A stretch of 64,000 nucleotides of DNA from Fulvia fulva (Eukaryota; Ascomycota; Dothideomycetes; Mycosphaerellales; Mycosphaerellaceae), in assembly GCF_020509005.1 (NCBI RefSeq), contig NC_063017.1:3410001-3474000 (forward strand), given 5' to 3'. The notes beneath the pieces are model-generated. The model ran no database searches. It was given only the letters and a program-made list of their open reading frames with translations, and was not told where the DNA came from. Position 1 is the first letter of the stretch; each line of letters starts with the position of its first letter. The translations under genes were made by a program, and so were the position numbers. Below, one piece after another: positions 1-64,000 of the stretch.

Positions 1-2480
1 GAAAAGACCTATTAATACGAGCGTTTACGAGAGGCCTTAGTCGAAAGTAGATAGTAATATAGATTAGAAGCGGAAGGCCCTTTACTAGGAATCTCTAATA
101 CTAGTAGGGTAAGGCCCGTTCGATAGGAGGTATCTTATTAAAAAGTTCTCTAGTATCGAGCGCGGCTCGAGGATTATACCTAAAAGACTCGCTAGTATTA
201 AGGTTAGCATCGCTCTCTCGGCTAAGGAAAGACAGATATTTAATAAAATACTCTTTAACTAAGAAGGTGTCCTAGCGTAGGATTTTAGCTATATACGGTA
301 GATTAGACATAATATTATGCCTCCTTAGAAGATTATAACGATTACGTATAAACCGTAGTAGGCGCGGAACATTTGGTTATACCTAAGCTTACGAGCGATT
401 ATAGAATAGATAATCTGCGCTCGAATTAAGAACAGAATTCTTAAGTATAGTCAAGGTGTTTATACGAATGCTTAGTTCTTAGTAGTGAAGAAGGTCGAGC
501 TAAATGATAAAGCTATACTATATAGGTTAATTAACTCCGCTATACTCTTAAACGAGGTAACGATAAGGGATACGAACATTCTCCTAGATACGGACGGGTT
601 CTCGGAAGACTTTACTAGGTATAGAGTAGCCTCTTTAGTAGACTTGTTTTCGGGGTACGACTAGATTATACTTAACGAAAGTAGCCGAGACTTAACGGCC
701 TTTATAACGCCTCTTAGGCTTATACGGTATATAACGTTACTATAGGGTATAACAAACTTAGTTACTTAGTTCGTACGGGTAGTAACTAAGGTGTTAATAG
801 ACTATATTTCTTACCGAGCAAAACTATTTCTTAACGATATCGGCGTAAAAGGTCCTACTAAGGACTATAGTGACGCTAAGGTGGAGCCTAGCCTTCGACA
901 ATAGGTCGTAGAACATATTATGTCCCTTAATCTTGTTCTTACGGACCTAGAGAGGGCCGGAGCGGTAGTCGTAGGGGAGAAGTCGTAGTGGCTTTATAAG
1001 ACCCTAAAGATCGTAGGCTATATTACTAGCCCGAGCGGCCGCTATCTAGATCCTAAGGTAGTAGCTAAGATCTTGAACTAGCTAACCCTAAAGTACGTAA
1101 AGGACGTTTGAGTTTATATTAGGATCTATATTTACTTCCGGATTTAGGTCCCCTAGTTCGTGATTATCGCTCGGCTAATATACAAGCTTTTAAGGAAGGA
1201 AGTCGAGTTTATCTAGACTAAGAATAAGTAGTTCTCAAAAGAGAACCTAGTAAGATTCTTAGTAATAGTACTAGCGTTAGTAACTATCTCCTACGCCCTA
1301 GGAGCTAGTAGCATCTTCGTTTCTATTAACGCGAGTAGTATTAGGTAGGGTTGTATAATATCGTAGGAATTACTAGATAATACTCGACGAAGATACCTAG
1401 TAAGGTATAAGAGCGGTACCTAGAACGTAAACGAGGCTAAGTATAATATAGGAAAGCGGGAGTACCTCGGAGTACTAAAGGGCCTTAAGAAGGTATAGCG
1501 CTACCTCGTAGAAGTAGACTTTATCCTTAAAGTTAATACTAAAACGCTAGTATAGTAGTTAAATCGGCTAGTATCCGATATTCTAAACTCTATAATAGTA
1601 AGGTAGATTACTTAGATCCGGTATTTACCTTTAAAGTTAGGCATATCGATAGGAAGAAGTACTCCGGACCGGATATACTATCTCGTAAACTACCTATAGC
1701 TAAGGAGCTTACGGAACCTAACAATAACATTAATAAGATAATTAACGACAAATTCTTCCGTTACGCCGAGCTAGTTAATACTTTCCCCGTTATTCTAGAG
1801 CGTAAACGACTTCTCGAACCCTAGTATAGTAACAATTCCGAGCTTATAGCTTATATTCTAGAATATCGAATACGACCGGAAGGGGTTACCCGGGCTAAGT
1901 ATCGAAACCTCGTTAGGAAGAGTCCTCGGTACTACTTAAGAGACAAGCTCTTATTTTATTAGCGGCGAAGGGGTATACCGATATAGCTAGTAGTAGACGA
2001 TAATAATACTTAGAAAGAGATCGTAATATACTATTACGAAAAGTATAGTTACTAGAGTATAGAGCTAGTATATAATCTTGTTACTAGCCGGTATTACTAG
2101 GAGGGCTACTTCTCCGACGTATCGAATTAGGTAAGGACTTATACTCCTTATAACTTTCGCGAAGGCAACTAGAGAGTAGGGGAAATATACTTATCGACTT
2201 AGTAGGTTATAGGAGAGAGGAAGTACTACGATCCCGTCTACGTATATAGAAACGGGTACTTACTTATCGCCCGAGAAGCTCTAAGTAGGTAGATTAAGGC
2301 GAAGGTCGTACGGAAGCCTCTAAATTCGCGGGCGATTACTAAGTTTTTATACGAGATAGTATTTAGCCGGTATAGATACTACTATAAGATTATGCTTAAT
2401 AACGCTAGTATTAACGAAGGGGAGGTAGAGAGGATGCTTATTAGTATAGGTATTAAGTATATCCGGATCTTACCCTACTA
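1..2480 (+). mobile_element. Gypsy A retrotransposon, 5' part (RIP-degraded pol)
   Basis: Read on the plus strand with RIP stops ignored, this stretch gives a Ty3/Gypsy pol polyprotein: reverse transcriptase (around 640-860), RNase H (around 1310-1520, with a run like EAKYNIGKREYLGVLKGL) and integrase (around 2340-2480, with GIKYIRILPYYP). TAG stops are everywhere, where Gln or Trp codons would be expected. CA and TG are almost absent (1 CA and 1 TG by eye in 1261-1380) while CG is kept, which is the RIP signature. The element starts outside the window, and its integrase is cut at 2480 by LINE A and resumes at 7465. It cannot encode a working protein. Confidence 0.85.
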
Positions 2481-2494
2481 TCCGTAGTTAAATA
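2481..2494. repeat. Target-site duplication, left copy, of LINE A
   Basis: The 14-bp word tccgtagttaaata occurs here and again at 7451-7464, immediately outside the two ends of LINE A. Removing LINE A and one copy rejoins the Gypsy A integrase frame (YYP-stop-LN followed by ITIEVGYRPVLATLAK), as expected for Gypsy integrases. Confidence 0.9.
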
Positions 2495-5400
2495 GATAGA
2501 TAGATAGATTATTCATTCGCCTGTTTTAGTGCCCTATAGCCTATACAGGTCTCTCGCTATTTAGGTCTATTTGTATAGGTAGGAAACCCGATTAACGGAT
2601 GAAAACCTCCTCGTCTTTGCCCTCCTCGTTCTTTCCTGTCTTGTCCTTTCGTTCTCCTTCCTTTAGGGTACGCTAGTGTTATAGTTGTTACCCTATAACT
2701 ACCTTGCCCGTAACCCTAGTGATGTCCTCCTCTCGATTCCCTTTCTCCCTTCTGTTTCCCCGGCTCTTCTCTCTCTCTCCTTCCTCTCTATCCACCTTTC
2801 CATTTCTACTACTAGGGAGAATTGCTCTAGGTAGTCCTCGTTAAGGATCTATCTTATTACTCTCCTTATATCTTGTCTGTTCTGGATAATGGCCTAGTAT
2901 TGCCTATCTCTTGCCTTCGCCCTCTACTAGCTTCTCCCTTTTACCCACTTAGTACAGTTCAGCACTATGTGCTCCGGGTTTTAGGATAGGTAGCTATAGG
3001 GGCAACGTTTAGAATCGTATCCTAGGACTCTTCTTTAGTGCAAGTATGCTCTTAGCCTAATGTGCTCAGAGCGAATCTAGATAGCTATACTTGCCTCCGC
3101 CCTCTTCAGGTCTTTGTAGATAAGGTAGTTATACCTCCCGAAGGTCCTAGCCGCTAGTAGGGCTCCTAGCCTTACCGGTTTTTGGTTCTAACGCGTTTCC
3201 TATAGGTGACCTACGATCCTTTCTACTTGGCTTTACTTCTTTTTCCCTTTGTCCCCTGTGTTAGCTTGCTCCCTCAGAGCTTCTCTCTGTTTAAGGGCTG
3301 CTAGGATTTCCTATAATGTTTTTAGGTCTGCTTCCTTCTATAGGATTATATATAGCCGGTTAGGTCTTCTCCTCCTCTCCTACTAGGTTCTTATCCTTTG
3401 AGTAGCTACTTAGATGGTTCCCTAGGCTGGGTATACTAATGTCTTCTCTACGTATTGACACCTCATGCCCTGAAGGTACTCCCTAATAGGGGCTGTACCT
3501 GATTCCATTTCTATTGTCCTGTAAGGGGTTGACTTGTATACCCCTAGTACTCTCTTTAGGCAGGCTGCCTACGCTCTATTAAGGGGATCCTCAATTCTCT
3601 TCGGGATGTGTTTTTCCGCTGCCCAAATTGCTACTCTATATAGCATTACGGGCTTAACAATGGCCTTGTACATAGTCTAGGCCTTTGTGAAGGTCGCCCC
3701 CTAGGTTGACGTAGTGAGTCTCTCGATTAATTGTCTGTTAGTATCCGCTCTCGCTTACGCCTTCTTCACTTATGGTCCCTAGCTAAGTTTTGGGTCTAGC
3801 TATATCCCAAGGACTCTAAGTTCCCTTATAGGATAGGTCTCGAACCCCTAGATTTTTACTAGTGCTACTAAGTTATGTTTTGTCTTTGCCTTACTAAAAT
3901 AGATAAGTTAGTACTTGTCCGGTACGAATTTTGCCCTATACTCTCTTGCCCATTTTTCGTATTGTCTATATCTCTCCTCTAGGAGTGCGCAGTTTTCCTC
4001 TATAGACCCCGACTACGCTAGGATATTTGTGTTATCTACGAACCCTAATACTAAGGTGTTTGCTGTTTCTAGGAGTAGGGTCAGGTCGGCTACAAAGAGG
4101 AGGAACAGAATTGGGGAGAGTGTAGAGCCCTATAGGATGTCCGTATTCGTAATTAGGGTCTACGGGGCTTTAAAGGACCCTAGGAGGATCTGAGTTGTTC
4201 TGTCCTTAAGGAATGACTACACAAAGTGTACTATCTAGGCTAGGATGCTTTTTATTCTAAGGATGTGTAGGAGCCTTACGTAGGACACGTTGTCGAAAGC
4301 CCCTACTATGTCTAGTAAAAGTAGTAAGGCTACCTTATTGTTACTATAGTACTAGATGTGTCTGATTTGCTCTATGATCAGTTCGACTACTATAAGGGTA
4401 GATCTCTTTTGTCTCCCCCCCCTATTTGTATTACCGGGAGGAGGTTATGTTCTTCTACTATTCCGGTGAGCCTTATAGCTACGACCTTCTCTAGGAGCTT
4501 CCCTAGTATATTTAGTAACGTAATTAGTCTGTACGACTTCAACTTAGTATAGTCTTCCTTTTAGGGTTTCCTTAGGACGTAAGTTAGTAATTGCCTAAAG
4601 GCCTTTAGGTAATACCCCTACTTTATGTACTAGGTGAAGATTGGCGTAAGCACTAGAGTGATAAGGCTACGACTAGCTTTTAGGTAACAGTTAGGGATCT
4701 TGTCTAGGCCTAGGGCTTTGTTGCCCTTTAATTTCTTGATAATGTTTCCGATCTCTATAGTAGACACTTACTAGTTAGCCTCCCTTAGCGGAGGAATATA
4801 TATTCCTAGGATGTTGCTTAGGTCTGCCTCTACCTAAGTCCCGAAGAAGTAGTCTACGAATGCTTTCGCTTTCCCTATCGGAGTGGTTTGCGTTTCCCCG
4901 TCTTGGTCCTATATTAAGGGAAACTAGGGCGGGGAGTCTCGTTCCTCGTCTAGTTTCCTAGCCCATTCTACTAGTCTCTAGATTTGTTCCGGGTGTTCTA
5001 TGATCATCCCTATAGTTGACCTCTACTCCTGCGTCTTGTCTCTTCTGATCTACGCCTTCTTTGCTTTGTACGCGTTGTTATAGGCTTCCTAGTTTGCTTA
5101 GGTGCGTCGTTACTCCTATCTCCTTCTTGCTCTCCTTACCTCCTTGACTTTGGCTATATACTCTAGTGTCTAGTATAGCTTCTAGTATAGCGACCATCTC
5201 TTCTTAGGTATATAGGCCTAGGCTACCCTTTATATAGCTTCTATTAGCTGCTCTACTACTTAGTCGATCCCCTCCGTTATATATATGTCGTTAATGTTCA
5301 CCTGTTCTAGTTCGCCTTCTAGCCGCTGCTATACTAGTGTCCACTCGGCCTGCTTCTAGTAGAGCCTCCTCTTAGGTTCCCTCTCCTCCTCAACTATAAG

Positions 5401-7450
5401 TTGGATGTCGGTTTGAATTAGATAGTGGTCTAATAAGGACTCTAGTTAGTTATTAACTATACAGCTTTCTACCCGTCGTATTAAGGCGTAGCACATAAAG
5501 CATAGGTCTAGCGTACTAGAACTGTTGTTTCTAGCCTAAGTTTCTGTTCCCTTCGGCGTGATCAAGTCTATTTAGGCTGTTTCTATCTGACTAATAAGCC
5601 TCCCTACTAAGAAGTAGTATACTAGGGTGAAGTCCGATCCCTACTTTAGGTAGTAGAGGTTGAAATCTCCTATTACGATGTTATAGTTTTGTTAGTCTAT
5701 TGCTTCCGGGAGCCTTCCTAGCGTGTGTAGTTGTGTGCTGCTTCTGGACTCTAGAGGTGGGTTATATACGCTATAGATTAGGACCTAGCCTTAAGTTGTT
5801 TTGAGCTACACTATAGTAATATCCCTGTCGGTTCTCGGCTAGGCCTACTAGTCCTCTACTAGTACCTTCTTACTGACATAGATATATGTTCGTAGGACTC
5901 CCTCGGTTCTGTTTATTACTATATAGTATCTCGGGTCTCGTATAGTTAATGAAATCCTAGAGTATAGGTTGATCTACAGTTCCTATATTGCTATAATGTG
6001 GTGTTCCTCCGGGTCTAAGGCTTATAGAAAGCTCCTTTAGACCTTGTCTTTGCTTCTGTTCACATTATACTAAATGATTGATAGTCTATTAGTATAAGGC
6101 ATTAGGACATGTTTGTGTCTAGGTCCGTTTAGTCTTGCTATTAGCCTTGCTATTAGTTTTCCCGTCCCTCCTCCTATTCTTCCCTTTAGGGTTGGCTCCC
6201 TATTATTTAGTTGATTCTTATTTGTCTATTGCTCTGCGCTGCCTTATATAAGAACGTTAGTCTCCCTATTACTAGCACTATTTATGGCTCCTCTTATAGC
6301 CGGGGTCTCTTATTCAGGTAGGTGGTTCTTTCTAGTTGTTTCTGTTCACCTACTAGGAACCTAGTTGGTGTTGTTACCCTTGCTTCCCGCGCTCTCTACT
6401 AGGCTAATAGTCTAACTAGGCATTGGTTTGACCATGCCGGGTGTTTTCTCCTATATACTACGTATCTTGTGTCCTCCTTCCGTTTTTGGTACTCTTAGGT
6501 CGCGTGATCACTAGCATAGTAGGAGTAGACTAGTATAGCTTTGCTACACTTTAGGGCAATATGTCCGTACTGTTAATAGTTAAAACATTGAAGGATTCTG
6601 TGGTTGCTCTGATAGATTTCTACATCTAGCCTCTCAAAATCCTAGTACAACCCTTAGTCTAAGACCTTGTTCGCTTGCTCTAGTGTTACAACCTATAAGA
6701 TCAGCGAGGAGGCCCTCTTGCCCTCCTCTATCTTCTTCTTGACCTACGCTGTCTTTATGATCTATAGTCCTAGTGCTATTACCTAGTTTTGCCTCTAGAG
6801 GTTTAGTGTATCCCTTTATGTGTCAAAGGTTCGTAGGACCCTATACGCAATTACTATATACTGTTAATAGGAGACTTTCGCTATACTCCCGATCTTCAGT
6901 ATCTACTCCTTATTTATTTCGAGGGCCTTCTTGTCCTATACGTGTGCTATAAACAGCTTGACCCCTTTGTTGTCTACCCTTGCCCCTACTATTCCCTTTA
7001 CTCCGATCTTCTCGACTATCTCCCTCCCGGTCATCTTTCCTATCTCTTCCTTCTCTTTCTAGTCCGTAATGTAGACTCGTAGTACTATACTCTAAGGGGG
7101 GTAGGTTGGCTCGCGATTGTTGCCTAGGTCGTTAGGCCCTAGGTCTATCTCGGGTCTCTTTAAGGGTTGTTTCTTACGTTTCGTGTTGCTACCTCGATTG
7201 CCATGTTGATCGTAGTGCTTATTTGTTATTTAAGCGCCTTTAGTCCCCCGAGTAGTTCGCTTATTACTCCTTTTAGTGCTCTCTCCGGAAACCTTCCTTC
7301 TTCTACCGCTACTATCTCTTCCGCCTTCTTATAGAGCGTCCTCTACTCGTCTCCCCCTTACTCTCGGTCGTCTACTACCGTCGTCGTTACTATTTTTCTT
7401 TAACGGTACCGGTGCTATTAAGCTATATATATAGGAAGTATAGTAATAGG
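2495..7450 (-). mobile_element. LINE A, near full-length Tad/I-like non-LTR retrotransposon (dead)
   Basis: A 4956-bp insertion between 14-bp duplications. Its 3' end is at the low coordinate, with a (TATC)n-type tail (plus strand gatagatagatag at 2495-2507). On the minus strand, ignoring stops, the order is an ORF1-like region (about 7300-6190), an AP-type endonuclease (about 6110-5400, with YNVNRSKDKV, GDFNLYY and LDHYLI) and reverse transcriptase (about 4700-3700). The RT active site reads FVDNTN at about 4026-4043 instead of the usual FVDDTN, a change consistent with G-to-A RIP. By eye 5041-5160 has nine TG and no CA on the plus strand, so RIP looks one-sided. Many stops make it inactive. 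Confidence 0.88.
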
Positions 7451-7464
7451 TCCGTAGTTAAATA
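7451..7464. repeat. Target-site duplication, right copy, of LINE A
   Basis: Exact 14-bp match to 2481-2494. It marks the 5' end of LINE A and shows that the insertion is complete at this side. Confidence 0.9.
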
Positions 7465-8774
7465 TAACTATAGAAGTAGGATATCGACCTGTTCTAGCTA
7501 CATTAGCTAAGCTTACTAAGAACACCTATAAGTCCTAGGAACGATAGAATACTACGGTACTTTAGGCTAATAGAACTACGGTATCTAGAATTACGGGTAT
7601 AACTCTAGCGGAGGTCCTATATAGCTATCGTACTATTCTCCCGATCGAGGTAGAATACCTAATATAGGCGAACTATAAATAGGGATCTATTAGATTAACG
7701 GAGGAGCTATTAGCTATTCGGGCGCGTTAATTATAGGTACGGGATATAAGTCTTTAGGAGTTATAGTTACGAAGAGTAAGGCTTTGTACTCTAAGTAAGA
7801 AATACTTCGATACTAAACGTAGTATTAACTTCTAGAGGTTCTAGGTCGGGGATCTTATAGTTAAGTTCGATAAGCCGTATAAGGATGACCTATCTAGAAA
7901 GATTAGTTACCGCTAGCTTAGGCCGTATCGTATAGCTAAGGTGTACTCGGGGTTTAGTATATACGTCCTCGAAGAGCTTAATAGTATAAGGTTAAAGGGT
8001 ATATAAGCCCGAGAGAACCTAAAGCTAATCCTATAGCTAAGACCGGACCCGGAGCTTAATCTTCCTAAAGCTAAAGACATTATAGCGCTAGAGGATAGGG
8101 TTAATATCGTAAATGTCGAAAAAGGCGATCTTCCGAACGAGAATAGACCTACTACGTCCGAATCTAACAACGAAGAGGATGACGATATACTTCTAATAGG
8201 TATTAATAGAGCTATTATACTTCCGGAACTAGAATCTAAGCCGACGAGACTATAGGTACGGCCTTATAACCTTACTACGGAGGAGATAGCCAAATTCACT
8301 AGGATTTAGGTTAAAGTAGGGATAGGATTTTATTGTTTCTTTTTTTAGGCGTAAGGAGTTCCCTAACTTATAGTTTACTAGTACCTAAGATATGTATTAG
8401 CCTTTAGAAAAATGCTGAGAAGGAGGCTCTTACTTCCTAGTTGTGCCTCCTTTACTAAGGAGTTCACTTAGTAGTTTTAGTTTCTAACCTTAATTTAACT
8501 AGCTTCTAGTTCTAGTACCTAGTTTCTAGCGTACTTAACCGATTTCTAGGCTATATCCTTAATTTAAGAGTAGGCTTACTACGAAGACTAGACCTTGACT
8601 TAGCCTCCTTAGCCCCTTATAGAATGAACTTACGATCTCCTTAATATCTCTAGACTAACTACTTAACTAGACGCCGGATCCGCCCTCCTTACGTATAACT
8701 TATAGGTATAGTTTCTTAGTTTATATTAGGCGTAGCGGAGGTGAAACTAGGGATAGTCTCGTAATAGGGGAGGA
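7465..8774 (+). mobile_element. Gypsy A retrotransposon, 3' part (end of integrase and tail)
   Basis: Continues the integrase frame interrupted at 2480: ITIEVGYRPVLATLAKLTK, then a C-terminal region (about 7870-8320) with a pattern like LRPYRIAKVYSGFSIYVLEEL, the usual end of fungal Gypsy polyproteins. After about 8330 no coding is visible. A purine-rich run at about 8764-8774 could be the polypurine tract before a 3' LTR. The whole stretch is heavily RIPed. Confidence 0.75.
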
Positions 8775-8880
8775 TATATTGACGAGCTAAGAGCCCCCTT
8801 TAGACCCTGAAATTTGCGCGTCGAATCTTATTAACCTTTAACGGTTAATTACGTAGCGGGGGTATATAGGGGTACTACTA
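8775..8880 (+). repeat. Possible start of Gypsy A 3' LTR
   Basis: Follows a purine-rich run (ggggagga) and begins near tattgacgagctaagagccc, which could be a mutated LTR start. No second LTR copy lies in the window to confirm it, and the right edge is lost where LINE B begins near 8881. Confidence 0.3.
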
Positions 8881-11160
8881 AGTTATATATATATTGTTTA
8901 TTATGCTATTACAGAGCCTATTAGCCTATATAGCTATACTATCTACTTCTAGTTATAAAGGGGAAACTCGTATTATAGAGTAAAAACCCCCTCTCCTCTC
9001 CTATACGTTCTTAACCTTGCCTTCTTTTGTGTTTTCCTTATTAAGGGTATACTAGTATTATAGACCTGCCCTAATAACTACCCTATCTACACCCCCTTAA
9101 CCTCCCGCCTCTTCTCTATCTACTCCTCCGTCTCGCTAGCTAGCGCGAACTATTTAAGAAAGCCCTACTATAGTATCTACTATACTATCCGTCTTACGTC
9201 TCGCTTGTCTGTTACGATTAACTAGTAGTCGCGTCTTACTACCTTAGCTCTCTACTAGCCTCGTCCTTCTACCTATTACGGGTACCGTAGTATTATATAC
9301 TCCGGGTTCTATAACGGGTAGTTATACTAGTATACTAGGCTATATACGTCCGGGACTTTCCTTCTATATAGGTAGGCCCTTAACCCAATATATTCGGACC
9401 TAATCTATATTGCGATACTTACTTCGGCCCCTATTAGGTCACGGTAGAGTAGGTAGTTATGTCTCTAGAAGGGGCGTAAGGCTAGGGGTCCTCGATTTAG
9501 TAGGGGATTCTCTTTCTATTCCTATTCCTAAAGGTAGCCCGCTACCTACTCTATAAGGCTTTACGTCTTTACCTTATTACCCTTTTTCCTCCGTACCTTT
9601 TCCTCCTCCTCCTTCCTCTCTAGCCACTCCTAGGTTCGCTTAACGACTTTAAACGTATATAGGTCGTCTTACTTTTAGCTTTAACGTACCCTAAGGCTAG
9701 GTAGTCGGTCGTACCTCCTAGCGATCTTCTCCGTAGAGTCCCGAATAGCTTATTATACTAGATAATCCGCCGTCTTCCTAGCGTATTAGATCCTCGTTCC
9801 CTTAATGTAATGTTTAATCGGGGGGGGCCCTATCTCTACCTCCGCTACTCTCGTTAGCGTTATCTTATAGGCTCCTAGTATCCGTCTAAGGTTCGCCGCC
9901 TACGTCCGGTTTAGGGGTCCCTCTATCCGCTTCGGGATCGGTTTATCTACTCCTCCTGTCCCCTATATCTAGGCCCCGTAGAGTATTACTAGTTTTACGG
10001 TCGTCTTATATATAATCCTTACCTTATTAAACGTAGCTCCCTATATTAACGTTATGAGTCTAGTTATTATAGCCTCGTTAACCTAGGCTCTATTCTAGGC
10101 TTTCCTAATCTAGGGGTTCTAGCTAAGCTTAGGGTCTAGCTAGATTCCTAGGACTCGTAATTCGGGAGAGGGCTTCGTTACGTAAACCTAGATAGTTACC
10201 GTTACTTATATATTATAGTAGGTTCTTACCTTGCTAAAGTAGATAAGCTAGTACTTTTCCGGGGCGAAACGGGCGCCGTATCGACGTACCTATTCCTTAT
10301 ATACCTCGTGTCTTTCTATAAGTAGCCGGTAGTTCTCTTCGGTCGTCGTTAACTAGACTAGGATGTTCGTCTCGTCGACGAACCCCGAGGCCGACGTTTA
10401 TCGTAAGGTGAGTAGTAGGATTAGGTCCGCTATAAAGATTAAGAAGAGGTATAAGGATAGTATTAAGCCCTAGGAGATCCCGGATTCTATATATATAAGG
10501 TTGCCCTCCTTACGCTTCCTAAAGATAATCTACGTTATTCTCTCCTTAAGGAAGGAGTTTATAAAACTTATTACCTACCGCGGGATTCCTTTTTACCGTA
10601 GGATATAGAGGAGTCGCTCGTAGGAGACGTTATTAAATGTCCCTAAGATATCGAGAGATAATAGTAATATAACCCTGTTCCGTCTATAGTACTAGAGAGT
10701 ATAAATCTGTTCGGTAATAAGCTCTATAGCCGTTAGGGTAGATCGTTTGCTCCTACTACCTATCTATATCTCTAGGAGTAGGTTATTATCCTTAACGAGC
10801 TATATAATTCTTCTTACTACGACCTTCTCTAGTATCTTTCTAATTATATATAGGAGTACGATCGGCCTATAGGACTTTAGCTTTATATAGTCTTCCTTCT
10901 ATAGCTTCTTTAGGACGACTATAAGGGACCGCCTAAATAGCCGTAGGTAGTACCCCTTACGTAGGTAAGCCGTAAATAGTTCGGCGAGGTATAGGGCGAC
11001 TTCTTCTTTATATTCTTTAAGGAGGAGGTTTAGGATACCGTCGGGTCCCGGGGCCTTACGGCCCTTTAGCTTTCCTATAATCTCCTTTATCTCCTCCTCG
11101 CCTACTATCTAGTATATATCGAGTAGCTCCGGGTAGATCGTTCCCTCTATGTCCGTTAGT
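8881..11160 (-). mobile_element. LINE B, 5'-truncated Tad/I-like retrotransposon (RIPed)
   Basis: The low-coordinate end matches the 3' ends of LINEs A and C (the plus strand at 8900-8990 lines up with 17510-17590). On the minus strand, with stops ignored, it encodes the C-terminal half of a LINE ORF2: KGRKAPGPDGIL near 11065, a DISGAFD-like motif near 10650, FVDETNIL near 10370 and a Cys/His-rich end. CA and TG are depleted on both strands. It stops at 11160, where segment X begins. No clear target-site duplication was found. Confidence 0.78.
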
Positions 11161-11334
11161 AAGAAAGGAATTATATTTAGTAAGCTAGCTACGAGATAAG
11201 GTAACAAGTCTTAACCGCGCTTTCCTACTTATCTAGTACTACCGTATAGCCTCGTTTCGAGAGGTTAGCCCGGAGCAAAAGCTTCCCTCTACGCCCTCCC
11301 TCCCTATTTACTCCTTAAGCTAATATCTACCTCG
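11161..11334 (-). repeat. Segment X, copy 1 (RIPed), fused to LINE B
   Basis: 174 bp that align without any gap to 19251-19424. In the aligned core from 11167 the differences seen by eye are 13 transitions, nearly all CA-to-TA or TG-to-TA toward this copy, plus one end difference. This copy is therefore the RIP-mutated form. X does not extend the LINE reading frame. Identity unknown; see the copy at 19251 for folding potential. Confidence 0.8.
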
Positions 11335-11540
11335 ATACCTATATAGGCCGGATGAGTATACTATATTATATAGCTACGGACGATACATTCGAAAGGGCCC
11401 TAAAACACAATATATTCGAAAGCTCTTATTAAGGCTATTCTAACGATATATAAAGTAGGCCACTACCTATAGAATTGAGGGAGTTCTACCTTATTTAATC
11501 TAGACAGCTTGAAGTTCTCTTCACCCTATTTCTTTAGCTC
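11335..11540. other. Unassigned RIPed stretch between LINE B/X and LINE D
   Basis: CA- and TG-poor DNA with no frame that I can tie to LINE or Gypsy proteins. It may hold the 5' UTR of LINE D or host sequence between two back-to-back insertions. Confidence 0.4.
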
Positions 11541-14500
11541 TAAACGCCGCGGAGGTGCCTAGCTATATTAGGCAACTCCTAGGTAATAGTAGCCTAGGCT
11601 ACGGTACTAACGGCGCCTACGGCTCTATAGGCGAAGCTTCCCTAAGACAACTAGTAGCAACTTATAGAGGACGTAAAAAGTATAGAAACTAACAATCAGC
11701 TCCCTTACCGGTCTCTATAGGTAATGATTACTTAGCTACGTACGGCGCTTATACTGTCGTATTACTAAGGGCAATAAGAAATAAGGACGACGTCCTAGGC
11801 GATTAGTAAGGCCACCCGGAATTAACACCCCTATAGCTAGGCATCGGTCGCGGCATCGATACTAGGCCCCCGCCTAACGTACGATATAGTTACGATCCGC
11901 ATTATAGTAAAGGAAGACTAGGCCGAAGTTACGAAGCTATCGAATAAGGAGCTCGCCTAACGAATTAACTAACTAGGGGTGGTCGTAGTAAACTAATAGT
12001 CTAACGGCACTCTATAGATCTATACTAGCTCTACTACTACTAGGAGGTACCTAGAGGTATAGCTATAGTAGGTATCTAAGGTTACGGTATTAGCAAAGGT
12101 CTTAACGAAGTAATTTACGATCCTAGTCTACGACATACCTAAAGAGTTCGACCTAACTAACTAAGGTCACCTACGCGCTCTCTAAGAGGATAACCCGGTT
12201 ACTCTTAACTCTCTAATCTAGAAGGCGACTTAGCTCTATAGGAAATAGCTAGAAGGTAAGAAGGCCTCGGCGCTAATAGTATAGCTATAAGACGCGAAAG
12301 CGGCGGATCTAGCGATAGAACAAGGCCTAGTCTAGTAATATAGCCTTAAGATAGTAGAAAAGTACTCCTTATCCTTTCGTGTCCTCTAATACTTCAAATG
12401 CTAACAGTATAGACACCAAACCTATACGTATATAAACAAGTAGGCCTACTCGAACTATATAGGAGACTATATATCTAGGGACTATATATCGACTACGAGA
12501 CGGTACGCGAACTGTCCGGGGTACTACCTATTATATAGTACGGAATGCCTATAGCGGAAACTAGCGAAGAACAAGGCAATTATAAACAGAACCGTCGCCC
12601 TAAGATTCTACGGCGACCGTAAGGCTAGTCTATACCGGAACTAGCTAGCGGCGGTCGGGTATAAGCGCCCTAGGGCCGAGAACGATATAAAGGATACGTA
12701 ACCTAGGGCGTACGGGAGGCCACGTACTCTACTAGTTATAGTAAGGGAATCTAACTAGGCCCGGCTCCCCTTTAGTATATAGCCGATAGGCGTAGACTAG
12801 GACGTATATATAGTAGGACATAGGACGCTATAGAGGAAATGATTGTCGATGCTAATAACTAGCCTCGATACGCTTAGTATTATCTAGTATAACGTTAACT
12901 ATAGTAAGGATATAGTCTAGAACCATTTCCTATACGAGGCGGACCCGCGCGTCCACTACGTCCTTATAATCTAGGAGCTATAGATTAACCCGTACTATAA
13001 GAGACTAACGACCTACAAGTTACTAGGCTACACGATATGCCTACGAGGCGACGGTAGACCCCGTACGTATTTCTATATTAGTAAGGACATACTAGAATTT
13101 AACTAGGAGGTAGTGTACTATATAGACGAAGAAGGCGGGGGCGATATTACCTCTCTCTACGTAGGTAATACTTAGATACACAATATATATATATATAACC
13201 GCTAGCCTCGAGGTCTAGCCGCGACCTTAGGGTCTATAGATACCTAGATAGTACGCTTAAGAGACAAGGGCGCTACATCGTAGTAGAAGACTTTAATATA
13301 TACTACCCTTCCTAGGAAAGCCTTATATAGCCGTACCCTATAGCCGACGAAGTACTCGACTTGATAGCGAGTAACGTAATTGCCCTTAATACCCCGAAGG
13401 ACCTAGGCACCTAGAAGAGAGGGGGACTCTAAGGTACGATCGACCTCTCCTAGATCTTAGATAGCTACTACTATACGGTAACCTACTATAGGATCGAACA
13501 TAAACTCGAGGCGTCGTTAGACTATATACTAGTTAGGACCTCTATTACAATATAGATATAACGTATACTAGCGAGAACCCCTAAGCTAAACTAGGGAAAG
13601 GCCTACTAGGCTAATATCTAGGCGTACCTTAATGACTCTAAGAGGCTAGTCTAGATCGCGTAGTAGCAATACAATAGTAAAGACGAGATAGACGAGGCAG
13701 TCTAGAGGTTAATAGACGAAATAAGAAAAGCGACCTTACTTTACGTTCCGCTTACCTAACTAACGATATAGTCTAAACTATACTAGACGCCGAAGTATAC
13801 TACGGTAGTAAGAGAAGTAAGGAGAGCCCGCCGGGTGTAGACGAGTAGCTATAGCGAGGAGGCCTAGAACGTATATAGGGAGGCATACTAATAGAAGAAA
13901 GCTATAATACGGAGGGAGAAAGCAGTCGGCTAGAGGGCTATAGTAGAAGAAATCGCCGGCAAGCTAGCGAGGATGTAGAAGCTAGCGAAATAGGCCCGAT
14001 AGGACCCTATATAGAGCCCCTCCTTCTCTATCCTAGCGCTATAATCGCCTAGTAGCCCGGTTAGCGACCCCGAGGCTAAGGCGCGTCTACTAGCTAGTAA
14101 GTTCTTCCCGCCCCTAGTCGAGGCTAATCTAAGCGACATAAATAGCTCTACTCCCCTAGCCCCTAGTATCGCGGTCTAATAGGAGGTGTCCGAGGGAGAA
14201 GTTACCGCTATACTAAGGAAGTTGCCGGCAAAGAAATCCCCGGGGCCGGATAGGATCCTAAACGAGCTACTAAAGAAGTGTAGAGATCAACTAGCCCTAG
14301 TAGTTATAGCGATCTTTAACGCCTACCTATAGACCGGATACTACCCGATAGTATTTAAACAATCGATGATAGTAGTCCTACGTAAGCCGTAAAAGGAACA
14401 CTATACGTAGGTGAAGTCGTACCGCCTAATTACGCTCCTTAACACTCTTAGGAAGGCGCTTAAGAAGCTAGTTATAACGAGACTCTCCGAGGCGGTAGAG

Positions 14501-16345
14501 GAACACTCCCTACTCCCGGACACCTAGATAGGTACGTGCCTATAGCGATCGACGCTATCCGCGATAGAACTTATTACCTCTTAGGTAAAGGCTATCTAGT
14601 ATAAGAATAGGGACAAGGTGGCTTCCTTACTTAGCCTAGACATATCGGGAGCCTTCGACTATATATTATACCCGCGGCTACTCTATATCCTAAGGTCGAA
14701 AGGACTCCCTAAGTAGCTTATTAACTTCGTACGGTCCTACCTCTAAAACCGTAGTACGTCGATCCTAGTCGGCTAGTATTGAAGCCTATTTTAAGCAGTC
14801 TACACTAGAATCCCGTAAGGCTTAACGCTAGTACCTATTCTGTTCCTCTTCTTTATAGCGACGCTACTCCTATCCCTAGAATCCTAGAACACCGCTACGA
14901 GCGGCTTCGTAGACGACACGAACATCCTAGCGTAGTCTTCCTCGACTAAGGAGAACTATAGGCTACTAGAAGAGAAGTATAAGATCTATAAGGACTAGGC
15001 TAGGAGGTATAGGGCTCGGTTTGCCCTAGAAAAGTACAATCTAATATACTTTACGCGCCGGCTACGATTCTATAACATATATACTTCTATCTAGATATAG
15101 GGGTGTACTACTAACCCGGCAAATTAGCTTAGGATCCTCGGACTATAGGTAGACCCGGCGCTACGGTAGAGGAAGTACGTATAGGTAATATTACGGAAAG
15201 CTAAACAGAACATAGTACTATACTAGAGGCTTACTACGTCTATATAGGGGGCGGACTTCCGGTAGTCACGACTTCTATATATAGCTATTATACGGCCAGT
15301 CCTTACCTATAGTAGCTAAGTATAGTCCTTAGGCGAGAGGGCCTACCTATCGAAGGGACTCGTCGCGCCGCTAGCGAAGATCTAAAACCAATGCCTAAGG
15401 AAGGTCACCGGAGTATATAAGTCGATACTAACGAGGATACTTAAGTACGAGACCGCTATACCGCCGATCGACCTATATATCTAGGGACTACGGACCTCCT
15501 ACTTAGGCAAGTCGGCATAGTACCTAGTATAGAAGGTTATCGCTAGTATAGTCGTAAGGGCCCGCGAATTAGTACTAGCGTATAAGGGCATTTGACCCGG
15601 AAACGAGCCGAACTACCGGGTAAGGGACGAATAGCTAGTAATATAATAGGAAGGTAAGAAATCGTTTATAGAGTAACTATAGAAAGAGAGGTAGAACAAC
15701 TAGGTTATAGGGTATAGTAGACGCCCTTAGCTAGCGGGACAACCTAAGGAATAGTTAGCTACGAAATCCGCGGTCAAGTACCCCCCGAAGCTTATCTACT
15801 ACCGCCTTACGAGGGTATAGAGTAGTATAGTAACCTAACTACGAAGCGAACATATCGGCCTCTAGGGGTACCTATTATAGAGGAAGGTTCTAGGATATAC
15901 GAATACTAGCTGCTCCTACGGCTATCGCTCCTAGAACGTATAGTACGTACTCCTCGTCTATCCGAGGTAGTCGCTAGGAAGGGGGGAGTAGATAGTAAAG
16001 GCGAGGAACCGGACGATTAGGGCACTTCTTAATAACGCTAAGGACCTACGGCGTATTACGAACTAGATACTAGAGAAGGGCTGGCTAGAATAGTACTGCC
16101 TAGTAGGAGTAGTATAGGAAGAGAGGACACGACGTAGCGCGACGAGACCGGCTAGGAGCGGGGGCTAACGGGGTAGTAATATAGACTACGTACGTTTAGA
16201 GGGAAAGCTGATCTAGATAAGGAGTAGTCGGGGGCGGGAAGGGTTTTCACCTATTCGGGTTTTCCTTTATATCTAATAATAGATATATACCTATATAGGC
16301 CGAGTAGGGTCCTAGAATAGGGGAATGACAAATCTATCTATCTAT
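11541..16345 (+). mobile_element. LINE D, near full-length Tad/I-like retrotransposon (RIPed)
   Basis: Plus-strand order with stops ignored: ORF1 with zinc-knuckle-like Cys/His spacing (about 12370-12570), AP endonuclease (about 12880-13500), reverse transcriptase (about 14200-15200, with AKKSPGPDRILNELLKKC, SLLSLDISGAFD and GFVDDTNILA at about 14905-14935) and a C-terminal Cys-rich end (about 15900-15980). It ends in a (TATC)n tail at 16331-16345, directly abutting the RNase H of Gypsy B. The 5' boundary is approximate and no target-site duplication was seen. Stops from RIP are abundant. Confidence 0.78.
16331..16345 (+). repeat. (TATC)n 3' tail of LINE D
   Basis: The tetranucleotide run aatctatctatctatt ends the element. 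The same repeat, reverse-complemented, lies at the 3' ends of LINE A (2495-2507) and LINE C (17487-17495), so this LINE group ends in a tetranucleotide repeat and not poly(A). Confidence 0.75.
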
Positions 16346-17471
16346 TAACTAGGTGAGCAGATTTAGGTAGAAATAGACTCTAGCGACTAGGTTAATATAG
16401 AGGTACTGTTATAGATAATTAACGGCGTTCTTAGACCCGTAGCGTTCTACTCGAAGAAGCTTAGTCTATAAGAATATAACTACGACATTTACGACAAAGA
16501 GCTACTAGCTATCGTTAAGGCGTTCGAGGAATAGTAACCGGAACTTATCGGCGCTATAGACGATAAGCTAGTTCGGGTACTTACCGATCACCGTAATCTT
16601 AAGTACTTTATAACTACTAAGTAGCTTAACCGGCGCTAGGTACGCTAGACTAAGTTCCTGTCCTAGTTTAACTTTAAGATTACCTATCGCCCGGGCGTCT
16701 TAGGAACGAAACTAGATAGTCTTACCCGTCGCTCTTAGGATATACCGGCGGGGGTAGACGATACTAGAACGTAGTATTAATAATAGACTATTCTAAAACC
16801 CTATAACCTAGATATCGTTACTTAGTTTACTATATAAGTATAGAACGACCTACTAATAAACTATTAAGTACTATTAATTTACGACTCGGACGATAAAGAA
16901 GAAGACTACTATACTAGTAATATCGCTACCCCCGGTAATTAACCCGCCTCGCCTAGCGAGACGTAATATAGCTATTACTCGAACTAAACGACGCCGAGGT
17001 AGGTAGTAACGTCGACTCGGAACTAGATAGTAGAGTCCTAGTCGAAGAGACGCCTAGTAACGAGTAACCTGTCGAAGGAAGTATAGAGCCGTTAGATAAA
17101 CCTACGCTACTAGAGGAACGGGAGTAAACGGAGTTATATAAAGAAGAACTATATATAGAAGCATATAATAGCCGGTCTATAACGACACGTATACTTAAAC
17201 TAAAGTCCGATCTCTAGTAAGAGATCGCTAACGTATAGCTATAATAATAGAAGATTGCCGTATTAGATTACGAAATTATCGCGGATTAACTATACGTCGA
17301 CAAAGCCTTATATATCCTAGCCTTTTAGAACCTCTGTACCCGGATAGTACGCAAATACTATAATAGTAGAGTAGCTAGCTACTAAGGTATAGTAAGGACT
17401 TTTAATCTACTATAGAGACAAAACCTCTTCTAGCCTAGTATAGTAAGTAACGTCGTAAGATACGTACGATA
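16346..17471 (+). mobile_element. Gypsy B retrotransposon, RNase H part
   Basis: Plus-strand frame with RIP stops reads VEIDSSD, then LRPVAFYSKKLS, YNYDIYDKELLAIVKAFEE, VRVLTDHRNLKYF and FNFKITYRPGVLGTKLD, a typical Ty3/Gypsy RNase H. The reverse transcriptase upstream is missing because LINE D abuts here. The region after about 16760 is the weakly conserved linker before integrase. It is cut at 17471 by LINE C and resumes at 20343. Confidence 0.85.
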
Positions 17472-17486
17472 CTACCTAATATATAG
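17472..17486. repeat. Target-site duplication, left copy, of LINE C
   Basis: The 15-bp word ctacctaatatatag occurs here and at 20328-20342, flanking the whole LINE C plus X plus Y unit inside Gypsy B. Confidence 0.88.
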
Positions 17487-19250
17487 ATAGATAGATATTT
17501 CATTAAGCTGTTGTAGTGCCCTTTGGCCTATGCAGCTATGCTATCTTGTTTTTGTATATATAGAGGGGAAACCGTGTTGGTGAAAACCCCTCCTCCTTCC
17601 CGCCTGTCTTTTCCTCCTCGTTGTCGTCTTAAATTTCCCTTGTTAGGGGTACGCTAGTGTCATGGGCCTGCCCTGATGACTACCCTATCTGCAACCCCCC
17701 TCGCTTCCGCCTCTTGTCTATCCACTCCTCCGTCTCGCTCGCGAGGCTAAACTGCTGGAGGTATCCCTGCTGTAGTATCCACCGAGAGATTCGGCGAATG
17801 TTGCCTTTGTCCCTAATAATTGACTTGTAGTCTCTCCTTCCCGCTTGGTGCCTCCAATTTCCCCTGCCTCTCGCCCACTGCGGGCATCGTAGTAGCATAT
17901 GTTCTGGGTTTTGCGATGGGTAGCCACACTGGCAGGCTGGGCTATAGATGTCTAGTGCGCGTCTTCTGAACAGGTAGGCCCTTAATCCAATGTGTTCGGA
18001 CCTGATTTGGATCGCTATGCTTGCTTCGGCCCTTGTCAGGTCCCTATATAGCTGGTAATTGTGTCTCTGGAAGGCTCGGAGCGCTATCGGGCCTGTTGTC
18101 TTAGGGGGCTTCCTTTTCCAGTCCTGCTCCCATAGGCAGCTCGCTATCTGTTCCGCTAGGTTTTGGGTCTTAGCCTTGCTCCCGCCGGCCTGGCGAGTCC
18201 TACGCTCCTCCTCCTTTCGTGCTAGCCATTCGGTGCTTGTCTGTACGGCCGTAAAGGTCGTAAGGTCATCCTCTTTTTGGCTTGTCCTATATCCTGCCCC
18301 TCTCCGGTAGCGGCTTTCTATCTTATTCTTTGCCTCCTGGATCGTGGTTTGTGCTAGGTAACCTGTCGTCTTTGCCGCGTATTGAATTCTCATTCCCCGG
18401 ATGTACTGGCCGATTGGTGGTATTCCTGTCTCCATTTCTACCGTGCTTGTTGACGTTGTCTTGTATGCGCCTAGTACCCTACGTAGGTTGCCTGCCTGTG
18501 TCCTGTTTAGGGGTTGCTCTATCCGTTTCGGGATCGGCTTGCCTGCGCCTCCTGTTCCCCAAATCTGTGCCCCGTACAACATAGCTGGTCTGACGATCGC
18601 CTTATACATTACTCTTGCCTTGTCGAATGTTGCTCCCCATGTAGATGCCGTAAGCCTCTTTATCGAGGCTTCATTGACTTGCGCTCGACTCTGGGCTTTC
18701 TTAATCTGTACATTCCAGCTTAGCTTCGGGTCGAGCCAGATCCCTAGTACTCGTAGCTCCGCTGATGGCTTGGTCTCGTAGCCTTGGATTCTTACCGCCG
18801 CCTTCATATTATGGTGTGTTCTCGCTTTACTGAAGTGTATAAGTTGGTACTTTTCAGGGGCGAACCGGGCACCATGCTTCTTTGCCCACTCCTCGCATTT
18901 CTTGTGCCTATCTTCAAGGAGGCGACAGTTCTCTTCTGTCGAGTCTGACCAGGCTAGGATGTTTGTATCGTCTACGAACCCCGATGCTGAGGTTTGCGGA
19001 GAGGTGAGTAGGGGGATTAGATCCGACATAAATATTAGAAACAGGATAGGGGAGAGAGTAGATCCCTGAGGTATTCCAGTCTCTGCCTTCACCGGGTCGG
19101 ACGTGTACCTTCCTAGGACTAGGTATGTCGTCCGTTCCTGGAGAAAGGAGAAGACGAACGACGTTGCCCACTGGGGGATGCCTTTCTGCTGTAGGATATG
19201 TATTAGCCTTTGGTGTGAGACGTTGTCGAAGGCCCCTGCGATGTCGAGGG
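17487..19250 (-). mobile_element. LINE C, 5'-truncated, not RIPed
   Basis: 3' half of a Tad/I-like LINE with its tetranucleotide tail at the low-coordinate end. CA and TG are at normal levels (11 TG and 7 CA by eye in 17881-18000), unlike the flanking Gypsy B. It therefore inserted after Gypsy B was mutated, or escaped RIP. The body breaks off inside the reverse transcriptase, and the 5' side is segment X and then segment Y, all inside one target-site duplication. Confidence 0.85.
17680..19250 (-). pseudogene. LINE C reverse transcriptase C-terminal fragment
   Basis: An open frame of about 520 codons with no internal stop. It begins abruptly at the X junction with LALDIAGAFDNVSHQ and continues with ETGIPQGSTLSPILF, the active site GFVDDTNILAW, a thumb-like region and an RNase-H-less C-terminus ending in a zinc-knuckle-like CQCGYPSQNPEHMLLRCP (C-x-C, H, C). 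It lacks the endonuclease and the N-terminal RT motifs, so it is a fragment that cannot transpose by itself. No natural start codon is evident. The clean frame contrasts with the stop-ridden copies A, B and D. Confidence 0.82.
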
Positions 19251-19424
19251 CAAGGAAGGAATCGTATTTAGCAAGCTAGCTACGAGATAAGGTGACAAGT
19301 CTTAACCGCGCTTTCCCACTCATCTAGCACCACCGTGTAGCCTCGTTTCGAGAGGTTAGCCCGGAGCAAAAGCTTCCCTCTACGCCCTCCCTCCCTGTTT
19401 GCTCCTTAAGCCAATATCCACCTC
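19251..19424 (-). repeat. Segment X, copy 2 (unmutated), fused to LINE C
   Basis: Gap-free partner of 11161-11334 and the non-RIPed form. The LINE junction falls in the word aagRaaggaa shared by both copies, so its exact point is ambiguous by a few bases. ggagcaaa (19363-19370) and tttgctcc (19398-19405) are perfect inverted repeats, and ctcgtttcgag (about 19342-19352) can form a small hairpin, so X could fold as RNA. I do not recognise it. Confidence 0.8.
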
Positions 19425-20327
19425 CATAGGCCTAAGCCCTTTAGTGCTCTCTATTGACCGACATGCGCATCCGTCCTCTCGGGCTGTACAGACAGTGTCA
19501 GCCGTCGCTGCCAGTGTACACCACGCCCCAGGTTTTGACGCCCTTCGCGTTACCGCAGCCTATCTCTAGAAAGCGGCCGTCCATGCCTCGCAGGTTTGCT
19601 CGGGGCACACACCACGCCGGGCAGCGTACTCCTTGCGTTTCCACCTACTAACCAATATGAAGTTCCTTATCACCCTGCCCTCGATCCTCCCCGATCACAG
19701 AACTAATCCACTTGCATTGTACGTCTTTTCCCCGTCCTAACAGCCGTCTTTTCCTTGCTCAGGCTATCGTCTTTTCCTCGTCGCAATTTACCATGTCAGA
19801 CTAGGTGCGTTGTGTAGCGGGACAGGCAGTGCCTCAGGCAAAGCCCTCGTTCCCATACCGGGTGTTCAACAGGCCCTTACAGGCTTCGTCGCGTGTCCAC
19901 CTACCCACCGCATTGCCCGCTGGCAAACACCAGATTGTTTCGTAGTCCGCTCGACGCCGTTGCATAGTCCGCTCAGTTGTTGTTCTGTAGTCCGCTCGTC
20001 CAATGTTCGTCGCTTAGCCCGCTCGGTTTGCGGTCTCCGGAGGTGAAAATTCTGCACTCATACCAGAGGTGTCCTGTCGAGCGTATAGGCCACGGTTCCG
20101 CGCCCTTCTTACACGTAGAAAGAAGAGGGACTCGCTCCCGACACGAGTACACGCTCGTCGGATGGTTTTCATACCCGTTTTGCTGGTAGTCCTCTGTTCG
20201 CCGCGGCTTCGCCTACGCTACGCACCCGTCGCGCCTACGACGCTCCAGCGTGAGAATACTTGGCTCTCTCGTAGCTAGACGAGAGGTTCGTAGCCGACAC
20301 CACGTACAGGTGATTCTCGTCGTCGAC
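19425..20327. other. Segment Y, unexplained non-RIPed cargo of LINE C
   Basis: About 900 bp with normal CA/TG content between X and the right target-site duplication. No convincing protein in any frame. It holds four copies of TAGYCCGCTCR (starting at 19943, 19965, 19988 and 20015) and a perfect 7-bp hairpin (ctctcgt 20266-20272 with acgagag 20279-20285, loop agctag). It travelled with LINE C, because the duplications enclose both. Confidence 0.6.
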
Positions 20328-20342
20328 CTACCTAATATATAG
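20328..20342. repeat. Target-site duplication, right copy, of LINE C
   Basis: Exact 15-bp match to 17472-17486. Gypsy B integrase sequence resumes directly afterwards. Confidence 0.88.
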
Positions 20343-22231
20343 GCGCTCGAATCTATTAAGACTAATAAAGTAAGGCACCCTATCCCTATACTATACGCCC
20401 GGTTACGAATAGAAGTATATCGCCGTAGACTTTATTGTCGACCTACCCGCTAGTAAAGATCCCGATACTAGACTAATCTATAAACATATTATAATAGTTA
20501 CTAATATACTAACTAAACGCGTACGGCTACTCCCTACTAATAACTTGAACACTAAGTACGCCGCTACCTTGTTCTATAAGTATATATTCCCCGTATACGG
20601 CCTACCGGAGGTAGTCGTAAGCGATAGAGGTACGTAATTCGTTAGCGCGCTCTTCCGTAGACTCTACGTAAGGCTTAGTATCTACTAGAATCTTTCTATA
20701 GCCTTCTATCTAGAAACAGATAGGCAATTAGAACGTATAAACTAAGTACTCGAATAGTATATCCGCGCCTATACTAACTATTAACAAGATAACTAGGTCG
20801 AGTTACTACCCGACGCCGAGTTCGCCCTTAATAATTACGAGTCTATAAGTACCGGAATAACTCTATTCTTTACTAACTCTAGCCGCTACCCGTAGATAGA
20901 GTTTAGTAGCCTAGCTAAACTATAAGTTATAGCTCGGGAAGTACCTAACGTTAAGGCCGCTAACGCGTTAGTTAATGATATATAAGACACTTAAGTATAA
21001 ATACGGCGGGTGCTCGAGTCTATACGCCGCGACCGCCTAGATAAGCTACGCGACGTATATACTTTTACGTAAGTATAAATAGCCGACGCCGTAAACACTC
21101 GGCGAGCGCTAGCGCCTACCTACTAGCCTAACGATATAGTTCTACTAGATGCCCGTAATATTAAGACTATACGCCTAAGTAAGAAACTCGATTATAAGTT
21201 CCTTAGACCATTTCGAGTCGTTAGGGCCGTAGGTAGACGCTTGTATAAACTTGAACTTAGCGATAGGATATAAATCTATAACGTGTTCTATACGAGTAAG
21301 TTACGCCGCGTAGTAACCGAAGGGATACCTAGATAACGTAGACTACTACTAGCGCCCGTAATTATCGAACGCGAAGGCTAGGTATCGAAGGAACACGAAG
21401 TAGAGGATCTAGTAGATTCTGTTAAATAGGTACGAGTTACGTAGTAGTAGAAGACGGCGGATTATACGAAAGACGAAGAAGGACCTAATAGGATAGCGTA
21501 TATCTATATATAGTATCGCCGGTGTTAGTATAGGTAGATACTAGGTGTCTAGATGTTTGCTAGCCTATAGGCTAGTAAACCCTAGTTACGTAATCTAGTT
21601 ATATAACACACCTATACCTATATACTTGTCCTACGGCCTATATGTTCTTAACAGATTCTAAGATTAGGTATAACAATATATAGTATATAGTCATTTAGAA
21701 GGATTATACGCGAAGCTAGGCTAAGTAGTTAGCCGTACTACCTAGATATAAAGAACTCGTAATTGCGTTCTACTAGCGATACCTAGATAAACCTAAGCCT
21801 ACCTTTAACGGACTCGATTAGCGGGTAACTTAATACGGGCTAGCGCTAATCCTCGGACCGTATATACAAACGTAGTATAACTAAAGCTTCCTCGATAAAG
21901 CTCTTAAAACTAGTACCGGTATTAGTACTAGCGATAGCCCTCTATACGCTCTAAGTATTAAACGTAGAAACGTCGTAGAGGCTCCTTATTTAAGGAGGGG
22001 GGTTCTATTACAAGACAGCCCTTTTTTACGAACTGCCTCGTAATATAGTATCGTCGGCCGTACGCCCGCGCGCTAGCGGCCGCTAGTACCCGCTAGCTTG
22101 ATTTGCGCAACTTTATCTTCTCGCGCTTCTCGCGCTCTCTTAGATAGCTCGCGTAACTATATATATCTTTACCCGACCCTATTATAGTACTCTCGCCCGT
22201 AATAGGAGCGTACTCTAAGAGGGGGGGGTAG
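20343..22231 (+). mobile_element. Gypsy B retrotransposon, integrase and 3' end
   Basis: With RIP stops ignored the plus strand reads integrase core motifs: KYIAVDFIVDLPASKDPDTR (about 20420), VVVSDRGT (about 20615), an Asn-rich ALNNYESISTG region (about 20830) and a C-terminal YKFLRPFRVVRAVGRRLYKLEL-like stretch (about 21200; short breaks ignored). A tail region to about 22000 has no clear domain; a chromodomain is possible but not shown. A purine run (aagagggggggg) at 22217-22228 is a good polypurine tract just before the LTR. Confidence 0.8.
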
Positions 22232-22440
22232 TGTTACCGTACCGGCGTATATTTACTTAAACTCGCGGGTACGTACCTAGACCCCGCGCCCGCTAACTAA
22301 TCCGACTAGCGGCTTAGCGCCTATATATAACTCTTACGCCCTCCGCGCCTCTCTTAGATAGAACATCTATTCGACTTATACCTTACCCGACTACATACTT
22401 ATACCTACTTATAACAATTAGCTAGTTAAAGATTAATCTC
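22232..22440 (+). repeat. Gypsy B 3' LTR (start clear, end approximate)
   Basis: Begins tgttaccgtaccggcg directly after the polypurine run, as LTRs do. The 5' LTR is not in the window, so the length is a guess; the mariner fragment begins near 22450. Confidence 0.5.
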
Positions 22441-22449
22441 TTACTCTAC

Positions 22450-23200
22450 TCCGCTACTATTAAATCGTACCTTTTTAATAGATTAGGTACTATTTTATTT
22501 ATATCGTAGAAGATAAGGTTGCTCTTATAGTTATATCTAACTATCGCCTAGGCGTATAGCTATAACCTACGGCTCCGTTTATTAAACTATATATAGGTCT
22601 CGTAGTATCGCTCCTTATATATCCTCGTTACGTACTCCGTTACTCGTAAATTAACGTTAAAATAAACCTTATCCGTAAAGCGTACTCTATACTAATAGGT
22701 AGCGTTATTAAGGTATAATTATATCGCGTAGAACTACTCGCGTTTATCGATATTCGTAGCTTGTAGATAGCTCTTCTAATACGCCTTATACTTAAAGAAT
22801 CCGTTAGTATTTTTTTATATTTTTAATAGTCTATAGTGACCTATAATACGGTATAAATATATCGCGTAGTTCTAGCTATAGTATAGTACGGTTCTTATAG
22901 AATAATTGAATAAAGTTAATAATATTCCGTACGGTCTTCTTATTAATCTTTTTAGCTATTCCTTTCCGTTTCTTACCTACTCTTCGATTAGACTATTATT
23001 TATTATAGATACGCTACTACTAGCGTACTAATATACCTATCTTATTACGGATCTTCTTACGTAAGTAGCCTTCCTCTGTCAAATCCTTAACGCGGACGCG
23101 TAAGGGTGTCTCAACTTCACCTATCCTCTCGAAGGCGCGACTAGGCGGCGTACTAGCGACGCTAGAGCGTGTACGTACTATAGTTTAGAAGCGCTTCTCA
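22450..23200 (-). mobile_element. Tc1/mariner-type transposase fragment (RIPed)
   Basis: On the minus strand the sequence reads, with stops, YRVRFTDKVYFNVNLR, ERYYETYI and YNYKSNLIFYDI. This matches the pattern of fungal Tc1/mariner transposases in which a W/SDEVHFG-like strand is followed by a GERYCPDCIQ-like and a YDFKSDLVFYE-like motif. Only part of the transposase is present and the C-terminal catalytic part is missing at the LTR side. Terminal inverted repeats were not identified. CA/TG depletion is strong. Confidence 0.65.
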
Positions 23201-23731
23201 CGAGCTTCTCAACGATATAAAAAGTATATCTATAGAGTGTATATATACAGTGCTATACAGGTGTGAACAAAAGGTGTCTTGAACGCGACCCCACTAGCGC
23301 GTTTTCCAAGGACGCTAGGGCGGCCACCTTCCTTTCGATCCGCCCTCGGCCCTCTTGCTGAAGCACGCCGAGACTTTCGGGGCCATCACACTCCTTGGGT
23401 GTGGTTGCGTGCATCTTGGATGCCATGCTGCTCGTTCGGTTCCGAATGGGTCCGCGCGCATACTGTGCATCATGATCCCGCTGCAGCCTCGTATGTGGCA
23501 TAGTGACCCGGGCAGAAGGGGTGTTTGTGGAGGAAGCAACGAGAGGGAGGTCGAGTGCAGGTGAGAGAGGATCGAGGCGATCGACTTCTCGCGTCCCGGC
23601 AATGGATCCGGTCGAGACCCTGGCACTGCCTGGGATCAATGATGTTTCAGGCGTGGCACCGTGGCACTCAGATGAACTTGACGCGATCGAAGTCCTAGAG
23701 ACCTGCATCCCATGGACATAGCACTGCGACG
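23201..23731. other. Edge of the RIP block and MTO1 upstream region
   Basis: Near 23250 the sequence changes abruptly from CA/TG-poor to normal composition. The remainder up to the MTO1 start is GC-rich with overlapping short open frames on both strands and no recognisable protein. It presumably contains the MTO1 promoter. Confidence 0.5.
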
Positions 23732-25851
23732 ATGACATTGCTCTTCTCTGCGAGAGCGCGCATGCTCCGGGGCCATGCGCCTCGCGTCGGGTCGGCCGCT
23801 GCGTTCAGAAGGACGCTTGCCACAGTCGCCGACCTGCCTTCAAGGTAGATCAATCCTCATTTCGTATGCCATCACGACTCTGAGCACATGCATTTGATAG
23901 ACCGGCCGTCGATGTCGTAGTCATAGGAGGTGGCCATGCAGGATGCGAAGCCTCAGCAGCTGCAGCGCGAACGGGCGCACGAACGACCCTTGTAACACCA
24001 TCGCTCGATAACCTGGGCGTATGCAGTTGCAACCCTTCTTTTGGCGGGATCGGGAAGGGAACGATGATGCGGGAGATCGATGCGCTGGATGGACTGGTCG
24101 GAAAGATTGCAGACAAAGCTGGGGTGCAGTTCAGAGTGCTGAACAAGAAGAAGGGACCGGCAGTTTGGGGACCACGGGCACAGATCGATCGCGCGCTGTA
24201 CAAGAAGCACATGCGAGAGGAGATGACGGACTACCCGGCACTGTCTGTGAAAGAGGGCAAGGTTGCGGACATCATACTCGATCGATCGCCTGGGGCCGCA
24301 GCAGAAGGCAGGCATGGAAGGATAAAAGGTGTGCGGTTGGAGTCTGGACAAGTGATTGACACGAACAACGTGGTCATCACCACAGGAACATTTCTTGGAG
24401 GCGAGATCCACATCGGTCTTGAAGTGTTCCCATCTGGACGAATGGGGGAGGCTGCGACATTCGGCCTGTCGAACTCGTTACGAGAAGCTGGCTTCAAGCT
24501 AGGCAGACTGAAGACCGGCACACCTCCTCGACTCGACAAGAAGACAATCGACCTACCCAAACTTGAAGTCCAGCCTGGCGACGAGCCTCCTACGCCCTTC
24601 TCATACCTCAACTCGCGCGTCTCTGTCGAAGAACAGCTCCCTTGCTGGAGTACCCACACAAATGAAGCATCCCACGAAATCATCCGGCAGAATCTGGATA
24701 AGAGCATTCACATTCGCGAAACTGTCAAAGGTCCTCGCTACTGTCCATCGCTTGAAAGCAAGGTGACACGTTTTACCTCAAAGAATGCTCATCTCATCTG
24801 GCTCGAACCCGAAGGCTTCGACAATGATGTGATATATCCCAACGGCCTATCAATGACGGTCCCCACTGATGCCCAAGAAGCCATGCTTCGCACAGTCGTC
24901 GGCCTTGAAAACGTCAAGATGCTCCAACCAGGCTATGGAGTCGAGTACGACTACGTCGATCCTCGAAGTCTGAGAAGCACGTTGGAGACCAAGGCTATCG
25001 GAGGCCTCTTCCTCGCTGGCCAAATCAATGGCACGACCGGCTACGAGGAAGCTGCGGCACAAGGCATTCTTGCTGGCATAAACGCAGGGAATGCCGCCAT
25101 TGGCCACGAGGCCTTCACGATGTCGCGAGCAGATGGCTATATCGGCATCATGATCGATGATCTCGTGACCAAAGGTGTCAGCGAGCCATACAGAATGTTC
25201 ACGAGCAGGAGCGAATACCGTATGTCAGCACGCGCAGACAATGCAGACTTACGCCTCACTGCGAAAGGTCGCGAAGCTGGGATCGTCGGCGACGCCCGTT
25301 GGAGAGCTTTCAGCGATGAGAAATCACAAATGGACGAACTGCGCTCCCTCCTTGAGAACAAGAAGCTCAGTTCCCAAACCTGGATCGAAAACGGCTACCC
25401 AGTCCGCAGCGATGCTCACAAACGCAGTGCGTTCGACCTACTCCGGCATGCCAATGTCACGACCACTTCTCTCCTCTCCATGATTCCCGAAATATCTCAG
25501 TATCCCGAACACATCCGCGCTCGCATCGATATCGACGGCGTCTATGCACCCTACATAACACAGCAAGAAGCCGCCGCCGCATCATTCGCGAGGGACGAGA
25601 GCTTGCTCTTGCCAGCAGATCTTGACTATCAGGCTATCCATGGTCTGAGTTGGGAGGAGAAGAAGACTCTGAGCGAGACGAGGCCTGAGTCTGTTGGCCA
25701 GGCGCGCAGGGTCGAGGGCATTACGCCGCATGGTACGTTGACGCTGCTTGCGTATGTAAAGGGTGCATGGAGGAGAGAGCAGAGGAGGAAGATGTACAAG
25801 GAGACGGTTGAGGCGCAGACGCCGGGGAGGGAGGTCGAAACATTGGCCTGA
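23732..25851 (+). CDS. MTO1: Mitochondrial tRNA uridine modification enzyme MTO1/GidA (MnmG)
   Basis: MnmG/GidA family flavoprotein. With its GTPase partner (Mss1/MnmE) it builds the carboxymethylaminomethyl-type group on wobble uridine of mitochondrial tRNAs. Model: exon 1 23732-23844, intron 23845-23900 (56 bp, GT-AG), exon 2 23901-25851, 687 aa. The first about 35 residues are Arg/Ala-rich ([18 protein letters not shown]), as in a mitochondrial presequence, which supports this start. The FAD dinucleotide motif [10 protein letters not shown] is at residues 45-54 and the GidA signature [13 protein letters not shown] follows. The C-terminus carries [20 protein letters not shown], the usual GidA helical tail. 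Full length and intact. It is the first gene beyond the transposon block. Confidence 0.95.
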
Positions 25852-27428
25852 TGACGAAGCAAGTGATCAAAGGAGGAGGATGATGATAGTTGACATGATG
25901 CTGCATAGCGATAGCGTTTCAAGGTAGTGATGAAATGCCACGAGGTCGCCCAGAGAGGCTGTACAGCACGTGTACATTGTACAAACTAGAGACAATCATG
26001 TAAGATAAGCATACCGCTCCTGAGTCCGTTCCTCTTAGTAGCTCATCTTCTGTCTAGCACCCTTCCTTGGTATACGTCAGGAGGTTCTTACTACGTTGTG
26101 GCGGTGGTGAGAGCGGTCTGTAGGCTGAGCTTGGCCACGCACTCTCTCTCGGCTCACTCTTGTCACACCACTCGTAGACCATGTGATGTGCTCGCACGGC
26201 TAAAAGTGGAGCTCTAATCATGACGGCGTTGGCTGGCCTCCAGTGGTGCGGTTCACGCTGGTACCGTTCTGTGGTTTCAGAAGTGCTGGACTGCTCGGCG
26301 GAGCTGCGAACCTGCGAGATCTAGATCTGCCGGGCTGCAAGCCTGCAAGTGAATGCTCTTGGACGAAGTTTCTGTTTCCTATCTGCCGCATTTGTCGCAA
26401 ATTGCGGTTGCGGTTCTTGATGATGAGGTTTTGACAGGCGCGCAGGCCAGCTCGGGAGCTCATGGAGACATGGTAGGCCTGCGAGCAGGTCGCTTGATTG
26501 ATGACACCCCCATACTCCACAGTAAGTGCACGAGGTGTGTGGAGTCTCCAGGTGCCTTCCTGCTCCTGTCGAAACGTGGCTGTGGTTAGTAGATCCACGA
26601 TGTGTGTGTACCAGCAATTGATCAGCTTATCATGCCACGGCGAAACGTCGTGAGTTTGTGATATGTGTTTGATGGCAGCAGCAGAAGACCGAGAGCGGTT
26701 CGTACTCACATGCGCCTTGTGCCTTGGCGTTATACCAGAAGATAGATAATGGCAAGATCTAGATGACTCTAGCCACGGTCTCGCTTGGGATCCCGCGTGC
26801 GGATGTTGGCGAGCTTCGACATGTGATCGGGGCGGACAGGGTGGGAGCTGCTGCATTATCAGATCCGTGCAGTCCGTGCATTGCAAATGCAATTTGACGA
26901 TGGTATGATGCTGAAGAGAGCTAACACCAGCGTTGGTAGCACAAAGATCACAGCATGAGATGGAGTTCATGCCGGACAGTCTGTCGGCCACGCCATCGCC
27001 TTTTTGCCGGTGTGGTCGACCGGTCGGACGCTGGGCTGGCATGTCGCTGGGATCTGGTCGTGTTGCTGGCTGCAGTGCCCAACGGCCGATGGCGTGTGTA
27101 GTGCGAAAGCTTGAAAAGCTTCCTCCAAGTCCCCAAGTACCTCTCTCCAAGCTCGATCACACTGGCGCCCATTGGCTGGCATCCAGATCCACGACGGCGG
27201 CTTCTGTCATGCTGCTGATGTACCTGAGAGGTAGCTGCTGCAGGTCGCTGTTTCTGGGTGCGCGAGGCCTTGGGACGAAGCTCCCGTTCGGCTGCTGCAG
27301 AGGTGCAAGATGCGGGTGTTGGAGGAAGCCTATTTGCTGATCGTGTGCCAAGGTCCCATCAAGAATCAACCATGGGAACCGCACGGTGAAGAGGAAGACG
27401 AAGAGGAAGAGACAGAGCAAGAGCAAAA

Positions 27429-27484
27429 GCAAGAGCAACAGCAAGAGCAACAGCAAGAGCAACAGCAAGAGCAACAGCAAGAGC
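27429..27484. repeat. 12-bp tandem repeat (caagagcaacag)
   Basis: About four and a half copies of a 12-bp unit, preceded by a GA-rich run (27387-27428). It reads as Gln/Glu on one strand and Leu/Ala on the other, but no gene can be supported around it. Confidence 0.8.
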
Positions 27485-28457
27485 GAAATAATCTAGCCCA
27501 CTCCCAGCTGCGAGCAGCCGGCGGGAAGTGCGGTGGTCGAGTATGAGCATGAGCATTGAGCAGCCTGTTTCCACCCTACTAATAATTATACCAGCAGGCT
27601 GTCGCGGCCAATGCTGAAGCTGACGGACAGCGTGACTACAGTCTCACGAAATGAGGGCAATAAACGGCGGCTAGCGATCTGCAGGCGCGCCCAGTGCCAG
27701 GCGATGATCACGCGCATGGGAGCCTTGGAGGGAGAAATACATGTACATGTAGTTAGTAGCAGCAGGTCTCGTCATGGCTCCGTGCCCGCAAAGCGGGTAG
27801 GATCACTAGGATGGATCTGTTCGACGAGGCACGTGGCCACACGGGCATCTCAACGAACTGTCTGGAGTCTCGGGACTCTGCAGACTGGGCGGCGGATGGG
27901 CGACGGTGTCAGCGCAGGCAGCCTCAACGGTTTCGGAGGCTCACGTTCGCATTCACAGGCTACAGCAAGCTGCGGCGGATGTGAGGTGTCAAGGTGTGTG
28001 CGCGCAGTTTGCGCCAAGTCGAAGTGAAGTCATTTCTGGTAGCCTCGTGACCCTTCCACCACTATGTGGGCCAATGAACTCCACTAAAGCAGTATTGCCC
28101 ATTTTGATTGATATTGACATCCATCATCTGTGCCTCCTGGTCGACCGTGCTGGAGCTGAACCAACCTCGCCCTACCCCCGCCAGTATACTGACTTCTGCT
28201 GCTGCTGCCACCGCCGTACTAAACAAGCCGTGTCGTGCATTGTGCCTGAGGTGTTTTGCAAACTTCGAAGCCACACACCTTCACCTCGTGCTGCTCTCTT
28301 GTTACTGAGAGGGGTCGGACGAGAACTACTCCCTACTCCCTACGCACTGGCCGCACGAGAGTGTCACTTGCTTTCCTCCTCACACACTTCAGCTTCACTT
28401 GAGTCGCCCTCTCGAATCCGCTTTCACACCTGGCACCTGGATACCACCCGACCTGGT

Positions 28458-28460
<3 letters not shown>

Positions 28461-28491
<31 letters not shown>

Positions 28492-28493
28492 CA
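28461..28493. repeat. Trinucleotide run (cca)n(caa)n
   Basis: A short compound microsatellite in the CA-rich stretch upstream of GSK3. Confidence 0.8.
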
Positions 28494-28941
28494 TCCTTCT
28501 GGACCACCACCTGGACCGGAAGACACCAACACCAACCGGCTTACTGGATCACGACTGCCGCTGCCACTACTGCTGCTGCTGTCGCGACTGCCTCCGCTGC
28601 TTCGCTGGACCACTTTCGGCTTCAAGACGGGCCATAACTGACTCGTGCTTTCCAAGTGTTCAGCTGCGCTGTAGTGCCTACCTACCCGGGACCTCGCACG
28701 TCCTCGCTCAAGCTCAAGAACCTTCACGCGCACGCAACATTCACTGCGCCGCAAGTGCAGCAGCGCGCACCAACCGCTCTCCGCTACGCAGCCTTCACCT
28801 CCGCGCCGCCGTCCACCTCACCTCCACCACCACGGCGACACTCAAGTCTCCGCACCAACTCCTCAACCGAAGCCCTCCATACTCGCGATAGCAGCCCCGC
28901 CACGCCCACGCGCGTGACCACATCAACAGATTAGCGAAAAC

Positions 28942-30471
28942 ATGTCCAACCAACGTCCTTCGGCTTTCAGCAGCCTCAGAATGGGTGGTATGTGCGATTG
29001 GGTTGCATGTGAGGCATTGGCTGACAATATACCGCAGAGGTGATTCGCGAGAAAGTGCAGGACGGCCTCACGGGCGAGACCAAAGAGATGCAGTATACTC
29101 AGTGCAAGATTGTGGGCAACGGCAGCTTCGGTGTAGTCTTCCAAACCAAGCTCTCACCCTCGGGCGAAGATGCAGCCATCAAGCGCGTGCTGCAGGACAA
29201 GCGCTTCAAGGTCAGTCGGCGCAGTCATCGAAACACCCTTCCTCGCCCGTCTGCTGAGTCGCAGGGCTAACTTCCGAACAGAACAGAGAGCTGCAGATCA
29301 TGCGCATTGTCCGTCATCCGAACATCGTCGAACTCAAGGCGTTCTACTACTCCAATGGAGACAGGGTCCGAGAAACCGATCACAAAATGGGAGTGCAAAC
29401 AGCTCTAATGGCCGTGCAGAAAGATGAAGTCTACCTCAACCTCGTACTCGAGTACGTTCCCGAGACCGTCTACCGGGCATCGAGGCACTTCAACAAGCTC
29501 AAGACGACCATGCCAATTCTCGAGGTGAAGCTCTACATCTACCAGCTCTTCCGCTCACTCGCCTACATTCACTCCCAGGGCATCTGCCACCGCGACATCA
29601 AGCCACAGAACCTTCTCCTGGACCCGGCCTCCGGCATCCTCAAGCTCTGCGATTTCGGTAGCGCGAAGATCCTGGTTGAGAACGAGCCTAACGTGTCCTA
29701 CATCTGCTCTAGGTACTACCGTGCACCAGAGCTCATCTTCGGTGCTACTAACTATACCACCAAGATCGGTATGTGTACCCAATGCGCTCACTCACCACGT
29801 CGGTCGGGCACCAACTGACGATTCATAGATGTCTGGTCCACTGGTTGCGTCATGGCAGAGCTCATGCTCGGTCAGCCGCTCTTCCCAGGAGAGTCTGGCA
29901 TCGACCAGCTGGTGGAGATAATCAAGGTGCTTGGTACTCCGACTCGCGACCAGATTCGCACTATGAATCCGAACTACATGGAGCATAAGTTTCCACAGAT
30001 CAAGCCGCATCCATTCAGCAAGGTAATGCCTGCAGATGTGCATCAAGAAGAAAACTCGGAACTGACGCTGGTGTAGGTGTTCCGTAAGGCCGACCCAAAT
30101 GCGATCGACTTGATTTCGAAGCTGCTCGAGTACACGCCGACACAGCGCCTGTCGGCAATTGACGCCATGGTGCATCCATTCTTCGACGAGCTCAGGGATC
30201 CAGCCACGAAGCTGCCGGACTCGCGCCACTCCAACGGAGCGAACAAGGATTTGCCAAATCTCTTCGACTTTTCTCACCATGGTACGTTTCACAATCTTTT
30301 AGTGCAGTGACTTACATAAGCTAATCTGAATTTGCAGAATTGTCAATTCGCCCTGACCTGAACGAGAAGCTCGTACCGGCCCACATGAAGTCGACTCTGG
30401 CCGCCAAGGGCTTAGATATCGACAATCTGACACCTCTCACCAAGGATCAGATGATAGCTCGTCTGGATTGA
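28942..30471 (+). CDS. GSK3: Glycogen synthase kinase 3 (GSK3) family Ser/Thr kinase
   Basis: Fungal GSK-3, a kinase of many substrates in growth, stress and development. Seven exons: 28942-28987, 29038-29210, 29282-29365, 29420-29768, 29829-30022, 30077-30281, 30338-30471; 394 aa, the usual length for fungal GSK3. Seen: glycine loop [10 protein letters not shown] (about 41-50), catalytic HRDIKPQN (158-165), DFGSAK (179-184), activation-loop [13 protein letters not shown] with the conserved Tyr at about 195, and C-terminal [10 protein letters not shown]. The intron 29366-29419 is 54 nt, has no stop and keeps frame; leaving it in would add 18 residues between NGDR and KDEVYLNLV, where the family has none. 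All other introns are 50-71 bp GT-AG. Confidence 0.94.
29366..29419 (+). other. Stop-free 54-nt intron in GSK3
   Basis: Begins gtccga, ends gtgcag, with a ctaat branch-like site. Its length is a multiple of three and it is open in frame, so it is easily mistaken for coding sequence. Removing it restores the family spacing. Confidence 0.8.
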
Positions 30472-31864
30472 GATTGAGGTCGCCCGACTTCTCACTCACC
30501 ACCAAACGAGCATGAGCTTTCCATCATGAAGTCACGCAGCGATGCATTGTCACAATTGTCACGGACGGCGTTCGCGGCGCTGGCGTCACGGCGTTCCACG
30601 GGGCAACGAAAGGGAACTATACACTTCACGGTGTGACTCTTTTCACCATTGAACGAGGAGTTGTTCGTGGACATTGCATTGGTCCAACCAAAAGGCGAAA
30701 CACTCTTCACTGCGAACATCTTGCGTTGCTTGCAAGATGAGCTGCTATGGCCCTGGGTGCTCTGACTGATGCAGTGCTGCTCCTTCTCAGTGGATGTTTT
30801 CTTGGGCCGGGGAGATTTCACAGAGCGAAATGAAAGGGTCCTGGGTGTGCTTTGCGTGCAAAATTGCTTTCTTGTTCTTGCGATACTCACCATGGGCGCG
30901 GTCATCGGGAAAGGAAACTGGGCGAAAGTGAAAAAGAATGGGAAGCAAAGCACAAAACACATCAAACTTTGGCTGCTGAAATGCTGGAGGCTGGTTCTTT
31001 AACGAGGAAGAGATGGCGATGCCGTCTTCTTTCCCCTTCCTAACGGTAGCATAGGAGGAGCAGGCTGGGCCTTTCACAAGAACGGGCTGGTTGTCCCTTT
31101 AGCGACTTCTGCTGAGGGCTAGGCTATGTGCATTGCAATGAAACGACCATGAATTGGTCCTTGGAATAGGCTTCTTTCCCTCTACACTTTCCGTTTCTTT
31201 TTGCTTCTCGCAAGATCGACCCCTATCCTGTCCACTAGTGATTGCCAAATGAATAGTAAGACAGAGACAAGATCTTGCAGAAAAGATCAAGTGACGTTGA
31301 AGATCTAGCGGCCAATCATGCCGCGCCATAGTGATCGGCCTCCGAGCTTGGGCATTTTTGGGCTGGTGCGAGGTGCCGCTGTGGCACACTGAGACATGAA
31401 CCGGGAAGGGGGGAAGTGCACGAGTGACGCAATGCCCGGATAGGTGTTTGGTCCGAGACAGCGATGCGCTGTTATTCTTAGTAGGTCGGGAGGATGAGGA
31501 TGAAGTTGCTCGAAGGGGAGGATTTCTTTTCTGCTGTTGTTGGAGGTCGTTTAGTCATTTGAGTATGCATGCTAGTGATCTATGCTGGACCACATGCACC
31601 CGAGACCTCAACGCAACTGACCACAGTAGGTCCAACAGAAGATGAGCATGCGTTTTGGAACGGCCTTCAACGTTCGAAGTCCCAACGTTGTGTCGCAACC
31701 TCGCAACCCCGAGGAACAATGTCTTCCGAGTGGTATAGGCTTCTATCGAGCCTCGTAGATTGCGTCGTCGTCGTAGAGAGCAGTCCTTATTGTTGATCAG
31801 GAGTCTTGAGATTCTCAGCTTCAGTTGGACCCCCAGTGTGGACTGTCTCAAGCGACTGACTGCA
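30472..31864. other. Intergenic region between GSK3 and the NmrA-like gene
   Basis: About 1.4 kb between two genes that converge here. Short open frames only and no recognisable protein or RNA gene. Confidence 0.55.
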
Positions 31865-32770
31865 TTAGACCTTCTTCCAAGCCGATTCCTCCCTCAACCA
31901 TGACCGGAAGTCTTTGAGGAAAGGGTATCGTTTCCTCAACTCGGGGACGTTGGCATTGAAGCCTGTGGACTTGAACCAATTGAACATTATCCCCAATTGT
32001 TCGTTCAATACCCACTTGAGCGTCCTGGCCACAACTCCGTACGTCCCCTCCATCTCCCGCCCTGTCTCTTCTCTGGAGACTCTTGCGGCTTCGTCGGGGG
32101 AGGTGGCGTCTCCTGCCAGGGAGATAGCTCGGTTGCGATACTCTGGAGATTCCGCGTTGAGGAACGCTTCAGCTGCGAGTTTGCCCATGTCGGTGGTACT
32201 GATGAGTTGGAGTTCCGTGCTGGGGCCGTTGAGACGCCACATTTCCGCAAAAGCGCGGCCGAGGAAGTTATTGCTGAGGTTCTCGTAGAAGGCGACCGGA
32301 CGGAGGAAAGTGTAGGTGAGGTCTTTACCAGCGGCTTCGGACTTTGCGATGATGTCCTGCTCGATGTGGAACTTGCTGGCGAAGTGAGGGATTGGTGTTG
32401 GATCTGTATCGGTGTTTGGGCCGCGGTCGGTGGCCGTGAAGATGATGTGTTTGATTCCGGCGTCGACAGCGGCAGCGGTCATGGCTTTGCCTTGGTGTTC
32501 TTCTTTCTTTGCGTTCAAGGGCATCGTGACGGAGAAGAGGCCCCATGGCTTTTCGATCTGTTTGAAGATGCTGACTGGGTCGTCGAAGTTGCCTTGTATT
32601 ACGTGCACGTTCGGTTTGTTTGCGAGTCGTTGTGCGCTGCCGGATGTCTTGTCTCGTGTGATAGCATATATCTCGAAAGGTTGTGATGGTCTGGACAGAA
32701 GTGCTGATATTAAAGCGCCGCCTTGCTTGCCAGTCGCGCCAGTCACGACGAGTCTGCGTGTGGTCGCCAT
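31865..32770 (-). CDS. NmrA-like family NAD(P)-binding protein
   Basis: 301 aa, single exon. The N-terminus has the atypical-SDR dinucleotide motif VVTGATGKQGGALISALL (residues about 8-25). KPWGLFSVTMPL and GIKHIIFTATDRGPNT follow, as in NmrA/HSCARG-type proteins. These sense NADP(H) or act as reductases; the catalytic Tyr-x-x-x-Lys of classical SDRs is not evident, which fits the NmrA group. The start is the first ATG. The gene is divergent from the SDR at 33630. The exact role (regulator or enzyme) cannot be told from sequence. Confidence 0.88.
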   Translation of the reverse strand: MATTRRLVVTGATGKQGGALISALLSRPSQPFEIYAITRDKTSGSAQRLANKPNVHVIQGNFDDPVSIFKQIEKPWGLFSVTMPLNAKKEEHQGKAMTAAAVDAGIKHIIFTATDRGPNTDTDPTPIPHFASKFHIEQDIIAKSEAAGKDLTYTFLRPVAFYENLSNNFLGRAFAEMWRLNGPSTELQLISTTDMGKLAAEAFLNAESPEYRNRAISLAGDATSPDEAARVSREETGREMEGTYGVVARTLKWVLNEQLGIMFNWFKSTGFNANVPELRKRYPFLKDFRSWLREESAWKKV

Positions 32771-33629
32771 GATGCTGGTTTTCAGCCGCCTGTCGTGCGA
32801 GGGTTCCCGACAACAGAGGTTGTCGCCCCTTGCTCGAAAAGTAATGGCGATTGTAGCCTGCGAAGAAAGCTTCGAGCACCTTAGACAGAGCGAATGTTGT
32901 CGAAGCGATGGGTGTATCGTTCGCCTCTACTTCGCAAGCAGTGGCTACGTCCTAGTATTGCTATTGCACCGACCAAGAGATATTCGGATTCTCGTACAAG
33001 CGGCCACCTGTTCTGTTGAGAGCACTTGGTGTATTTGCAGTACTGCGAGAGGGCGTTGTAGTTAAGTGGATTTAGTTCTCGTTGAAGAATATGGATGGGA
33101 GTTGAGGAATTGCGTGAGATGCACTTGCCTGATATACTTGCCTCTGAAGACGAGCTTGCGTTCTAAGTACTACCCTAGATAGCACCGATAGACAGTGCAG
33201 AGATTTGAAGCTAGACCTGACAACAGTGGTGACAGTCTTGACGGGCAAAACGGGATGAAGAACGGATGATCTCGTCTTGCTCTCGGAAGGATTGCATGGA
33301 TGAGTTGAGCCGCACACGTGACTCGGGTTGCTGTTCGCCCGACTTGGTGTCTTTATTGAACCGCTCTTCTGTCTTCTCTCACCATTTCGCCTGCCCGAGC
33401 GCCATCACTATGTCGGCTCTTCTCACAATCTTGCTCGCTCTTGGCGCAGGATTCAGCACCAAAGAGGGAAGCGCTGACTGCCGCGTGATGTAGTTCCTCA
33501 GGATCTGCAACCAACGCGGTGGAACACACCATCGTGTATGGCGCTGCCTAAGTATATGACCGCAAGTCATCCTCGTAGAGTACGATTGTTTCTATTCTCC
33601 ATCAACATTCCACCGCCATCTCATTCAAG
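32771..33629. other. Divergent intergenic region, NmrA-like/SDR
   Basis: About 860 bp between two divergent oxidoreductase-type genes, expected to hold both promoters. A short frame at 33410-33493 with a hydrophobic start is too small to call. Confidence 0.5.
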
Positions 33630-34640
33630 ATGCAAGCTCTCAAGATTGCAGGCTTCCTTCCTACTTTAATGACATCCCAATTCTTCGTAAATATTCCCAT
33701 TCCAGAATTCGACTTCTCAGGCCAGACGGTGATCGTAACAGGCTCCAATACTGGCCTAGGAAAGGAAGCAGCACGACACCTTGTGCGCCTCAAAGCCTCA
33801 AAAGTCATCCTCGCAGTCCGAACAGTTTCGAAAGGCGAAGCTGCAGCCAAGGACATCGTCGAGAGCTGCAAAGTCTCTGCCGATGTGGTCGAAGTGTGGG
33901 AGCTGGACTCTGGTGATGAAGCTTCCATCGACGCGTTCGCAAAACGAGTTCAGGCTCTGGAAAGACTGGATGCCGCAATTCTGAACGCTGGCGTGATGAC
34001 CATGGAATGGCGCACGGTGGACGTCCACGAGAGTACTCTGGCTGTTAACGTGTTTGGGAACTTACGCTTGACCAAAGTTCTGCTGCCGAAAATGCAGGAC
34101 AGCGCGCGGCGGACTGGTCAGCAGGGTCGAATCAGTGTCGTTGGAAGTGACATGATGTATGTTGCAAATCTTGGCGAACTGGAGACAGATGGCAAAATCG
34201 TCGACAAGCTGGACAGTAAAGACTTGTCCCTGAAGTGGATGGGGCAGCGGTACCAATTGAGCAAGATCTTGATCTTCTGGGCGATGAAACAGCTGGCCAA
34301 GGTCAATCCAGTGGCTGGTGAATCTGGTGTCGTCTTGACGGTCATGACGCCGGGTGCTTGCAAGAGCACGATTTTCCGTGACCCGATCAATCCAAGGGTG
34401 AAGAACATGGCGGACTGGGTAATGGCTCTGTTTCAGCGCACCACCGAAGTTGGTGGGAGAGCACTTGTACACGCTATCGAGCCTCAGCTGCCGCAAGAGG
34501 CGCATGGAAAGTTCCTGATGGATGCCAGGGTAGGCTCCGAGGGATTGAATGTCACTAGTAAGCAAGCAGAAAGATTAGCAGCAAAGTGGAACGAGGAAGT
34601 TCTTGCTGTAGTGGAGGACCATGGGAATCCCAAGTTGTGA
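33630..34640 (+). CDS. Short-chain dehydrogenase/reductase (retinol-dehydrogenase-like)
   Basis: 336 aa, single exon. Classical SDR motifs: TGSNTGLGKEAARHL (residues about 37-51, NAD(P) binding), LNAGVMTMEW (NAG motif), Ser in SVVGSDMM and the catalytic YQLSK. The length and the TGxNTGLG form resemble fungal retinol-dehydrogenase/WW-oxidoreductase-like enzymes, commonly found in secondary metabolism. The substrate cannot be inferred. Its 3' end converges with the dioxygenase-like gene on the other strand, about 90 bp away. Confidence 0.9.
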   Translation: MQALKIAGFLPTLMTSQFFVNIPIPEFDFSGQTVIVTGSNTGLGKEAARHLVRLKASKVILAVRTVSKGEAAAKDIVESCKVSADVVEVWELDSGDEASIDAFAKRVQALERLDAAILNAGVMTMEWRTVDVHESTLAVNVFGNLRLTKVLLPKMQDSARRTGQQGRISVVGSDMMYVANLGELETDGKIVDKLDSKDLSLKWMGQRYQLSKILIFWAMKQLAKVNPVAGESGVVLTVMTPGACKSTIFRDPINPRVKNMADWVMALFQRTTEVGGRALVHAIEPQLPQEAHGKFLMDARVGSEGLNVTSKQAERLAAKWNEEVLAVVEDHGNPKL

Positions 34641-34729
34641 ATAGAAGATACAAGTGCAATCTCAATGTTGTAGCGCACGTTTTGTGATGCGCTTTGATTC
34701 ATCGACAAGCTGTCTTAGCTGTCGACTGC

Positions 34730-35461
34730 CTAGTCCTGCTGTGAGTATCCCCCATCGTGACCCTGACCCATGGCAAGCAGACGCTGCTTCATACCATCGG
34801 CGAGCTGTGCCATGCCTGGCGGCAAATCACTGAAGCCGCAATCCGCTGCCCATTTTCCAATGCCGTGCTGGAGTATATTGCGGGCTCGGGAAGTGTCCGT
34901 GCCTACCAGGCCCATTGTTCCGTGCAGTGTCATGCGCTCATTCTTGCTGTCGCACACACCGCGATGCAATATGTTGTTGTTGTAGAACCCGATGTCGCCG
35001 GGGTACATCTTCACGGCCACTTGACCAGGCATGTCGTCCCGGTGCCATCGCAGCGCAAAGTCGCGGTCGGGACGCACGAGCATGTTGCACAGTTCCAGGA
35101 CGAGCTCGTCGCGTGAGCACTGCAACAGCGCCGTCACGGCATTCACCATCGTGTCACCAAAGTGGGACTTCTCGAACGTCTCCTTTTCGGGCATGTCGGG
35201 ATGCAGCAGATGCTGTACACCCCATATGCCCTGCGAGACGTCGTCGGTCCATGGCGGGAACTGCTTCGGTAGAGTGCGGAAGTATGGCCACTTGCCAGCT
35301 CGCGCGAGGTCTACGGTGCGCTTGCAAGCTTGTTGGAATGGGTGCACCTCTTCCGGCGAGAATGCTTGCGCGATGCGGACGAAGCCATCACGGGCGAGTA
35401 CCGCTCGCAGCTTTTCGCCAGAGACGTGGAAAGAGTGTGTACTCGACTCGTCTGACGCCAT
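34730..35461 (-). CDS. Phytanoyl-CoA dioxygenase (PhyH)-like protein with internal shortening
   Basis: 243 aa, single exon; PhyH-type Fe(II)/2-oxoglutarate oxygenase fold. Seen: the metal-binding ALRWHRDDM motif (H and D), then immediately PGQVAVKMYPGDIGFYNNN and the distal ILHRG His, then an Arg-containing ERMTLHG. From family knowledge, homologues carry several dozen residues (a region like NLALYDDxSLIVVPGSH) between WHRDD and PGQ; here they are missing with the frame intact. The metal ligands are kept but part of the jelly-roll core seems lost, so activity is doubtful. Divergent from the Edc-like gene, about 300 bp apart. Confidence 0.82.
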   Translation of the reverse strand: MASDESSTHSFHVSGEKLRAVLARDGFVRIAQAFSPEEVHPFQQACKRTVDLARAGKWPYFRTLPKQFPPWTDDVSQGIWGVQHLLHPDMPEKETFEKSHFGDTMVNAVTALLQCSRDELVLELCNMLVRPDRDFALRWHRDDMPGQVAVKMYPGDIGFYNNNILHRGVCDSKNERMTLHGTMGLVGTDTSRARNILQHGIGKWAADCGFSDLPPGMAQLADGMKQRLLAMGQGHDGGYSQQD

Positions 35462-35759
35462 CTGTCTCGTGCGCTGACGGCTTTGTGGTCTGTCTGCGTG
35501 GTAAAGTCAAAGCCGGACCCACAGCCACCACGTCGGCCTCTGCTGTCTGCATGACCATCTCTCTCTACTTGACGCGCGACACATCGTCCACCGACAACAA
35601 TGTCTCCTCACACCCGCAGACATCAAACTCGAACACGAAGCCAACACCAATCTCCAACTCCCTGGAGTCTGGAGACGGTACCCTAGCTAGCGGTCAAACA
35701 ACCACACAACAACCACCAACTGATTCAGCGTGTTCACAACAACATTTCCTTTGCACTAC

Positions 35760-37121
35760 ATGTACTTCGACATGGCCGACTACATCACACAGCCTCACAC
35801 ACACCGCACACCTTCTGCCGGACAAGCGAAGCGCAACAGCCGGAATCGCAGGAACAACCAGCAACACTTCCAAGGCGCAGTCTCAGACGGCGCAATAGCC
35901 AATCCTGCTGCCTCGCCGACATCCCACAAGACACGACAAAGCGTAGTGCTGGGTGCAGAACAGCCCGTAGATAACATGAGCAGATCCAATGCACAAAGAC
36001 AGAGGCCATCTTCGGGTGGGGGCCTTACACATGGCACTCCTGCAAAGGAGCAAGCCTACGCCGGTCCGACTTTCCAAGCATCGCCAGCGGCCGCTTCACT
36101 TCCTGTGCCAAAGTTCTTCTCCAAGTCCGTACCGAACGCGGCACAGCATACAACCTTACAAGCAAGGCTTGAGCGCGAGAAGGCCAACCAGACTGTAGAG
36201 TCTTCACCCGAGAGCGACTCAGCTGCTCCCGTGCCACCACCTCCACGCGAGGAGTCGCCGCTAGATTTCTTCTTCGAGGCCGATAGAGCAGAGAAGGAGA
36301 AGAGCAGGAGTAACAGCAATGCGTTATCACCACAAGCAGCCACACGGCAACCACCTTCCACAGTGCCGAGGAATATGTTCCATGGGAAGAGCCTATTCCT
36401 GCAAGAATTAGACGGGGATACCGAAGGCATGCCCAGTCCACGAACGCTGCCACCGAAGAGCCGGCCAGGACCAGGCGATCGATCCCATTCATCTCCAGGC
36501 GCACAGCAGCATACGGCTAGCGACGACGAGCGGCAAGCCTACACAAAGAACCTGAAAGAGCTGCTGTTCAATACAGCAAGAGAAAGTATTACCCCTCCAC
36601 GATCGCAAACTCGACCAAACTCCAGTGCGCGTACTCCTGATGGAGTATTTGGTTCTCCGTCACCCATGCAACGTCCCAGCTCAGGGCCCTCCACGCCACA
36701 GCCTGCCGCCCATCAACAACAAAACCAACACGCTCTCCACTATGGAAACCGCAACCTCTCGCCATTGTTCAAGGCTGCTCGAGGCGATACTCCCACGCGA
36801 CCGTCTTCTTTGCGGCAAGAGATGATCAACGATTCTCCTTCTTCGAGGGCGTATCCACCGAGCAATTACCAGACATATCAATCAATCCCACCTTCTACCG
36901 ACACAAACACCCTTGCTCGCTCCTATTTGAAGGAGCAGATCCGAACATCTGCTCCAGCTGAGATGCCGCAGCTACCATTCGGAGCGCAGCCTAATGGAGT
37001 GTCCTACGGTACAGCTGGCTCTGTACCTTCCTCTGACATACCTCGCAGCGGAGGCGCTCATGACATCAGAGGAATGGAGAACGATTTACGACGCATGTTG
37101 AAGCTTAATGTCTTGGGGTAA
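35760..37121 (+). CDS. Edc1/2-like (PNRC motif) mRNA decapping activator
   Basis: About 453 aa from the first ATG (alternative ATG at 35772). Low-complexity, Pro/Ser/Gln-rich and probably disordered. The recognisable part is a PNRC-type motif AYAGPTFQASPAAASLPVPK followed by FFSKS (about residues 94-118). In yeast Edc1/Edc2 and human PNRC2 this motif binds Dcp1 and boosts decapping. The C-terminus has a conserved-looking short helix, MENDLRRMLKL. Single exon. The family assignment rests on one motif; the rest gives no homology by eye. Confidence 0.8.
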   Translation: MYFDMADYITQPHTHRTPSAGQAKRNSRNRRNNQQHFQGAVSDGAIANPAASPTSHKTRQSVVLGAEQPVDNMSRSNAQRQRPSSGGGLTHGTPAKEQAYAGPTFQASPAAASLPVPKFFSKSVPNAAQHTTLQARLEREKANQTVESSPESDSAAPVPPPPREESPLDFFFEADRAEKEKSRSNSNALSPQAATRQPPSTVPRNMFHGKSLFLQELDGDTEGMPSPRTLPPKSRPGPGDRSHSSPGAQQHTASDDERQAYTKNLKELLFNTARESITPPRSQTRPNSSARTPDGVFGSPSPMQRPSSGPSTPQPAAHQQQNQHALHYGNRNLSPLFKAARGDTPTRPSSLRQEMINDSPSSRAYPPSNYQTYQSIPPSTDTNTLARSYLKEQIRTSAPAEMPQLPFGAQPNGVSYGTAGSVPSSDIPRSGGAHDIRGMENDLRRMLKLNVLG

Positions 37122-37838
37122 TGATTTGGGTGGTATTATATTTGGAGCATAGCGCGGCGTTTTGAAACACCTTTACTCGGCGGCACCCTTGGGACCTATG
37201 AGCATGGCTTGAACTGCTCAACTTCACCACGGCGTTTGATCTGGCATGATCATGGGCAGCACGAGGAGGCAAATATGCTGCAGGGACCTTGCGGCGATGG
37301 CGTTTCATGTGTCAATTGACTGTCACTCGTTGGAACTTTCATGTGCTACGACCTCAGGACATGGTGGACGGGCACAGGAGCGCTGAGGAGAGCTTTCTCA
37401 ACCCTCATCAGATATCAGAGCAATCTAGATAGAAGACCAACTCACGTCAGTCGCTAATACATGTTTGCCCGTCTTCCCCTAGCAAAATACGCGTGTAATA
37501 ACATACATGTACAAGACCAGCGGAAAGAGCCCTGGAGGCCTCGGAGTGACACGGCATTAAGCTTTCAGCCGAGTCCCGCAGGACCCGCACCCTAGAACTA
37601 CCTCCTAGATCCCTGCATGCTGTGACTACGCGCCGCGATTTTTTGATTGTTCACGTGCATTCACTCACAAACATCTCCTACGCGCTGCACTTGACATTGA
37701 CACATGTCACGCGCAGAGAGCCCACGGCAGATCCAGAACCATCAAGATAGCCAACAGCAAGCACATAACGGGCTGACATAGCGGCTTGTCGAACGCCGAT
37801 GATGACCTGATTCAACTGCAACAACTCTCTAGCCAATA
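37122..37838. other. Intergenic region upstream of the karyopherin
   Basis: About 720 bp with no supported gene. It contains the 3' flank of the Edc-like gene and the likely karyopherin promoter. Confidence 0.5.
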
Positions 37839-40800
37839 ATGACCACTTACGGCATACCGGTCTCGGCTCCGACGAACGTACAAGAGGTTGAGCAGGTGAG
37901 GCTGCTGCCATAGATTGAGAGAAGTCGCCTTCACCACTGACTATGTCCAGCTCGTGAAACGGCTTTATCAGCCTGGCACGCCGAGAGTCATCGCACAGAT
38001 CGACGACCAGCTCAAGCTCTTGCAGCACTCCCCAGACGGCTGGCAACTAGCAGATGCCTTACTCGGCAGCGATGACTCCAACGTCCGCTTCTTTGGAGCC
38101 TTGACGTTCCAAGTCAAGTTGAACGGTGATGGGTCAGTAGTCGACCCTGATCTGAGCCAGTGGTGAGACTTTCGGCTTACCTCCGTAGGGCCAGACTTGA
38201 TGCAGCTGCGGCGCAGACAGTCCTGAGCAAATTGCTTCACTGGACAGTCTGTTCACCATTCCTCGCTCTGCCTTGATCGTATAACAAGCGCTGACCATTT
38301 GCAGGCACAACTGGACCGTGCTGGAGAAGGTCATCTGGTGAGGAAGAAGCTATGCGCAGCACTAGGAACATACTTCCTGCAATCACCAATACCGTGGCAG
38401 CGACCACTTCTGCATCTTGCCGCTTCGTTCTACCATGGAAGCGCCGTCGACGAGGACCGGCTCTCTACAGCGCATGATGCTATCGATCAGTATTTGCCTA
38501 CGCTCAATGATTCTCAGCTTGTGAACCTCCTTTGGTTATCTGGAACTTTGGCAACCGAGGCTTCGAGGGTGGACAATTCCACGCCAGAGAACACGCACGT
38601 ACATCATCTCATGGAGACGTTGGCTGTCGATGCAACCAAAGTCATGCTCTACGCTCTACGCCAGCCGGCTCCTGCAGTCACTGGAAGAACGAAAGCAGAA
38701 AGCGTCAAAGCTGAAAGCTTGTCATGTTTCCTGAATTGGGTCAACTATGCTCAGCCCATGTGGACGAGCCAACAACAGGCACTAGACCACTTGCGCGGGC
38801 TTGTGCCTCAGCTGGCGCCTCTGTTGACCGACCAGATGCTTCAGACCGAAGCTATGGATGTCTTCCGGGACATTCTCGAAAGCTACACCACATTCTTTCA
38901 GCCTCAACACATGGCACTCCTGGCGAATGTTATACATCAGTACGCCGGGCCGGCAATGCTGCGATTGCTACATGATCGCGAGCCAGAGGTCCTGCCTGTC
39001 GCTCAGCTGATCATTGCCTTCGGTATTGCCAACGTCCAGCAGGTGGTTGAGGACCCGCAGAATGAGCTCGGCTCCAAGGTTGTGGTCCAGCTACTTCTAG
39101 CAATACTCGAATCTCCGGGCTTCCCTGGTGACGATGATGAAGTTTCTATCCACAGTATCGAATTCTGGAACACCTACATTGAGTATGTCAACGAGGAAAT
39201 GTACTCGAGACAGACGGCTCAAGAAAAGCCAGCCTGGCTTGACCACGACAAAGCTGTTTGCATGCGCCTCTCGGAGTTACTCTGGTCGAAGATGAGGACA
39301 CCGCCTGCCGAAGTGGCGCAGGACTGGAGTGATGACGAGTCAGAAGCTTTTAAGGAGTTCCGCATGGACGCTTCGGATCTTATGTTGTCCGTCTATGTAC
39401 GGCTCGGCAATGAGATGCTTCAGCGCTTCATTTCCATCGCAACGACTGCGCTCTCGGCAAAGAATTGGCAAGATCTTGAGGCTGCATTGTTTGCCATCAA
39501 TACGCTGGCGGACAATGTGCTCGAAGAACCAGCCGCTGAAGAGCTGCTTGGTCAGATATTTAGCTCTGCTCTGTTCCGCGAAATTGCTGACTTCAGCCAA
39601 CCAATTCCGACTCAGACACGAAGGACCGCCATCGATATGCTGGGTGCATACGGTCAGTACATTGAGCGCCACGCGGAAGCCCTACCAGACACACTACGAT
39701 TCCTGTTTGCTTCCCTCGAGACACCCGGTCTCTTCATCAGCGCCTCAAAGTCGATTGAATCATTGTGCTCGACTTGTCGCAATAGTCTCACTGGAGAGCT
39801 AGATGGCTTCCTGGCACAGTACGATAAGTTCGCCCAGAGTGAAACGAGCGAGCCGTACACCAACGAGAAGGTCATTGGAGCGATAGCTTCTATCATCCAA
39901 GCAATATCCCCAGAGAGCGCCAAGGCACAGCCTCTCTCGGCACTACTAGACATCGTGGACAGTATGGTCGTCAACACCAGACAGCTGCTCGCTCAGCCGG
40001 ATGTTGAGAAGGCAGCGGCCATTGGCGTCTCCTCGATTGACTGCCTGGTCAAGATTGGCAAGGGCCTTCAAGTACCAGAAGATGTGCCCATCGACCTGTA
40101 CGAGGATGAAGAGACGCCTAAAGGCCAGGCCAACTACTGGCGGGATCCAGAGGGTCAGGCAATCCAGTTCCGTATTCTCAACATCTGCCAGACGATGTTG
40201 CAGCTTCTGCCTGGCGTTGGGGAAGTCGTCGACTCGGTGTGTCAAGTCTTCAAGGCCGGCTTTGCAGAGACTGAGCCTGGGCCTTTCGTCTTTCCGCCGA
40301 ACATGATAGTCAGCTTCCTCGAGCAGTGCACCATCTCCACACCTCACTTGGAGACAGTACTTTCGACAGTCTGCACACTCATCGTGCAGTACTCCCGCAA
40401 GGATCAGCCACGTATTGATGACGAGATCAGTCGGATCTACGCCAGAGCTGTCACCTTCGTTCAGAGTCTCAACGGTGACCCATCACAAGATCCAAGCATC
40501 GCACAAGCCTGCATTGATGTCTTCAACCGCATGATTGGGCGCTACAGCAACATCTTCCTAGACGTGGCAGGAAGTGGCGTCGCGGTACAACTCATCCTCG
40601 ACTTTGCGCTCAAAGCTCTTGATGGCCCGGATCTCATGCCAAAACGCTCCGCCGCCGACTTCTGGAGGCGGGTCATGGCACTGAAGCAAGACCAACCCGA
40701 TGAGACGATCCTTGATCGAGCAGAACAGGTCATCACTGCGTACGGCCTTCCACTCTGCCAAGCCCTGATGAACCAAATCTGCGGCCGCAGTCAGCGCTCC

Positions 40801-41043
40801 GAACTCGACTCACTCGCTGAGCCGCTCAAAGGTTTGATCCAGAACCGACCTCAGACTAGGACGTGGCTCGAAACGGCTATCACGAGCGATGCTCTTCCAG
40901 CTATTATCCCAAGCGTGGGCGACGCGGAGAAGAGGAGGTTCGTGCAGCAAGTCATCAGCTTGCGCGGTGACACCAAGAGGACAAGGGATGTGGTTAAGAA
41001 CTTCTGGGCCGCTTGTCGCGGGACTGTCGCGAGTTATGCATGA
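37839..41043 (+). CDS. Importin-13/Kap122 (Pdr6)-type karyopherin
   Basis: Nuclear transport receptor of the importin-beta superfamily. Four exons by splice-site reading: 37839-37895, 37951-38132, 38189-38246, 38305-41043; introns 55, 56 and 58 bp; 1011 aa, close to importin-13 (about 960) and yeast Kap122 (about 1080). The N-terminus reads MTTYGIPVSAPTNVQEVEQ, then LVKRLYQPGTPRVIAQIDDQ, LLQHSPDGWQLADALL and VRFFGALTFQVKLN, the importin-beta N-terminal HEAT pattern. The spliced join gives KLNGDGARLDAAAA and then HWTAQLDRAGEG, both in frame. The rest is helical HEAT-repeat-like. The assignment to the IPO13/Kap122 branch rests on the N-terminal pattern and length. Confidence 0.85.
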
Positions 41044-41475
41044 TCGTAGGGTCTGCGTTGGATGAGGAGGAGGGAGGGATGATGAAGGAGCCGGAAAAGC
41101 ATAAGACTATACCCCCATCACGTTGCGGCGTTACATCACAGCGAATTCATGGCATGGCTACAAAATGGCTCTAAAGGGAGGGAAGCGTTGCAGAAGCGCG
41201 AGTGGCTACACTCTGTCATTGCTCCTGGCGTTGAGAAACGAGTATATAGACACGACTCAAGCTCCCCTTCTCGGCTTCAGCACATTCTCTCAGGTCCCTG
41301 TGTGTCGATCCCGTCCTGTCATTCTTGCTGCCCAGGACGCTGTGCGGGACTCAGCTCCGCACCCGCGCGTGCCTCAGTATCATCGTAGGTTCACGGTTGA
41401 TCGGATATAGCAATGTCGCTTCCTGACCCGCTCCACTTTCGTTCTTCATAACCTCGTCCTCTCTTGCTCCTCCAG
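41044..41475. other. Convergent intergenic region
   Basis: About 430 bp between two convergent genes. Only short open frames; nothing recognised. Confidence 0.5.
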
Positions 41476-41973
41476 TCATGAATTCTTCTCGCCCTGTATC
41501 GTAGCCACGACCTTCCTCTGGTGCTTACTACTCCTGAACTCCAAGTACCAGATCCCCTGCCACGTCCCCGTGTTGAGTCGTCCATTACTGATCGGCACCG
41601 TGACGCTCGCGCCAACAAGTGCGCTCTTGATATGGGCTGGCATGTCATCCTACCATCATGCCATCAGCAATTGCACTTCCTACCACACCAGCTCTTGTAT
41701 ATGACTTACCAATCCCTCAGCACTGTGTCTATACAAATTCCCCTTCCGGTCCTCTGGCGCGATCCTGTCAAGCGCATCGCTCATATCTTCCCGCACAGCC
41801 TCGTCCCAGTTCTCGTTCAGCGAGAGGCCGCAGGATGTATGCTGGATGAACAGGTGTAGAAGTCCGACTTTGTAGTCCTTGATCTCAGGTAGCTCTTTCG
41901 TGACAGTGTCGGTGATGAGATAGCTTCCTCTGCTCTGAGATGGGAGCGTGAACTGTTTCTGGAACCACGACAT
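41476..41973 (-). CDS. YjbQ/UPF0047 family protein
   Basis: Two exons on the minus strand: 41973-41710 and 41649-41476, intron 41650-41709 (60 bp, GTAAGT...TAG); 145 aa, the usual family size. It begins [20 protein letters not shown], has [16 protein letters not shown] with the conserved His and Cys, then [15 protein letters not shown] spliced to [19 protein letters not shown], and ends with [13 protein letters not shown]. In bacteria the family has been linked to secondary thiamine-phosphate synthase activity; the role in fungi is unclear. An in-frame upstream ATG at 42213 would add an 80-residue extension with a hydrophobic helix (IFLLIFILAFF); I prefer the start that matches the family and has A at -3. 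Confidence 0.87.
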
Positions 41974-44287
41974 GCTGGGCGGTTGCGCGTGTGGTGCTGC
42001 TGGCTGTACTGCTTGCGCAATCGGGGTGCAACTTGCTGGAGGGCAGCAATTGCAGGTGGGGAGGGCGACTTTTCGTGGGGCGAAGTCTGCGCCGAGCAGC
42101 TCGAGGGGGAGGAGGGCGGGTTTGAGGAGACGTTGGAAGATGTTGGGGAAGAAGGCGAGGATGAAGATGAGGAGGAAGATGCAGGTGTTGCGGAGACTGG
42201 TGTCGAAGGGCATTGCAGGTGACAAAGTTGGGTGCCGCCGAGCGCTTCGACTGAGTAGACTAGAATATCATTGAAGCAAAGGCCTTGGCTTGAACGCGCT
42301 GGCGTGTAGCTCAGCAGTAAGGCCTGACCTAAACAGTCGAGCTTGTAGCGCATCGAGCCCTTGCTGATGCGCGCGTTGGACAGCATATTAGAAGTGAAGT
42401 CCTTTGTCACCAGCCCTTGGAGCGACACGTCGACTCCATCAGGCCCATCTCCTAGCGTGGCAGCACAGGCACAACATGCCAAATCTACCTGCAATCAGCA
42501 GCTCAATGCATTCTGGGTCCGGCCTCGATGTCCGGCGCGGATTGACACAGTGCCGTAGTCTCGAGAGTCACTGTACGATCGATATGGCCTCTGGCGACCG
42601 CTGGCCTCGGAGACTGTACGGTAACTTTCGCTGCCCAACGACGTACTGCATGGCTGCAATAGCCAAAGGCTCTGACATCGTCATGTGGAGCTGACTCGTG
42701 CCGCACAAAACGAGTTTGACATGTGTATTGAGCACGTGGCTAGCCGTCACTACTGGTCGGTGCCATGTGCTGATGCAGGAACGTTGCATACGCAACATCA
42801 CAAGCTGGATGTCTGCAACGCCGGCCGGCCACGCGATCTAGGACCCTACGCCAGGACGAATCATTCCACAAAATGCGTGTCGTTTCCGGACACGAGCTGA
42901 CGATTATATCCGTTCTCCATCAATATTGATGAGCTCCCCATGGTGACTGGGGCCCGCGCTATACTGGGCACAACATGACAGGAATCCAAGATCCTGGGCC
43001 ATCGGAAGTAGTGCCCAGTGCCATCGAGAGCAACCAGCGCTCGGGGAACGTCAACGGCCATGATGTGAGGGCTATATCATTGAGTTATAGCTATGAAAAA
43101 GTATTGCAAGTATCGGCAGGCTGGGTATCCCCACCAACTGATGCCTAGACTCTCTATGAACGTCGCCGCACGCGATCGGCCCGGGGACTATACGACGTCA
43201 CGTCACTAGTTGACCCGGTCAATCGAACCAGGTACTGCACCATTCTTGTGACTTCAGCAGTTGGACATCCCGAAATCCTCTACCGGCTCGCAGCTTGTAC
43301 CCACAGCATGGTACAGACAAGAGGAAGTCTCCCTCCTCACACAACACGAACTGCGACGCAGCCTGGTGCATATGTCCTCGTCAGCGGAATATCGAAGCCA
43401 AGACTGTTCCTCTGAGGGTCTTCAACGAGATCATCTGGCGCTTTACGAGCTTATTCGCAGTTTCATGGATGTTACAGATGGCGACAACCGCGAACGACTC
43501 CATGTGAATGCCAAGCAAACTCACAGATCATAGATTGACGTACTCGAGGTTCATCCGTGCTGAGCTCGAAGAAAATCAAGGCCGGCTTGAGAGGCACGGC
43601 ATCACCGCGTGCTATATCCGACAAGTTCCGGAGCAGCAGTGGCCACAACGCCCCAAACGGAGAATGACTGAATCGTTGAAACAAAGCCAGAAGCTCGCCT
43701 TGCTCAAGAAGGGAACTCTGTATCTGCCAAGAGCTGCCATTAGGGTTCACAGCTACTCTCCAGTTGGGAGCTGTTTCACGATCCGCTGTACGGACCCTCG
43801 CTCGCACTCGCATGGCATTGTCGAGTCGAGTCAACGGCATCGTGGCGAAACATGCGGACTTAAACGAGGCCGTGCTCCGAGAAGGTCAGATTCGTGACAG
43901 CGATGGCTATTCTCGAGAGGTGACTTGGGACCAGGACATACTTACTACAGGGCGACTGCCAAGCCAGAGAATGCTCGCAAGTCCTCCCGCCTACCTGCAA
44001 TCCACCTACATGCGCCGCGACCTTAGAGATGATTACGTTCTAGATGTGCCGCAGTATTCCGCGTGTGCCTGAGAGTAGCGACCAAACTTCACGATCATGC
44101 TTTGAGGGTAGATGGTCATACCTGGACACTGTCTCGTGAAATGGCCATCGACTTGATATATAAGAGTGATTGAACTCGCACCATCAGCTGTTCCTGTAGC
44201 AGCAAACCAACACATCAGCAACAATTCTCACCGAAGATACCAACCGACAACTATCTACCTACAGTCAGCTCTTCATAGACAGTCACC
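41974..44287. other. Region upstream of the YjbQ-like gene, no supported gene
   Basis: About 2.3 kb. It includes the optional 5' extension of the YjbQ-like frame (to 42213). Open frames up to about 130 codons (e.g. 43508-43897) have no recognisable features. The last about 150 bp precede the small secreted protein gene; a tatataag run at 44155-44162 about 125 bp before its ATG could be a TATA-like element. Confidence 0.45.
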
Positions 44288-44900
44288 ATGCATTTCAAGA
44301 ACATCGCAGCTATCCTCCTTGGCATCACCGCCACCGGTGCCATCGCTAACCCAGTGGCTGTAAGATTCTCAGTATTCCCATCGATGTACACAGCTGCTAA
44401 CATACCGCAGGCTGAGGGTATTGTAGCCCGCGAGGAGGCCGGCGAGCAAGCAGAGGCAAGCGAACAGCACTGGAACCAGAACCAGGACAGGGACCAGGAC
44501 AGAGGTGGCCGATACCAGGTTGATGGTGTCAACAACGGCCGCTTCCGCAACGGTGGTGGTCAAGGCGGTGCCTTCTTTGGCGGAGGCGTCTACGACTACG
44601 GTGGTGGCTATGGTCGCGGTGGCCGTGGTGGCCGTCGTGGCGGCCAGCAGAACTGGATCGACTGCAACCAGTGTGTTGACCACAGTAAGTTTACAAGTCA
44701 TGCCGTCAGATTTCACTGTGCTGATACGAAGGGTTACAGATGACGATGATGACTGGTACGGTCAAAGCTGGAACCAGAAGAGGACCAACGACTATCAGCG
44801 AAACTACGGCCGTCGCAACTTCAACGGCGGGCGTGGTGGACGTGGCCAAATCGGCAGCTGCGGTCAACAATGGGGTTACCAGCAATGCATGTGGTACTAG
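44288..44900 (+). CDS. Small secreted glycine/asparagine-rich protein
   Basis: Three exons: 44288-44359, 44411-44684, 44740-44900; introns 51 and 55 bp with good GT-AG and branch sites; 168 aa. The N-terminus MHFKNIAAILLGITATGAIA is a clear signal peptide with likely cleavage after an Ala near residue 20. The mature part has an acidic/Gln-rich stretch, a Gly/Arg/Tyr-rich middle (GGGYGRGGRGGRRGG), the pair DCNQC, an acidic DDDDWYG run and a C-terminal GSCGQQWGYQQCMWY: four Cys, all in two clusters. No known family. Size, secretion and composition fit a cell-wall-associated or effector-like protein, which is inference only. Confidence 0.82.
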
Positions 44901-45230
44901 AGACGACGCCTCTGCATGGCATAAACCTGCAGCTCGAACGCACGACACAGCACTTTGGTGGTCCGTCAAGTCTCTCATCTCGTACATGTAACCATATCGG
45001 ACTTGCTAGTTTAACAGAAAATGCCACTCTCTTTGAGCTGAAAACCAATGCTACGCCATGCTCCTCACTATTCTATGCTTTACTACTTCTTTGCGGCATC
45101 GCCGTGATATAATGCTTCCTTGCTATATCAATTCAATCCCCTCCATTCCCAACAGAATAGACGCCGTCGCTAAACAACATCGCGCCAAGAAAGATTCCAC
45201 ATCATCATATACCCATCGATCATAGTCTAC
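44901..45230. other. Convergent intergenic region
   Basis: 330 bp between the small secreted protein gene and the hypothetical gene on the minus strand. Nothing recognised. Confidence 0.5.
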
Positions 45231-45893
45231 TCAAGCGTACAATGCACTTTGTCTCGGGTTACTGAGTAAGTCACCCCAATCGCCCTTTGCAGTCGCCGAG
45301 CTTGCCCTCCATGTTACGTGCGTCTCGGCACCGTTGAACCTCGGTCCTGTGCCTTCCCTAAGAGGGTGCTCTTCCGAGTATGCTAGTGAAGATCTTCTCG
45401 CCGCTGACGATGCCAATAGAGAGTTCTTTGCGCTCTTGTGACTTGATGAGAGCATATCCATTGAAGAGTTCTGTCGGTTCAGTTGCTGTAGTTGTATAGC
45501 TGGTGGTGTAATGTCAAGGTCGCCGGAAGTGTTTCGTTGCTTGAAGCGTTGCCAGCTTCGTCCCAAGAAGGATCCTCTCCGCTCAGGCTCTGGTCGGGTC
45601 TCGGATGCGGGTTCGTGGAAGTAGGACCAGCTCACTGACTCCTCGAAGCGGACTTTCTTGGCGGTTTTGGTGGACAGTGGGCTTATTATGTTGCTGTTGT
45701 CTGTGCTGAAGCTGCAGATGCTACTGCTTGAGCTCGCGACGCTCATGGTCTGGTCGTTGAGTGTTGATGTTTCGGACTTGAGAGTTGTGGTCTCAGAAGC
45801 TGGATTCAAGTCGAGATCGGACGTGAGGTCCAAAGATAGTCTCAGCTTAGACATATCGGACATTGTCGGCATGATTAGGGTGGAGGTCGCCAT
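45231..45893 (-). CDS. Hypothetical protein with a KVRF (PP1-docking-like) motif
   Basis: 220 aa, single exon, Ser-rich and probably disordered. Near residue 80 it has TAKKVRFEESVSW. K-V-R-F preceded by basic residues and followed by acidic residues fits the RVxF-type docking motif for protein phosphatase 1. Further on are FLGRSWQRFKQRNTSGDLDI and several Arg-x-x-Ser sites. No domain recognised. Codon-like composition and length favour a real gene, but no homologue is known to me. The longer minus frame upstream (45847-46725) overlaps in another frame and looks spurious. Confidence 0.6.
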   Translation of the reverse strand: MATSTLIMPTMSDMSKLRLSLDLTSDLDLNPASETTTLKSETSTLNDQTMSVASSSSSICSFSTDNSNIISPLSTKTAKKVRFEESVSWSYFHEPASETRPEPERRGSFLGRSWQRFKQRNTSGDLDITPPAIQLQQLNRQNSSMDMLSSSHKSAKNSLLASSAARRSSLAYSEEHPLREGTGPRFNGAETHVTWRASSATAKGDWGDLLSNPRQSALYA

Positions 45894-48800
45894 CTATCTC
45901 GCAGGCGTGATCGACGAGTGGTGTACGTAGCGCAGTGCTGGTATATGTGTGAAAGATGGTTGAAGCTAAGATTGTGGTATAGCTGAGCTGTCTTGAAGCG
46001 ACTGTTAGCGAAAAGGGTCCTCTTCGAGAAGGGTCTTTGGGTGGTAAAGATCGACGAATGATAAGAGAATGCCAGGACTCAAAGTTCATGCGGAAGCTGG
46101 ACACAGGAATGTGTTCGCATAAACACGACAAACGCACGACTCCGCGTTGAGGACCCGTACGCCGGAGGTCTTTCCACTGCCTTGGAGGACGAAGCGAACA
46201 CAGGCTGCGAACGACAGGCATTTGTACGACTACTGCACTGCATCTTGACGATTCTTGTGACGCTGGTTGAGATGCTAGCGTGTCCGGAGACTTGTTGCGT
46301 CGTACAAGGCTTCTCCAGTCGTTGAGCAACACAAGATAGGCACTGGCCGCAGAAATGCCGGATGCCGTCTTCCCGTGCATGCTCCTTGATTGGATGTCTC
46401 CTGCCAAGGATGGCCCGCGGCGTGCGGGGGCCTGCATTGGGATCCGGTTTAGGATTGACAGATGCTGCCACGGGTCGCACTGTTTCGCAGATAGGCAAGT
46501 GGTTTGAGATATGGTCAAATCCTTCGGGGCGCTGCCAATCCGAATTTTGAGCCGTGGCGCACAGCATGGGCTGTATCGCACAAGAGCCTGCCAAACGTCT
46601 TGACAGCAACGTTTGTGAAAGGTGTCAGGAAGGACGGAGTCGAAGCAGGTCGCCAGACACCCGTTCGTCACTGATCCGTCACAGCGATCGGCTCCGCAGG
46701 CGCTGGCGCATGTTGACTCCGACACTCACGATAACGAACATCTCTTCCGGGTGGTCGACAGGCGCCGCATGTCGCAAGTGGCCATATCGAAGACGTCAAT
46801 TGATGCATGGGGTTCTGGGATCGTTGCACACGGCTCCACGAGCACGCTGCAGTCCACAGATTCTCAGACGGGATATCTGCAGGAGCTGCAGCAATCAAGG
46901 CCAGGGATGAGCGGATACCTCTCGCTTCATGCGGTGGTCCTTGTCTGTGCTACCTCTTTCCAAGCCCAGGCCCTCCAGGAATTCCAACGTCTGGACATGT
47001 CGCAAATTCCAAGCACAAGCTTTTGTCCCTTGGGGAATCACAACAAAGACTGGCTCTCGAACCACCTGGTTCATGCTACGCAGCAAGTCGCGATACAGTA
47101 GCGGCGTGAATTATTCAGGACCCGGTATCCTGTCACCGTTGCCACTGGGAAACCTGGCTATCTCCTTATTCGGCAGCAGTGAATACCACAGCGGGGCATA
47201 AGAAGTGATGAGGATATCGCTACCGCGCGATGTGCGTAAAGCACTTGTTGTGGATCACTGGCTCCAGGTCTGGAGTCAATACTCCCTGGGGGAAGGTGTT
47301 GCCAGGCGCGGGCTCTTACAATCACTTTGCAAAGGACCGATTCTTCCACACAAACCTTTGAGGAGGCACTGGAGGCTGTATGCAGCATGATCGTCAAGTG
47401 GTCGCGGTCGTTGAGCGGAGCAGACAATCAGCCCACAAAGCTCTTGTTCTGGCATCCCACCAGCTGCGATGCAATCAGCTGAGTTAAAACTCGCCTTTCA
47501 ATGTAAGGTAATGCTCCACTCTCGATGTGTAGCCATGAGTCCTGACAGCCTGTAGACCAAAACCCGCGAGAGGCACCTGCTTTGGATGAGCTCTCAACGT
47601 AACGATGTGACGAGAGCGAGCTGCTCAGCACTTATGTCGGCATCGAGTCTGATGCTCATTCCGCTCAGACTTGAATCGATCTCTGCAAATGAGTCTATGA
47701 CGGACATCATTCTGCCCATTGCATGTTGTATTGAGGTGAGGTCGTGTTGGCAGGTGGCAGTTTCGCTGCTTACCCAAAGTAAGGACATCGGTGGCTGTTT
47801 CTCTTGCTGCAGTGCCAAGATGAGGCTTCGAGCACGATATCGTCTTATCACCACCACAACCCATTGTACATGATCGTGTTGCAGCAATATCTGCTGGCAA
47901 CATGGCTCTTCCTGACCTGCACTTCACGAGTGAACAATGTGCGAAGCTCTTGCCGAATCAGACCTCGATGGCCTGCCATGGTAGCAACCCGGACCGCATG
48001 ACAAGACTAACATTGCAGCGTGGGCGGTGGTGCTTGAAACAGCACATCCTCGACGATGTGATACTGACTGACTTGAGCTGGGACTGGTATGCCTCGGAAG
48101 ATTGGGAGCACTGTACTCCTCTCAGCGAAGACGGACTGAGCCAACAATCCTCGGTACTTCGTGCAGTCGAGCGTTCACTCGCCTCGTCGAAAGACACGGC
48201 AATCTTGCAACGACTGGTTTATGCCGAGCACCTCACAGGCATTTGCCCGTCCCACGATCGCACGCAGGACTCCTTCGTCGCTGCTTGTACCTCGCTTTGA
48301 ACGATGAAGATGATTAGCAGAGGCAGTCCTTTGCGGAGAGACTTTGCTAGCCCTTATTGGCGCGACATTCTTGCAGCAGACCGTCCAGATGTGCGGAGCT
48401 GCAAGTGCTGTCTCACTGCAGCATACTTGCATCGAGCTTGCGGTGCCGGCAAAAGCACACGGACGTGTGCCAGCAGCAGAGGGTGAGGTGAACTGTGAGG
48501 AGAGAACAAGAAAGAAGGGTTGGGTTTGGGACGAAGCTCAAGTTGCGCTTAACCTTGCCACCGGCACTTTATCTTCTAGTCAAACTCTATACACAGCAGG
48601 CTCAGGGCCGACGCGTCGTGGCTGGCTGCCGATTGCAACATCACCTCAACACAGCCACCGAGGAGACGCATGGTTACTGATCGACTGTGTGGCAGCTTCA
48701 ACAGGAATCGTCGCGATACATCGCTACTCTGTGCTCCGCTTTTCTGATCTGAGATGGCGACATTGGCAGACCCCATGGACAGCCTGTGGCCTTGTGGAGT

Positions 48801-49046
48801 GTGGACTACATGTCCCAAGGAGCGTTTTGCCGACGACGCTGATCATGATGATGATCTCGAGGGAACATGTGTGGCTTCCTACCTTAGCGTGATGCGCCTC
48901 GCGTCTCCCGCCCTGAGCTGCTGGACCAAGCTGTTGGAGAATGGAATCGTGTGCGGGACCTTAACGACTGTGCACGATCATTCTGTTTGCGACACTGAAA
49001 GCACTGATTCTGACAGACCCCAGTAACACAGACGAGGTCACGCAGT
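45894..49046. other. Gene-poor 3.1-kb region
   Basis: No gene I can support on either strand. Some frames look mildly protein-like (46622-47101 plus, 47594-47887 minus, 47902-48300 plus), but none has a family motif or splice structure. It could hold a decayed gene or simply promoter DNA. Confidence 0.45.
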
Positions 49047-50495
49047 ATGTCTGGCCATGGAGAGCACACACCGCCACCACGAGACTTCTGGATCTCACCT
49101 TCATCCCACATACCACCGCAGACGATCGCCTTGCCAGCAGGTGATCAGATTGGCGTGACGGTTGTGCAGCCTCTGGTGATGTGCTTTAGGACGACAAACG
49201 AATATGAAGAGACCCGCTTCATCGACGCAGTGCAGACTGCAGCCGCGGGTTGTCTATCAGAGCTTCCCGCCCTTGCGGGCAAGCTGGTGTGGAAGGATGA
49301 AGCACGGCATCGCATTGAATGCCAGATTCCAGAGAGCCCGAAAGTGCAGGTCCGAATAAAGTGGCTACCTTGGGATGCTCAGAAGCTCGATGCGCAACAC
49401 TGGCCGCCTTACATCTTCCAGCATGCCGAAGTCTGCCTGGCGCCGAGGCCGACATATGGCATTGGAACGTACAATTTTGGTCTGCAAGCAAATATCATTC
49501 GAGGGGGGGTCATCATTGTAATGCACATGAACCATACCATCCTTGACGGCTCAGCTCAGGGCGTTCTGCAGTCTATCTTCGCACATCATTTGGGAAGAGC
49601 GATGGACAAGGGACCTTCGGAGTCCAGTGGCTTGTTACCACCAGTAGCACTCGACAAAACCACCACCTCTGGCTCGCATCCTGCACGACCTATCCTCGAA
49701 TGGAACGATTGGAAGCTGGCCGAAAAGAACACCATGTCTGCCGAAGCAGCAACTAAAGCGCTGTTTGCAAAGCTTGCGAAGCTTACCTTTACAATCTGGC
49801 ATATATCACCAGAGAAGTTGGCAAAGCTTCGACGTAGTATGCAGGACCCCAAGCAGGAGAGGCTCTCCATGGCAACGTGCCTCTCAATCTGGCTTTGGCG
49901 GGCCATCACGCGCACTCGTGCGCTGGCGCCAGATACTGTCACAAGACTGCTTATGCCTATTCAAACTCGCGGTCGTGTGAAAGAGGTGCATCAAAACTAC
50001 TCTGGCAGCGCGCTAGTCTATGGCCGCACGAAGGCGAAAGCCTCGGAGGTTTCATCGCTGCCCGCGCATGAACTCGGCGCCCGCATTGGCAACAGTGTAG
50101 CATGGTGGACCGCTGAAAAGATTCGTGAACACTGGGGCTCGGTCGAGGACTGCGATGACATCGCAAGATATCAGTCAAATACGAATCGTGACTTTGGCAC
50201 CGACATTGAATGCACCCATTTGTCCAACTTCGCCTTCTACAACTTGCACTGGGGAAGAGGGCTGCAGGTTCGTGCATACAGACTCCCCGGCATAGCCTTC
50301 ACAGACGGATGGCTCAATTTCGCACCGCGGCTGGCGTCTGGTGGTAATGAGCTGCTGCTCTATCTGGCGCGTGATACTCTTGAGAAGCTGATGAAGGATG
50401 CCGAGTTTAGAGAGTATGCTGAGTACTGGTCTGCATCAGATCCCGCACTAGATAAGCAAGCTGCAGAGACTGAGCGAACGCTCTCTCGGCTGTGA
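49047..50495 (+). CDS. BAHD/trichothecene-3-O-acetyltransferase-like acyltransferase
   Basis: 482 aa, single exon, PF02458-type transferase. The catalytic HxxxD motif is clear in HMNHTILDGSAQG (H-T-I-L-D, about residue 160). The second family landmark (DFGWG in plants) is represented only loosely by a C-terminal stretch around FYNLHWGRGLQV. These enzymes move acyl groups from CoA to an alcohol or amine and in fungi are common in metabolite clusters. Start at the first ATG, with PPPRDFWISPSSHIPPQ following. Next to a GT2, an FMO and a hydrolase, an acyl-tailoring role is likely, but the substrate is unknown. Confidence 0.88.
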   Translation: MSGHGEHTPPPRDFWISPSSHIPPQTIALPAGDQIGVTVVQPLVMCFRTTNEYEETRFIDAVQTAAAGCLSELPALAGKLVWKDEARHRIECQIPESPKVQVRIKWLPWDAQKLDAQHWPPYIFQHAEVCLAPRPTYGIGTYNFGLQANIIRGGVIIVMHMNHTILDGSAQGVLQSIFAHHLGRAMDKGPSESSGLLPPVALDKTTTSGSHPARPILEWNDWKLAEKNTMSAEAATKALFAKLAKLTFTIWHISPEKLAKLRRSMQDPKQERLSMATCLSIWLWRAITRTRALAPDTVTRLLMPIQTRGRVKEVHQNYSGSALVYGRTKAKASEVSSLPAHELGARIGNSVAWWTAEKIREHWGSVEDCDDIARYQSNTNRDFGTDIECTHLSNFAFYNLHWGRGLQVRAYRLPGIAFTDGWLNFAPRLASGGNELLLYLARDTLEKLMKDAEFREYAEYWSASDPALDKQAAETERTLSRL

Positions 50496-50906
50496 AGAAC
50501 TGGTCTCGCATTTGTTGATGATTCCTCGGTCCTCCCCTATAGTACGACTGCCTCCTCCGCCCTTTGCGTTTGATCTGCAGACGTCTCGAAGAAGTCCTCG
50601 TCGTGACCATATGCTTCAGCAGTGCCAAAGACAGTTTTGGCTTTGGTTGCTCTGCAATGCGGAGAAACCGTTATTATCTGGATATGGACAATTACAGCCT
50701 GTTCTGTCATGAAGCTCGTGTCTATTGTTAAGCTTCACAGTGCCTCGATGAGGTATCGCTGGAATTGCGTCTCCAAACGAGGCGTGCAGAGACAATGTGG
50801 ATAACGTTCGTAAGATCACACAGTAGCGCAAACTGCGTTTTGAATTTCCACGATATTTGCAGGGCAATGAACCATCACAGAGTTTCTTGCCGAGATCCTA
50901 ACCAAT
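50496..50906. other. Convergent intergenic region
   Basis: About 410 bp between the acyltransferase and the GT2 gene; nothing recognised. Confidence 0.5.
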
Positions 50907-52843
50907 TTACACTTTCTGCATCCAGCGCGCAGTGGCAAGGAACGGCGCAAGGCCAAAGTACAGCCACATCAGACCAGTCACACCAAACGTGCCAAAGAAA
51001 GCTGGCTTCGGTGGTGTGATAGCCTCCAGCAATGGCTTCGCGACATTAGTCTTTTCATCGCGCTCCAGGAAATCCTCCCTCGTCTTCTTGTTCGGATCTG
51101 GGGAGAGGACGTATATGACTGGGGTGACAGAGTTGTACAAGCAGTCCAGTAAGATCTTTGTGAAGGGCGGGAAGGCGATGGAGGCTGCCAGCCATTGGTG
51201 AGATGCTGGCTGAGTGGAGAGCGCTTTCGTGATTGTCCAGTAGAGGGTTACCGTCAGACAGGAGAAGTACGTAAGGTGCATCCAGGCTCCGTCATAGACA
51301 ATGGTATGATACAGGCGGCCTATCAGGCTGGAGTTGGCTTTAGCCCTGCTTGCTGCGCTTTCGGCACCAGTGGTTAGGAACTTCGGCATCTTGGACTCGC
51401 CGAAGACGGAGTGATGTACGAGCCACATGATCCCCTTTAGCTGGTATGGCAGGTTCCACAGACGAGTGCCGTCGTCAAGACCGATGGTGCCCTCAGCAGC
51501 TTCTGCCAAGCTCCATGAAAGCATGTATGAGGATGAGTATGCTACGAGGGCCAGGAACATCGAGATGGGTAGGTCGATGCTGTAGTTGGGGACGACAGTA
51601 GTGTTGGCCAGAAGGACGATGGTGGGAAGCGAGATCATCAAGAACAGTCGGAAAATCGTCATATGGAGGACCGGGATCAGGCCAGCAACGCGAGCGCCGA
51701 CAGGCTTGTCTGCGATTATCGCATGCGTGAATAGCGAGTAGGCATGGATGATGCCGGTCATCCACTTCACCTGCAACTTGGCCATATCGGTGTAAGTCAG
51801 CGCATTCAGGCCATGCTTATGTTCTTCCTCGATGATTCTGCATTTGTAGCCATGCGCCTGTAGGATAATGCTGACAATGAACGAGTCCTCCTGCTTGACC
51901 ATGGTGGGAAACCCGCCGATCTTTTCGAAGATCGAGCGTCGTCCAAGGTATCCAGTCCCTTGACAAACGGCTTTACCCTTGCGATCGAACACGCTGCACC
52001 ACATCTGATTCGAGGTGGAAGCGCGGAGCGAGACAAAAGCCCTTCGGTAGATTGTAGAACTTCTGCGGTGAGCCAGCCAGCGCGACCTGCTCATCTTCCT
52101 CGAGGAAAGGCACGGTCGCGCGAAGCCACTCCGGACCCAAGAGCATGTCGATATCGAGTACACCAAAGTACGGTGCAGCGCCGCCGGGGAATGTCTTGAC
52201 CAATTCCATGCCATAACATATGTTTGCGGCCTTGGAATGGATCTTGACTTCGCTTCCCCGAGCACCACCGTGAAGCTGGATCGCGGGATGCTGCTTGCTC
52301 ATCCTCTCGACTAATTCGCGAACTTCTGGAGATCCTCCATCGTCTAGGATGACCACACGGAATCGATCGGCTGGATAGTCCTGTCGAATCGCGGCATTGA
52401 TCGTATCAGTGATGATATCGAGGCTTTCGCCATAGCAGGGTAGGAAGACGTCAACACATGGAACATCGTTGCCGCGAATGCACTTCCGCTCTTGAGGCGT
52501 CCATGTCTTGCCTAGGCCAGAGAGGAGGAGCGCATTCAGCAAACCGCTCACTGCAAGACTTGTCAATATCCATGTCTGCTTGGAACATTCGTTTCTGCGA
52601 ACCTTGAAATGTCCACTCCACGAGCAAGAAGCCTATGTAGGCTGTGAGCTCAATGCCACTGGCGCTTCCAATGTATTTTAGTACTGTTATCCATCGCCAT
52701 GCAAAGTAGATCACGTTCGTGAGCAGTGGTACTTTCGCGAACTTGATGGCCTTGCTCAAAGCTGCGTTCCTGCGCTCCTCTTGCTCCGAAGTGCGTGTCC
52801 TCACAGTTGACACAACTGCTGGTGTAGGCTTGAGATTCGCCAT
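50907..52843 (-). pseudogene. Cellulose-synthase-like GT2 glycosyltransferase, with one frameshift
   Basis: Membrane GT2 of the cellulose/polysaccharide-synthase type. Exon 1 52843-52603 and intron 52550-boundary 52551-52602 (52 bp) join FLLVEWTFQ to VSGLLNALLLSGL. Then come VDVFLPCYGE, VVILDDGGSP, SEVKIHSKAANICYG, FGVLDIDMLLGPEW (DxD) and GSPQKFYNLPKG. Near 52030-52040 the frame must change: the next motifs SNQMWCSVFDRKGKAVCQG, TGYLGRR, MVKQEDSF and LQVKWMTG are in another frame that runs to 50907. The canonical QxxRW is QVKW here. Several C-terminal membrane helices follow. No intron of normal size bridges the shift, so this is either a real 1-nt lesion or an assembly error. About 627 residues if joined. 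Confidence 0.75.
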
Positions 52844-54586
52844 GGTCTGTTGCTGCCTTGATCAAGAAGCAATCAACGAAAGCGTTCCGAATCGAGAGCA
52901 TCAATACTAAAAAGATTTCAGAGACCAACCTGACACCACCGACCTTTGCCTATCGATTGCGGGGTTACTTTCACGCTGTTTGTCAGGGTCGATGGCTATC
53001 GAAGACGGCGTGGGTGCGCAGATTACTGTGGCATCCATGTTGTTGGCCATACCTCTTCGGGTCTTCATCGACACAGCGATTTGCGATTGAGCACCGGCAT
53101 GCAGATCTGTAGGTGTACCGCGAGCAGTGGTCTAGCGTGTGTTCCCCGTTGCCGACCACGGTTGGTAAATTCTATCTTGGCCGCATCAGACAAGACCGCG
53201 GAAAATCACGCAAGCCGGGGTGTATTGTAGCCAAGTAGGCCCGCCAGCCTGGGCGCTGTTCAGCCACGAAGTTGCGCTCCGGGCCTTGAAAACAAGTCGG
53301 ACTTGCCGCGAGTCGAGCTATCCTACCGATGTTGCGACAATTTGCTTTTGGAGCCGAATGAAGCGATGTTAAAGAGTTGCGGCTGCAGCGGGAGATCGCC
53401 AGCACGCAAGGCTCCAGGAACAAGCAACACTGCGGAGTACTGGATTTCCACTCGGTCGAAACATGATTTCCCGGAGAAGGCTTGTCAGGCGCTGAGACAA
53501 TTGGTACTGTTGGGGCTAGCATCAGTGGAGTCGCCGGTACTCACCTCCGCATGCTCGCCTGCGCAAACCTGGTACGGACTGTTCCAGCTGCAAAATCGAC
53601 CACTCTTATGTGCCGATGCCACGATAACGCATGAAGCCCACACAGAGTGCGGTGCAGGGCGTGGAAGCGTCGAGGCGCGGCTGTCATCATCTCGTGTCTG
53701 TCCCTTGACAGTATCTGTTGAAAGGCCGATCTTAGAGTTTCTCCAATCAGGTGCAGTGGCCGTCGTAGTCACTGCGTCGTGGTTCGTGCATTCTGCAGTT
53801 GCCCTTTGTGACAACTATCGCCCAATGGCATTAAGGGCAACGATAGTGACCAAAGATCGGCATGTTTGCTCGGTTCGATGCTGCTGATGAACAGACCGAG
53901 TTTCCTTATCCGACTAGCTATCGTTGTTGCTGCCGGTGTTGAGGAGGCCTTCGCGCACGAGGATGACCAAAAATCTGGGTTTCGGCGTGGTGTGCAAGCT
54001 TGGTTGGCAAGACACCGGGACAAGCACTTGAGTATGTCCTTGGCGCGTGGCGCGCCGCAGCGTACTGGGCGTTGCCGCGGTCTGCGATTGTTGCAGGATC
54101 GGCATCCATAGCCACATCGAAATCCGTAGATGACTGGGGTTGCGTACTGTATGGTGGAGGCACCTTCCAATGTTGACACCTCTTGACCGGCCGTGAATGC
54201 AGGCAAAAGGAGCTAGCAACATTGCCGAGACGGCGGACAGTAAGCAGCGCTTTTTGAACCGAGCATTCAGGATATTACAGGAGGCTCGTTGTATGGCGGA
54301 CCTGTGTCATTGGCCAGCCTGAAAGGGCCAGCACATGCGACCGATCTAGCGTCCCGCCCATTGTCCAGAAATATTAGCGTGGATGTTGATATCACTACAG
54401 GACGGGCTGCATAGCAGGAGACGTCAACGGCGTATCTGCTAGCACTGGCACCCTGCATTGATCAACGAGGCCACACGGTTCGGTGCGAACGAACTGTTTC
54501 TCCAACCCAGTGAACTGGTTTCGCAACTTTCTGTCAATCATCGCCCTGAGCTCCCTTACGGTCCCGAAACCTCATCGCAGTCGAAG
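52844..54586. other. Divergent region between GT2 and monooxygenase genes
   Basis: About 1.7 kb with no supported protein; likely holds both promoters. Short frames on both strands overlap one another and show no motif. Confidence 0.5.
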
Positions 54587-56092
54587 ATGTTGTCGTTCGA
54601 ACAGCCAATGTTTTCAAGGAAGTTGTCGTTTGGAACGCTTGTCGACCTGAGCGAGAAGAACAGTCTGGGACAAGATGCAATCCGACCTCGCATTGCCATT
54701 GTCGGGGCAGGGATCACAGGCGTTTCGACAGCGTGTCACATCCTTGATGCTGGCTATGAATGCCACATTTTCGAGGCTGGTGACGAGGCTAGTGTTGGTG
54801 GTATCTGGGCAAGAGTCAACGACACCTCGACGCTCCAGATCCACTCTCAGTTCTACCGCTTCCACGACGCGGTGTCATGGCAGAGCGACTATCCAAATCG
54901 AAAGGAGATACTGGGGCAAGTCTCGAGCCTGTGGGAACGCTACGATCTCGGTTCTAGGACAACCTTCAGTTGCGAGGTTACAAGCACCTACCAGGAGGAC
55001 GACGGCAAGTGGGTGGTCAATGACCCTGCCAATGGATACTTTGATGGTCTTGTAGCAGCAGTTGGTACTTGCGGAGAAGTGTACACACCGGCCATGGTGG
55101 GTCGAGAGTGCTTCAAGGGTCAAGTCCTGCATTCTTCAGAGCTTGATCGCAACGCTGTGAAGGGCAAGAATGTCCTCATCGTGGGTGGAGGCGCCAGCGC
55201 GGTAGAAGCCCTGGAGTTTGCTTGCGACAATGGCGCGGCGACGGCGAAGGTACTGGCGAGGTCAGAAAGGTGGTTTATCCCGCGACACCCTACGCTTAAT
55301 GCATGCTTGGCAGCGACGATCGGCGACAAATGGGGGATTTTGTCGTACATCCTCGAATTCCTGCTTCGACTCTTCTTCTATAAAGACCTCTCGGCGATGG
55401 CGCCACCTGCGAACTTCGAGGGCAGCCTTTTCTCTGGAACGCCCATTGTCAACAACCGGGTCTTCTCTCTCATGCGGCAAGGCCGCGCCAGCTGGGTCCG
55501 AGGCGACGTCGAATGCTTCACGCCGGAGGGCATCCAATTCTCAAGACGCGTTGGCGGCGCAAAGAAGGGGACATCAGGTGCCAGAGTGATTGAGCAAGGT
55601 GAAGTTTGCATCCTAGCGACTGGCTACACACGTCCATCTCTGAGGTTTCTGCCGAAGTCGAAGTCCTCGGCCAAGTATCAGAAAAATTGGTACCTGCAGT
55701 GTTTTCCGACCGATAACCCGACGATGTGCGCGACCAATTGCACATGGAAAGATGGCATTGGCAGTGTGGGAGGCTGCCACATCGGGGTCTACACTCGTTT
55801 CCTACTTGTCTTCCTGCTCGATCCTCGAACGGCACCATCGGAAGGCATGATGAAAGCATGGGTCGGTCTGGTGCACATACTCAAGAAGCCATGCACAGGC
55901 GGCGCGTTGGCCTTTGTCACTTCTGCGGAACTCTTTTTCTGGTTCCTGGCAGTCATACTCCTCCAGCCCGCGCTTTGGCCGTGGTTGAGCTTCATACTGG
56001 CAGGCCCAGGACCAGATCCAGATCCCAGGGCCTCGCAAAAGGCTTGGAGACAGGCGATAGATACCGCGGCGCCTCTAGTCAAGGCTGGATAA
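54587..56092 (+). CDS. Flavin-dependent (FMO/Baeyer-Villiger-like) monooxygenase
   Basis: 501 aa from the ATG at 54587; the frame is open upstream but without another ATG to about 54458. FAD motif IAIVGAGITGVSTA near residue 36, an EAGDEASVGGIW stretch, the FMO-type FKGQVLHSSEL (FxGxxxHxxxF/L-like), and a second dinucleotide motif VLIVGGGASAVEAL for NADPH. Late motif CILATGYTRPS, also typical. The C-terminus ends with a hydrophobic region (FFWFLAVILLQPALWPWLSF) that may anchor it in a membrane. Family members hydroxylate or insert oxygen into a variety of substrates. The neighbouring hydrolase points to a shared pathway. Confidence 0.88.
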   Translation: MLSFEQPMFSRKLSFGTLVDLSEKNSLGQDAIRPRIAIVGAGITGVSTACHILDAGYECHIFEAGDEASVGGIWARVNDTSTLQIHSQFYRFHDAVSWQSDYPNRKEILGQVSSLWERYDLGSRTTFSCEVTSTYQEDDGKWVVNDPANGYFDGLVAAVGTCGEVYTPAMVGRECFKGQVLHSSELDRNAVKGKNVLIVGGGASAVEALEFACDNGAATAKVLARSERWFIPRHPTLNACLAATIGDKWGILSYILEFLLRLFFYKDLSAMAPPANFEGSLFSGTPIVNNRVFSLMRQGRASWVRGDVECFTPEGIQFSRRVGGAKKGTSGARVIEQGEVCILATGYTRPSLRFLPKSKSSAKYQKNWYLQCFPTDNPTMCATNCTWKDGIGSVGGCHIGVYTRFLLVFLLDPRTAPSEGMMKAWVGLVHILKKPCTGGALAFVTSAELFFWFLAVILLQPALWPWLSFILAGPGPDPDPRASQKAWRQAIDTAAPLVKAG

Positions 56093-56513
56093 TCGGGGCG
56101 CCTGACAGCATTTGTTTCTCCTGTGTTGAGCGTTTGGCATTAGCGATTCGATTCTTGCATATACATAGAGACGGCCAGTCCGCGGCCAGATGCTGGCGTG
56201 TGAGACACCTTGATTTGTGCCTTCTCCGAGTAGTAACGAATGTTATCTCAGTCCATGTGTTGTTGCATTCACAATTGGCATTAGACGATGGAGTGTTCCG
56301 CGTGAGTAGTGCACCGATCAAGTCGTGAGACAACTGGCCAAGAGCTCCAAAGTCGTGGGAACGAGTCTGTAGACTTTCAACGCGGTCCTTGACGCTTTCA
56401 CCTTTCCTTTCACTTTGGCAACAATATCAACCCCAGCGCCATCGACATTCGACATGTGCTCGAGATCCATGTTAGACCGGTGAACTGTCCTCAAAAAGTT
56501 GTCACACGCCTGC
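56093..56513. other. Intergenic region between FMO and hydrolase
   Basis: About 420 bp; same-direction neighbours; nothing recognised beyond a likely promoter. Confidence 0.5.
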
Positions 56514-57887
56514 ATGGCGTCTTTTTTAACGACGTTAAGCGAGCTTCTCGCCGCTGGAGTCGGGCTGTCGTATGGTCTTGGGTTCCTCATCTTTGCACTC
56601 GGGTGGGCCGTCAGGCAGAAAGAGTATTGGTCGGCGCCGTCCAACGATCAGAAAGTTCGGCTACGTCAGGCATCGCGACATCTCTGGTCCCTTTCTGAAG
56701 AGGTTGCAGGGCCCGCAAAGCACAACTTCCTTCAGTTGCCTGACGGACCGCAGCTGCACTACTTGACACCTTTACGGCCTTCTTCGAGTGTCAACAAGCT
56801 CATTGTGCTCCTGTAAGCAGACTGAAGGGTGCTAGGCATTCTGGCGTGTCCTAAGACATCTGCTGACATTGCACCCGTTGCTTTCAGGCATGGATTTCCA
56901 GACTCGGCCTTTCTGTTCAAACGACAGCTCAATTCAGCTCTGGCAGATGAGGCTCAACTCGTAGCGTTGGATCTCCCTGGTTGTGGAGGAAGCGATAGTC
57001 TGGCCTCGTACGAACCGGATCAAATGCTGAACACGATAGCCAGCGCCATCGTTCTCTTGAAGCAGCAGTACCTGAAAGGTACACCAGGGTCGTATTGCCT
57101 TCTAGTGGGACATGATTGGGGAGGCGTCATTGCATACCGTATCGCGGCGGAGACTGAACAGCTTGTGGATCGTGTTGTTACCATCAATGCGCCGTACATG
57201 GCGTACACCGCCAGTGTTCTGAGGTCGCACGTGTCGAACGCCAGAACCTTGCTCTCGCAGTTGTGTTTCGGCGAGGCAATGCGCGAGTTGAACCCTGTCA
57301 TGTCGCAGATTCGCAAGTCTGGCTACACGTACATGTTGACGCTGCCACTCCCGCTCGCCAGGAGAATGCCTCAGCTAGCTGCTTGCTTGGTCAAGTTTGT
57401 GCAACGCATGGAGCATGGGCATCACGGCGAGCCGAGTCCAGACGAGGTCGCCATGCGTCTTGCTATGGCATATGGTCCAAGTTCTCTTGAACAGGAGACG
57501 GCCAGTAGCTCCAGCTCCAGCTCCAGCTATGGTTCATCTGTTTTTGCCCGGTCACAGACCCAGCCGCCGGGTGACTGGGACCAGAAGGTATTGTTATATT
57601 CTGCTGGCCTCTTGTTAGGGCAGTGGACGCCATCATTTGCTGGTCATCGAGTATCCCAAGATGTCCCTGGTGGACTGGCGCACTTCAAGTGCCCTGTCGA
57701 TATCATTTTTGGCATGCAGGATGTCGCCCTGGACTCGAGGGCTGTGGTGGATGGAATTGAAAGCTGTTTCGTGCCTGGATCGGGTAGCATATCGCGATTG
57801 CCTGATTGTGGACATTGGTCTATTATACAGGATGGTGGTGCGGATGCTTTGGAACTGAAGCTCCAGTCGGTCTTGCAAGATAATTAA
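56514..57887 (+). CDS. Alpha/beta hydrolase, epoxide-hydrolase-like
   Basis: Two exons: 56514-56812 and 56888-57887; intron 75 bp; 432 aa. The spliced join gives KLIVLLHGFPDSAFLFKRQL, restoring the HGFPDS oxyanion-type motif. The nucleophile region GHDWGG has Asp at the nucleophile position, as in epoxide hydrolases and haloalkane dehalogenases. Later IIFGMQDVALD may supply the acid and LPDCGHWSI the His. An N-terminal hydrophobic helix (GLSYGLGFLIFALGWAV) suggests membrane anchoring, as in microsomal-type enzymes. A Ser run coded by agctcc repeats (about 57507-57530) sits in the lid region. Likely opens an epoxide made by the neighbouring monooxygenase, an inference from position only. Confidence 0.86.
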
Positions 57888-58824
57888 ATCGCGAGGCAAT
57901 TGTCGGCCGCTTCGCCCGGATTCCCGTCGTCTCCGCTCAACGCACCTCGATCATAATGGTGTCTCGCAAGACGCCAAACTGATGGGCAGTGAAGAGAGCT
58001 TTCAAAGGGCAGAGTGACCTCATGTCAGGGCGGGCCTGAGGCCACATGTAAAAGCAGTCTGCCCAAAGTTTCTTCCAAGCGACGCTGTGTAAGACCTTGA
58101 CGTTGCCAATGCCTCGTTGGGGAGATGCCGATGCAGATCTATAGCAACGCCGTTGCTGCTTCCGCCGAGGGTTCTGCAGTATGCGAGTGACCCGAGAGAA
58201 AATGTGCCTTGAGTATGCATCTGTGCCCGTGTCGGAAGGTGCTCTTCCATGCGACCTTGTGCAAAAGATCAGCAGAACCATCCGGCCAAGCCGGCAACTC
58301 CGCCGATGGGCACTCTGATACGATGCCTGCGTATGCTAATCGCAAGCTCTTGATCTCTGCCCCACGATGGCACAAGGGCTGATGACAGCGGCAACCAAGG
58401 TCATCGACATTTCGGGCACTGGAGTGGCCATATCTCGTGGCAGGTTGGTTCGAGCGGAAATACTGTGCTTGCCATGTAGACGTGCCCACCCCTCCCGACC
58501 TGTGTTTGCTTAGGAACGCCTCCAGCCTGCGTAACCTGTAGCACGACAGCGTTGGATAGGGTACGAGCTGCCTACCCGCGACAACAAGGTTGTCCGTAGG
58601 CCTTTAGAAGGATATTTCGTCTTAATCGTACTAGGACTGTATATCTTAAGAGGACCAGTCGCATTGCTGTTCAATTCACCGCGTTGGCCTTCAATGTTGT
58701 AGTCATATAGTGCTTCTAGGCGAAGTCCAGTCTCGAGGGGTGGGCACGTCTACGCTGCAAGCGCAATAACATGATATGAAAAGCTCCTCAATGCTCGTGC
58801 TCGGATTGTCGATTGACTTGCGGC
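57888..58824. other. Intergenic region between hydrolase and RMP1
   Basis: About 940 bp between convergent genes. Open frames on the minus strand (57937-58489) have no motif. Nothing supported. Confidence 0.5.
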
Positions 58825-59526
58825 TCATCCAAAGATGTCGTCGATAGCATTGCCTTTCTTTCGTTTCTTCTTCGACGGTTTATTGTTGGAGGTGGCAGTA
58901 GCTTTTCTCACTCTCGCGGAAGTTGCGTTCATAGTCCTCTCTTCAGGTCGTGACTTGAGTTCACCGACATCAACCTGATTCGGCACTTCCTCTCTCTGAA
59001 TTACCTCTCCTAGGTCCTCTGCTGCAACGTTCTGTTGTTGCCTTGTTTCAGCTCCCCAGGCGTCCCTGCCGAATTCTTCAAGAACCTTTTCGACTTTGGC
59101 TTGGCCCATTTCTTCCAGATCAGCAGTAATGCCAACGATTTGACACACTTGTGAAAGTGCTGCCAACAATACTAATCCAAGCACCGAAAACCTTCCGTCT
59201 GCAATAAGCTGCGAGAAGGCGTGCTGCCACTTCGCGACCATGGTGTCGCGCCAGAAAAGTATGCGTTTTGATGTAGTGATAGCGATCTGAGCGTCTTGTG
59301 CTTTCTTTTTTGCCCGGGCAAGGTTCGTAAGCGCTACTGCATCGATTCGGTTAGAGTCGTTGACCAGAGCACTGAGCTGCTTTCGGAATATGGAAAAATG
59401 CCGCCACCATACACTTCTTCGGTGCTGATTCTTGTTGCGATGGTGGAAAAGGTGCAAGAGGTCGGCCAGATGTCGCAGTTCTGCTTGATCTGCATGTGAT
59501 ATATCGATGAGGCCGACGTCGGCCAT
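58825..59526 (-). CDS. RMP1: RNase MRP protein subunit RMP1
   Basis: 233 aa from the ATG at 59526; the frame continues upstream but has no other ATG. The RMP1 domain is clear: LLHLFHHRNKNQHRRSVWW near residue 25, a central WQHAFSQLIADGRFSVLGLV region, and the typical basic tail KPSKKKRKKGNAIDDIFG. RMP1 is a specific part of the RNase MRP ribonucleoprotein, which works in pre-rRNA processing. Single exon, divergent from ATG101. Confidence 0.92.
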   Translation of the reverse strand: MADVGLIDISHADQAELRHLADLLHLFHHRNKNQHRRSVWWRHFSIFRKQLSALVNDSNRIDAVALTNLARAKKKAQDAQIAITTSKRILFWRDTMVAKWQHAFSQLIADGRFSVLGLVLLAALSQVCQIVGITADLEEMGQAKVEKVLEEFGRDAWGAETRQQQNVAAEDLGEVIQREEVPNQVDVGELKSRPEERTMNATSARVRKATATSNNKPSKKKRKKGNAIDDIFG

Positions 59527-60027
59527 TCTCACAGAATCTGATAATTCTCTGGTCCTGTCTTGCGGGTTAACTTGAGTGGCCTCGCCAGATATATCGGGTG
59601 CTCGTTCACGGTGATGTGACCGCAAATGTTATCAATTTCTGTTCAACTTCCAGGTAAGACGCCATCACTACTGTGGGTAGGCGATACCGATGAGTACGAC
59701 GCTGTAGGATATCGCAGTCCGTGGACGACGGTCAGAAATGCGCTCCAGTCAAAGGGAACCTTGGAAGTCAATGTTGATGAATGAGGATGGGGGTCCAGAC
59801 CATGGCGCGGCGATCGAAGCCGGTGTAGATAATGTGGGTGCGCTTCTGCCCGCGCTTGTGACGTGCCCAACATCCCACCCACCTTTGACCTCATCCGTTC
59901 TGGGATCGCGTGACTCGCCTTGATAAACACTGCTACCATGGCCTGAACGAATACATTCGCTGCCTTCGCAGCCACCTGACACTTTTCCCAATCCTATCAC
60001 ATCTGTACGACAACAGCCTACGTCACA
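59527..60027. other. Divergent promoter region, RMP1/ATG101
   Basis: About 500 bp between two divergent genes; no other gene supported. Confidence 0.5.
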
Positions 60028-60678
60028 ATGGAGCCCCGGCGGCCACCAGAGTACCACCTCGAGATCGCCGCTGATAGACAGAGCATAAGAGATGTCGTGA
60101 AAGGTGAGACGAGGCGCATACTCATACATGATGCTCCAGTGCTCATACCTACCGCAGGCATCCTCCACACCATCTTCTTCCATCGCTACTTCACACCTCT
60201 CATTCCCTCCACGCACGAGATCCTCGACCAAACCCTCCCCTACGTCTCCTCCGAAGAGGTAGAGTCCCTGATTCTCAAACAAACACAGCTCCTCCTCCGC
60301 CACCTTGACGCCGCATCAAGCAGCAGTGGCGCTCAAACCTCCCCCACCTCCAGACCTAGAGGCCAGCTCGTAGTCCAATTCCTCGAAAAGAAACGTCGCA
60401 AGGGATGGTTCGTCGCCAAAGCAGATGAGGAAACAGTCTGGGAGAACTGGGTGATAGACGTGACCCTGACGACTGCGAGAAGTGAGCCCGAAGCGGTCAG
60501 GAATCGGAGGTTGATGGAGAGAGGGTTGGAGAAGGCGGCGATGAAGATTGTGGGAATTGTGAATAGGGAGAGGGGACACATTCCGCCGATTACGACGAAT
60601 GAGAGTAATCCGTTCCCATATAATATACTGGTGAACCCGAAGGAGGGGGGGTGGGGAAAGGGCATGGGCATATTCTGA
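60028..60678 (+). CDS. ATG101: Autophagy protein ATG101
   Basis: HORMA-fold partner of the Atg1/ULK1 initiation complex in fungi that use Atg101. Two exons: 60028-60103 and 60158-60678; 198 aa. The N-terminus EYHLEIAADRQSIRDVVKG joins ILHTIFFHRYF, the family hallmark (human: an EVSVEGRQ-like strand, then VLHTVLLHR). VRVSSEELD-like YVSSEEVESL, FLEKKRRKGWF, WENWVIDV and GHIPPITT follow in the usual order. The intron 60104-60157 is 54 nt, stop-free and in frame, so the unspliced frame reads through as 216 aa. Confidence 0.93.
   Translation: MEPRRPPEYHLEIAADRQSIRDVVKGETRRILIHDAPVLIPTAGILHTIFFHRYFTPLIPSTHEILDQTLPYVSSEEVESLILKQTQLLLRHLDAASSSSGAQTSPTSRPRGQLVVQFLEKKRRKGWFVAKADEETVWENWVIDVTLTTARSEPEAVRNRRLMERGLEKAAMKIVGIVNRERGHIPPITTNESNPFPYNILVNPKEGGWGKGMGIF
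60104..60157 (+). other. Stop-free 54-nt intron in ATG101
   Basis: Begins gtgaga, ends accgcag. Multiple of three with no stop; removal restores the conserved VVKG-ILHTI join. Confidence 0.85.
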
Positions 60679-61531
60679 GACGAGAGGTGGATGGTTTGAT
60701 AGGCTAGGACATGACTGGAGGCACGATGGTGTTCCAGGTGTATGAGGTGGTTGCTTTTGATGCTAAAGACGTGAGATACCCAGGCTAGATGGAGAGAAGA
60801 TACTGGCCCCGGCAGATAGACCTTGGTCACCTTCGTCTCGGCCGTGTCAGACTGATACCCTTTGAAGCTTGTTGCAGGAGCTGCTCAGGACATCCCTCAG
60901 CGGATGCTTTCCCTACAGCTCATGCTGTAACGCACTGGCATAGTCTGTGGCTTGTACTGAGCTTTCTCGACGTGTCACCAGAGGAGGCGTGAGGTTGTAG
61001 TGAGTTCAGTGTATTGGTATCGATGCGTGATTGAAGAGTCTGTAGTGTAAAAAGAGCTGAAGCCTCTGGAGACCGATTAGAAGAGATGGAGCGTTGCTAA
61101 TGTGCATCGAGTCAGCCGCAAATAGGTAGGACAGACATGTTCTCAGCTCGACGCCATAGCCAACGCCAATTCGCTTCTGCTGCATGAATGCACGCGGATC
61201 ATGATCAGAAGTCCATCTCTGATAGCCCATTAGACTCAAAGCCAGAGAGATAGAGCCCATGGCGAGTACACGTCCGATGTCGATGCAAACGTGGGTACGA
61301 TGTGGCTTCGTGATAGTAGTGTTGCAAGTGTTGTTGATGGAAGGGCGAGAAGGAGTGATCGTCCGAGCTTTGGTGAGTGGTCACCGAACATCAACTAGCG
61401 TCCGATATATCTCCGCGAATCAACAGTCAGTGTTCTCCGCGGAAGTCCTTCCGATGGATGCTCTGCCAGAAAGTTGCCCTCGACGCTCGACGCTCCGCCG
61501 TTCACTCACATCACTCCCGCCACACAGCATC
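60679..61531. other. Intergenic region upstream of TIM22
   Basis: About 850 bp with no supported gene; the last part is the likely TIM22 promoter. Confidence 0.5.
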
Positions 61532-62148
61532 ATGTCATTCCCAGGCATGGGCCCGCCTGGCGCTGATCGTCCCGGCGCAAGCCTCGAGGAGCAGCAACAA
61601 CAGCAAATGATCAAGCTGGTATGCGAAACAGCACGTCCCATCACACGAGCACATCCTAACTGACCTCCCAGATGCAAACCACGATGGAATCGTGCCCCGC
61701 GAAAACAGTCATGTCCGGCGGCATGGGCTTCGCCCTCGGCGGTGTCTTTGGCCTCTTCATGGCCTCCATGCGCTACGATACACCCCTCGGCCAAGGCCTC
61801 CCCGGCGGCGTTGGCGCTTCCTCAGCCAACATGACCAAAATTCCGATGCGCGAGCAGCTCAGGATGGGCTTTAAAGATATGGGACGTTCGTCGTATTCAT
61901 CTGCGAAGAACTTTGGCTACATTGGAGCCATTTTTGCTGGGAGTGAGTGTGTTATTGAAGGCTTCAGGGCGAAGAACGATCTCGCGAATGGCGTCGCAGC
62001 GGGATGCTTTACGGGTGCTTTTCTGGCGAAGAGCGCAGGACCACAGGCTATGGCGTTTGGATGTGCGGGGTTTGCAGCATTTTCGGCCGCGATTGATGCG
62101 TATATGAAGATGCCGAGCGAGGATCGGGCGGCAGATCCTATCATTTGA
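61532..62148 (+). CDS. TIM22: Mitochondrial inner-membrane translocase subunit TIM22
   Basis: Two exons: 61532-61618 and 61672-62148; intron 53 bp; 187 aa. Central channel subunit of the carrier translocase that inserts multi-spanning proteins into the inner membrane. It has four hydrophobic segments: [42 protein letters not shown] and [15 protein letters not shown]. Two Cys in ESCPAKT and [13 protein letters not shown] match the conserved pair of the Tim17/22/23 family member Tim22. Length matches the family. The start is the ATG with [10 protein letters not shown], which fits a short Pro/Gly N-terminus. Confidence 0.94.
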
Positions 62149-62770
62149 AGAGGTGGAAGAGATGATGAGATATGAATACCCAAGATCGGGCAAGAGGTGG
62201 TGATTCGGCGCGAACTCGGGGCCTGCAGACACTACGTGGCGTACTGGTCTACGAAAGAAGCCAGACATTACAAAGGCCAGGCAGAGGTCTTGCGGCACCC
62301 ACTGGATATCAGATTACAATCAGGCGCATGGAGCCTTCCTGCTGTCGGGCATGATTGCAGTAGGACCTTCCACCCCACTCCACCCAAAACCATGTCGACG
62401 AGGAAAAGACGGGCCGCTCCCTCATGGCACGAAGAGCCCATGGACAGAGGATACCAACAGTCCGACCATGCTCCAAGGGGGAGTCGTGTACGACCAGAAA
62501 TATGCTGCCGGGACTGGCTACAACCCGCTCTGCAGGTATTGCTCCGACTCACTCGCAAGGAGGATTGGGCGGAACACCAGGCCTCCAGTTCCCTTCGAAA
62601 TGTACATTAGCATTGTTTTTTACTTGCCATCGAGATCGCGAAGCAATCGAATTCGAGTCGACATATGAAGGCAAAGCAAGCGCATGAACGGCATATGCCC
62701 AATACTGCTTACCTCTGGTACATTCGACTCTTCACCTCCAAGGCCTTCGAAGTCGTTAAGATGTAGCAAC
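62149..62770. other. Intergenic region after TIM22
   Basis: About 620 bp. Two overlapping plus-strand frames (62197-62610, 62351-62668) are somewhat protein-like but compete with each other and carry no motif, so no gene is called. Confidence 0.4.
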
Positions 62771-63088
62771 TCATCCCTCCCTCACCTCTTCCTTGTCTGC
62801 TGCAGACGCATTGCTCGTAGACATGAGCTTCTTCTTATCCTTCTTGCTCTTTGCGCTGGCCTTCTTCAAATCTGAGGTCGCCCTCTTGCCCTCCGCCGCC
62901 TCCTTATCGAGCAGGCGTTGGAAGCTGTTGGCTGTGGTCTTCGGTCTCTGGTTTACCTGCTCCCCATCAACTGCATATGCATCCGCCGCAGGCACTCGAT
63001 TCCTCTTGTCCTTCTCTTCTTTCTTGTCGTAGTAGTCAGCCGCTTTCGCCTTTTTGGCCTGCTTGACCTTAGTGGTTTTGTTGGGCAT
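62771..63088 (-). CDS. Small Lys-rich conserved-looking protein of unknown function
   Basis: 105 aa from the ATG at 63088. Very basic: KTTKVKQAKKAKAADYYDKK, then RNRVPAADAYAVDGEQ, FQRLLDKEAAEGK and SAKSKKDKKK. The composition suggests a nuclear or nucleolar protein. No domain recognised. The last codons contain a GTGAGG that could be a donor, so the C-terminus may continue after an intron. Confidence 0.6.
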   Translation of the reverse strand: MPNKTTKVKQAKKAKAADYYDKKEEKDKRNRVPAADAYAVDGEQVNQRPKTTANSFQRLLDKEAAEGKRATSDLKKASAKSKKDKKKLMSTSNASAADKEEVREG

Positions 63089-63281
63089 GCTGGGTCTTTC
63101 GTTTGTGATCTGTAAATGGTATGTTCTTGGGAATAACACTGCTGGCAGGTCGCTTATATGCCTGGTCCTGTTTAGCAAACAAGGTTAGTGCCTTCAAAGA
63201 ATCATCAAATGGCTTGCTCGACAAAGCTCCGACGGCTAGGGACATGGACGTTCCATTGTTGTTCTATGCAGTTTCCATCAT

Positions 63282-64000
63282 CTATGCATAAGCAATCGTG
63301 CTATCCTCCCTGATCCTGCCTTGCACCGATAGCTTGGTCTGGCCGCCAGCCACGGCCGGTCCAGTGACCGTGATTTGTCCTCTCGGCGACTCAGCTCCAA
63401 CATCTCCCTCTCCACCCACAAGTTTCACCTCGACACTGCTGAGTGGGACACCGAAGTGCGAGTGACCTTGCCCATCGTCTCTCCTGTAGTCGAATACATT
63501 TGTCTGCGCCACTGCACCTGCTACCCTCGCGGCAGTGAGTGCATAGATGATGCGACTCCTGGTAAAGATACGCAGATCGGAAAGTTGGGTGGAGGTGAGT
63601 GCCGGCGAGCCGGCGCCAATGCGCTCAGAAGTCAATATAAGGCGCAGCTTCCCGGGTTCGCTACTGGTTGATGAAGGAGCGAGCAGCTTGAACAGCATGC
63701 CATCGGTAGGCATGCGGCCTGCAGATATAGTCTGGTCCTGAGTGTACTTGCCGAATCTTTGCAGTCCAGAGCTTATGCCGGCAGTCTCTTGATGGTGCAA
63801 TTTCGCTAACGTCTCAGCGCTGGCAATGATGACTGTCGGAGCGATGCCTCGACGAGCCAAAGTCAGGTCGACACCAGGTACTGCAACGCTGTTGATTGCT
63901 AGGCTGCTGTGCGTGAAGAGTGCGGCGAATGTGTTGGTCAGGACGTAGTTGTGTGTGAAAGTGTCGGCTGGTAGAACGAGGTCGGCAGAAGTCAGGCGTT
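63282..64000 (-). CDS. AMP-binding-type (acyl-CoA-ligase-like) protein, 3' part, runs off the window
   Basis: Minus-strand frame open from 64000 to its stop at 63282, about 239 residues. It reads TSADLVLPADTFTHNYVLTN, RRGIAPTVIIASAETLAKL, RLILTSERIGAGSPALTSTQ, RSRIIYALTAARVAGAVAQT, HFGVPLSSVEVKL and a short end, REDSTIAYA. The pattern resembles a fungal long-chain acyl-CoA-synthetase-like group that ends soon after the second half of the ANL N-domain, with no usual C-terminal lid. The ANL core motifs would lie upstream, so the call is by resemblance only. The 5' end is outside the window. Confidence 0.6.
   Translation of the reverse strand, partial: RLTSADLVLPADTFTHNYVLTNTFAALFTHSSLAINSVAVPGVDLTLARRGIAPTVIIASAETLAKLHHQETAGISSGLQRFGKYTQDQTISAGRMPTDGMLFKLLAPSSTSSEPGKLRLILTSERIGAGSPALTSTQLSDLRIFTRSRIIYALTAARVAGAVAQTNVFDYRRDDGQGHSHFGVPLSSVEVKLVGGEGDVGAESPRGQITVTGPAVAGGQTKLSVQGRIREDSTIAYA

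Follow-up and report, generated by a model that had tools for sequence, protein, structure and literature searches.

LINE-derived bipartite chimeric retroelements are described as a full-length cellular RNA in the 5' part and a 5'-truncated LINE, whose truncation site varies, in the 3' part, both in the same orientation and bordered by direct repeats (PMC2104539). In U6-L1 and other mammalian chimeric retrotranscripts, a full-length cellular RNA precedes a 5'-truncated LINE in sense orientation, and direct repeats flank the fusion (PMC2104539). The published description of MINE (WEIRD-MGL) in Magnaporthe grisea gives a 1,113-nt non-coding WEIRD unit located 5' of 5'-truncated LINEs (PMC2104539). 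Here, we describe a locus in Fulvia fulva whose arrangement suggests a reverse transcriptase (RT) that would repeatedly switch onto one RNA, as described in the rice blast fungus. Two LINE copies of this locus, B and C, are very probably chimeric retroelements in which the LINE RT would have jumped onto one non-coding RNA, about 1,078 nt long, with the joined cDNA inserted whole.

The window is the whole stretch of DNA that was analyzed, 64,000 nt in length. The published annotation of this species lists LINE Tad1 at 16.3%; the name Tad1 is taken from that annotation, and the evidence for RT in our analysis is a match to RVT_1. The features of the window are as follows.

2495–7450, minus strand: LINE A, 4,956 nt, without donor, full length by size only, used as internal control; 14-nt duplications at 2481–2494 and 7451–7464.
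8885–11159, minus strand: LINE B, with a 5' truncation that lies about 500 bp upstream of the one in C; its 3' border is approximate.
11160–11337, minus strand: donor remnant of copy B, donor positions 901–1078, 5'-truncated; the B junction occurs with a longer donor at C3:1042395.
11338–16349, plus strand: LINE D, head to head with B, the reference for many junctions; borders approximate.
17473–17486, unstranded: target-site duplication of composite C, 3' side, TACCTAATATATAG on the plus strand.
17487–19250, minus strand: LINE C, 5'-truncated inside RT motif A, with a (TCTA)n 3' tail followed by flank; RVT_1 match on the open frame, E 1.9e-22.
17680–19275, minus strand: open frame of LINE C, 531 codons from stop to stop, reaching a few codons into the donor end.
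19251–20328, minus strand: donor unit of copy C, 1,078 nt; its 5' end at 20328 is common to other loci, and its 3' end at 19251 reads ...GATTCCTTCCTTG.
20329–20342, unstranded: target-site duplication of composite C, 5' side, abutting the donor's first base.

The first-pass annotation of this DNA started from a 174-bp segment, X, adjoining both B and C. X does align without gaps between the two copies, at 11161–11334 as originally placed in B and, one base away from the original placement in C, at 19252–19425. As had been noticed, nearly all differences are transitions (14 of 15 in 174 positions, with the sole transversion at the outermost base), and 11 of the 14 lie in a CpA/TpG context when read from C to B, a RIP-like pattern. 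The LINE bodies are far more diverged (66.4% identity between B and C over 1,574 aligned positions), and the joints fall at different points of the LINE, the C joint mapping about 500 bp inside LINE B. X is no unit of its own, however. It is only the 3' 174 nt of the 1,078-nt donor, which continues to 20328 in C, and its apparent outer border is donor position 901, where the donor copy of B ends. The word aagRaaggaa, thought to be shared at the joint, is the donor's own 3' end, TTCCTTYCTT, found unchanged in 98 of 100 sliced copies. It is not microhomology with the LINEs, whose intact sequence preceding the break is unlike it.

The first-pass annotation had suggested searching the genome for X, alone or joined to other LINEs. 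In the assembly of 67.17 Mb in 14 contigs, a 33-nt pattern of the X core with up to two mismatches occurs at 597 places, far beyond chance, and the reversed control pattern at none. The donor unit starts with GGTCGACGACG... and ends with ...CCTTG(C). Its 3' end is at the identical base in all 100 sliced copies, and the 5' end of full-length copies is constant too; these constant ends bear on whether the donor copies a cellular RNA over its full length, and we infer that it would be a free RNA with that 3' end. Downstream of the donor end, the same 100 copies continue into about 60 different sequences, or junction classes, nearly all of them LINEs of several families. By DNA, the junctions belong to family C in 36 copies, D in 32, A in 9 and diverged relatives in 15. 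Among the eight unassigned, one (L101) runs into donor, and the rest match LINE copies except L086, for which no match was found. The donor is always on the 5' side of the LINE in one orientation, and at reference-checked sites the two parts are joined without a spacer in the same orientation, taking the inferred direction of donor transcription. Some D-family joints lie close to the 5' end of LINE D, and tandem arrays of composites are present.

The break sites in the LINEs are non-random. In intact LINEs, the motif RY|Y is found at 44 of 52 sites against a background of 10.5%; the base after the break is a pyrimidine in 51 and the preceding one C or T in 49. Target-site duplications were found in 15 of 20 composites, span the composite from the donor's first base, where all 15 begin, to the LINE 3' tail, and differ from one another among the tested composites. 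They are 10–16 nt long (control 95th percentile 9, maximum 13). Three further short composites and composite C of the window also carry duplications; none was found at the tested place in the other five composites, in the truncated L027 or in window B. The figures for the 20 composites come from a scan that replaced an earlier one, which stayed at control level (4 of 32 versus 3.45) because most loci stopped short of the 3' end. Seen from the LINE side, among the first 100 listed of 650 C-family 3' ends, X lies on the same strand no more than 6.5 kb upstream in 24 cases and on the other side in 9; for 100 of 1,406 family D 3' ends, the numbers are 7 and 3. Capture is thus no rarity in this genome.

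The donor is a non-coding sequence of about 1,080 nt. Its three ORFs, of 63–79 aa, have no Pfam match at the cut-off (best 17.4 versus 27.4 bits), and no tandem repeats were found within it at score 30. The suggestion of a structured RNA did not hold up: neither X (z 0.32) nor the 390-nt 3' part (z 0.70) outdoes dinucleotide shuffles in folding, and the whole donor was folded too, without a shuffle control. U6 and other Rfam families are rejected as the donor. The window has no Rfam match at gathering score, and two matches near the donor are far under the cut-off (17.3 versus 45 bits and 12.4 versus 40). The donor pattern has 0 matches in IMG/VR. A source locus, which the first-pass annotation had suggested looking for, did not emerge among the 55 donor 5' ends inspected out of 404 in the genome, none of which is a solo donor gene. 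Of 31 on C1 and C2, 29 belong to the sliced copies, with X at the exact distance; the other two are composites by sequence, one with LINE C (L191) and one with just a 43-nt LINE match (L192). Four are the composites L004, L005, L006 and L170. Among 20 further ends, 18 run into LINE or into sequence common to other composites, and one (L206) runs into donor, which together with L101 makes two donor-to-donor junctions. The last, at C2:5658591, lacks a donor end at the expected place, has a 28-copy repeat there, and is probably an interrupted donor copy. A purine after the donor end, another route to a solo copy, was found at two places, and LINE D adjoins the donor at each.

That template switching captured one donor sequence, as the first-pass annotation proposed, is supported by the fixed donor 3' end, the many junction classes in several LINE families and the duplications around the composites. 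During target-primed reverse transcription, the LINE RT would copy the 3' part of its own RNA, halt at a preferred RY|Y site and resume at the 3' end of the separate non-coding RNA, and the joined cDNA would enter the genome as a single piece. The jump itself is read from these genomic products. An activity described in the biochemistry of another element would produce such a switch to the 3' end of an RNA with no need of homology.

The claim that captures were independent stands in part. Many classes need many captures, but the junction of C type is found repeatedly and may have multiplied as one piece; because identical junctions recur, many copies are not independent captures. A tentative possibility that we take seriously is that capture itself was rare and that a few events founded composite families, the C type among others, that retrotransposed as units. 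Seven copies with the identical C junction (the window, L001, L002, L003, L005, L007 and L028) have different duplications, and some C-type composites may well have been transcribed and copied again as a unit. Donor variants at 109 and 111 are common to L003, L005 and L006 (two insertions, not three, since L005 and L006 have the same flank), and only three of the four combinations with LINE site 215 were seen. Yet 60 classes in 100 copies still require many captures, and a C joint shifted by one base (L142) points to a hotspot as well, as do joints at the homologous position of two further LINE families.

It is very improbable that DNA recombination or gene conversion distributed the donor of one founder composite among other LINEs. 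Some junctions are common to copies in different places, and the tandem arrays mean that DNA-level duplication occurs, but recombination should not give one donor end base everywhere, nor is RY|Y expected from it, and the tested composites have different duplications, with independent ones for the copies of each breakpoint read. Slightly harder still to credit is a full-length LINE with the donor as its native 5' end, of which B and C would be internally deleted copies. The donor's constant 5' position and single orientation would fit, as would the joints near the 5' end of D-family elements. Against this, the donor end is fixed to a single base and the LINE breakpoints fall into 60 classes, diverged LINE families carry a near-identical donor, and donor joins donor. 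The first-pass annotation had named X within a full-length LINE as the finding that would overturn its reading; LINE A, the one full-length-sized element checked, has no donor match near its 5' end with E below 0.04. Human SpIREs are spliced LINE transcripts, and splicing yields a fixed upstream and a variable downstream boundary, but a donor that is a first exon spliced to cryptic LINE acceptors and then retrotransposed can be dismissed, since AG precedes the break in only one of the 52 intact-LINE sites and the donor would also have to be an acceptor in donor-donor joints.

Template switching onto one RNA would add a second fungus to the WEIRD/MINE-like systems, and one that has about 600 donor copies rather than about 30. 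This number is enough to map switch sites statistically and compare the motif with that of Magnaporthe, and it also lets one ask about the identity of the captured RNA and the reason for its preference. A speculative and rather unlikely extension is that a dedicated non-coding RNA serves as a routine second template, the RT landing on its 3' end after RYY stops. The captured unit would give 5'-truncated copies that would otherwise be dead a defined 5' end, and perhaps a promoter, so that C-like composites spread, and the donor and WEIRD would represent a single functional RNA present in two distant fungi.

Compared with U6-L1, the locus likewise has a putatively RNA-derived part that precedes a 5'-truncated LINE in sense orientation, with direct repeats at the sides (PMC2104539), but the donor is not U6. 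The likeness to MINE as published comprises a non-coding unit that is present in full and measures about 1.1 kb (1,113 nt in MINE and 1,078 here), 5'-truncated LINE partners, duplications around the whole composite, no solo copy found, and double jumps (PMC2104539). The break motifs are related, both of R-Y-Y type: by our count, 17 of 18 rows in Table 3 of the MINE description show G-Y-Y immediately 5' of the site, and the cut is placed one base earlier here, as RY|Y (PMC2104539). The two differ in that a pyrimidine follows the break here and A/U follows GCC in the MINE consensus, and in number, with 31 MINEs set against the roughly 600 donor copies of this genome (PMC2104539).

The first-pass annotation proposed that one donor was captured by template switching. 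This stands on fixed donor ends, variable and motif-bearing LINE ends, target-site duplications, partners from several LINE families, and donor-donor joints. The assembly searched (67,169,167 bases, 14 contigs) includes the window as G000:C6:3410001-3474000. As had been claimed, the 174-nt segment X of the two LINE copies B and C aligns gap-free over all 174 positions. The differences are 14 transitions, 11 of them in CpA/TpG context, and a single transversion, located at the outer base. The LINE bodies of B and C share 66.4% identity across 1,574 aligned positions, and the two joints lie about 500 bp apart within the RT. The outer border drawn for X is not biological; the copy of C runs on to 20328, and X is the 3' end of a 1,078-nt donor unit that is fused 5' of a truncated LINE to form a composite.

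2495-7450: LINE A, 4,956 nt
17487-19250, minus strand: LINE body of C
19251-20328, minus strand: donor unit of C, ending in X

The donor starts with GGTCGACGACG at exactly the base corresponding to 20328 in 16 of 20 printed loci, and the remaining four carry one substitution or a one-base shift. The donor copy of B ends at donor position 901. A second copy with the junction of B, at C3:1042395, has a longer donor; this copy and that of the window are the only two of 40 scored matches that cross the joint. At window 11337/11338, the shortened donor of B meets LINE D head to head, and the rest may have been removed by the insertion of D or by a deletion.

A 33-nt pattern from the X core (at most 2 mismatches) has 597 matches genome-wide and none when reversed, and the first 49 nt of the donor (at most 3 mismatches) have 404. 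The first 100 listed X-core places, on contigs C1 and C2 and all without mismatch to the pattern, were taken as slices. The gap-free donor match stops at the same position in 100 of 100 slices, a count whose independence is slightly overstated because the sample includes two tandem groups of five and three copies. Of the slices, 55 carry G and 45 carry A as the last donor base, a split that RIP of TG would produce; the base beyond it is C (85), T (14) or G (1). Same-junction X copies are spaced regularly at C2:2705722-2718994 (L161-L165; exactly 3,318 bases, five times) and at C1:8826150-8835488 (L130-L132; about 4,670, three times). Both are tandem arrays of composites.

Donor and LINE are flanked as one piece. 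In window C, CTATATATTAGGTA is present on both sides, one copy adjoining the first donor base and the other following the (TCTA)n tail of the LINE. The 3' ends of 24 loci were computed and 20 were fetched. Fifteen of these 20 composites have a repeat scoring 10-16 at the first donor base (offset 0 in 15/15) and just past the LINE tail, against a median of 7, a 95th percentile of 9 and a maximum of 13 in 500 mismatched pairs. The other five (L008, L014, L024, L026 and L031) lack a repeat at the predicted place. Three further short composites within the examined loci have repeats of 12, 14 and 14 nt, the first lying one base off the donor start and the last containing one C/T difference. No duplication was found for window B or L027, and an earlier scan, in which most loci ended before the composite 3' end, gave scores at control level.

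The identical C junction recurs in seven copies (window, L001, L002, L003, L005, L007 and L028), each with a different duplication, and C-type copies have probably also propagated as a unit. Alternatively, they may stem from repeated capture of several donor alleles. Donor variants at 109 and 111 occur in L003, L005 and L006, which represent two insertions since L005 and L006 share a flank, and are absent from L050 and L170. Only three of the four combinations of these variants with LINE site 215 occur, which fits one tree. Seven C-type copies (window 17680-19275 and the L001-L007 range) are identical over 225 nt with an open RT frame, which in a heavily RIPed genome points to recent activity.

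The sequence 3' of the donor falls into 60 classes among the 100 slices. At 83% DNA identity or more, the partners belong to family C (36), D (32) or A (9), while 15 are diverged relatives and eight are unassigned. Of the unassigned, L101 joins donor to donor, and longer DNA or protein comparisons link most of the rest to LINE copies, with L086 left unmatched. In three families the joints lie 17, 15 and 18 nt 5' of the codons for AFD in RT motif A, accounting for seven (C type), six (D type) and five (third family) of the 100 slices. These reflect either a hotspot or one founder per family. In the D-family composites L026, L037, L109 and L170, the donor end is separated from a shared D sequence (AACACGACACATTCGAAAGC-like) by short stretches that differ between composites and reach about 50 nt at most. 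Either D has a variable 5' end or a short third piece is present. The donor copy in L192 (C2:1632256, minus) looks older (96.1%, small deletion, less AT-rich flank); what its usual end adjoins is a diverged RT-like sequence.

The reading of the donor as the native 5' end of a LINE is rejected for LINE A, the sole full-length candidate checked among A-D. LINE A lies between the two copies of a 14-nt duplication and is judged full-length by its size, with reading frames disrupted by RIP. Around its 5' end the best match to the donor covers 16 nt at E 0.043, which is not significant.

Donor-donor joints are what one expects of a jump that lands on the 3' terminus of a single RNA, and not of LINE deletion or recombination. 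In L101/L102 (C1:4550195 and 4550903), position 371 of the donor directly follows the usual donor 3' end. The X that comes next lies 708 bases further on and is joined to a D-family LINE. L206 (C3:1274049) has a second such joint at a different donor position.

The 100 slices and 30 loci, with at least 7 copies in common, gave 130 break-site records in 68 classes. An uninterrupted LINE copy was available for 56, of which 52 were at 85% identity or more. In the intact LINE, the break is preceded by C (38), T (11), G (2) or A (1) and followed by C (45), T (6) or G (1), and the second base before it is A or G in 47 of 52. RY|Y occurs at 44 of 52 breaks; within un-RIPed LINE parts it fits 10.5% of positions (binomial p 2.4e-35, sites treated as independent). 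Sliding the break abolishes the pattern except at +1, where a pyrimidine also follows (YY 49/52), and donor and LINE may overlap by one base at the joint (donor ending ...GC). Splice acceptors are dismissed, as AG directly precedes the break at 1 of 52 sites.

In the template-switching model, target-primed reverse transcription would halt at RYY, depart from the LINE RNA and resume at the 3' end of a discrete donor RNA. Eight donor-matching loci, including B, whose match stops short of the donor 5' end may be copies in which synthesis halted again.

The donor matches no Rfam family, and its ORFs match no Pfam entry at cut-off. The suggestion of a structured RNA was not borne out, as the 3' part has no excess folding stability. 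No solo donor gene was seen among the 55 donor 5' ends inspected out of 404; one may lie among the others or be missing from the assembly, or the donor RNA may be made from composites. At C2:5658591, a perfect donor 5' end is followed by a 28-copy repeat where X is expected.

The Cladosporium fulvum Race 5 genome is described as 67.17 Mb in 14 chromosomes with 16.3% LINE Tad1 and heavy RIP (PMC9453070). The word "chimeric" is absent from the main texts of two C. fulvum genome papers, as far as the available portions extend. According to PMC2104539, WEIRD-MGL chimeras have a 1,113-nt 5' component without a solo copy, 28 sites with the consensus GCC*A/U, and one double jump. Among the papers listed in a literature search, with most subscription papers outside its reach, no other fungal case appeared. 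Compared with WEIRD-MGL, the composites here have the same architecture but differ in scale and in the base after the break.
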